Assembly (NCBI GenBank): GCA_003225335.1
Contig: QHZE01000430.1
Span: 1 to 34,019, forward strand
Origin: Acidobacteriota bacterium
GTDB lineage: Bacteria; Acidobacteriota; UBA6911
Length of the DNA stretch: 34,019 nt
Direction: 5' to 3'
The position numbers and the translations under genes were made by a program. The first letter of the stretch is position 1; each line of letters starts with the position of its first letter. The notes under the pieces are model-generated. The model ran no database searches, was not told where the DNA came from, and saw nothing but the letters and a program-made list of their open reading frames with translations. Below, piece after piece: positions 1 through 34,019 of this stretch.

Positions 1-1680
1 ATACCCTCTCGTCACGCTGGAACCGTTTGAAGGCGAAGTGATGGAAACCTGAGGTTTCGTGGTATCTGGAGGAGCGGCCGTGATGAAGGTTTGGTTGGAC
101 GAGACCGCCGGATTGCCCGCGGCGTCTTTGGATTTGACGCGGTAGTTGTAGGTGGTTTGGGCATCAAGACCCGAGAGACTGACGTTGTGGGCGGTGACCA
201 AAGGGGAGCCGATGGACGTGACGCTGCCGTAGCTCGTGCTCTTGCCGTACTCCACCTGGGAATCGGAGACTTCGTCGGTGGTCCACGTAATGGTCGCCGA
301 GGAAGACGTGAGGTCGGACGCCTGGATGTTGGAAATGACGGGCGGGGTCAAGTCGTTGCTGACGGGCGCGGCGAGCGTAAGAACGAAGGCCTCAGTTGAT
401 GCAAAGCCGGGAAGAGCAACAGTGATTTGATTGTTTGAGATTGCGTAGTCTGCATCGATCACACGTTGCGGCAGAGCGCTCCCGCTTGTAGACGCGGTGA
501 TCTTCTGGGCAACGACATGGATTTTCCCTCCGCTGGCTAAATAGCTTACCCGGTCTAAAGCCGTGACCGAGACGCCGATATCGCCTGTGGCTCCGCCGTA
601 ACGTCCCAGCAGCACCGAGGCCGTTCCCGTAGAAGGGTCCTGGCCGGCAACACCGTCGATGCTTGGGCTCGAAACCACCTGGACCAGGCGCCCCGTGATA
701 TCGGCGTAAGCTTTGTAGGCCCACCAAAGCGGAGTCTTTGTATTGTTGGGCGCGACATTGTCCAACGTCCAGCCGTCGGACCAAACGGATTTAGCGGCAC
801 TGTCAACGCCCGCCCACTCGAGATTGGCGAGGAGCCGGACATGGCGGCCCGGGTCGGGCACGCTGGTTTTGTTCGTGTCGCTCCCGTCAAAGCTGTCGTA
901 TTCATTGAGGCTGATTTTCTGGATATTGATCCCGTTGCTCGCCATGAAGGCCCGGAGATCGCCGGCGTAGGACGGGATGTTTCTTTCGTTATCCCAGATC
1001 ACGTGGAATGAAACAATGTCTGGCAGGACGTTGTGGCCCTTTGCAAAGAGCAGGAAATCTTTGACGTACTGAATGCTGCCGGTAGAGCTGGGTCCCACGA
1101 TGACGGCGCCGGGTTTGAGAGAACGCAACTTCCGATAGCCTATTTCCCAGGTGTCGTAAAACTGTTGGGTGCTCGCGCCCCAGAATCGCCAATAGTTGGG
1201 CTCGTTCCAAATGTCCCACTCAATGTCCGTAAAGCCCGAGGAATCCGCCTGGGCTACCAGGTCCGCAATAGTTCTTTCCCACGCTGACTGATATTGATTG
1301 TAACCGGGCCACTTCGCATAGCCATAGCTATCCGACACAACAAGTTGCACTTTGGCCCCCAGTTGCTTCACTCTGGGATAACAATCCCAAGCTTCGTCGG
1401 CATGCAATCGAAACATGCGAGGCTTTAGGGGCACAACTAGATCATCGCTGGGCGTGTCGGAAGAAAAGGAGTGAAGAAAGCCAGTGGCTCGATAGGTAGC
1501 AGGTCCCTGGTCGAGATCCATCATGACGGTGACTGTTTCAACTATATTAGCGGTAACGGCGGCTTCCGAGTCGTTAAGACTCCCAGGAACGTAACCTCGA
1601 ACCGCGCCTCTGGCATAGGAAGCGGTTACAAAGACGATGCCGAGTACGAGCAGCGCGTGTATCGTACGCAGAACTTTCAT
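1..1680 (-). CDS. Secreted clan GH-A glycoside hydrolase with C-terminal fibronectin III/Ig-like domains (3' end outside the window)
   Basis: An open frame runs from an ATG at 1680 to the left edge (560 codons, no stop), so the gene is incomplete. AGAGAGGA lies about 6 nt before the ATG. Residues 1-25 form a Sec signal peptide (basic start, hydrophobic core, ASYA-RG). Residues about 50-300 resemble a (beta/alpha)8 barrel of the GH39/GH5 type. WNEPN at 158-162 holds the likely acid/base Glu160, and NEYDS around Glu260 is at the right place for the nucleophile. From about residue 443 a fibronectin III-like domain follows (TPPVISNIQA start, SATITWTTDE strand), then near 540 an Ig-like module (VSITSPSNGS). 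The role inferred is hydrolysis of an extracellular plant or microbial polysaccharide; the exact family and substrate cannot be set. The frame is on the opposite strand from several short spurious frames. Confidence 0.85.
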   Translation of the reverse strand, partial: MKVLRTIHALLVLGIVFVTASYARGAVRGYVPGSLNDSEAAVTANIVETVTVMMDLDQGPATYRATGFLHSFSSDTPSDDLVVPLKPRMFRLHADEAWDCYPRVKQLGAKVQLVVSDSYGYAKWPGYNQYQSAWERTIADLVAQADSSGFTDIEWDIWNEPNYWRFWGASTQQFYDTWEIGYRKLRSLKPGAVIVGPSSTGSIQYVKDFLLFAKGHNVLPDIVSFHVIWDNERNIPSYAGDLRAFMASNGINIQKISLNEYDSFDGSDTNKTSVPDPGRHVRLLANLEWAGVDSAAKSVWSDGWTLDNVAPNNTKTPLWWAYKAYADITGRLVQVVSSPSIDGVAGQDPSTGTASVLLGRYGGATGDIGVSVTALDRVSYLASGGKIHVVAQKITASTSGSALPQRVIDADYAISNNQITVALPGFASTEAFVLTLAAPVSNDLTPPVISNIQASDLTSSSATITWTTDEVSDSQVEYGKSTSYGSVTSIGSPLVTAHNVSLSGLDAQTTYNYRVKSKDAAGNPAVSSNQTFITAAPPDTTKPQVSITSPSNGSSVTRGY

Positions 1681-2046
1681 GACGGTCCTCTCTTTCAAGA
1701 AACGCGATCATAATCCAAACGACCCAAAAGTCAACGATCACACGGTCTCCGGGACGTCAACCCATCCAGTGGCGGTTTTGAGTTGCTACAGATTAGTTCA
1801 GGTGGTGCGAGGGGCGCATCGTACGACTGGCCCATTTTTGTATGGCCTTGAGGTGCCTCTTTGTGCAAGGTTTGACGAAACTCGTATGGCACAAGGATAG
1901 CACATTTGTGCCAGGTTCGATCAGAGTCCGACTTCCCTGCAGGCTAAAGGCTGAACTCCGAGCGGACTGTGAGACTCCAGCGTCTCCGGCAGGCTGAAGC
2001 CTGAACTCCAAACCTTGGCCTGAGAATAATCTCCGTGGCTCTGTGG
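1681..2046. other. Intergenic region with leader of the glycosidase gene and repeat copies
   Basis: No gene is seen in this 366-bp gap. The part next to 1680 should hold the promoter of the leftward glycosidase gene, but no clear -35/-10 pair stands out. Two half-copies of the TTCAGGCTTTAGCCTG repeat family fill 1939-2014. The last bases before the lhr stop codon (about 2030-2047) are a CTCCGTGGCTCTGTGG type repeat that touches the stop. Confidence 0.6.
1939..2014. repeat. Paired palindromic intergenic repeat, variant with two half-copies in the same direction
   Basis: GCAGGCTAAAGGCTGAACTC at 1939-1958 and GCAGGCTGAAGCCTGAACTC at 1989-2008, followed by CAAACC, are two halves of the family found at about ten other places here. 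In most other copies the halves face each other; here both face the same way. Confidence 0.8.
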
Positions 2047-5000
2047 CTACGAGGTCTTGCGGGAATGCCGGGGCTGGGCGGCGCGCGAGGGATCGAAGGC
2101 GGCGGGAGGGCGCTCGTCCAGCAAGCGCTCCAGCACCGGTTGCTCTGCCGCCTCCACCTGCGTGAGGATGCGCGTTTCGCCGCTCTCGACCGCGGCGACC
2201 GGCACTCCGGCGCGATAGAGGACACGGTTCCCGAGAACTGCCGTGACGCGCGGGCCGGGGGTCAGGATGCCCACAACATTCAGCGGGTCGCAAGCCGAGA
2301 TCTTCAGATAGTGCCCCTGCTCCTCGTTGCGTCTCATGGCGCGAAGCGCATCGACCGCTTCCGGCAGCGCAAACTGCTCCCCCGGGAATCCGGAAACAAA
2401 GCGCCCGCCGCGAATCTCGCCGCGCGCCTCGGAGCGGCGCAAGACCGCGAGCAGCTCGCGCCAGGGAGGGGCGGACGGTTCGCGCGCAAGAAGCTCCTTG
2501 ATAACCAGCCCATAGCGCCGGAGAAATTGCCGCGCCCGCAGCTCGACAAGATTTTCCGGAGGAGGACCGAGCGGATCGAGCAAGGACCAGCGGCCTTCGC
2601 GCGTGCGCCGGGGCTGCCTGCGCCGCCGGGGCGATCGGTCCGCGCGGCGGGCCTCGCCGCTCACCAGCGACCGGAGGGCCGCAAAGGAATCGGCGGTCAC
2701 CAATCCCGCTGCCACGAGCTGCCAGAGAGCATCCTCGACCTCGGACGGCAGATGCCGGGCGCCTGCCGTGATCTCGCCGAAGAAGGACGCGCCGCGCTGC
2801 CGCAGAAAGGCCAGCACGTCGCGCGCCGGCACCGAGAGGGCCGTCTCGTCCGCAGAGGTCCTGTCCAGCAGCCAGGGCATGTCTTCACGGATCCCCAGCC
2901 CCAGTATCGCGGTTCGCGTCAGGCCCGGGCGCCGGGCAGCGACCTCCGCCTGCGTTTCGCGCCGCGTCCATCGCCCCCACACGATCTCGCCGGCCAGGCA
3001 AAGGGTGTCGAGCGAGGCCGGCTCGTAGTCCCGAATCCGCGGGCGAAGAATCTCGTCTTCCCAGGCAGCGGCAGCCGCCTCGAACCCCTCCAACTGTTCC
3101 ACGACTTCCAGGAGGCCATGGTCTCCTGAAAGCTGCGTCCCCCCGGCCAGATGCTGCCAGGAAAAGAGAAACCTGAGAAACGTGGACGCCGGCACGGGCT
3201 CGATCTCGCGGCGCAGATGGGCGATGGTCGCGCGGTGGATGCGCGCCAGAATTCTTCGATCGCAAAACTCTTCCTCGTCCCTCCGGCCCGTGAAGAACCC
3301 GCGAAGCACAACTCCTTCCCCTTCCAGCTGCGCCAGCGCCGAGCGTACTTCGCCGGTCTCGAGTCCCAGAATGTCCGCCAGTTCTGTGGCTCGAACGGGT
3401 CCGCTGACTTCCACCCATCCTCTGACGAGCAAAACAGAGCCGCGGCCCTCAGCGAGCGAAGACGTGCCGGCCGCGAGGGGAGCCGGCACTCCAAGCGCTT
3501 CACAAGCGATTGAGTGCCGTTCCGCGGCCACCCAGTAGGCACAATCCCCGCGTGTGACGCGGAAAGCGCGCCTTTCCGCGACCAGCGACTCGAGCCACTC
3601 CGGCGCCGCGCCGGGAAAACGGGATTTTTCCTTTTCGGGAAACAGAATCAAGCCGAGCAACGTGTCGTGCAGTTCTTCCCGATCGCGAATCTCCGGCCAG
3701 GCGTCCTCGGCCGCGCCTCGAATCGCCTCCGGATCCAGCCGCCCGAGGTCCGCGGCGTGCTCGGGAAGAGCCCGGCGCAGGAGTACGGCGCGAGCGCGCC
3801 GCTCTTCCAGAGGAGCGTCATCCAGGAAAGCATACGGCATCGCGTTGAGGATCTGGTGCGAGAACGCGGACGGAATGGGAGTGTCTTTGGCGAGGAACTG
3901 AATCTCGCCGCGCTCGATCGTCTGGAGCACGTCGCGCAGTCCTTCGACATCCAGCGCTTCCGTAAGGCAGTCGCGCAGAGTCTCGAAGACCAGCGGATGG
4001 TCGGGAATGGGAACGGTCTCCGTGACGCGATTGTCCTGGCATTGCGTTTGCGCGGGAAAGATGGCGGCCAGAAGATCGTCCGCGCGCATGCGCTGGAGCG
4101 GAGCCGGCACGCGCTTTCCCCCCACGGAACGGAGAAGCGCCAGCGAGCGCGTGAGGTTCCAGCGCCACCGCGCTGCAAAGATGGGCGAAGGGAGAACGGC
4201 CTGCTGCAGGCTGTCTTCGATCCCCTCGGATCTCAGGAACCGGAAGATGTCTTCCAACGGGAAGGAGTGTTGAGGTCCCAGAGAGAGATTGATCCCGTCG
4301 TCGGTCGCGGCGGCCTGCAACTCGAAGTCAAAGGTCCGGCAGAAGCGCTTGCGCAGGGCCAATCCCCAGGCTCGATTGATGCGGCCGCCGAACGGCGCGT
4401 GCAGAATCAGCTGCGTGCCCCCGGTCTCGTCAAAAAAACGCTCCGCGACGACGCGACGGATCGAAGGCACGCTCCCGAGCACGCGCTTGCCTTCGTCGAT
4501 GTAGGCCCGGCATTGCTCTGCGGCCCCGCCCGCGAGTCCCACTTCTTCCGCGAGCCACCGCATGCACTCCTCCCGCTGCGACAGACGACGGTCGATCTCC
4601 TCGCGCAGCGCCGACACATCCGCGGAGAGCTCGGGCGTGCGGGCCGGCGCTTCGCCCAGCCAGAACGGAATCGTGGGCGCCTGTCCCCGCGCGTCCTCCA
4701 CGCGCACGCGCCCCCGTTCCACGCGGCGCACTTTCCAGGGCGTGTTCCCCAGCAGGAAGATGTCGCCGGCAAGGCTCTCGATGGCGAAGTCCTCGTTGAC
4801 GCTCCCGACATAGGCGCCGTCGGGATCGGCTATGACTTGATAGTCTGCATTATCCGGGATGGCGCCCCCGCTCGTCAAAGCCGCCAGGCGCGCCCCCCTG
4901 CGGCCTCGCAGCTTCCCGTGAATCCGATCCCAGTGCAGATAGGCGGAGCGCCGGCCGAGGCGAGTGGAAATCCCCTCCGCCAGCATTTCGACGATCCTGT

Positions 5001-6354
5001 CGAACCAGGCGCGCGGCAGGTCGCGATACGGATAGGCCTGGCGCACCGTCCGGAAGAGATCCTCCACGTCCCAATCACCCGCGCTGCACATTGCCACGAT
5101 CTGCTGCGACAGAATGTCGAGCGGCCAGGGAGGAATACTCAAGCGGTCCAGATCGTCATGGCGCACCGCGTAGAAGAGCGCGGCGCATTCGATCAGCTCG
5201 TCGCGCGTCAAGGGAAAGAGTCTCCCCTTGGGAACTCCCCCCAGCCAGTGACCGGAGCGCCCGACGCGCTGCAACAGAATGCCGATCGAGCGCGGCGATC
5301 CGATCTGGCATACCAGCTCGACGGCCCCGACGTCGATCCCGAGCTCCAGCGAAGCGGTAGCGACACAGACTCGCACCTCCGCCTTCTTCAGCCGCTCCTC
5401 AGCGTTGAGCCGTGTCTTGCGCGACAGGCTGCCGTGATGGGCTACCACGCATTCTTCGCCCAGCTTCTGTGAGAGAAGGTGCGCCACCCTCTCCACCAGG
5501 CGGCGCGTGTTAACGAACACGAGCGTCGTGCGATGCCCCTGGACCAGCGCCGCGATGCGCGAGATGGTCTCGTCCCAGATCTCGTGGCTGGCAATCGGCC
5601 CCAGCTCGTCATTCGGGATTTCAATTTCGAGATCCATCTTGCGCCGGTGGCCCGTGTCCACGATCGTACAGCGAGGGGCGCCGCCCGGATCGATGTTGGC
5701 GGCGCCCACCAGGAAGCGCGCCACCTCTTCGATAGGCCGCTGCGTTGCGCTCAAGCCGATGCGCGTGACCGGCTCCTGAACCAGAGCGCACAGCCGTTCC
5801 ACCGACAGGGACAGATGGGACCCGCGCTTGTCGTCGGCTACCGCGTGGATCTCGTCCAGAATCAGAGTCCGGACTCCGGCCAGGCCCCGGCGCCCGCTCA
5901 ACGAGGTAAGCAGGATGTACAGCGACTCGGGCGTCGTGATCCAGATGTGAGGCGGCTTGCGCGCCATCGCCTGGCGCTCGGATGCGGGCGTGTCGCCCGT
6001 CCTCACGGCCACCCGAATCTCCGGGACCATGATTCCATTTTTCCATGCGAGATCTGTTATCTCCCGCAGCGGAACGGAAAGGTTTTTGTGAACGTCGTTC
6101 GACAGCGCCTTCAAAGGTGAGACGTAAACCACCTGGGCGACATCGGCCAGGTCGCCACAAACACCGGCGCGCAGAAGCCGGTCAATGCAGACGAGGAAGG
6201 CGGCCAGGGTCTTTCCGGAGCCCGTGGGCGCCGAGATCAGCGTGTGACGGCCGCTCGCAATCGCGGGCCAGCCCAGCGCCTGAGCCTCGGTGGGCGCGGA
6301 AAACGTCTTTTCAAACCATTCGCGCACTATGGGGTGAAAGTACTCGAGCGGCAT
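2047..6354 (-). CDS. lhr: Lhr family superfamily 2 DNA helicase, long form
   Basis: A 1435-residue ATP-dependent helicase of the Lhr family, which translocates 3'-5' on DNA and is linked to repair. Motif I SAPTGSGKT is at 41-49, motif II DEIH at 167-170 followed by the Lhr-typical RGSHLSLSVERL, motif III SAT at 202-204, and motif VI QRVGRSGH at 362-369. These give two RecA domains (about 1-400), then winged-helix and Lhr beta-bundle regions to about 850. The long C-terminal half resembles the Lhr-CTD tandem winged-helix block, with FLRRYG and RGGRFVSGFPGEQFALPEA. Length is close to E. coli Lhr (about 1538). The frame can be extended to 6432, but those 26 codons are the CATTGGTCATT repeat and do not look like protein; the Met at 6354 (MPLEYFHPIVREWF) is the natural start. 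No strong ribosome site precedes it. No Lhr-associated nuclease or phosphoesterase gene is adjacent. Confidence 0.93.
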   Translation of the reverse strand: MPLEYFHPIVREWFEKTFSAPTEAQALGWPAIASGRHTLISAPTGSGKTLAAFLVCIDRLLRAGVCGDLADVAQVVYVSPLKALSNDVHKNLSVPLREITDLAWKNGIMVPEIRVAVRTGDTPASERQAMARKPPHIWITTPESLYILLTSLSGRRGLAGVRTLILDEIHAVADDKRGSHLSLSVERLCALVQEPVTRIGLSATQRPIEEVARFLVGAANIDPGGAPRCTIVDTGHRRKMDLEIEIPNDELGPIASHEIWDETISRIAALVQGHRTTLVFVNTRRLVERVAHLLSQKLGEECVVAHHGSLSRKTRLNAEERLKKAEVRVCVATASLELGIDVGAVELVCQIGSPRSIGILLQRVGRSGHWLGGVPKGRLFPLTRDELIECAALFYAVRHDDLDRLSIPPWPLDILSQQIVAMCSAGDWDVEDLFRTVRQAYPYRDLPRAWFDRIVEMLAEGISTRLGRRSAYLHWDRIHGKLRGRRGARLAALTSGGAIPDNADYQVIADPDGAYVGSVNEDFAIESLAGDIFLLGNTPWKVRRVERGRVRVEDARGQAPTIPFWLGEAPARTPELSADVSALREEIDRRLSQREECMRWLAEEVGLAGGAAEQCRAYIDEGKRVLGSVPSIRRVVAERFFDETGGTQLILHAPFGGRINRAWGLALRKRFCRTFDFELQAAATDDGINLSLGPQHSFPLEDIFRFLRSEGIEDSLQQAVLPSPIFAARWRWNLTRSLALLRSVGGKRVPAPLQRMRADDLLAAIFPAQTQCQDNRVTETVPIPDHPLVFETLRDCLTEALDVEGLRDVLQTIERGEIQFLAKDTPIPSAFSHQILNAMPYAFLDDAPLEERRARAVLLRRALPEHAADLGRLDPEAIRGAAEDAWPEIRDREELHDTLLGLILFPEKEKSRFPGAAPEWLESLVAERRAFRVTRGDCAYWVAAERHSIACEALGVPAPLAAGTSSLAEGRGSVLLVRGWVEVSGPVRATELADILGLETGEVRSALAQLEGEGVVLRGFFTGRRDEEEFCDRRILARIHRATIAHLRREIEPVPASTFLRFLFSWQHLAGGTQLSGDHGLLEVVEQLEGFEAAAAAWEDEILRPRIRDYEPASLDTLCLAGEIVWGRWTRRETQAEVAARRPGLTRTAILGLGIREDMPWLLDRTSADETALSVPARDVLAFLRQRGASFFGEITAGARHLPSEVEDALWQLVAAGLVTADSFAALRSLVSGEARRADRSPRRRRQPRRTREGRWSLLDPLGPPPENLVELRARQFLRRYGLVIKELLAREPSAPPWRELLAVLRRSEARGEIRGGRFVSGFPGEQFALPEAVDALRAMRRNEEQGHYLKISACDPLNVVGILTPGPRVTAVLGNRVLYRAGVPVAAVESGETRILTQVEAAEQPVLERLLDERPPAAFDPSRAAQPRHSRKTS

Positions 6355-6390
6355 GCCCGTAAGGTTAGCATTGCGACACACCCCGGCGTC

Positions 6391-6441
6391 AAATGACAAA
6401 TGAACAATGCCAAATAGAGTCTCATTGGTCATTGGTCATTT
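6391..6441. repeat. CATTGGTCATT/AAATGACAAATG inverted tandem repeat
   Basis: AAATGACAAATGAACAATG is followed, after a short gap, by CATTGGTCATTGGTCATTTT. The two parts are roughly complementary tandem repeats of 8-10 bp. A second copy lies at 21314-21413. The sequence sits directly upstream of lhr and can be mistaken for coding sequence (MTNETLFGIVH...). Confidence 0.8.
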
Positions 6442-6460
6442 TGCTGGATTTCCCGGGTTC

Positions 6461-6518
6461 GGAGTTCAGGCTTTAGCCTGCACTGAATCCGTGCAGCCCG
6501 AAGGCTGAGCTCCAAACC
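6461..6518. repeat. Paired palindromic intergenic repeat (TTCAGGCTTTAGCCTG family)
   Basis: GGAGTTCAGGCTTTAGCCTG opens the copy, and a complementary half (GCAGCCCGAAGGCTGAGCTC, then CAAACC) closes it after a linker of about 12 bp. Each half is itself a small palindrome and the two halves can pair with each other. Confidence 0.85.
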
Positions 6519-6544
6519 TGGCACATAGGGGTTCGTGGACTCTC

Positions 6545-6645
6545 GTTTTTTGGTTGCGGCTATGCCGCGCCAGGTTCATCTGTGTTCATCTGTGGTTTCT
6601 TTTGGTTGCGGCTCCTCTGCGCCGTGAAATTCGTGGCCAGTTTTG
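6545..6645. repeat. Mosaic of GGTTGCGGC hairpin, TTCATCTGTG tandem and AATTCGTGGCC fragments
   Basis: TTTTTTGGTTGCGGCTATGC forms a GCGGC-tat-GCCGC hairpin. It is followed by TTCATCTGTGTTCATCTGTG, a second GGTTGCGGCT, and AAATTCGTGGCCAG. Each fragment recurs in other gaps of this window, in other combinations. Confidence 0.7.
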
Positions 6646-6649
6646 ATTC

Positions 6650-6708
6650 GGAATTCAGGCTTTAGCCTGCCCGGGCGCAGGGCAGCCTGAAGACTGAACT
6701 TCAAACCC
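6650..6708. repeat. Paired palindromic intergenic repeat (TTCAGGCTTTAGCCTG family)
   Basis: GGAATTCAGGCTTTAGCCTG opens the copy; GGCAGCCTGAAGACTGAACT then TCAAACC closes it. It lies about 60 bp before the first possible start of the transglycosylase gene, so it may be part of its leader. Confidence 0.85.
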
Positions 6709-6767
6709 GGCGATCGAAAACGGTCAATGAAAAACGACGAATAGCCGATGATAATGATCGGTGTGAA

Positions 6768-7970
6768 GTGTGCGTGTCAGGGTCGGGTGTAACTGAGTGG
6801 TCAGGGATGTCCATAAAAAAAGCCGGGCAGCCGGCGGAATCCGTGGGTAAGATGAGATACGAGATGAGGAGGAAAAAAATCCATCCGGCATACCCGGGCT
6901 GGCCTGTAATCAGGGGGCGTCTGAACATCCCGCGAGTGCCCATCGGCAAAAGGCACGAAGAGCTCCTTTCAGAAGCAGTCCAAAGAGCCCGTCTCGCGCA
7001 TGAGCTGGGAGCGGGCGAGCACACGGCCGCTATCATGCGCGAGATGCTGAGCAAGGCAATCCATCACTCCAGCAGGAAGTTCAAACTGACTATTGCCGCC
7101 CTGGCTATTGCCCTGGTCGCCATCACCGGTTATTCGCTATGGGACATTCAAATTCTCAAACGTGAAAAGAGCGACATCGACGGCCAGATCCGTAGCATTG
7201 AGGCCAGCCTGCGCTCGGGAGTCAAGGGTCCTGGAGAGATAGACGGGCTCGTCGACAGATTGGACAAATATCAGGACCGGGCGCACAAACTGCAGAAGAG
7301 TGTGCTCTACCGCTTGGGCGTTCGAAGCTCGGAGCGCGATTTCGTCGAGGACGAAATCAAAACGCTGCTGGCAGAATTTGGCGCAGAGGTCTACAGCGTT
7401 CCTCCGGAGTTCGTGGAGCAGGTGAACCGCTTCATCCTGCAGTACCAGGGCCGCGATCGGCAAAACATGGCGCGAAGCCTGGGCCGCGCGGACAAAGACC
7501 TCACGCTGGTCCGGCAGGTCTTGAAGGAGAACAAGCTCCCAGTGGACCTGGCGTATGTCGTTCTGGTCGAAAGCGCGTTCGTCACGGAGGATCCAAGCCC
7601 GCACGGGGCCGCGGGACTCTGGCAGTTTACGGAAGCCACGGCGCGTGCCTATGGATTGACCGTGGATGAAACTGTGGACGAGCGTCTCGATGTTCGAAAA
7701 TCCAGCCGAGCCGCAAGCCGGTATATTCGCGACCTCATTCTGGATTTCGGGTCAGGGAGCTCTGTAATGCTGGCCCTGGCCGCTTACGATGCCGGTCCCG
7801 GAACGGTAAAGCGCGCCATGCGCAGGGTGCAGGACCCCATCAAGCAGAGAAATTTCTGGTACCTCTATCGCGTGCGCGCGCTCCCTCCGGAAACAAGGGA
7901 ATACATACCGAAGGTCTTTGCCGCAATGATCATCGGGCGCAATCCCGCCGGCTTCGGCTTCCAGGAATAA
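6768..7970 (+). CDS. Membrane-anchored lytic transglycosylase (SLT domain)
   Basis: Peptidoglycan-cleaving lytic transglycosylase of the SLT/MltD-like type. With the first possible start it has 400 residues: a basic N-terminal part (about 1-104), a single membrane helix at about 105-125 (KLTIAALAIALVAITGYSLW), a coiled-coil-like stretch at about 126-160, then the SLT domain at about 225-395. The catalytic Glu is Glu268 in VESAF; SPHGAAGLWQF and AYDAGPG are the other family motifs, the latter with Asp where AYNAG is usual. The catalytic part should face the periplasm. The start is uncertain: Met codons at 6768, 6807, 6852 and 7034 are all possible and none has a convincing ribosome site. The stop codon TAA runs straight into a repeat tract. 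It stands alone between genes on the other strand. Confidence 0.85.
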   Translation: MCVSGSGVTEWSGMSIKKAGQPAESVGKMRYEMRRKKIHPAYPGWPVIRGRLNIPRVPIGKRHEELLSEAVQRARLAHELGAGEHTAAIMREMLSKAIHHSSRKFKLTIAALAIALVAITGYSLWDIQILKREKSDIDGQIRSIEASLRSGVKGPGEIDGLVDRLDKYQDRAHKLQKSVLYRLGVRSSERDFVEDEIKTLLAEFGAEVYSVPPEFVEQVNRFILQYQGRDRQNMARSLGRADKDLTLVRQVLKENKLPVDLAYVVLVESAFVTEDPSPHGAAGLWQFTEATARAYGLTVDETVDERLDVRKSSRAASRYIRDLILDFGSGSSVMLALAAYDAGPGTVKRAMRRVQDPIKQRNFWYLYRVRALPPETREYIPKVFAAMIIGRNPAGFGFQE

Positions 7971-8040
7971 AACACGAAAATCCACCACGAAGACACGAAA
8001 ACGCGAAGAATCGCGAAGTGGCTGCGGCTCTTTTGCCGTG
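7971..8040. repeat. ACCACGAAGACACGAAAACGCGAAG tract with GGCTGCGGC hairpin
   Basis: Tandem units of the CACGAAGAC/CGCGAAGA type begin directly after the transglycosylase stop codon. They end in a GTGGCTGCGGCTCTTTTGCC segment of the GGTTGCGGC hairpin family. Related tracts occur at 12161, 13356, 21612 and 23405. Confidence 0.7.
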
Positions 8041-8046
8041 AGATTC

Positions 8047-8104
8047 GGAGTTCAGGCTTTAGCCTGCGCGGGCGCGGGGCAGCCTGAAGGCTGAACTTCA
8101 AACC
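8047..8104. repeat. Paired palindromic intergenic repeat (TTCAGGCTTTAGCCTG family)
   Basis: GGAGTTCAGGCTTTAGCCTG, a GC-rich linker, GCAGCCTGAAGGCTGAACTT and CAAACC. It lies between two converging genes. A further GGTCGCGGCTGTGCC hairpin fragment (about 8138-8152) ends a few bases before the stop codon of the next gene. Confidence 0.85.
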
Positions 8105-8161
8105 TGACACAATGAGTGCGTGAGCTCTCGTTTTTTGGTCGCGGCTGTGCCACTCCGCGAG

Positions 8162-9118
8162 CTAAGACGGCAGTAACAACACCTTGAGGATTCCTTTCCG
8201 GGCCGCGAGCTCGAAAGCGCGAGGCGCCTGATCCAGCGGAAACCTTTCGGAAATCATTTCCGCCACGCGTATCTTTCCGCCGCGCAGCAAACGCAAGGCG
8301 GGCTCGAACCGGCCGCACCGCGACCCGACCAGTGTTATTTCGTTCACTACGACCGGCGCGGTATCGATTCCGACGGTTCCGTGAACGGTGGACTTCATGA
8401 TGAGCGTTCCTCGCGGCCGGACCATAGACACCGCCTGGCGCAGCCCCTCCGCCGAGCCGGTCGCCTCCACCGCCCAATCGTAGTCGGCTGCCGGCAATCG
8501 CCGGCGCACGCGCTCCGTGCGAATGCCCGCGGCCTCCGCTATCGCTAACTTTTCCGGGTGGCGTCCGAACAAATGCACGCCGGCTCCGTGGGCGTGAAGC
8601 GCCTGCGCGATCAGCAAACCGAGTTTCCCGTCGCCCAGGACCGCGACGGGGGCGCCCTGAGGGATGCGCGCCTGATCCAGGATCTCGCATGCTGCCGCCA
8701 GCGGCTCGGTGAAAACCGCACGCTCCGTGGGGATGGAGTCGGGAAGAACGTGCAGGTTTCGTTCCGGCAGCGTGAAGAACTCTTCGAACGCTCCGGGATG
8801 CCGGACAATTCCCAGCACCTTCCTGTGAGGACAGTGCCGCCCAAGCCCGCGGGCGCACCACGAGCACCGGCCGCAGTTGAGATTGATCTCACCTACGACG
8901 CGCTTTCCTATCAATCGGGGGTCGTCCGACTGCGCAACCTCGCCGACAAATTCGTGGCCCGGCGTACCGCGAAAGCCGTAATAGCCTCTCTGTAGTTCGA
9001 GGTCGGTGTTGCAAATTCCGCCGCACAGAAGCCGGATCAGGGCGAATCCAGGCGGCCGCCTCGGCCGAGGCCTCTTCCGTATCTCCACGCGCCCGTTTTC
9101 CAGATGCACCGCTATCAC
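8162..9118 (-). CDS. Zinc-dependent alcohol dehydrogenase of the MDR family
   Basis: A 318-residue medium-chain dehydrogenase/reductase. The N-terminal GroES-like domain carries the catalytic zinc ligands Cys36 (GGICNTD), His55 and Glu56 (TPGHEF). The structural zinc site is formed by Cys82, Cys85, Cys88 and Cys96 (NCGRCSWC...HC). The nucleotide-binding fold starts near VAVLGDGKLGLL with the glycine pattern at 162-167. It should oxidise an alcohol or polyol using NAD(P). The substrate cannot be told; the sequence is nearest in style to threonine/sorbitol dehydrogenase-like proteins. The start is a GTG at 9118, with an in-frame stop two codons upstream, so it cannot be longer. At 318 residues it is slightly shorter than the usual 340-350. 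Confidence 0.85.
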   Translation of the reverse strand: MIAVHLENGRVEIRKRPRPRRPPGFALIRLLCGGICNTDLELQRGYYGFRGTPGHEFVGEVAQSDDPRLIGKRVVGEINLNCGRCSWCARGLGRHCPHRKVLGIVRHPGAFEEFFTLPERNLHVLPDSIPTERAVFTEPLAAACEILDQARIPQGAPVAVLGDGKLGLLIAQALHAHGAGVHLFGRHPEKLAIAEAAGIRTERVRRRLPAADYDWAVEATGSAEGLRQAVSMVRPRGTLIMKSTVHGTVGIDTAPVVVNEITLVGSRCGRFEPALRLLRGGKIRVAEMISERFPLDQAPRAFELAARKGILKVLLLPS

Positions 9119-9145
9119 TTCGGTTCACCACTGCGAATGAAAACC

Positions 9146-9452
9146 GGGAGGGCACGACTTCAGTCGTGCCGCGAGAAAAGACGCACCTTCGAGAGGCTTT
9201 AGCCTCTGAGGGCTAGCTATAGCGAGCCACCTCATACCGCCCAGTCAGGCCACCACTTCAGTCGCGCCGACCGCTGAGGAGCGACGACCAACGCGTCCCG
9301 GCAGCGGCAGGGGCGCGGGGAGCTCCTGAAACCCCTGCCGGGGTGCGTATCGTTATGCCAATTCTATCCGGGGGTTCGCTTCGCTCACCCCCGGCTAAGC
9401 TCCTTTCGCCCCGCTGGGGCGGAATTCGGCACGACTGAAGCCGTGCCCTCCC
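9146..9452. repeat. 307-bp element of nested palindromes with 25-bp terminal inverted repeats
   Basis: The ends, GGGAGGGCACGACTTCAGTC (9146-9165) continuing to 9170 and its complement at 9428-9452, match at 24 of 25 positions, and each end is itself a hairpin (GGCACGACTTCAGTCGTGCC). Inside are GAGGCTTTAGCCTC, CCCCTGCCGGGG, CCGGGGGTTCG...CACCCCCGG and CGCCCCGCTGGGGCG. No reading frame looks coding. It fills the gap between the dehydrogenase and the sirtuin gene, which point away from each other. No clear target duplication is seen. Confidence 0.75.
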
Positions 9453-9523
9453 GCACTCACCAGTCCCCGAAAGGCGTATTTCGTAGTATACGAGACACGA
9501 ATACACTAAGAATCACAAAGGAT

Positions 9524-9529
9524 TATAAT
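9524..9529 (+). promoter_or_regulatory. Possible -10 box of the sirtuin gene
   Basis: A perfect TATAAT lies 18 bp before the ATG. No good -35 is visible 16-18 bp upstream, and the leader would be very short, so this is only a candidate. Confidence 0.3.
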
Positions 9530-9546
9530 CTTGGCAGGAAAGAACG

Positions 9547-10290
9547 ATGATAGACAAGATTGCAGGTTACCTCTCGCAGTCCAACAAAGCCGTTGCGTTC
9601 ACCGGAGCGGGGATCAGCACAGAGAGCGGGATTCCGGATTTCCGCAGCCCGGGCGGTGTCTGGAGCCGGTACCAGCCCGTCCTCTTTCAGGACTTTCTCA
9701 CAAACGGAGACGCGCGCCGCCAGTACTGGCAGATGAAAAAGGAGGCCTACCGCGAGCTTAAGGGCGCAAAGCCCAACGCCGGACACCGCGCCCTGGCCGC
9801 CCTGGAAGCCGCAGGCAAGCTGGTTGCGGTCATTACGCAGAACATCGACGGCCTCCACCAGGACGCAGGCAGCAAGCGCGTGCTCGAGCTGCACGGGACT
9901 AGCCGATACTGCATTTGCCTGAAATGCGACGCGCGTTACGACCCGGACCTGGTCCAGGAGCGGCTGGAAAGCGGCGTCGAGGTCCCGCTGTGCGACAAGT
10001 GCGGAGGTCTTCTGAAATCGGCCACGATCTCTTTCGGGCAGCAGCTCCCGCAGGACGTCCTCTCCGAGGCTCTTGATCTCTGCCTTCAGACGGACCTGAT
10101 TCTCGCCATAGGCTCGTCCCTGGTGGTCGAGCCCGCGGCATCCCTGCCCTTGCAAGCCAAGCAGAACGGCGGGCGTCTCGTCATCATCAACAAGACCGAG
10201 ACCCCGCTCGACGATCTCGCGGACGTCATAGTTCGCGAACCCATCGGCGAGACCCTCACCCGCGTCGTCCACGACCTCGGCCTCCATTGA
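9547..10290 (+). CDS. cobB: Sir2 family NAD-dependent protein deacylase (CobB type)
   Basis: A 247-residue sirtuin that removes acyl groups from protein lysines, using NAD and releasing nicotinamide and O-acyl-ADP-ribose. The NAD-binding GAGIS is at 20-24 followed by SGIPDFRSPGG. TQNIDGLH is at 98-104, the catalytic His116 lies in ELHG, and GSSL follows later. The zinc module has Cys124, Cys127, Cys149 and Cys152 (CLKC, CDKC). The full domain is present and the length is normal for a bacterial CobB-like enzyme. AGGAAAG lies about 6 nt before the ATG. The stop codon TGA is the first three bases of a GCGGATT repeat tract. The gene stands alone, so its protein targets cannot be inferred. Confidence 0.95.
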   Translation: MIDKIAGYLSQSNKAVAFTGAGISTESGIPDFRSPGGVWSRYQPVLFQDFLTNGDARRQYWQMKKEAYRELKGAKPNAGHRALAALEAAGKLVAVITQNIDGLHQDAGSKRVLELHGTSRYCICLKCDARYDPDLVQERLESGVEVPLCDKCGGLLKSATISFGQQLPQDVLSEALDLCLQTDLILAIGSSLVVEPAASLPLQAKQNGGRLVIINKTETPLDDLADVIVREPIGETLTRVVHDLGLH

Positions 10291-10340
10291 TTTCGGATTG
10301 CGGAATGCGGATTGCGGATTAGATTGAGAAATCCGCAATT
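10288..10340. repeat. GCGGATT tandem tract fused to the sirtuin stop codon
   Basis: TGATTTCGGATTGCGGAATG, with further GCGGATTGCGGATT, ends in the complementary AAATCCGCAATT. The TGA at its start is the sirtuin stop. The same TGATTTCGGATTGCGGA string also carries the stop of the homogentisate dioxygenase gene on the other strand. Confidence 0.8.
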
Positions 10341-10342
10341 GG

Positions 10343-10969
10343 TCAATGCTTTAGTTCGCCGGTTTTTGGCCGGACCAGATCGAAGCGGTCGGCTGTGCGC
10401 GTGTAGCTGGGGCCTCCCATACGGCCGATGGCCCTGAGCTTGTCCGGATCGATTTTGAAATCATCGAACAACGAGTCATCAATGTGGAAGCGCAGGATTT
10501 CTCCGATCACGATGCTTCCTCCCAGCGGCAGCGCGCTGACCTCCACGATCTCGAGCAGCTTGGATTCCATGTTGACGCGGGATTCCTTGACGCGCGGCGG
10601 CTTCACCAGGTCGCTCGGGACCGGAGTCAGTCCCGACTTCTCGAACTCATCGACCTCTGGAGGAAATTCCGCCGAGCAGATGTTCATCCGCTCGGCAATA
10701 TCCTCGGACACCACATTCACCACAAATTCCCCGGTCGCCTCAATGTTGCGGATCGTATCCTTTCTGGCCCCGTCGCTGAGCCGGACCATGGGGCAGAACA
10801 GTATCGTCGGAGGATTGGCGCTCACGCCGGTGAAGAAGCTGAAGGGCGCAAGATTGCGGATCCCGTCGAGGTTCACGGTGGAGACAAACGCGATGGGACG
10901 GGGGACAATGACCCCGATCATCAGCTTATAAACATTCCTGTAATCCTGCTCCCTAGGGTCAATAATCAT
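10343..10969 (-). CDS. Flavin reductase-like FMN-binding split-barrel protein
   Basis: A 208-residue protein with the flavin reductase-like fold: RPIAFVSTVNLDG near the start, then NLAPFSFFTGVSANPPTILF, the FMN-contacting region. Such proteins reduce FMN/FAD with NAD(P)H to feed an oxygenase, or act as FMN-dependent oxidoreductases. The family C-terminal part (GEILRFHIDD, later GGPSYTR) is intact. The ATG at 10969 (MIIDPREQDY) is chosen because the 32 codons upstream in frame are repeat DNA. There is no ribosome site: the bases before the ATG are the CCGCAATCC repeat itself. It is last in the cluster after the homogentisate dioxygenase gene, 59 bp downstream, and may supply reduced flavin to a partner not in this window. 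Confidence 0.85.
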   Translation of the reverse strand: MIIDPREQDYRNVYKLMIGVIVPRPIAFVSTVNLDGIRNLAPFSFFTGVSANPPTILFCPMVRLSDGARKDTIRNIEATGEFVVNVVSEDIAERMNICSAEFPPEVDEFEKSGLTPVPSDLVKPPRVKESRVNMESKLLEIVEVSALPLGGSIVIGEILRFHIDDSLFDDFKIDPDKLRAIGRMGGPSYTRTADRFDLVRPKTGELKH

Positions 10970-11031
10970 TGCGGATTGGCGATTGCGGATTGGCGAAACT
11001 CGCTGGAGTTCAAATCCGCAATCCGAAATCA
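10966..11031. repeat. GCGGATT tandem tract spanning a start and a stop codon
   Basis: ATTGCGGATTGGCGATTGCG, a middle part containing GGAGTTCAAATCCGC, and AATCCGAAATC fill the whole gap between two genes of the tyrosine cluster. One end contains the start of the flavin reductase-like gene, the other overlaps the TGA stop of the homogentisate dioxygenase gene (11029-11031). Confidence 0.8.
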
Positions 11032-12129
11032 AACCTCCATCCAGCTCATCCAGTATTCCTTCCACTCGACGTTCTCCCCGGCAGGAAGCACGTGGACCCG
11101 ATTGTGGGCGTCCATCATCACGGCGTATTCATCCGTGTGCGTCTTCTTGGCCTGGTTGGCGAGAGCTCTCGGATGCGGGCCGTGATGGAGACCGCTCGGG
11201 TGAAGCGTTGCCATGCCCGAAGCGATGTTGTCTTTACTGAAGAAATCCCCATCATGATAGAAGATGAATTCATCGTAGTCCGTATTGCGATGAAAGAAAG
11301 GAACCCGCTGCGCTTTCGGGTCCTGCTCCAGCGGCCGCGGGACGAAGCTGCAGATCACGGCTTCGCGCGTAACGAAAGTGGTGTGGGCGCTGGGAGGAAG
11401 ATGCGCCCGGTGACTCATGACGGGGCATATGTCTCGAATATTGAGCTTCCACACCGTCAGGTCTCCCTTCCAGCCGATGACATCCATGGAATTGAAAGGG
11501 TACACGAGTGAAGAAAACTCGTCGTCTGCTTTGATGCGCACTTCCCACGCGCGATTGTCATTCAGGATCGGGGCCGGTTCGGGCGTGGCGATCAGCGCCG
11601 GGTCGTAGAGCGCGTGTTGCCCCAGAGGGCCTCTTTGCGGCTGGTCGAACTCGTTGCTCGATTCGAAGATGAGAAAGAAGTTGTCCTTACCTTCAGGCAC
11701 CACTCTGTAGGTGACGGCGCGCGGGATCACGATGTAGTCCCCTTTTTCGTAGCGAAGCGGTCCGAAGTCGGTCTCGATAGCGCCGCTGCCTCGATGGACG
11801 AACAGGAGCTCGTCTCCGTCCGCATTGCGGAAATAGAAGGGCATCGGCTCCGAACGGCGCGAGACGGAGATTTTGACGTTCTTGTTGCCGAGAAACGCAA
11901 TGGGGGCCCCCGCCGGATCACTCTGGTCCGTCGGCTGGAGCTTGTTGCAGTCAAAGCAGTGCGGCCTGAGCTTCCCCTCGATGCGGATCCAGCCGGTGGG
12001 TGGATGCGTGTGGTACAAATGCGACACTTTGCCGTAAAAGCCCTTCCGCCCGTGCTCCTCTTCGTAGGTCCCCTCGGGCAGTCCGACATGCGCCTGAGAT
12101 GTGATCTTCCCTTTCTTCAGCGGATACAT
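11029..12129 (-). CDS. hmgA: Homogentisate 1,2-dioxygenase family protein
   Basis: A 366-residue cupin-fold non-heme iron dioxygenase that opens the ring of homogentisate to maleylacetoacetate in tyrosine breakdown. The early part has the family pattern GKVSHLYHTHPPTGW. The likely iron site in the second cupin is His280 and Glu287 (FFHRNTDYDEF) with His316 (LHHGPHP), which fits the His/Glu/His set of the human enzyme, though the first spacing is one residue longer. It is shorter than the eukaryotic protein (about 445), as in many bacterial forms. The ATG at 12129 (MYPLKKGKI) has GGAGGAAG 5-6 nt upstream; the 78 codons further upstream in frame are repeat DNA. It lies between the fumarylacetoacetase and flavin reductase-like genes on the same strand. 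Confidence 0.85.
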   Translation of the reverse strand: MYPLKKGKITSQAHVGLPEGTYEEEHGRKGFYGKVSHLYHTHPPTGWIRIEGKLRPHCFDCNKLQPTDQSDPAGAPIAFLGNKNVKISVSRRSEPMPFYFRNADGDELLFVHRGSGAIETDFGPLRYEKGDYIVIPRAVTYRVVPEGKDNFFLIFESSNEFDQPQRGPLGQHALYDPALIATPEPAPILNDNRAWEVRIKADDEFSSLVYPFNSMDVIGWKGDLTVWKLNIRDICPVMSHRAHLPPSAHTTFVTREAVICSFVPRPLEQDPKAQRVPFFHRNTDYDEFIFYHDGDFFSKDNIASGMATLHPSGLHHGPHPRALANQAKKTHTDEYAVMMDAHNRVHVLPAGENVEWKEYWMSWMEV

Positions 12130-12160
12130 TCCACTTCCTCCGTGCAACCAACGCAATAGA

Positions 12161-12253
12161 GTTCCAGAAATTCTTCGCGACCCTTTGCGCTCTTCGCGCC
12201 TTCGCGGTGAATTCCGGCTCAGTTTCACCGCGAAGACGCTAAGTTCGCAAAGG
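12161..12253. repeat. GTTCCAGAAATTCTTCGCG / CACCGCGAAGACGC inverted repeat
   Basis: CTTCGCGCCTTCGCGGTGAA and TTTCACCGCGAAGACGCTAA form the two arms around a short spacer. It fills the gap between the fumarylacetoacetase and homogentisate dioxygenase genes. A second copy at 13356-13467 starts with the same GTTCCAGAAATTCTT but carries 21 extra bases (13371-13391) that end in a second ATTCTT. Confidence 0.75.
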
Positions 12254-12260
12254 TGGTAGT

Positions 12261-13253
12261 TTAAAGCTTCTTGACGACACGATTGCGCAGGACCCCGATC
12301 TTCTCTATCTCGAGCTCCATCACGTCTCCCGGCTGCACCCAGCGATCCAATTCGAGACCGCAACCGGACCCCACAGTGCCGGAGCCTATCAGATCTCCCG
12401 CATGGACCGCATCATCCAGCGAAAGAAACTCGATCATCTGCTCGAACTTCCAGTAAAGAGAACCGGAATTCCCTTCCGACCACAGCTCGCCGTTAACGCG
12501 GGCCGTCATCTTCAAATTGTAGGGATCGCCCAGCTCTTCCGGAGTCACCAGGACCGGGCCGATGGCCGTACACCAGTCTTTTCCCTTCGCCGGGCCGAGA
12601 CGCACCTTCATTTCGCGCCGCTGGACGTCACGGGCGCTGAAATCGTTCATTACGGTAAAGCCTGCAATGTAGTCGCGGGCCTGCTCCGCCTTGATGTTAC
12701 GCCCCTCTTTGCCGATCACAGCCGCGAGCTCCAGCTCATAATCGAATTTCTCTGTGAAGGAGGGCCAGAGCACGTCCTGATCAGTGCCGATGATGTTCTG
12801 GTGCGCGCCTTTGTAATAGACAGGCATCTCGTACCATTCCCGCGGCATGGGCTCGGCGCGTTTTTCGAACCCTTTCTTAACATGCTCCTCGAAGGCGTAA
12901 AAATCGCGCAAGGAGGCGGGATTGGGAAGGGGGGCGAGCAGCCTGACGTTTCCCTCGGGGTACACCAGCGTTTCGCCCTTTGTCCCGATCTCCGGCGTGT
13001 CAGGCTTAGGATCTTTGCGGAGCGAATCGAGAGCTTCCGCCGCAGCCTCCATCGCTGTCTTCCCCCCGCGCAAGAAGTCGAGCATGTTGTCCGGCACGAG
13101 CACATCGGCAAGCTCGCAGGGCCGGGTTTCACCTTTGCGGAACAGAAGGCGGGCACACGCAAAGTTCAGGTCTGTGATTCCTTGCTCCGTCACCGCCCCA
13201 AGCCGGCAGCGCCGGCCAACAGGCGTCTGCACTTCAAAAGTACAAAGCTTCAT
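12261..13253 (-). CDS. fahA: Fumarylacetoacetase
   Basis: A 330-residue fumarylacetoacetate hydrolase family protein, predicted to split fumarylacetoacetate into fumarate and acetoacetate, the last step of tyrosine breakdown. The residues known from mouse FAH are all present with the right spacing: Asp117 and His124 (DFYAFEEHV), Glu173 and Glu175 (DYELELAAVIG), and Asp204 (MNDFSARD). This supports true fumarylacetoacetase activity rather than a general family member. The ATG at 13253 (MKLCTFEVQTP) is chosen as the family start; 18 upstream codons are not conserved-looking. A short GCGGATT repeat sits between a possible GAGGA ribosome site and the ATG, making that spacing too long. Between hppD and hmgA on the same strand. 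No maleylacetoacetate isomerase gene is in the window. Confidence 0.88.
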   Translation of the reverse strand: MKLCTFEVQTPVGRRCRLGAVTEQGITDLNFACARLLFRKGETRPCELADVLVPDNMLDFLRGGKTAMEAAAEALDSLRKDPKPDTPEIGTKGETLVYPEGNVRLLAPLPNPASLRDFYAFEEHVKKGFEKRAEPMPREWYEMPVYYKGAHQNIIGTDQDVLWPSFTEKFDYELELAAVIGKEGRNIKAEQARDYIAGFTVMNDFSARDVQRREMKVRLGPAKGKDWCTAIGPVLVTPEELGDPYNLKMTARVNGELWSEGNSGSLYWKFEQMIEFLSLDDAVHAGDLIGSGTVGSGCGLELDRWVQPGDVMELEIEKIGVLRNRVVKKL

Positions 13254-13254
13254 T

Positions 13255-13275
13255 GCTATTGCGGATTTCGGATCC
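13255..13275. repeat. Short GCGGATT repeat just before the fumarylacetoacetase start
   Basis: GCTATTGCGGATTTCGGATC lies 2 bp before the ATG of fahA (reading leftward). It pushes the nearest purine-rich ribosome-like site (GAGGA) to about 20 nt from the start. Confidence 0.6.
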
Positions 13276-13355
13276 TCGCATAATATGCAGCAAACAGCAT
13301 GTGCCACGAATTATACGAATTGAACAAAGCCTGACCCGAGGGAATTCGTGATACA

Positions 13356-13467
13356 GTTCCAGAAATTCTTGCCTTTTTCAGCAAAATTCTTCGCGACCCT
13401 TTGCGCTCTTCGCGTCTTCGCGGTTAACTCGGGCGCAGTTTCACCGCGAAGGCGCTAAGGGACGCGC
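13356..13467. repeat. GCGAAGAC inverted repeat, second copy, followed by GGTTGCGGC and CGTGTAATTCG fragments
   Basis: This copy matches the one at 12161 but has a 21-bp insertion after GTTCCAGAAATTCTT. It is followed by TTGGTTGCGGCTGGGCTGC (about 13475) and by TTTCGTGTAATTCGTGG (about 13503), so this gap of 301 bp is repeats from end to end. No gene is seen. Confidence 0.75.
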
Positions 13468-13519
13468 AGGGTTTATTGGTTGCGGCTGGGCTGCTCAGTG
13501 TAATTTCGTGTAATTCGTG

Positions 13520-13554
13520 GCAATCCGAAATCCGCAATCGGCAATCCGCAATTG
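13520..13554. repeat. GCGGATT tract ending at the hppD stop codon
   Basis: GCAATCCGAAATCCGCAATC followed by GGCAATCCGCAATTG ends at 13554, directly beside the hppD stop codon (13555-13557). Confidence 0.8.
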
Positions 13555-14682
13555 TCACAGGTTGCCGCGGCGCGCTTGTTCGCGCTCGATGGCTTCAAAC
13601 AGGGCCTTGAAATTCCCCTTGCCGAAGCTCCTGCTCCCCTTGCGCTGGATGACCTCGAAGAAGAGTGTCGGGCGGTCCTCCACTGGCCTGGTAAAGATCT
13701 GGAGCATGTAGCCTTCGTCGTCTCGATCGACCAGGACGCCCAGTTCGGCGAGCCGCTTCAGCGGCTCCCCGATCGTTCCGATACGCTGCGCCAGGTCCTC
13801 GTAATATGTCTGCGGCACACGGAGGAACTCGACCCCCTGCGCGTGCATCTTTGTTACGGCGTCAATGATGTTGCCCGTGGCCAGCGCAATATGCTGCACG
13901 CCGGGCCCCCGGTAGTAATCCAGGTATTCCTCGATCTGCGACCTGGCGCGCCCGCGGGCAGGTTCGTTGATGGGAAACTTGATCCGCTCGTTGCGGTTGG
14001 CCATGACTTTGGACATGAGCGCGGAGTATTCCGTGCTGATGTCCGTGTCGTCGAAGTGCTGGTAAACGCGAAAGCCCAGGACCTGTTCGTAAAACCGGAC
14101 CCAAGAGTTCATCTCGCCCCAGCCGACATTACCCACGACGTGGTCGATGTGACTGAGTCCGGCCGGCCTGGACACGATGTCCGGCGACTCTAAAGGGGCG
14201 TAGCCCGGCATGAAAACGCCCCGGTAGTTCTTGCGCTCTACAAACGTATGGATGGTATCGCCGTAGGTCGCGATGGCCGACACGCGCACCTCGCCCTGTT
14301 CGTCCTTCAGAACTGTGGGCTCCGTCACACCCCTGCCGCCGCGCCGAGTCGCCTCCCGGTACGCAAGCTCGGCATCATCGACCGTGAGAGCGATGTCGCG
14401 CACGCCATCACCGTGGAGCTTGACATGCTCGGCAATCGGATGGTCGGGAAGGAGCGGGGTAGTCAGGACGAACCGGATCTTTCCCTGCTCCAGGACAAAC
14501 GACGCCCGGTCGCGCGTCCCGGTCTCCGGTCCCGCATATGCAACCAGCTTCATGCCGAATGCCGCGCGGTAGTAATAAGCGGCCTGCCTGGCATTGCCCG
14601 CGTAGAATTCGACGTGGTCCGTCCCGATTAACGGAAGGAAGTCCGTCTGAACCGCGCCGGCGTCTTCTGCAATCTCCGGCAT
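13555..14682 (-). CDS. hppD: 4-hydroxyphenylpyruvate dioxygenase
   Basis: A 375-residue Fe(II) dioxygenase of the vicinal oxygen chelate fold that turns 4-hydroxyphenylpyruvate into homogentisate. The iron ligands are His181 (SHIDHVVGNV), His264 (GVQHIALAT) and Glu343 (LFFEVIQR), the standard two-His/one-Glu set at normal spacing. The sequences NERIKFPINEPA and GSRSFGKGNFKALFEAIE near the end are typical of the family and close the active site. The ATG at 14682 follows GGAGGAG by 4 nt and is preferred over a GTG nine codons upstream. It is the first gene of the leftward tyrosine cluster hppD-fahA-hmgA. The intervening gaps are filled by repeats, so co-transcription is inferred from order and strand only. 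Confidence 0.95.
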   Translation of the reverse strand: MPEIAEDAGAVQTDFLPLIGTDHVEFYAGNARQAAYYYRAAFGMKLVAYAGPETGTRDRASFVLEQGKIRFVLTTPLLPDHPIAEHVKLHGDGVRDIALTVDDAELAYREATRRGGRGVTEPTVLKDEQGEVRVSAIATYGDTIHTFVERKNYRGVFMPGYAPLESPDIVSRPAGLSHIDHVVGNVGWGEMNSWVRFYEQVLGFRVYQHFDDTDISTEYSALMSKVMANRNERIKFPINEPARGRARSQIEEYLDYYRGPGVQHIALATGNIIDAVTKMHAQGVEFLRVPQTYYEDLAQRIGTIGEPLKRLAELGVLVDRDDEGYMLQIFTRPVEDRPTLFFEVIQRKGSRSFGKGNFKALFEAIEREQARRGNL

Positions 14683-14747
14683 AGCTCCTCCGATCACGAA
14701 TTCTAGCACACGCGGAACGCGCCCATTCGCGCCATTAACCGCACTTG

Positions 14748-14819
14748 ATTCCTCGAATTCCTTGGATTCCTAGGATTCCCAGGGTCATGCGTAAAGGGAA
14801 TCCAAGGAATCCGAGGAAT
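14748..14819. repeat. Inverted repeat of GGAATCC units between phyH and hppD
   Basis: Two 23-bp arms (14748-14770, starting ATTCCTCGAATTCC, and 14797-14819) match at 22 of 23 positions around a 26-bp loop. It overlaps the first base of the PhyH stop codon (14819-14821). It could act as a 3' hairpin for that leftward gene, but no T-run follows, so I do not call a terminator. Confidence 0.75.
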
Positions 14820-15751
14820 TAAGAACTACGGGACTCTTCAGGGGAGCGGGAAATTCCTTGCGGGGAAGCGGCGAGGCGGTCCAGATCCAGGGCGATGGGG
14901 AAATAGTCCCCTTCGATGAGGGCGCCTTCCGCAATCAGCGGAACTCCCTTCAGGAGTGGCCTCGATCCGTCGACGCAGCGCGTCTCCGGGCCCATGTAGT
15001 TAAGGACGACCGCGCGGCGCGGCCGGTCTGAGTTATTGCCGTAGGAACCATGGACTGTGTGCGAGTGATGGAACGAGGCCTCGCCGGGCTTTCCCGGCAC
15101 CGGCACAGGTTTGAACATCGGTTTCAGATGCTCGGGCAGATGGTCCATGACCGCGTCCAGGCTCCCGCCAAAGGGAACCTTGGGCAGCAGGCCCCACCGG
15201 TGGCTTCCCGGGACGTAATGTAAACAACCGTTCTCGAGGGACGCGTCGTCGAGCAGAATGTTTATCGTGATGTGGTTCGGTGGCGCCGCTCGGGTCCAGT
15301 AGGAGTAATCCTGATGCCACGGAACGACGCCGCGGTGGCGCGGCGGTTTGTAGAAGACCTGGTCGTGCCAGAAACGCACGCGCCGCACACCCAGCAACTG
15401 GCTGATCGGCGCCGTCACCTGGGGCGAGAAGATGATGTCGTGAAACCAGGGATCCACCAGCCAGGCGCCCAGGAAATGAAACACCACGTCGTGCGGCCGC
15501 TCGAGGTAAGCGGCCTCGACTTCGTAGAGCCGATCCATGTGCTCGTGCAGGCCTCTGCGGATCAATTCCAGGCGGCGTGAAAGCTCCGCGATCTGCGCCG
15601 GCTCCAGGATCCTGACTCCGGCGAGAAAACCGTTTTCGTGATACCTGGCGACCTGCTCCGGCGTCAGCTCGTAACGCTTCACGTCATCCGCAGAGCTCGC
15701 TCGCGGAAAGCCGTCTTGGATATAGCCGTGAACTCTTTGAAATTCCGCCAC
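14819..15751 (-). CDS. Phytanoyl-CoA dioxygenase (PhyH) family protein
   Basis: A 310-residue Fe(II)/2-oxoglutarate dioxygenase of the PhyH family. The iron-binding HxD is His146/Asp148 (WHQDYSYW), the distal His is His234 (HTVHGS), and the 2-oxoglutarate-binding Arg lies in DRPRRA (245-246). YVPGSHRWG at about 179-187 is also typical of the family. Members hydroxylate varied small molecules in bacteria, and the substrate cannot be told here. The start is a GTG at 15751 (MAEFQRVHGYIQDG). The stop codon overlaps an inverted repeat. It lies upstream of hppD on the same strand but is separated by the hairpin and a 137-bp gap, so it need not belong to the tyrosine cluster. Confidence 0.88.
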   Translation of the reverse strand: MAEFQRVHGYIQDGFPRASSADDVKRYELTPEQVARYHENGFLAGVRILEPAQIAELSRRLELIRRGLHEHMDRLYEVEAAYLERPHDVVFHFLGAWLVDPWFHDIIFSPQVTAPISQLLGVRRVRFWHDQVFYKPPRHRGVVPWHQDYSYWTRAAPPNHITINILLDDASLENGCLHYVPGSHRWGLLPKVPFGGSLDAVMDHLPEHLKPMFKPVPVPGKPGEASFHHSHTVHGSYGNNSDRPRRAVVLNYMGPETRCVDGSRPLLKGVPLIAEGALIEGDYFPIALDLDRLAASPQGISRSPEESRSS

Positions 15752-15804
15752 GCCGCAATTCTACCGCACGGGTCTGAGCCTGAAAATCCAATTTCCTCTT
15801 GTTT

Positions 15805-15960
15805 GGAGTTCAGGTATGGAGTTCAGGCTTCAGCCTGCACGGCCTCAGTACGGGCTCAAGCGTGAACTCCCAACCAAAGACCACGAGATCCTTTGTGCGA
15901 GCATGGAGTTCGGCTTTCAAGGCCGCGGTGCGCCCGAGCAGGCTGAAGCCTGAACTCCAC
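15805..15960. repeat. Two paired palindromic repeats (TTCAGGCTTTAGCCTG family) in tandem
   Basis: One copy spans about 15816-15876 (GGAGTTCAGGCTTCAGCCTG ... GTGAACTCCCAACC) with a partial GGAGTTCAGG just before it. A second spans about 15904-15959 (GGAGTTCGGCTTTCAAGGCC ... GCAGGCTGAAGCCTGAACTC). A 118-bp inverted-repeat element follows directly. Confidence 0.8.
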
Positions 15961-15978
15961 GACATGCGCGTACTCTTC

Positions 15979-16096
15979 GGTCGTGAGAAAAAATGTAGCG
16001 TCCCGCACTGGCGGGGCAAAGGTCCTGTTGACGCAAAAGGAGTTGTCGAAGCTCACATGTCCCGCGGCACGGGCGCTACGATTTTTTCTCACGACC
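15979..16096. mobile_element. 118-bp inverted-repeat element, copy 1
   Basis: Begins GGTCGTGAGAAAAAATGTAG and ends with the complement of GGTCGTGAGAAAAAATCGTA. Inside are two short hairpins (CCCGC-actg-GCGGG and CCCG-cggca-CGGG) flanking a core that contains CAAAAGGAGTTGTCGA. A second copy of exactly the same length lies inverted at 18587-18704. No open frame inside. It is best described as a small non-autonomous element or a structured intergenic repeat; the enzyme that would move it is not in this window. Confidence 0.8.
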
Positions 16097-16104
16097 AGCG
16101 TCTC

Positions 16105-16175
16105 TGCGGTGAGGTTTTTGGTTGCGGCTTTGCCGCTCTGTTGTTCATCGGTGTTCATCTGTGGTTTCATTTGCG
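16105..16175. repeat. GGTTGCGGC hairpin and TTCATCTGTG tandem fragments
   Basis: TTTTTGGTTGCGGCTTTGCC (16115-16134) forms a small hairpin and is followed by TTCATCGGTGTTCATCTGTG and GTTTCATTTGCG. The same order of fragments is seen near 6550-6600. Confidence 0.65.
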
Positions 16176-16206
16176 CAGCTCATGCAGACGAAAATCCTTG
16201 CCGGGT

Positions 16207-16689
16207 TCATGGATAATGGCGCGTCGCCTCTGTCAGGCCCAGCGTTGCCGACCACCGTTTTACGGTCATCTTGTCCTTCTCGGTGTCCCAACTGATGAAT
16301 GCCGCGCTGTCGATTTCCACGGTAAAGACGTGGTAGGTCCCGGGCGGTTGCGACTTCCACCACGCCTGGTAGTTCCCTTCCAGGATGCGGCGGTCCTCGA
16401 CGGCCAGCGCCCGGCCGTAAAGCTTGAACTCGCCGTCAGAGCCATTCGGGTCGCATACAGCGCTGTGAACAGCGCAGCGCGGCTCCCGCAGCAGGTCCAG
16501 CGCCTTCCTGGATCGCCACATCATGCCGAGCAGAAGGTGGCCCAGGACGAGGTACGGTTCCACCGGGCTGATGCGCGGGGAGCCGTCCTTGCGAACGGTC
16601 GCCACCAGCACGACCCCGGTCCGTTCAAAGCGCTCCCTGCCCAGGCGAGCCAGCTCCGGGGCAGCCGCCTCAAAATCCCGCCAGATCAT
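16207..16689 (-). CDS. Pyridoxamine 5'-phosphate oxidase-like FMN-binding protein
   Basis: A 160-residue split-barrel protein of the PNPOx-like family. The N-terminal strand pair TGVVLVATVRKDGSPRISPVEP is the usual flavin-binding opening, followed by LLLGMMWRSRKALDLLREPRCAVHS. Members bind FMN, F420 or heme; true pyridoxamine phosphate oxidase is unlikely because the protein is short and lacks the family C-terminal part. The ATG at 16689 (MIWRDF) follows AGGGGAGGGG closely and is preferred to the Met five codons upstream. It stands alone on the minus strand between repeat-filled gaps. Confidence 0.75.
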   Translation of the reverse strand: MIWRDFEAAAPELARLGRERFERTGVVLVATVRKDGSPRISPVEPYLVLGHLLLGMMWRSRKALDLLREPRCAVHSAVCDPNGSDGEFKLYGRALAVEDRRILEGNYQAWWKSQPPGTYHVFTVEIDSAAFISWDTEKDKMTVKRWSATLGLTEATRHYP

Positions 16690-17097
16690 CACCCCTCCCC
16701 TCATACACGCGGCGCGAGCCTATGCGGATGCCGGACCCGCCGCCAAGCCAGGCGTTTCCTTCCAATTTGAAATCTCAAATAATCTCAAGTTTCAAATTAT
16801 TTTCAAATTTGAAATTTCAAGTGTTTCTCCCGTATCCGCAGGGGCGGTCCTGCATGGCCGCCCGCCGCTTGTTTTCGTGTAATTCGCGAAAATTCGTGGC
16901 CGCCTTTGTCCGTGTCTCTGTGGCCAAGGACGCATTTTTCTGAATCGGTCAGAACGTGTGAAACAAGCTTTAGCTCGACCAACCGTTCATCCGCTCGGCG
17001 GTTGGGCAACCCAACGTGTCAGCAGCCGATCGCGAAGCATGTCTTCACGAGCATCGACCATGCGAACAGCAGTTCCAAACCGGACCAGGCGCCCTAA
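16690..17097. other. Intergenic region with AT-rich TTTCAAATT repeats
   Basis: No gene is seen. Positions about 16762-16821 are AT-rich tandem units of TTTGAAATCTCAAAT and TTTCAAATT type, unlike the GC-rich surroundings. Positions 16872-16905 carry a TTCGTGTAATTCGCG fragment of the CACGAATT family and 16911-16924 a CTCTGTGGCCAAGG fragment. The rest, up to the 200-bp element at 17098, holds only short unconvincing frames. Confidence 0.5.
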
Positions 17098-17297
17098 GGG
17101 CTCGTGCAGAAATAAATTCACATTTTGGCGCGAGCGCCGGGCGGGCATGTGCGAGGCGCCGCGACGCAGGCGATGTCGGACATCGTCGAGGAGCGGCAAC
17201 AACGCCGATACGCGCCCTTCGCCGCCGCGCCCCTCCGGGCTGCGGCCCGCGGGCCTGGGGGCTGCAGCAAAATGCAAATTTATTTCTGCGCGAGCCC
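17098..17297. mobile_element. 200-bp MITE-like element with 30-bp terminal inverted repeats and TAA flanks
   Basis: The left end (17098-17127, starting GGGCTCGTGCAGAAATAAAT) and the right end (17268-17297) are complementary at 27 of 30 positions. TAA is present directly outside both ends (17095-17097 and 17298-17300), as a 3-bp target duplication would be. The 140-bp middle is very GC-rich and has no credible gene. A third copy of the end sequence lies at 19673-19698. Features fit a miniature inverted-repeat transposable element; no matching transposase is in the window. Confidence 0.8.
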
Positions 17298-17373
17298 TAA
17301 GGTCGCCGACGTCCGCAGTGGCCGTGCAGGTAAAGATGGGGCTTGTGAACCGAGGTGTTCGGCGTCCAGGTTT

Positions 17374-17430
17374 GGAGTCCAGCCTTCAGGCTTCATTGAC
17401 TCGGTACAGGCTAAGCCTGAACTCCGAACC
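17374..17430. repeat. Paired palindromic intergenic repeat (TTCAGGCTTTAGCCTG family)
   Basis: GGAGTCCAGCCTTCAGGCTT opens and ACAGGCTAAGCCTGAACTCC then GAACC closes this copy. It lies 3' of the PIG-L gene, 44 bp past its stop codon. Confidence 0.8.
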
Positions 17431-17474
17431 GGGTTCTAGCGAGGATGAATAGCTTCGGGACGATGAGCAAATAG

Positions 17475-18446
17475 CTACCTCAATGGCACGACGTGCTGCC
17501 GGATATACTCCTCGGTGCGCGGTCCCGACGCACCCGAAGCTCCGGGGGCGACATAGTGGAACGCCTCGGCGTATTCGACGCCGTACTGCCGTCCCAATTC
17601 GCGGTTACGCTCCAGGAGGAACTCCTTGATGTAATTGCGGTCGGCGGTGTCGTCGTCGTCCCCCAGCAGCGGCAGGCGCTGGTTTTTTTTCGCCAATTCC
17701 GCGCGCAGCCGTGAGCCGTGATGCCCGCCCGGCCCCTTCGCTTGGTTGGCGCGGTTGGCTTCGACCTTCTTGTCCACCACGGCGCTGATGTCCACCACGC
17801 GGGTAATCTCCGGTCGCCGCGCAAAGTAATACTTGTCGCGGACCTCGTACGGCTGGAGTCCGGCGGCGAACTGCTCCGGATAATCATGGTCACGGCCGGC
17901 CATCCAGCAGGCCGCTTCCACGCCGCGGGCGATCATGTGGTGGTCGGGATTCTCCTCATCATGCGCCCAGGGGTCCCAACAGACGACCGTATCCACCTTA
18001 AGCGCACGGATCAGAAGAATCAGCCGGCAGATAAGCTCGTTCAGCGAGACGTCGCCCATCTTGTGGTTGTTGTAGTTGAGGTTGAAGACCCGTTTGAGGC
18101 CCAGAACACGAGCCACTTCATCATTGTCGCGCTCGTTTCCGAGGACGTTCTCGCCGATCGTGCCGGGCGTTCCGAGCCCGCGGGCGTCGCCCATGTCGTC
18201 ATTGGTGGCGCGAATCAGGTAGCCGGTGTAGCCCTCCTTGACGAGCTTCGCTACCGTTCCCGCAGCCGAAAGCGGGATGTCATCCGAATGCGCCTGGATG
18301 GCCGCAAGCACCTTGCCCTTGTGAGGGGAGCCCTCGGCCGCCCGCTCGAAGAACACGTTGCCGCTCGTCTGCTGGGCCTCCGCGTTTTGGAACCGCAGTG
18401 TGACCGCGCCGGCGAGCAAGCTGGTGAGAAAGTCCCGTCGTTGCAC
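17475..18446 (-). CDS. Tat-exported PIG-L family deacetylase
   Basis: A 323-residue zinc-dependent deacetylase of the PIG-L (LmbE) family. The start MQRRDFLTSLLAGAVTLRF is a twin-arginine signal, so the protein should be exported folded. The usual AHPDD zinc motif reads AHSDD (His53, Asp55, Asp56), with Ser in place of Pro. The third zinc ligand lies in NPDHHMIA (His169), where HPDH is usual. Family members remove N-acetyl groups from amino sugars or related compounds; exported acidobacterial members are common but their substrates are unknown. The start codon is a GTG at 18446. No neighbour on the same strand is close enough to suggest a pathway. Confidence 0.85.
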   Translation of the reverse strand: MQRRDFLTSLLAGAVTLRFQNAEAQQTSGNVFFERAAEGSPHKGKVLAAIQAHSDDIPLSAAGTVAKLVKEGYTGYLIRATNDDMGDARGLGTPGTIGENVLGNERDNDEVARVLGLKRVFNLNYNNHKMGDVSLNELICRLILLIRALKVDTVVCWDPWAHDEENPDHHMIARGVEAACWMAGRDHDYPEQFAAGLQPYEVRDKYYFARRPEITRVVDISAVVDKKVEANRANQAKGPGGHHGSRLRAELAKKNQRLPLLGDDDDTADRNYIKEFLLERNRELGRQYGVEYAEAFHYVAPGASGASGPRTEEYIRQHVVPLR

Positions 18447-18586
18447 GGCGGCATTCTAGCGGTGGGTTCGGCGGCTGTCAAATCTGAATGGGACGCACAA
18501 GATTTCGGTTCCGAATGATCGCCCGACGTGTTATGGGAAGCCAAGCTCAAGAAGAATTCAAGGACTTTATTCACCACGGAGACACA

Positions 18587-18704
18587 GGTCGTGAGAAAAA
18601 ATCGTAGCGCCGGCGTCTCGCCGGCATCTGAGCCTCGACAACTCCTTTTGGGTCAACACGACCTTTGCCGGCTGGAAGCCGGCGATACATTTTTTCTCAC
18701 GACC
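18587..18704. mobile_element. 118-bp inverted-repeat element, copy 2 (inverted relative to copy 1)
   Basis: Ends GGTCGTGAGAAAAAATCGTA and the complement of GGTCGTGAGAAAAAATGTAT. Read on the minus strand it aligns with copy 1 over its full length. Its hairpins are CCGGC-ttcca-GCCGG and CCGGCG-aga-CGCCGG. It sits inside a CCACGGAGACACAGAGTACACG repeat; ACA is present on both sides (18584-18586 and 18705-18707), and removing the element plus one ACA restores a continuous host repeat. Confidence 0.8.
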
Positions 18705-18955
18705 ACAGAGTACACGGAGACGCACGGAGAACCCTGATGCCTCTGTGAAATCTCCGTGCTTCTGCGCGCTTCCGCCGGACCCGAGCACCTGCTGCTCGGT
18801 TTGCTTCGAAACGAGCGCTCACTGGCAACCACGATCCTTCATGAGCACGGTCTCGATCTCAGCAGGGTTTGAAGGAGCGGTAGCCACGGCTTTTTTTGAC
18901 AGAGTACAGGTTCATCTCGGGCATAATTTCAGCTTGGTCTTTACCTTCGCATCTC

Positions 18956-19516
18956 ATGGCTCTCAAATCGACCATCTTCAAAGCCGAGCTTCAGGTTTCC
19001 GATCTGGACCGGCCTTACTACGGCACGCATGCTCTGACGCTCGCCCGCCACCCTTCCGAAACCGACGAGCGCATGATGGTGCGGCTGTTCGCTTTTGCTC
19101 TGTATGCCGATGATCGCCTGGAGTTCGGCCGCGGGCTTTCCGCGGAAGACGACCCGGCGCTGTGGCGCAAGGATCACGCGGGCGGTATCGAGTTGTGGAT
19201 TGATGTCGGCCAGCCCGACGAACGCGATGTGCGGAAAGCTTGCGGGCGTGCCAATCAAGTCGTTGTCGTAAGTTACGGCGGCCGCACGACCGATATGTGG
19301 TGGGCCGAAAATCGCCAGCAATTTGGGCGCTTGGGCAACTTGACGGTTGTCAATCTTCCCCTGGAAGCGAGCCAGGCGCTGGCCAGGCTCGCAGGCCGTC
19401 ACATGCGCTTGCAATGCACCATCCAGGAGGGACAAGTGTGGATCGGCACAGAAAGCCACAGCTTTCATTTCGAAATGGGACGCTGGCAAATCCCAGTAAA
19501 GCGCGGCGGAATTTGA
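18956..19516 (+). CDS. yaeQ: YaeQ family protein
   Basis: A 186-residue protein of the YaeQ family, close to the 181 residues of E. coli YaeQ. It has the family start MALKSTIFKAELQVSDLDR, the middle motifs TLARHPSETDERMMVRLFAFA and LWIDVGQPDERD, and the late VVVVSYGG and GGRTTDMWW. The fold is related to PD-(D/E)xK nucleases, but the biochemical role is not settled; E. coli yaeQ was described as a suppressor of loss of the elongation factor RfaH. The ATG at 18956 is used because the 20 codons upstream do not resemble the family. TTGACA at 18896-18901 and CATAAT at 18922-18927 could be a promoter, but the 20-bp spacer is too long for confidence. Confidence 0.92.
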   Translation: MALKSTIFKAELQVSDLDRPYYGTHALTLARHPSETDERMMVRLFAFALYADDRLEFGRGLSAEDDPALWRKDHAGGIELWIDVGQPDERDVRKACGRANQVVVVSYGGRTTDMWWAENRQQFGRLGNLTVVNLPLEASQALARLAGRHMRLQCTIQEGQVWIGTESHSFHFEMGRWQIPVKRGGI

Positions 19517-19532
19517 GTGCAATTAGAAGAAG

Positions 19533-19625
19533 TGTGAGTCAATTCATGCCGCCGTTAACTCTCTCAGAAGCCGTGGAGAATTTAGTTCGTGTTAATTCGT
19601 GGCCATCAAAACCGCCACGAATTTT
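19533..19625. repeat. TTAACTCTCTCAGAAGC/CACGAATT element, copy A
   Basis: GAGTCAATTCATGCCGCCGT is followed by TAACTCTCTCAGAAGCCGTG, GAGAATTTAG and GTTAATTCGTGG, then the return arm ACCGCCACGAATTTT. It begins 17 bp after the yaeQ stop. Copies B (26431-26537) and C (31955-32079) lie in the opposite orientation. Confidence 0.8.
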
Positions 19626-19672
19626 AGCGGACCGCATTAACCGCAAAAACGCGAAGGACGCAAAGAAAAGGC

Positions 19673-19698
19673 TAAGGGTCGCGCAGAAATAAATTCAC
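19673..19698. repeat. Solitary end of the 200-bp MITE family
   Basis: TAAGGGTCGCGCAGAAATAA and then ATTCAC match the flank plus left end of the element at 17098 with one base missing. No second end was found nearby, so this is a remnant or one end of a longer, diverged copy. Confidence 0.55.
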
Positions 19699-19761
19699 GC
19701 GGCAGTTTGTACCTGGCATTTGAGGTCGTCGCATGGGGTGCATTTCAAGGCAGTGAGGTTT

Positions 19762-19815
19762 GGCGTTCAGCCTTCAGGCTGCACGGACCCGGTGCAGGCT
19801 AAAGCCTGAACTCCA
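19762..19815. repeat. Paired palindromic intergenic repeat (TTCAGGCTTTAGCCTG family)
   Basis: GGCGTTCAGCCTTCAGGCTG, a short linker, then GCAGGCTAAAGCCTGAACTC. It lies in the leader of the LarA-like gene, about 65 bp before its start codon, and in translation reads as a false N-terminus ending RLKPELH. Confidence 0.85.
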
Positions 19816-19879
19816 TGCGCCGCGCCTGTTGGAAACTACCGGCTGGAGTAGTACGATAGCGGGCCAAGGAGGACATCAC

Positions 19880-21247
19880 ATGAGAGAAGACCTCGGCCGA
19901 AGAGACTTCTTGCGGCGCGCGGGAACGGGCGCGCTCGCCGCAAGTCCGATTTGGAGCTGGGCTACAGAGCGGCAGGCTCCCGGGACGAGCCAGGCTGCTT
20001 CTGGCTGGGTAACGATCCCCACGCGCGAGCACCACGGCGACACCGAAGAGCGCCTTCAGATTCCGCCGTCGTGGAACGTGAAGGTTTACGAGATGGCCGG
20101 GCACGACCGCCCGGTGCTCACGGCGGAGCAGATTCGCCGGCGCATTGAAGAGCCGATCGGAACCAGGCGCCTGGCCGAAATCGCCGAGGGCAAGCGCAGC
20201 GCGGTGATCACCTTCGACGACCTCACCCGGCCAACGCCGACGTTTGAAGTGGTGCCGCACGTGGCCGCCGAACTGCGCCTGGCCGGAATCAAAGACGAGA
20301 ATATCTTGCTCCTTGCGTCCTATGGAACGCATCGCCCCATCAACCAGGTCGAGGCGGCGGCCAAGCTGGGCGAGTCTGCCGACCGGTACGCGTGGCTGAA
20401 CCACAACATCTTCGAGAACCTCACAGACCTGGGGCGGACTTCTCGCGGCAACCGGATCAAGGTCAACCGGCACTTCATGCAGGCCGACGTGCGCATCACC
20501 ATCAGCGGCATCAAGGCGCACGGCAACGCCGGCTACGGCGGAGGCGCCAAGGCCATCCTGCCCGGTATCGCCTGGATCGAATCGATCGACTACTTCCACC
20601 GCACCATCGCCGGCGTGGGCGCGAACGAAAACAAAACCGCCGGCCCGCTCAAGATCTTCAAGAACGAAGTTCGCCTGGACATGATTGATGCCGCGCGGCT
20701 GGCGCGGGTGGACTACAGCGTGCAGATCCTGTACAACGGGCGCCGCAAGGTGGTGGGTGTGTACGCCGGCGATATCGTCGAGTCGCACCACGCGGCCTGC
20801 CGCGACGCCAACAAGATGCTGGCCACCGAGCGGGCCTCCAATGCGGACGTGGTCCTGGTGAACGCCTATCCGCAGAACCTGCAGGCCACAAACAGCCTGG
20901 GCTGGGCGCGCGGTTGTGTCCGCGACGGCGGTACTGCCGTGCTAGTCATTCAGAACCCGGAGGGGATCGAGGAATGGCATTACCTGAACGAGCGCCGCAA
21001 CTACGATTCGCGCGCGTTCTACGAAACGGGCCATCCTGAAAGCTGGGGAGTGAAGCAGGCCAGGCAGTTCATCGTATACTCCGCGTACCTACAACAGCGC
21101 GACCGCATCCGCTTCCCCGCAAAGACGATCTTTACGCGCACCTGGGCCGACACTGTGGCCGCCATCAGCAAGGCCCACAGCGAGGCCAACGTCGCGCTCT
21201 ACCCCTACGCCGGCATCCAGCACCCTCCGGGAGACCTGGACGGGTAG
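19880..21247 (+). CDS. Tat-exported LarA-like (DUF2088) nickel-pincer racemase family protein
   Basis: A 455-residue protein of the lactate racemase (LarA) family. TFDDLTRPTP at 111-120 and SYGTHRP with His151 match the LarA N-terminal domain. KAHGNAGYGGGAKAILPG holds His214 and Lys224, spaced ten residues apart just as His174 and Lys184 are in LarA, where the Lys carries the nickel-pincer cofactor. His151 would match LarA His108. The start GRRDFLRRAGTGALAAS is a twin-arginine signal, so the mature protein should lie outside the cytoplasm. The ATG at 19880 follows AGGAGG by about 7 nt; 40 codons further upstream are repeat DNA. It may be an epimerase or racemase of a 2-hydroxy acid, but the substrate is unknown. 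The cofactor genes larB, larC and larE are not in this window. Confidence 0.82.
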   Translation: MREDLGRRDFLRRAGTGALAASPIWSWATERQAPGTSQAASGWVTIPTREHHGDTEERLQIPPSWNVKVYEMAGHDRPVLTAEQIRRRIEEPIGTRRLAEIAEGKRSAVITFDDLTRPTPTFEVVPHVAAELRLAGIKDENILLLASYGTHRPINQVEAAAKLGESADRYAWLNHNIFENLTDLGRTSRGNRIKVNRHFMQADVRITISGIKAHGNAGYGGGAKAILPGIAWIESIDYFHRTIAGVGANENKTAGPLKIFKNEVRLDMIDAARLARVDYSVQILYNGRRKVVGVYAGDIVESHHAACRDANKMLATERASNADVVLVNAYPQNLQATNSLGWARGCVRDGGTAVLVIQNPEGIEEWHYLNERRNYDSRAFYETGHPESWGVKQARQFIVYSAYLQQRDRIRFPAKTIFTRTWADTVAAISKAHSEANVALYPYAGIQHPPGDLDG

Positions 21248-21313
21248 CCGGATACGCAGAGCCCAGACAGGATAACGGGATGGACTGGATGGGCGAGCAG
21301 GGAGAGATTTGGG

Positions 21314-21413
21314 AAATGACCAATGACCAATGAAAATGACAAATCGCAGTTCGTGTCCGGGCTTCTGACTTCTATTTGTCATTGTTCATTTTTCATTGGT
21401 CATTTGTTATTTG
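21314..21413. repeat. CATTGGTCATT/AATGACCAATG inverted tandem repeat, second copy
   Basis: AAATGACCAATGACCAATGA at the left and TTGTCATTGTTCATTTTTCA with TTGGTCATTTG at the right form the arms of a long imperfect inverted repeat with a loop of about 45 bp. It is 3' of the LarA-like gene and resembles the repeat at 6391-6441. Confidence 0.75.
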
Positions 21414-21480
21414 TCGGAAAAATCCTTGCCAGCTGCTATGGACTTCCCTCTGCGTTCCCCGCGGCTCTGCGGTGAGGTTC

Positions 21481-21539
21481 GGAGTTCAGGCTTTAGCCTG
21501 CTACGGGCGCAGGGCAGCCTGAAGGCTGAGCTTCAAACC
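21481..21539. repeat. Paired palindromic intergenic repeat (TTCAGGCTTTAGCCTG family)
   Basis: GGAGTTCAGGCTTTAGCCTG, linker, GGCAGCCTGAAGGCTGAGCT and TCAAACC. This is one of the best-preserved copies and is nearly the same as the copy at 8047. Confidence 0.85.
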
Positions 21540-21611
21540 TGGGACAAATGAGTTCGTGGGGTCCTGTTTTTCTGGTTTCAAGGCGAGCCCCAAGCTCACG
21601 TTTAACCTGGG

Positions 21612-21725
21612 TCGCGAAATCTTCGCGCTCTTCGCGGCTTCGCGGTGAATCCTGGGCGGGACTTTCACCGCGAAGGCGCGAAGCACGCGAAGAAAACGCG
21701 AAGGACTTTAGTTTGGTTGCGGCTC
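21612..21725. repeat. CGCGAAG inverted repeat and GGTTGCGGC fragment
   Basis: TCGCGCTCTTCGCGGCTTCG and TTTCACCGCGAAGGCGCGAA are the arms, continuing as ACGCGAAGAAAACGCGAAGG and ending TTTGGTTGCGGCTCCGTC. The gap between the LarA-like and TPR genes (21248-21750) is otherwise without a gene. Confidence 0.7.
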
Positions 21726-21750
21726 CGTCGGGCGGGCAACCACGCCCTAC

Positions 21751-23349
21751 TTAGCGGATATCCACCAACAGACGGCGGAACTGACGGGATTCCATTCTTG
21801 ACTTTGCCGATCTGAAGGCGTTCATGGCCTCCAAAGCCTCTTGCTTCCTTGCGAGTTGCTGCAGAGCCCGGGCCAGCACGTAGTAGGGCTGGGGGTGATC
21901 GCGGTTCAGCTGAATGGCTCTCTGAAGGGCTGAAACCGCCTCCCGATGACGGCCTTCAGCCACCAGGATTTTTCCCAGCAGAAAGTGCGTCCTCCAGTCC
22001 CGGGAGTCCAGCGCTGAAGCCTTTTGAATAAGAGCCAGGGCGGACGCGAAGGAGCTTTTGCTTCTCAGTGCTATTTCGTACTCCGACAGGGCGCCATAGT
22101 ACCAACCCACGGAGTTCGTTTTGTTCAGTTGCCGGAGCTGCCTTGCCGTAGCCTGCATCCGGGCCCAATCCATGCTTTTTTCGAAAGCCTCGAGCAACAC
22201 TTTGTAAGCCACTTCGGACTTGGACTGGAGCGAGAGGACGCGGCCAATCTCTTGCTCGGTCCGTTCCAGGTTTCCCGTCAGCAGATGGGCCACCGCCAGG
22301 CCAAGCCGGATCTTGATGGAGTTCGGCAAGACCTCGATCGCGCTCTCAAAGACCGCCACGTTCGCCAGCAAGGCATTGTTCTCGCCGAGGAGCTCCCCCA
22401 GGTCCAAATAGTAGTCTTCATTGGTGGGATCAAGCCGGATTGCTTTCTGCAGATGCTCCATCGCCAACTCGATATGATCGAGCTTGAAGTGGCTGTACCC
22501 GAGCATGCCGTGCCAGGCCGCGGAATTGTCCATCCTTCCCTGCAAAGCCCCGAGCAACCCCAGGGCTGTCTTGTAATCTCCTTCATCGATGCTGCTTCCA
22601 GCCAGCGTCATCATGCGCTCCGAGGTTGAGGGACTGAGTCGCAGAGCATCCTGGAAGTAAGGGACGGCCTCATCGCTGAGACCATTTCTTTCGAGGAGGA
22701 GACCCAGGGTAAGCAACATGCCGGCATCATTTCCACCGATGCCTTTAGCCTGTTGGATGGCGGCAAGGGCCTGCCTGGGGTGGCCTGCTTTGAACCGGGC
22801 TTCGGCCAAGCCAATTCGCACCTGGAGGTCTCCGGGAGCAAGCTGCGCAGCCCGCTCAAAGGCAGCAACCGAGTTTTCGTCCCGGCCCGCTTGCAGCTCG
22901 CTGGCTCCCAAGTTGTACCAGGCAGAGACGCTCTCCGGGCTCAGTGCGATGACCTGCCGGAACTCCGCCGCAGCCTGAGAGAATTTTTTCAGTGCGAGAT
23001 AATTGGCCCCGAGGTTGTTCCGCGCCTCAGCGGAACCAGGCTGGAGTTCGACGGCTTTCAGGAAACAGGCCGTGGCTTGCTCCAGCTTTCCCATTTGAGT
23101 GTAAGCCACTCCCAGCAGGCTGTAGGCCTGGTAGAATCCCGGCCATCTGGCGATGATTGCCTTGTAGGCCGCGGTTGCCTGTACAAACCTGCCGCTTTGC
23201 AGCAGTTCGTTCGCGGCGCGATAGAGCTGGTCACGTGAAGAGGCTGAGGAAGCCGCTGGAGGGCGGGAGACATCCTGCGCCGGCAAACCGCCGGTGCGCC
23301 AGGCAAGCAAGCTGATAAAAGCTGCGATGCTCAGAATCAGGCTTCGCAT
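21751..23349 (-). CDS. Secreted TPR repeat protein
   Basis: A 532-residue protein with a Sec signal (MRSLILSIAAFISLLAWRTG, cleavage near LPA-QD) followed by tetratricopeptide repeats over most of its length. Clear units include QAYSLLGVAYTQMGKLEQAT, ARNNLGANYLALKKFSQAA, AWYNLGASELQAGRDENSV and the final QPYYVLARALQQLARKQEA. It should act as a protein-binding scaffold in the periplasm or cell envelope. No enzyme domain is seen. The ATG at 23349 is chosen over one seven codons upstream because that part is TTCATCTGTG-type repeat DNA. No ribosome site is visible. It is downstream of the six-hairpin-like protein and the TonB receptor on the same strand and may belong to their unit. Confidence 0.82.
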   Translation of the reverse strand: MRSLILSIAAFISLLAWRTGGLPAQDVSRPPAASSASSRDQLYRAANELLQSGRFVQATAAYKAIIARWPGFYQAYSLLGVAYTQMGKLEQATACFLKAVELQPGSAEARNNLGANYLALKKFSQAAAEFRQVIALSPESVSAWYNLGASELQAGRDENSVAAFERAAQLAPGDLQVRIGLAEARFKAGHPRQALAAIQQAKGIGGNDAGMLLTLGLLLERNGLSDEAVPYFQDALRLSPSTSERMMTLAGSSIDEGDYKTALGLLGALQGRMDNSAAWHGMLGYSHFKLDHIELAMEHLQKAIRLDPTNEDYYLDLGELLGENNALLANVAVFESAIEVLPNSIKIRLGLAVAHLLTGNLERTEQEIGRVLSLQSKSEVAYKVLLEAFEKSMDWARMQATARQLRQLNKTNSVGWYYGALSEYEIALRSKSSFASALALIQKASALDSRDWRTHFLLGKILVAEGRHREAVSALQRAIQLNRDHPQPYYVLARALQQLARKQEALEAMNAFRSAKSRMESRQFRRLLVDIR

Positions 23350-23620
23350 CGGGAAACCACAGATAAACACAGATGAACCTAGCGCGGCATAGCCGCAACC
23401 AAAAACTTAGCGATTCTTTGCGTCTTCGCGTCTTCGTGGTAAAGGCTGGGCCCAACCCACCGCGAAGACGCGAAGAATCACGAAGAGTTTTCGATCAGTG
23501 GAAAAATTCTTTCCAGCTAGCAAAGGATTTTCGGGTTAGTAGTACAGATCCGTGTTCAGTTCATCTGTGTTCATCTGTGTGCATCTGTGGTTCCATAGTC
23601 TTGGTTGCTGTTGGGCGGCG
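23350..23620. repeat. Intergenic mosaic of four repeat types
   Basis: No gene is seen. From left: ACCACAGATAAACACAGATG (TTCATCTGTG family, inverted), AGCGCGGCATAGCCGCAACC (GGTTGCGGC hairpin, inverted), a TCTTCGCGTCTTCGTGG ... CACCGCGAAGACGCGAAG inverted repeat (about 23414-23480), TTCATCTGTGTTCATCTGTG with GCATCTGTGG (23559-23590), and GGTTGCTGTTGGGCGGCG ending at the stop codon of the next gene (23621). Confidence 0.7.
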
Positions 23621-26335
23621 TCACTGCCTGTTCTCGCCGAATCCCAGCACAACCGCGGCCCGGCCGGAGAAAGGCTCGATCTTCACGCGCTCTGTCTCGG
23701 GATCGTAGGCTCCGCCCTGGACCCAGACGGCGCGTTTTCCCTGGGGATGAGGGAGCCGCAACGCCACTGTTTTTGGCCGCCGGTCGGCGAGGCATTCCAC
23801 GCTCGCCTCGACGCGTCCCTGATCCAGACTTGACTTGACGTGCAGCGACACCGGGCCAAAGTAGCTGGCGACGTTTTTCAGCTCGATCTCCTTGCCGTTT
23901 TCCAGGTAGCCTCGCGGAATACCCGGCAACAGTTCCAGCGTCTCGCCTTTTTCGAGATAGAGCATCCACCGCGTCTGCATCAGAAACCAGCCCTCCTCAT
24001 GGGTCTTATGCGGACTGGCCCCAAAATAGTGTTCCCAAAACGTGTAGGTTTCGCGGTCAGCCAGGCTTGCCATGGTGTTGTAGTAGGACTTCAGAAACGG
24101 CTTCACTTCGCCACGCCGGAGATGAACAATCGGGTGACGACTATAATAGGGCTGGCTGAAAGCCACGTTGCGTTTGGTCATTAGCTCACTGTGGAAGTTC
24201 AGCAGGAAGGTTGCTCCTGGCTCCTTCGCGTCGAGGACTTCCTGAAACACCAGATACAGCGGGCCGAGCAGCGAATCGCGGGCGACCATCGCGCCGTGCG
24301 TGAACCAGTCGCCACCATCGGCATGCAGGACCAGGGGTCCCCGGTATTCAACCCAGGGCGCCACCGTCGGGCACCAGCTGCCATCTCCGAGCGGAATCAC
24401 CGGAGCCCGTCCCATCGCCTCAAAGAAAGCCGTGCGAATGTCGGCCTTGAAAGCCGCAGCCTCCTGCTGCCACCGCTGTGACTGGGCAGGATCGGATTTC
24501 GCCAGCATCTCGGCGGCGCGGCTCAGCCCGAGGCAGGCATAACCGTTCAGCATGAAGGAATGGAATGGGTCTTCAGGATCGGCCGTCTTTCCCTCGAGGA
24601 GGCCATAGCCTTTCCCCCGCAGTTCCTCGCGCTGATTGCGCTGCCGCCACTTCAACAGGTATTCGCAAGCTTTTACGAGTTTGGGAGCGATGCTCTTGAC
24701 CCACTCCTCGTCGCGTGTGTAACGGTAGTGCTCCCCAAGACTCCACAAGGCCGCGCCGGTCTCGAGCATGTAACCGCCAAAGTTCTGCATGAACCCGTCG
24801 TCGTGCTGTTTGTCGAGGAAGTAGGTCAAGGCGCGGCGAGCGACGTCGTGCCATCCCATCGAGTCGATGAACTGAATAATGGGAGAGCTTTCCGAGCCGA
24901 TGGCGCTGTAGACACCGATGGTGGAGGTGAGGGTGCCTTTCGGCTCCAGCCCGTAGGTTATCAGATCGAGATGAAGCAACCCTGCGCGAGCCATCTCCGT
25001 GATCCGTTGTTCCGGCAGCGTGATCCCGGCGGCCGCTTCCAGCTTCTTCCTCCAGAACTGCCTGCACTCCTGGTGCCGTGCCGCAAAGCTCGCTTCGGCC
25101 AGTTTTCCGGCGCGCTCGGCGGAAATCGGGCGGTGCGGCAGCTTGATCTCGAAGGTGGCCGTTTCGCCGGGGTTGAGCTGTACGGCCGCTTCGTTTTGCG
25201 TCAGCGGCTTCCCGTTCAGCGTCGAGACCGAAAAGACCCGGCCGCTCTCGTACGTGCCGAAGCCTTTCGCGCCGTCAAACGACCACTTTGGCCGCGGATT
25301 GGCGCTCGGAGTCAGGCCTTTGAAAAAAGCGTAGCGCGGCACCAACCCGCGATTGACCGCCTGAATCTGAAGGTACAGCACCGTCTCTTCGGCCGGATTC
25401 ATCTCTGCCGGCAGCAATGAGTCATGCTGCGCCTGCTGTTCGGGCGTAAACATATGGCCAATGCCGTAGCCATCCGCCACCAGGAAGTGCGTTCCGCGCA
25501 GCGTTTGGCCGGACAGTGCGCTGGATTCCATCGTGACGAACGCGGTGAGGTCGTAGGCGACATCGTCATCCAGCAGCGCGCCACGCAAGATTGGGAGGGT
25601 GCCCTCTTCCAGTCGGCGGGAGACCTGGTCCACGGCACCCCAGCCTCTGCCCATCAGGAACTCGTAGCGGCAGGATTTGCCCCCGGTTTCCGGCAGCGAG
25701 ACCTCGTGTCCGTGAAAGCGAGGCTGGATCCATTCCATGCGTTCGCTGATCCCGAAGATTCGGATGTCTCGTGAAAGCCCCAGCCAGGTCTGGCAACTCA
25801 GGCTTCTCGTGTCGCGCGCGGCAGCCTGGTAGCTTTCCTCGGGCTCGCTTTCGATGCGCTGGAGGTTCGTTTGCAGTCCCTGAGAGCGAATCCCGTCCTG
25901 AATTTCCAGATAGGAACGCTGGTCTTCTGCAAGTGTTGCAACAACGTTGTAGGCAGGAATCCAAATGGGATACCGGCTGGAAACGTCACGTAAGAAGAAG
26001 CTAAACGGGTCCTTCGTGGTGACGACACTCACGATCGGAGCGGCCTTGCCCAGCGCAGTTTCGCCGGTCTGGATCCGAAGTTCCATCCGGAACGGCCCCT
26101 CTTGAATAGCCTGAAACCCGCCGGGACCCTGAAGGGTGCCCTTGCCGCGAGCGATCTTTATTTCCAGCAGGTTTGCGCGGTCCACTCGAATCTGACCCTG
26201 AGGGCGGCCAGAGAGCCACTCGATGGCCACGTGTTTTTCGATCAGCTTGTCCGCACCAAGGATTGGCCAAGCCGAAATCAAACAAAGGCTGAAGGCGGCG
26301 GCACTCCGCCATTTCAAGCGAGCGTTGGTGTTCAC
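23621..26335 (-). CDS. Large secreted six-hairpin-glycosidase-like protein
   Basis: A 904-residue exported protein. The start is most likely the GTG at 26335 (VNTNARLKWRSAAAF), which has CAGGAG about 8 nt upstream; a Sec signal with cleavage near ILGA-DK follows. The first 430 or so residues look beta-rich. Residues about 440-800 have the helical-pair pattern of (alpha/alpha)6 glycoside hydrolases (RYTRDEEWVKSIAPKLVKAC; GGDWFTHGAM; WEHYFGASPHKTHEEGWFL). A beta-rich tail (ETLELLPGIPRGYLENGKEI; AVVLGF) is like that of GH78, GH95 and related enzymes. I cannot name the family or the catalytic acid. It lies between the TonB receptor and the TPR gene on the same strand, so a role in cutting an imported or surface-bound glycan is inferred. 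Confidence 0.7.
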   Translation of the reverse strand: MNTNARLKWRSAAAFSLCLISAWPILGADKLIEKHVAIEWLSGRPQGQIRVDRANLLEIKIARGKGTLQGPGGFQAIQEGPFRMELRIQTGETALGKAAPIVSVVTTKDPFSFFLRDVSSRYPIWIPAYNVVATLAEDQRSYLEIQDGIRSQGLQTNLQRIESEPEESYQAAARDTRSLSCQTWLGLSRDIRIFGISERMEWIQPRFHGHEVSLPETGGKSCRYEFLMGRGWGAVDQVSRRLEEGTLPILRGALLDDDVAYDLTAFVTMESSALSGQTLRGTHFLVADGYGIGHMFTPEQQAQHDSLLPAEMNPAEETVLYLQIQAVNRGLVPRYAFFKGLTPSANPRPKWSFDGAKGFGTYESGRVFSVSTLNGKPLTQNEAAVQLNPGETATFEIKLPHRPISAERAGKLAEASFAARHQECRQFWRKKLEAAAGITLPEQRITEMARAGLLHLDLITYGLEPKGTLTSTIGVYSAIGSESSPIIQFIDSMGWHDVARRALTYFLDKQHDDGFMQNFGGYMLETGAALWSLGEHYRYTRDEEWVKSIAPKLVKACEYLLKWRQRNQREELRGKGYGLLEGKTADPEDPFHSFMLNGYACLGLSRAAEMLAKSDPAQSQRWQQEAAAFKADIRTAFFEAMGRAPVIPLGDGSWCPTVAPWVEYRGPLVLHADGGDWFTHGAMVARDSLLGPLYLVFQEVLDAKEPGATFLLNFHSELMTKRNVAFSQPYYSRHPIVHLRRGEVKPFLKSYYNTMASLADRETYTFWEHYFGASPHKTHEEGWFLMQTRWMLYLEKGETLELLPGIPRGYLENGKEIELKNVASYFGPVSLHVKSSLDQGRVEASVECLADRRPKTVALRLPHPQGKRAVWVQGGAYDPETERVKIEPFSGRAAVVLGFGENRQ

Positions 26336-26430
26336 GTTTGTTCTCCTGACAATCCTGGAGCACGCGCATCCGTGCTCTTGGTAGCGGCAAGCCACAGAGC
26401 CACGGAGACACAGAGATTTATTCAAATGGC

Positions 26431-26537
26431 AGTGATCGTTTTCGTGAAATTCGTGGAATTCGTGGCCAAAAAAAGGCCGCCACGAATTCCACGAATTAAC
26501 ACGAAATTAAATTCTCCACAGCTTCTGAGAGAGTTAA
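26431..26537. repeat. TTAACTCTCTCAGAAGC/CACGAATT hairpin element, copy B, overlapping the 3' end of the TonB receptor gene
   Basis: Perfect 19-bp arms lie at 26448-26466 (AATTCGTGGAATTCGTGGC) and 26479-26497, with a 12-bp loop. The tail up to 26537 is the TTAACTCTCTCAGAAGC part shared with copies A and C. The receptor's last codons and stop (26496-26498) lie inside this element. Confidence 0.88.
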
Positions 26538-29500
26538 AGTGATGGTGGCCGCCGGCAGCCCGAAGTTGGCATGGTTGAACAGATTGAAGAACTCGCTGCG
26601 GAACTGCAGGCGCCATTGCTCGATCAGGTGAAAATCCTTGTATACGCCTGTATCCCAGTTGAAGAAGCCAGGCCCCCGTAGAATGTTTCGTCCGGAGTTG
26701 CCGTAGGTGAAGGGTGTGGGAGCGCCAAAGCAGCTGGTGTCGAACCAGCGGTCGATGGTGGGGTCGGAAAGCTTGCCGTCGCAGGTACGGTTGGGCCGGC
26801 TGCCCCGCCCTGTGTTTGCCACGTCTCCTGCCCAGCCAGGAGTAAACGGATAGCCATCCTGCACGCTGACGATGTTTCCGATGTTCCAGCCGCCCAGAAA
26901 GTGGTTCGCCACTCCTCGGCTTCCTCTATAGAAAGGCACCTGGTACACGGAACTGATCACGAGCACGCGCGGCGTGTCCCAGTCGGCCAGGCCGCGATCC
27001 AGCGAGAAACTATACGGATCCGTGCCCGTGCTGGTGTTGCCGCTGTTCAAGTCGATGTTCTTCGACCAGGTGAACGAGGTCATCAGTGTCAGGCCGGCCG
27101 AGAAGCGGCGCTCCAGTTTCGCCTGGAGGGCGTGATAAATGGAGTTGCCAGACTGCTCGCTCAAAGCAATAGTGGCAAAGTCAGGGAACGGCCGCCGAAG
27201 CTGGACAGCACCCGGGCCAGGCAAAGGAGCGTTAAACTCGCGCGACTGCTGCAGCTTGTTCCCTTTGGTGCCCACATAGCCCACGTCAACCACGAACGAT
27301 CCTGACAGCTCGCGCTGGACGAAAAGATTCCACTGCTCGGTGTAGCCGAAGTTGCCGTCGCGCGGATTGTGAGCAAACAGACTCGGTGTTGGTGAAAACG
27401 AAGAGCCCGCCGGGAGAAACGTCTGGATGGTGTTGATGGGCCGCCCGTCGACAATCGTGTTCAGCAAGCCGTTTTCCCGCACCAGGAACGGAACCGACTC
27501 GAACTCGCTTTCGCGGTTGCCGTCCAGCTGCACGTAGAAAATGCCGAAGCCGCCGCGAACGACGGTCTTGTCGGTCAGGCGATAGGACAGGCCGAAGCGC
27601 GGCGCAAAGCTCTTCCAGGCCGTGTCGCGCAGTGACCTTTCCGGGACTCCGGCCTGGTCCGCAGTTACGATCAGTGGCCGGTAGGCCGGCACCGAAAGCG
27701 GCACGGAACTGTGTCCGGTCGGATACGGCGGAGAAATCACCTTCTCACTGGAAACCACAATGGCGCCGCGCCCATTACGAGCCCGAGAATCGAAGCTGGC
27801 GAGCGCGTCGTTGTTTTCCACGGTCGGCAGATTGACTTCGTAGCGAATCCCCAGATTGACGGTCAGCTTCGGCGAGACTTTCCAGTCGTCCTGGAAAAAG
27901 CTCCAGACGTTGCGAATGCGCTGATAGTACCAGCCGGGAGGAACATAGCGACTGCCGCTGAACGGTATGCCGAGCAAGTAGTCGGCAAATCCCTCGCCCG
28001 TTCCTGCCGGACTGGCCGGGTTAGTGGTCGCGAACCCGTTAAAAGAGAATCCGCCCGCCCCCTGTCCCGTCGTGGTCAGATTCTGCTGCCAGCGGCGGTG
28101 ACTGAATCCTGTCTTGAATGTGTGCTTGCCGCGAATCATGGAGATGTTCGACGTGTAGTCCCAGTTGTTCGAAACATACGTGAGCGCGAAGCCCCCGCCC
28201 GGCAGTCCGGTAAAGCCCGAGTAGCTCAAATCGGGAAAGGTTGGAAACAGGTCGGAGATCCCCTTGCCGAACCCTTGAATCCCGGCCTCGGTCGTCCAGT
28301 CGGTCCCGTTGGGAATGATGTTTGGATTGCCGATGTCATTGAAGGCCCGCGCAAAGGAAATGCGCGACTCCAGTACGGTTGTCGGGCTGAAGTTGTGGAA
28401 CCAGTTCAGCACGGTGCTGATGCCGGTCGTGTCCTTCAGGTTTGTCCCGGGGTCGTAGGGCGGCTTAGAGAAGCCGCGATACGGCCCCACACCGAACGGG
28501 AGCAGCTGAGGGTGCTGCGAGTAACGGAAATTGATCGAGTTGTTGGCGTTGATCTGATGATCCACCTTGGCCGTGTAGTGGTCGAAATTATTATCGACAC
28601 TCGGATTGTTGACGAAGTTGTTGCTGAAACCCGGCAGGTTGGGTTTGGGGATCCAGTCCAGAAACAGGCGAGTGGCTGAATTGATCCGCTCCCTGGGAAT
28701 GATGTTTCCCGCAAACGGGTCACGAATGAAGCGCCCAGGATTGGCCGGGTCGGGACGGGTCGTCGCCGGATCGTAAATCTGATTTCTCAGCTCGGAGAGA
28801 TCCCCGTTTCGCATCCTCTCGGTCGGGACCGAGGCACGGCGGGTGAAACCGGTCGCCTCCCGTTGCCCTTCATAGTTGAAAAACCAAAACGTCTGGTTCT
28901 TGCGCAGCGGACCGCCAATCGCGGCGCCGAACTGGTTGCGCTTCAGCGGTTCCACACCCGGCGCAAAGAAGTTGCGCGCATCGAGAGCGTTGTTGCGCAG
29001 AAACTCCCAGGCGGCGCCATGGAGATCGTTGGTGCCTGACTTGGTCGACACATTGATGACGTTGCTTCCATACCCATACTCGGCGGAGAAATTGGAGCCT
29101 TGAATCCTGAACTCGCCGATCTCATCGGGGTTGGGACTGAAAATGGTCCCCCGGCCATTCTGGTTGGACGCGTTGGCGCCATCGATGAGGAACAGCATCT
29201 GATTGGGACGGGCGCCATTGGCCGTCACAGCTACGTTGGTAATGGTAAGCGCGCTGGCTCCGCCCGCCAGCCCCGAACTGGTTTGATGGTTGAATGTGTC
29301 GACCGATCCCGGCGTCAGCAGCTGCAGTTGCTGGAAATTGCGGCCGTTGAGCGGCAAGTCGACAATCCGCTGCTGCTCGATCAGATGACCCACGGTGGCC
29401 TCGTCGGTCTGCAGCATGGGAGCCGCGGTCGTTACCTCCACGGTCTCGCTGACCTCTCCAACCTCAAGCGCAATGTTCACTCGAAAGGTGGCATTCACGT

Positions 29501-29807
29501 CCAGCTTCACACTGGGAACCGTGGCCGTTCGAAACCCCTGCTTGACTGCCTTCACTTCATAGAGGCCCGCGCGAAGGTTGGGGAAGGTAAACACACCGGC
29601 CGTTCCGGTGGTTTCGGTGACACTGATGTTGGTTTCCAGGCTGCGCACGGTCACGCTGACGTCGGGGACGACCGCGCCCGACGGATCGGAAACAAGCCCA
29701 ACCAGGGTCCCTGTCGTGCCGCCCTGACTGTAGACAGACGGAACGGCGGACAGGCTGCCGACCAACACAAGTGAGAGGACCGTTCGCAACAATTCCTTCC
29801 CGTCCAT
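26496..29807 (-). CDS. Oar-like TonB-dependent outer-membrane receptor with N-terminal carboxypeptidase-regulatory domain; 3' end replaced by repeat
   Basis: A 1103-residue outer-membrane receptor of the Oar-like type common in Acidobacteriota. It has a Sec signal (about 1-27, cleaved near VYS-QG) and a carboxypeptidase-regulatory Ig-like domain (about 32-115, VGLVSDPSGAVVPDV). A plug follows (about 130-245, with VDLPLNGRNFQQLQLLTPG), then a beta-barrel to the end. AAGGAGG stands 5 nt before the ATG at 29807. The last barrel part reads FFNLFNHANFGLPAATIT and then changes into LTLSEAVENLISC, which is translated repeat DNA. The usual final strand ending in an aromatic residue is missing, so outer-membrane assembly may be harmed. 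Divergent from a GntR regulator with a shared operator-like palindrome at its promoter. Probably imports an oligosaccharide or sugar-acid polymer. Confidence 0.9.
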   Translation of the reverse strand: MDGKELLRTVLSLVLVGSLSAVPSVYSQGGTTGTLVGLVSDPSGAVVPDVSVTVRSLETNISVTETTGTAGVFTFPNLRAGLYEVKAVKQGFRTATVPSVKLDVNATFRVNIALEVGEVSETVEVTTAAPMLQTDEATVGHLIEQQRIVDLPLNGRNFQQLQLLTPGSVDTFNHQTSSGLAGGASALTITNVAVTANGARPNQMLFLIDGANASNQNGRGTIFSPNPDEIGEFRIQGSNFSAEYGYGSNVINVSTKSGTNDLHGAAWEFLRNNALDARNFFAPGVEPLKRNQFGAAIGGPLRKNQTFWFFNYEGQREATGFTRRASVPTERMRNGDLSELRNQIYDPATTRPDPANPGRFIRDPFAGNIIPRERINSATRLFLDWIPKPNLPGFSNNFVNNPSVDNNFDHYTAKVDHQINANNSINFRYSQHPQLLPFGVGPYRGFSKPPYDPGTNLKDTTGISTVLNWFHNFSPTTVLESRISFARAFNDIGNPNIIPNGTDWTTEAGIQGFGKGISDLFPTFPDLSYSGFTGLPGGGFALTYVSNNWDYTSNISMIRGKHTFKTGFSHRRWQQNLTTTGQGAGGFSFNGFATTNPASPAGTGEGFADYLLGIPFSGSRYVPPGWYYQRIRNVWSFFQDDWKVSPKLTVNLGIRYEVNLPTVENNDALASFDSRARNGRGAIVVSSEKVISPPYPTGHSSVPLSVPAYRPLIVTADQAGVPERSLRDTAWKSFAPRFGLSYRLTDKTVVRGGFGIFYVQLDGNRESEFESVPFLVRENGLLNTIVDGRPINTIQTFLPAGSSFSPTPSLFAHNPRDGNFGYTEQWNLFVQRELSGSFVVDVGYVGTKGNKLQQSREFNAPLPGPGAVQLRRPFPDFATIALSEQSGNSIYHALQAKLERRFSAGLTLMTSFTWSKNIDLNSGNTSTGTDPYSFSLDRGLADWDTPRVLVISSVYQVPFYRGSRGVANHFLGGWNIGNIVSVQDGYPFTPGWAGDVANTGRGSRPNRTCDGKLSDPTIDRWFDTSCFGAPTPFTYGNSGRNILRGPGFFNWDTGVYKDFHLIEQWRLQFRSEFFNLFNHANFGLPAATITLTLSEAVENLISC

Positions 29808-29866
29808 AAATGCCTCCTTGTTTCGACGGAAACATGGGGAGACCTCGCTCACAGGTTTCCAATCCT

Positions 29867-29883
29867 TATTCGTTAATCGAATA
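29867..29883. promoter_or_regulatory. Operator-like palindrome 1 (GntR site, TonB receptor side)
   Basis: TATTCGTTAATCGAATA is a 17-bp palindrome with one mismatched pair around a single central base. It differs at two positions from the palindrome at 30015-30031. It covers the predicted start point of the leftward receptor promoter, where a bound repressor would block transcription. Confidence 0.7.
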
Positions 29884-29888
29884 TCGAA

Positions 29889-29917
29889 TCTCTATCACCA
29901 TGCCTGAGTGCTGTCAA
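29889..29917 (-). promoter_or_regulatory. Predicted sigma70-type promoter of the TonB receptor gene
   Basis: On the minus strand, TTGACA (29912-29917) and TAGAGA (29889-29894) are separated by exactly 17 bp. Transcription would start near 29882, inside operator-like palindrome 1, leaving a leader of about 75 nt to the ATG at 29807. A second TTGACA lies 12 bp further upstream. Confidence 0.55.
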
Positions 29918-30014
29918 GTCTATTTGTCAACCATCCTTTGATTCTATCTAAACTAAGCTATATGAATATGATAGCTTGAAATTGATGGAAAGCCGCTTGA
30001 CAATTCAAAATATC

Positions 30015-30031
30015 TATTCGATTATCGAATA
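30015..30031. promoter_or_regulatory. Operator-like palindrome 2 (GntR site, regulator side)
   Basis: TATTCGATTATCGAATA is a perfect palindrome of two 8-base halves around one central T. It lies just before the ATG codons at 30033, 30045 and 30060, so it could let the GntR protein control its own operon. Its presence also argues against translation starting at the TTG at 29976. Confidence 0.7.
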
Positions 30032-30032
30032 C

Positions 30033-30806
30033 ATGATCCGGGCAATGAAACGCGGGAATATGCGGTCTCGTTTGACCGATCACCTCATCGACGCGATTCT
30101 TCACGGAGAGTTGCGCCCGGGTGATCGGATCGTGGAAGGAAAACTGGCCCGGCAGCTTCAGGTCGGACAGAGCACACTGCGCGAGGCCCTTCAAGAGCTC
30201 GAGCATCGCGGTCTGGTTACCAAGCGCGAAAACCGGGGCACGTTCGTCACGAAACTGACGACGAAAGACGTGGAGGGGATCTACGCCGTGCGCCTGGAAT
30301 TGGAGCCGCTGGCCGCCTCGCTGGCCCACTCGCGACTGACGCCTGAGCACGCCGCCCGGCTCAACCATTTCGTCGACATGATGGAGAGTGCCAGATTGCG
30401 GCGGGACCTCTTCGAGATTCTGAGAAACGATCTCGCTTTCCATCAACACATCTGGAAGCTTTCGGACAACACGGCGTTGGAGCGCGCTTTGAATCTCGTC
30501 TGCGCCCCGCTGTTTGCTTTCTATCTTCTTCGGATCTCTTCCGGCGCCCCGGCCTACGACTTCAATAAGGACGCTTACGACTTTTCTCGGGACAATCAAG
30601 AGCACTATGCCCTGCTTGAGTCGCTGAAAAAGGGTGCTGCTGAGGACGTCCGGCAATCCTTCAGGGAAATGATCGAGGGATTTCGCGTGCGGCATCTCCG
30701 ACACGTGCAGTCCGTGGAAAGCACGCGGGATGCGATGGCGGTACCGGAGATCCAGCCAGCCAGGGCGGCAGAAACTCCCGCCGCGAAGGAGGACCTGATC
30801 CCATGA
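30033..30806 (+). CDS. GntR family transcriptional regulator, FCD (FadR-like) subfamily
   Basis: A DNA-binding regulator with an N-terminal winged helix (SRLTDHLIDAILHGELRPGD, then LQVGQSTLREALQELEHRGL) and a C-terminal all-helical FCD ligand domain. The FCD part has NDLAFHQHIW and DNQEHYALLESL, which carry the usual metal-binding Asp and His positions. Such regulators sense sugar acids or other carboxylic acids. The open frame begins with a TTG at 29976, but an operator-like palindrome lies in that part; starts at ATG 30033, 30045 or 30060 are all possible and none has a strong ribosome site. I list the longest ATG form after the palindrome (257 residues). Its stop overlaps the next start by 4 bp (ATGA), a coupled operon with the dehydratase. 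Confidence 0.85.
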   Translation: MIRAMKRGNMRSRLTDHLIDAILHGELRPGDRIVEGKLARQLQVGQSTLREALQELEHRGLVTKRENRGTFVTKLTTKDVEGIYAVRLELEPLAASLAHSRLTPEHAARLNHFVDMMESARLRRDLFEILRNDLAFHQHIWKLSDNTALERALNLVCAPLFAFYLLRISSGAPAYDFNKDAYDFSRDNQEHYALLESLKKGAAEDVRQSFREMIEGFRVRHLRHVQSVESTRDAMAVPEIQPARAAETPAAKEDLIP

Positions 30807-31921
30807 AAATCACCGGCGTTGAGGCGATTTATGTTCGTCTCCCCGAAGTGGCAGAGCAATGCGACAGCGGACAGGATGCCCTCATTGTCAAAGTACACAC
30901 CGATGCCGGGATTACGGGACTCGGTGAGGTCGACTCGGCGCCTCTTGCTGCCAAACAGGTCATCGAGGGACCGTATTCGCACACGACCGCGACCGGTCTC
31001 AAACATCTGCTGATCGGCGAAGATCCATTCCAGACCGAATACCTGTGGCACAAGATGTATCAAGGGAACATCTATGCGGGCCGGCGCGGTATCGGTATCC
31101 ACGCCATCAGCGGAATCGATCTGGCCTTGTGGGACATCAAGGGGAAAGCGCTGGGATTGCCCGTGTGGAGGCTTTTGGGCGGCGGGTTTCATCGAAGGAT
31201 CCGCTGTTATGCCAGCTCCCTGTTCGGGCGCACGCCGGCTGAGACCGGCGCCATTGCCCGGCAACTGCGCGACCGGGGCTTCAACGCCGTGAAATTCGGA
31301 TGGGCGCCGATGGGGCAGGACGCCAGGCAGGACATCGACCTGGTGCGCCAGGCGCGCCAGGGCTTCGGCAAAGATGGTGACGTCATGATTGACGCCGGTC
31401 TGGTGTGGGACGCCAAAACGGCCATCCAGCGCGCCCGGGCCTTCTCCGAGTTCGATATTTTTTGGCTTGAAGAGCCTTTGCAGCCGGACGATTACGAAGG
31501 ATACCGAAAGCTCAGCGAGGCCACTGAGGTGCGCATCGCCGCCGGTGAAGAGGAGAGCAGCCGCCACACATACCTGGAACTGATGGAGAGGGGAAAGATC
31601 GACGTGGTCCAGGTGGATCTGACGCGTTGCGGCGGATTCACAGAAGCCATGAAGATCGCCAGTTTGGCGGCCGACCGCGGGCTTCCCGTGGCCAACCACG
31701 GGTTCACCACGTATATCAACGTCATGGCGGCTTTGCACTGGCTGAATTCCGTCCCCAACAGTCTGATCGCCGAGTTCGTCGTTCAGGAATCAACCAAGCT
31801 GCGCGAGTTCATCACCCGGCAGAAGGTGCGCGCCGTGGAAGGCTACCTGCCGATCCCCGACGAACCCGGCCTGGGAATCGACCTTGACGACGATCAGCTG
31901 CAACGTTTTCGAGCGGGGTGA
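30803..31921 (+). CDS. Mandelate racemase/muconate lactonizing enzyme family (enolase superfamily) protein, likely sugar-acid dehydratase
   Basis: A 372-residue enolase-superfamily enzyme. The N-terminal capping domain spans about 1-125 and the barrel the rest. The magnesium ligands are Asp197 (MIDAG), Glu223 (WLEEP) and Glu249 (AGEE). Catalytic bases are Lys164 (VKFGW) on one face and His299 (ANHG) with Asp272 (VDLTRCGG) on the other, the mandelate racemase subgroup pattern. The substrate is not fixed by the sequence; rhamnonate, galactonate and similar acid-sugar dehydration are all possible. It overlaps the GntR gene by 4 bp, so it is probably induced by its own substrate through that regulator. 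The same regulator probably also controls the divergent TonB receptor. Confidence 0.88.
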   Translation: MKITGVEAIYVRLPEVAEQCDSGQDALIVKVHTDAGITGLGEVDSAPLAAKQVIEGPYSHTTATGLKHLLIGEDPFQTEYLWHKMYQGNIYAGRRGIGIHAISGIDLALWDIKGKALGLPVWRLLGGGFHRRIRCYASSLFGRTPAETGAIARQLRDRGFNAVKFGWAPMGQDARQDIDLVRQARQGFGKDGDVMIDAGLVWDAKTAIQRARAFSEFDIFWLEEPLQPDDYEGYRKLSEATEVRIAAGEEESSRHTYLELMERGKIDVVQVDLTRCGGFTEAMKIASLAADRGLPVANHGFTTYINVMAALHWLNSVPNSLIAEFVVQESTKLREFITRQKVRAVEGYLPIPDEPGLGIDLDDDQLQRFRAG

Positions 31922-31954
31922 TGAGCGTCCTGGTTCAAACCGATGACGAAATCT

Positions 31955-32079
31955 AGTGATCATTTTCGTGAAATTGGTGGAATTCGTGGCCAGTAAAAAC
32001 CGCCACGAATTCCACGAATTGACACGAATTAAATTCTTCGCAGCTTCTTTGAGAGTTAAAGGCCGCATGAATTGACTCC
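31955..32079. repeat. TTAACTCTCTCAGAAGC/CACGAATT hairpin element, copy C
   Basis: AGTGATCATTTTCGTGAAAT, then AATTCGTGGCCAG, the return arm CCGCCACGAATTCCACGAAT, TAAATTC and CAGCTTCTTTGAGAGTTAAA. After 32060 the match continues only with copy A (GGCCGCATGAATTGACTC). It lies 33 bp after the dehydratase stop and 46 bp before the next start. Confidence 0.85.
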
Positions 32080-32125
32080 CACTTCCACTGTACTTGCGCG
32101 CGTGGCCTGAGCGGCGCACTGAACG

Positions 32126-33859
32126 ATGACACACACACGGCTCGTGCTCCCGTGTTGCATTCTCGGTGTTCTGTTCTTTTCGGAGCATTACTCCCGGCAA
32201 CCCCCTCAGAGGAGGGCAGCGGCTCCCAAAATCCAATTTGAAGACATCGCCACACGGGCGGGACTCATCTCCAGAATCGTTCAAGGTGGTGAGAAGCAGA
32301 AGAAGTACATTCTCGAGACCACGGGGACCGGCGTTGCCATCTTTGATTTCGACGGCGACGGCTTCAGGGATATTTTCTTTGCCAACGGCAGCCGGACGGA
32401 AGGCTTTCCGCCAGGGGAAGAGCCTATCAATCACCTCTATCGCAATCAGGGAGACGGCTCGTTTCAGGATGTCACCGGGCGGGCTGGTTTGGCCCGCTCG
32501 GGCTGGGGTCAGGGCGTCTGCGCCGCCGATTACGACAACGACGGGGACACCGATTTGCTGGTGACCTACTTCGGACACGACGTGCTCTATCGCAACGAGG
32601 GGAACGGGACGTTCAAAGACTGGACCCAGCAGGCCGGCCTTCCGGCAACGGGCCGGCGCTGGGGGACCGGTTGCGCGTTTCTCGATTACGATCGCGACGG
32701 CGATCTCGACTTGTTCGTCGCCAACTACGTCGTCTTCGACGAGAAAACCGTTCCACAGCCGGGCAGCAACCAGTACTGCCAGTGGAAAGGCATCCCCGTG
32801 ATGTGCGGCCCTCGCGGGTTGAAAGGCGGAACCAATCTGTTGTACCGCAACAATGGCGACGGTACCTTCACCGATGTGTCGGAGCGCTCCGGCATCGCAC
32901 AGCCGGGCAGCCACTATGGTCTCACGGCCATTGTGTCTGACTTTGACGACGACTGCTGGCCCGACATCTACGTGGCGTGCGATTCATCGGCGAGCCTCCT
33001 CTACCACAACAACAGAGACGGCACCTTCAGCGAAATCGGAGAGCTCTCCGGGACTGCCTACAATGCTGATGGCCGCGCCCAGGCGGGCATGGGAGTGTCT
33101 GTGGCCGACTACGACGGCGACGGCCGGTTCGATCTCGTGAAGACCAACTTCGCCGATGACACCTCCACGCTTTACCACAACGAAGGGCGCAACCTCTTCA
33201 ACGAAGTGACCGCTCAGGCGGGCCTGGGAGACAACACGAAGTATCTGGGCTGGGGCGTCGCGTTTCTGGACATCGACCACGACGGATGGAAGGACATTCT
33301 CATCGCCAACGGCCATGTCTATCCTGAAGTCGAGGGCAACAGCCCGAAGGAAACATACCGGCAGCGAAAGCTGGTCTACTGGAACCAGGGTGGCGGGGCC
33401 TTTCGCGACATCTCGGCGCAATGCGGCCCGGCTATCACGGAGCTGCGCCCTGCCCGGGGCATGGCCGTGGCCGACCTGGACAACGATGGCAGGCTGGAAG
33501 TGGTCGTCAGCAACATGAACGACCTGCCCAGCTTGCTCAAGAACTTTGGAGAAACACAGAACTCAATTCTCATCGAGCTGGTGGGAACGCAGTCCAACCG
33601 CAGCGCGATCGGAGCGAAGGTCACACTGCGGTCGGGCAGGCTCAGCCAGACGGATGAAGTCCGCAGCGGCGGGAGTTACATCTCTCAAAACGATTTGCGA
33701 CTTCACTTCGGCCTGGGCAGGGCGGGCAGTGTCGATCAGATCGAGATTCGCTGGCCTGCCGGGGAGACCGAGAAGGTGTTTGGCGTGAAGGCCAATCAGT
33801 GGATTACGGTGAAAGAAGGAACGGGCGTCGTCAAGCAAAAGCCGTTTGTTCCCCGGTAG
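32126..33859 (+). CDS. CRTAC1 family FG-GAP/VCBS repeat protein with C-terminal ASPIC/UnbV domain
   Basis: A 577-residue exported protein. After a hydrophobic start (MTHTRLVLPCCILGVLFF), beta-propeller repeats follow, each with a calcium-loop motif: DFDGDG, DYDNDGD, DYDRDGD, DFDDDCW, DYDGDG, DIDHDGW and DLDNDG. The fourth is off-pattern, with Cys where Gly is usual. The C-terminal ASPIC/UnbV domain spans about 485-560 (LIELVGTQSNRSAIGAKVTL ... GLGRAGSVDQIEIRWPAG). This domain order is very common in Acidobacteriota and Planctomycetota; the molecular role is unknown, perhaps glycan or protein binding at the surface. No ribosome site is seen before the ATG. It follows the dehydratase on the same strand but a repeat element separates them. 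Confidence 0.9.
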   Translation: MTHTRLVLPCCILGVLFFSEHYSRQPPQRRAAAPKIQFEDIATRAGLISRIVQGGEKQKKYILETTGTGVAIFDFDGDGFRDIFFANGSRTEGFPPGEEPINHLYRNQGDGSFQDVTGRAGLARSGWGQGVCAADYDNDGDTDLLVTYFGHDVLYRNEGNGTFKDWTQQAGLPATGRRWGTGCAFLDYDRDGDLDLFVANYVVFDEKTVPQPGSNQYCQWKGIPVMCGPRGLKGGTNLLYRNNGDGTFTDVSERSGIAQPGSHYGLTAIVSDFDDDCWPDIYVACDSSASLLYHNNRDGTFSEIGELSGTAYNADGRAQAGMGVSVADYDGDGRFDLVKTNFADDTSTLYHNEGRNLFNEVTAQAGLGDNTKYLGWGVAFLDIDHDGWKDILIANGHVYPEVEGNSPKETYRQRKLVYWNQGGGAFRDISAQCGPAITELRPARGMAVADLDNDGRLEVVVSNMNDLPSLLKNFGETQNSILIELVGTQSNRSAIGAKVTLRSGRLSQTDEVRSGGSYISQNDLRLHFGLGRAGSVDQIEIRWPAGETEKVFGVKANQWITVKEGTGVVKQKPFVPR

Positions 33860-34019
33860 AGCCCACGTTCGGAGTTCAATTTGCCGTGCGTGTGGTTTTT
33901 TGCGACATAGAGACCGGCGAGTCCCAAGTGGCCCCCGGGGATTCATGAGCTGCGCGCGGTCACCTGGATCCTCAAAAAATCGTGGCTTGAAACAGACCTT
34001 GACGATGAAGCTACAATCC
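33860..34019. other. Right-edge region without a recognised gene
   Basis: Nothing is supported here. It begins with a GTTCGGAGTTCAA fragment like the opening of the TTCAGGCTTTAGCCTG family (about 33889). An ATG at 34004 near the edge could open a gene but only five codons are visible. Confidence 0.4.

Follow-up and report, generated by a model that had tools for sequence, protein, structure and literature searches.

The 118-bp element that occurs twice in the window, a 34,019-nucleotide stretch of Acidobacteriota DNA (contig QHZE01000430.1, positions 1 to 34,019), is very probably a MITE that bears the 16-bp ends of an IS1182-type insertion sequence (IS), is likely inserted in trans by the DDE transposase of such an IS and holds a head-to-head pair of GTAG-tagged REPs as cargo. 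It defines a new family of IS1182-type MITEs with interchangeable REP hairpins; each kind of element is already known, and the nesting of REPs within a MITE is the interesting part. The copies share their ends, are flanked by 3-bp duplications and prefer one degenerate repeat as the target; a complete IS1182-type element in another bacterium is alike in ends, duplication and target; and the REP pair is found both alone and between ends of another type. As to function, the likeliest account is a selfish MITE with REP cargo.

The two copies lie at 15979-16096 and, inverted, at 18587-18704, each exactly 118 bp long, and share the 16-bp ends GGTCGTGAGAAAAAAT and a core, as an earlier note on this DNA had described. 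The note was also right that the hairpins of the two copies differ in sequence and retain their pairing; the stem differences are real. The features of the window are as follows.

15979..16096, + strand: MITE copy 1, 118 bp, with the rarer (CCCG-type) hairpin allele
15979..15994, + strand: left terminal inverted repeat of copy 1, GGTCGTGAGAAAAAAT
15995..16017, + strand: REP 1 of copy 1, GTAG tag and hairpin TCCCGC-ACTG-GCGGGG
16018..16058, + strand: core, the spacer separating the REPs of copy 1, which includes AAAAGGAGTTGTCGA
16059..16079, - strand: REP 2 of copy 1, inverted, hairpin and then CTAC
16081..16096, - strand: right terminal inverted repeat of copy 1
16097..16113, + strand: target repeat remnant AGCGTCTCTGCGGTGAG beside copy 1
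18587..18704, - strand: MITE copy 2, 118 bp, with the common allele
18604..18625, + strand: REP of copy 2, GTAGCGCCGGC-GTCTC-GCCGGC
18667..18688, - strand: partner REP of copy 2, inverted, with GTATCG as the tag
18584..18586, + strand: 3-bp target duplication ACA, left of copy 2
18705..18707, + strand: 3-bp target duplication ACA, right of copy 2
18575..18720, + strand: target repeat CACGGAGAC-ACA-GAGTACACGG, split by copy 2
6456-6518, 6645-6707, 8042-8104, 15813-15875, 19757-19819 and 21477-21539: double-hairpin repeat GGAGTTCAGGCTTTAGCCTGC...

At copy 1 the 3-bp duplication is not intact (flanks TTC and AGC). Copy 2 is one of 16 letter-identical copies in the genome, an identity that suggests recent amplification. 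Folded as DNA, both window copies were more stable than all 200 of their shuffles (z −7.6 and −7.8), and each adopts a single long rod as its minimum-energy fold, since the arms of one hairpin are also complementary to those of the other. Among the seven elements folded, L096, which has one hairpin of each kind, reached a z of only −0.8, with 42 of 200 shuffles folding equally well. Separately, the window holds at least six copies of the other, intergenic double-hairpin repeat family (last line of the list) and several copies of short-period repeats, GTTCATCTGTGTTCATCTGTGG and TTTCGTGTAATTCGTGG (window positions 6574, 16143 and 23559; 13504, 16873, 26440 and 31964).

The window belongs to a MAG of 7.54 Mb in 795 contigs (G000), from the same family as Acidobacteria nzgw75 (G012). 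A BLAST-type search of G000, in which 40 of 101 candidates were scored, found at least 41 places covering most of the element, and the 16-bp end had 102 matches with at most one mismatch, compared with 0 for the reversed control. Elements were sought in the regions of these 41 places and of further end matches among the 100 listed: facing ends with at most four mismatches were paired by a script, two pairs spanning at least 130 bp were discarded, lone ends were set aside and one element, from L121, was added. Among the copies fetched, this yielded 59 gene-less elements with both ends, spanning 96–121 bp, of which 52 are 108–121 bp long and seven are 96–97 bp long with a different interior. The flanking 3 bp are identical in 45 of the 58 elements with both flanks present, compared with 10% expected when left and right flanks are drawn from different elements; the counts at other flank lengths were 24 (1 bp), 0 (2 bp), 2 (4 bp), 2 (5 bp) and 0 (6 bp). 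The exact duplication is missing in the other 13 copies, copy 1 among them.

Most elements sit in one degenerate repeat, CTCYGYG / TCTCYGYGGTGA, which also occurs uninterrupted (CTCYGYG-TCTCYGYGGTGA) in 104 exact copies in G000 (control 0). Their orientation within it is biased, with 30 of the 51 hairpin-type elements inserted one way, eight the other way and 13 unclassed under a strict motif. The target repeat, CTCYGYGTCTCYGYGGTGA, is present in high copy number in its own right and often forms inverted pairs with starts 50–190 bp apart; 14 inverted pairs with starts at most 200 bp apart were counted by hand among the 100 matches listed. We know of no name for it. Terminal repeats, 3-bp duplications and target preference together thus identify the element as a MITE, and it is short, non-coding and present in many copies, as MITEs are. 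The lone ends in G000 followed up in search of an autonomous copy (L098/L122, L118/L119, L120, L101/L123 and L116/L124) led to decayed MITEs or contig ends. A plasmid search with copy 2 gave no match, viral contigs held six exact matches to the end pattern and none with a partner end, and a search of viral contigs with the protein of a neighbouring gene found nothing.

Downstream of each hairpin, on the same strand, comes the T6 of the end repeat, a terminator-like form that raises the question of a domesticated bidirectional terminator. A terminator-like site was indeed called within copy 2 (18665-18685), and the deltaproteobacterial elements of 127–130 bp described below also have a hairpin directly before ATTTTTT, with hairpins other than those of the window; in ten loci searched, these hairpins were not seen outside the elements. 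However, no terminator was called in copy 1, and the scan total of six compares with a shuffle mean of 4.3. Nor does gene context, assessed with a home-made codon-bias gene caller for 58 copies (L121 left out), show any enrichment in placement: 22 copies lie between tandem, 14 between divergent and six between convergent genes, four lie in a predicted ORF and 12 at stretch ends are unclassed, as compared with nine tandem, six divergent and five convergent among 20 element-free gaps. A terminator role is therefore unlikely, and is not supported by these data.

A scan of a genome collection with the 16-bp end returned at least 89 stretches, many of them chance-like, and one coherent set that lies in the same target repeat. 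This set comprises elements of 107 and 127–130 bp in deltaproteobacterial MAGs, elements of 99 bp in Bryobacterales palsa_243 and lone ends in Solibacteraceae SbA4; one end/target pair is common to Acidobacteria and Deltaproteobacteria. Two of the 127–130-bp elements (L219 and L175) are located outside the target repeat, L219 being flanked by TCA on both sides, and nzgw75 has the same ends with flanks that differ from the target repeat. Three same-end MITEs, L105 (97 bp) and L186 and L202 (99 bp), lack the REP pair, and the interiors of L105 and of L186/L202 both contain TTTCAACGACTT by eye. In nzgw75, five elements (L130, L133, L136, L139 and L141) of 236–265 bp have the same 16-bp ends with 0–3 mismatches and enclose about six hairpins, including GGCGCGAAGCGCC and GGCCCGAAGGGCC. 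By eye, their flanks are palindromic, GCGTCGC-NNN / element / NNN-GCGACGC, with no direct duplication, as if they had been inserted in the loop of a palindrome.

The same ends also delimit a complete IS in Deltaproteobacteria DP_1 (L224). This element of 1,907 bp (338-2244) has ends with zero and one mismatch to the 16-bp end, is flanked by GCA duplications and lies in the same target repeat. Its single gene encodes a 532-residue protein that matches the IS1182 transposase model NF033551 at 407.6 bits (cut-off 270) and contains the Pfam domains DUF772, DDE_Tnp_1 and DDE_Tnp_1_6. A partial IS in CoA_1_bin.89 (L173) shows an exact end that again lies in this target repeat, and its contig ends inside the transposase; the C-terminal 187 residues present are 79% identical to those of L224 over 184 residues, and the same genome also holds a 107-bp MITE. 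A similar end is found on a Microvirga plasmid, where an annotated IS1182 transposase, 46% identical, has perfect inverted repeats containing GACGTGTGAGAAAATCC. Thus, the 118-bp MITE has its ends in common with an autonomous IS1182-family element, complete in L224 and partial in L173, in other bacteria. Exact ends were found in only two of the 396 genomes of the window's phylum, the window's own and nzgw75, and are therefore not a common sequence.

A parent transposase was sought in the same genome. The L224 transposase had no match in G000, and the IS1182 family model gave six weak matches there, the best at 95.2 bits against the cut-off of 270; the search thus found no parent in the 795-contig MAG. 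Multi-copy ISs are often lost from MAGs. Since the window's assembly yielded no such transposase, we infer mobilization in trans. In the window's phylum, 52 of the 396 genomes match the L224 transposase, the best-scoring at 43–45% identity over about 300 residues, and the ten loci examined among 30 fetched have no end within three mismatches. Within the phylum to which the L224 genome belongs, matches were found in 57 of 297 genomes; the hit ranking second to L224 itself is 55% identical, and relatives at 52–55% identity (L269, L270 and L271) show no such ends at the loci inspected. Three end-bearing genomes (G399, G403 and G012) contain IS1182-type genes with other ends (L241, L240 and L242), and a fourth, G398, has no IS1182 family match. 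In a protein search of metagenome contigs that scored 7,998 candidates, 3,586 relatives of the transposase reached E ≤ 1e-50. Among the 50 top-ranking rows, 30 have a longest contig of at most 2.4 kb by hand count, little over the length of the IS, which would fit an IS that breaks assemblies and drops out of MAGs.

The missing transposase in G000 and the other ends of the IS1182-type genes in end-bearing genomes would also suit a MITE of another DDE family, whose 16-bp end resembles that of L224 by chance. We consider such a coincidence quite unlikely, given that L224 matches the MITE in end, 3-bp duplication and target repeat and L173 in end and target, and that exact ends are confined to the two genomes of the phylum named above.

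The interior hairpins are GTAG-tagged REPs arranged as a head-to-head pair (REPIN), with an unpaired GTAG by the hairpin, inverted pairing and a high copy number. The REP GTAGCGCCGGC-N5-GCCGGC has 115 exact copies in G000 (control 0), and among the 100 listed, 61 lie in known elements and 39 outside them (hand count). For REPs outside the elements, 28 loci were fetched (place C358 was not fetched anew). Five have an inverted REP pair without the 16-bp ends (L301, L302, L304, L305 and L316), eight have the pair or half of it within a second end type, ...GTGTGAAAAAATT / GTAG...CTAC / GATTTTTTC... (L298, L310, L312, L313, L315, L318, L320 and L322), decayed ends of the first type surround the REPs at L303, L308, L317 and L321, and the remaining 11 are single, damaged or ambiguous. 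The second end type, which reads AGCGTGTGAAAAAATT / GATTTTTTCACAGC around the same REPs, likely represents another MITE family of a related IS.

The presence of a REP pair bears on what moves the unit. The earlier note had proposed, as one of two options, a DNA hairpin recognized by a single-strand transposase of the TnpA-REP type, and this stands for the hairpins, which are REP-like, strongly conserved (7 of 850 letters changed; see below) and of the GTAG class that RAYTs are thought to move. It does not seem to extend to the unit as a RAYT substrate, since the 118-bp unit with its ends and 3-bp duplications fits an IS1182-type DDE element. The head-to-head GTAG-REP interior, the REP pairs without 16-bp ends and the two Y1 transposase genes found in G000 (L142 and L143) would suit a RAYT that moves the element in one piece as a REPIN-like unit. 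However, 3-bp target duplications, which the 118-bp unit has, are not expected of RAYT single-strand transposases; same-end elements of 97, 99 and 107 bp have no such REP pair; a DDE element, L224, has the same ends; and the REP-associated tyrosine transposase with the same ends that the note had suggested looking for was not found, as neither Y1 gene is flanked by the 16-bp ends or by these REPs. We regard a RAYT as a very unlikely mover, and rejected it because both Y1 genes have other flanking repeats by eye. One of them (L143:1171-1881) encodes a 236-residue Y1 transposase with GGGGACAG flanks / GGGGACAGGCTACTCAAYTCCC inverted repeats, and the other (L142:1489-1944) one of 151 residues that is bordered by hairpins of another REP type (CCCAGGGC and GCCCTGAAAGGGC). 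The L143 flanks fit the TIRYT motif GGGGWSAS as given in PMC3733652.

The note had further read the paired stem changes as a sign that the folded form is kept by selection, and had proposed building a covariance model. In an alignment of 32 distinct copies, 94.4% of the cells pair, both partners have changed in 35 cells, and all 500 shuffles and all slid versions have a lower covariation score. Nevertheless, only six pairs, five from the hairpins and one from the ends, vary on both sides, a number reached by 229 of the 500 shuffles. The two-sided cells in the hairpins stem from one alternative allele, carried by five copies at hairpin 1 and seven at hairpin 2, whose loop differs too and which is present on two core backgrounds. 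The common allele shows no two-sided changes; six one-sided changes keep a wobble pair and three break the pair. Among the 25 distinct copies in which both hairpins are common, picked by their loop letters (the seven outside this set all carry the other allele), 7 of 850 letters are changed in the hairpins, 39 of 799 in the ends and 93 of 1,013 in the core; the hairpins are more conserved than either. The copies are related by descent, and the change counts are therefore not independent events.

Comparisons of individual copies at gap-free positions revealed that the hairpins differ as blocks. Between copy 1 and L064 there are 2 differences in the 84 positions outside the hairpins and 19 in the 33 inside. 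The reverse holds for L059 and L060, whose hairpins match at all 35 positions while the rest shows 12 differences in 76, and for L060 and copy 1, with none among 34 hairpin positions and 17 among the 84 outside. L096 and L108 each combine the two kinds of hairpin. Such block differences on near-identical backbones indicate that the hairpins behave as blocks moving between backbones. The paired stem differences are thus whole-hairpin differences and give no evidence for selection on an RNA fold; the 'compensatory' changes likely come from whole-hairpin swaps rather than from slow coevolution of a folded RNA. As the loops are conserved too, REP-level conversion or recognition of the sequence is a better fit than the stem alone. 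A structured RNA (riboregulator or attenuator) with two stems kept by selection, the other option in the note, is accordingly most improbable: the stable folds of both window copies, the well-conserved hairpins and the pairing and covariation figures speak for it, but the window has no Rfam match at the gathering score, L096 folds no better than its shuffles, the copies are inserted at many loci with target duplications and, apart from the covariation score, which alone exceeds the shuffles, the alignment shows no independent compensatory changes in the stems.

Taken as an IS1182-type MITE with REP cargo, the element would be moved by an IS1182 transposase, one not found in this assembly, and its hairpins would be replaced as whole cassettes via recombination or conversion between REP copies. 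IS1272, an IS1182 member, is reported to replace stem-loops without target duplication and to target inverted-repeat structures, and the paper cites other work for palindrome targeting by some further members of the family (PMC5678879). By analogy, an IS1182-type transposase might act on hairpins as well as ends, exchanging stem-loops between REPs and MITE interiors; we offer this as a tentative and rather doubtful extension. If so, the ends would frame, as exchangeable cassettes, any palindromic repeats that a host happens to contain: GTAG-REP pairs here, CCGTTCG-type hairpin pairs in Deltaproteobacteria and chains of about six hairpins in nzgw75, and this would account for the unexplained REP dimers inside palindromes of other genomes. 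DDE-driven MITEs and RAYT-driven REPINs, usually held separate, are joined here in one mobile unit. The element also carries a warning, in that 'compensatory' stem differences among repeat copies can reflect cassette replacement.

A literature search, in which three forms of the target but not the end were searched by letters, found no description of the end sequence or the target repeat among the papers listed. Of the closest known systems, the IS1182 family is alike in its ends: 16-bp terminal repeats also occur in IS1272 (in one model) and ISPse1 (16/16). Unlike IS1182-family elements, the 118-bp units are gene-less; the L224 transposase scores far above the NF033551 cut-off. The duplication is 3 bp here, whereas IS1272 makes none (PMC5678879) and ISPse1 makes one of 4 bp (PMC3281130). 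The element resembles bacterial MITEs such as RUP, NEMIS, ERIC and MITEPsy1, described as non-coding units of 70–300 bp with terminal repeats, presumed to depend on a parent IS for their movement (PMC3733652, PMC3189936); MITEPsy1 has other ends and another parent (PMC3189936). In contrast to these four, the interior here is a separately occurring REP pair, with stem cassettes that vary between copies. RUP, NEMIS and ERIC also differ from the 118-bp element in their ends and parents. GTAG-REPs and REPINs, as described by Di Nocera et al. (2013, PMC3733652), are alike in the GTAG tag and hairpin, the head-to-head heterodimers with different loops and the many copies; here, however, the dimer lies within transposon ends, and no RAYT flanked by these REPs was found in G000. 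In A. variabilis and H. neapolitanus, the same study noted dimers of REPs lying within long palindromes, which it left unexplained (PMC3733652); a transposon identified by its ends, duplication and target provides a possible model for them. Finally, IS elements are known to insert into REPs, targeting palindromic repeats (Tobes and Pareja 2006, PMC1525189); there the IS lies within the REP, whereas here the REP pair lies within transposon ends.
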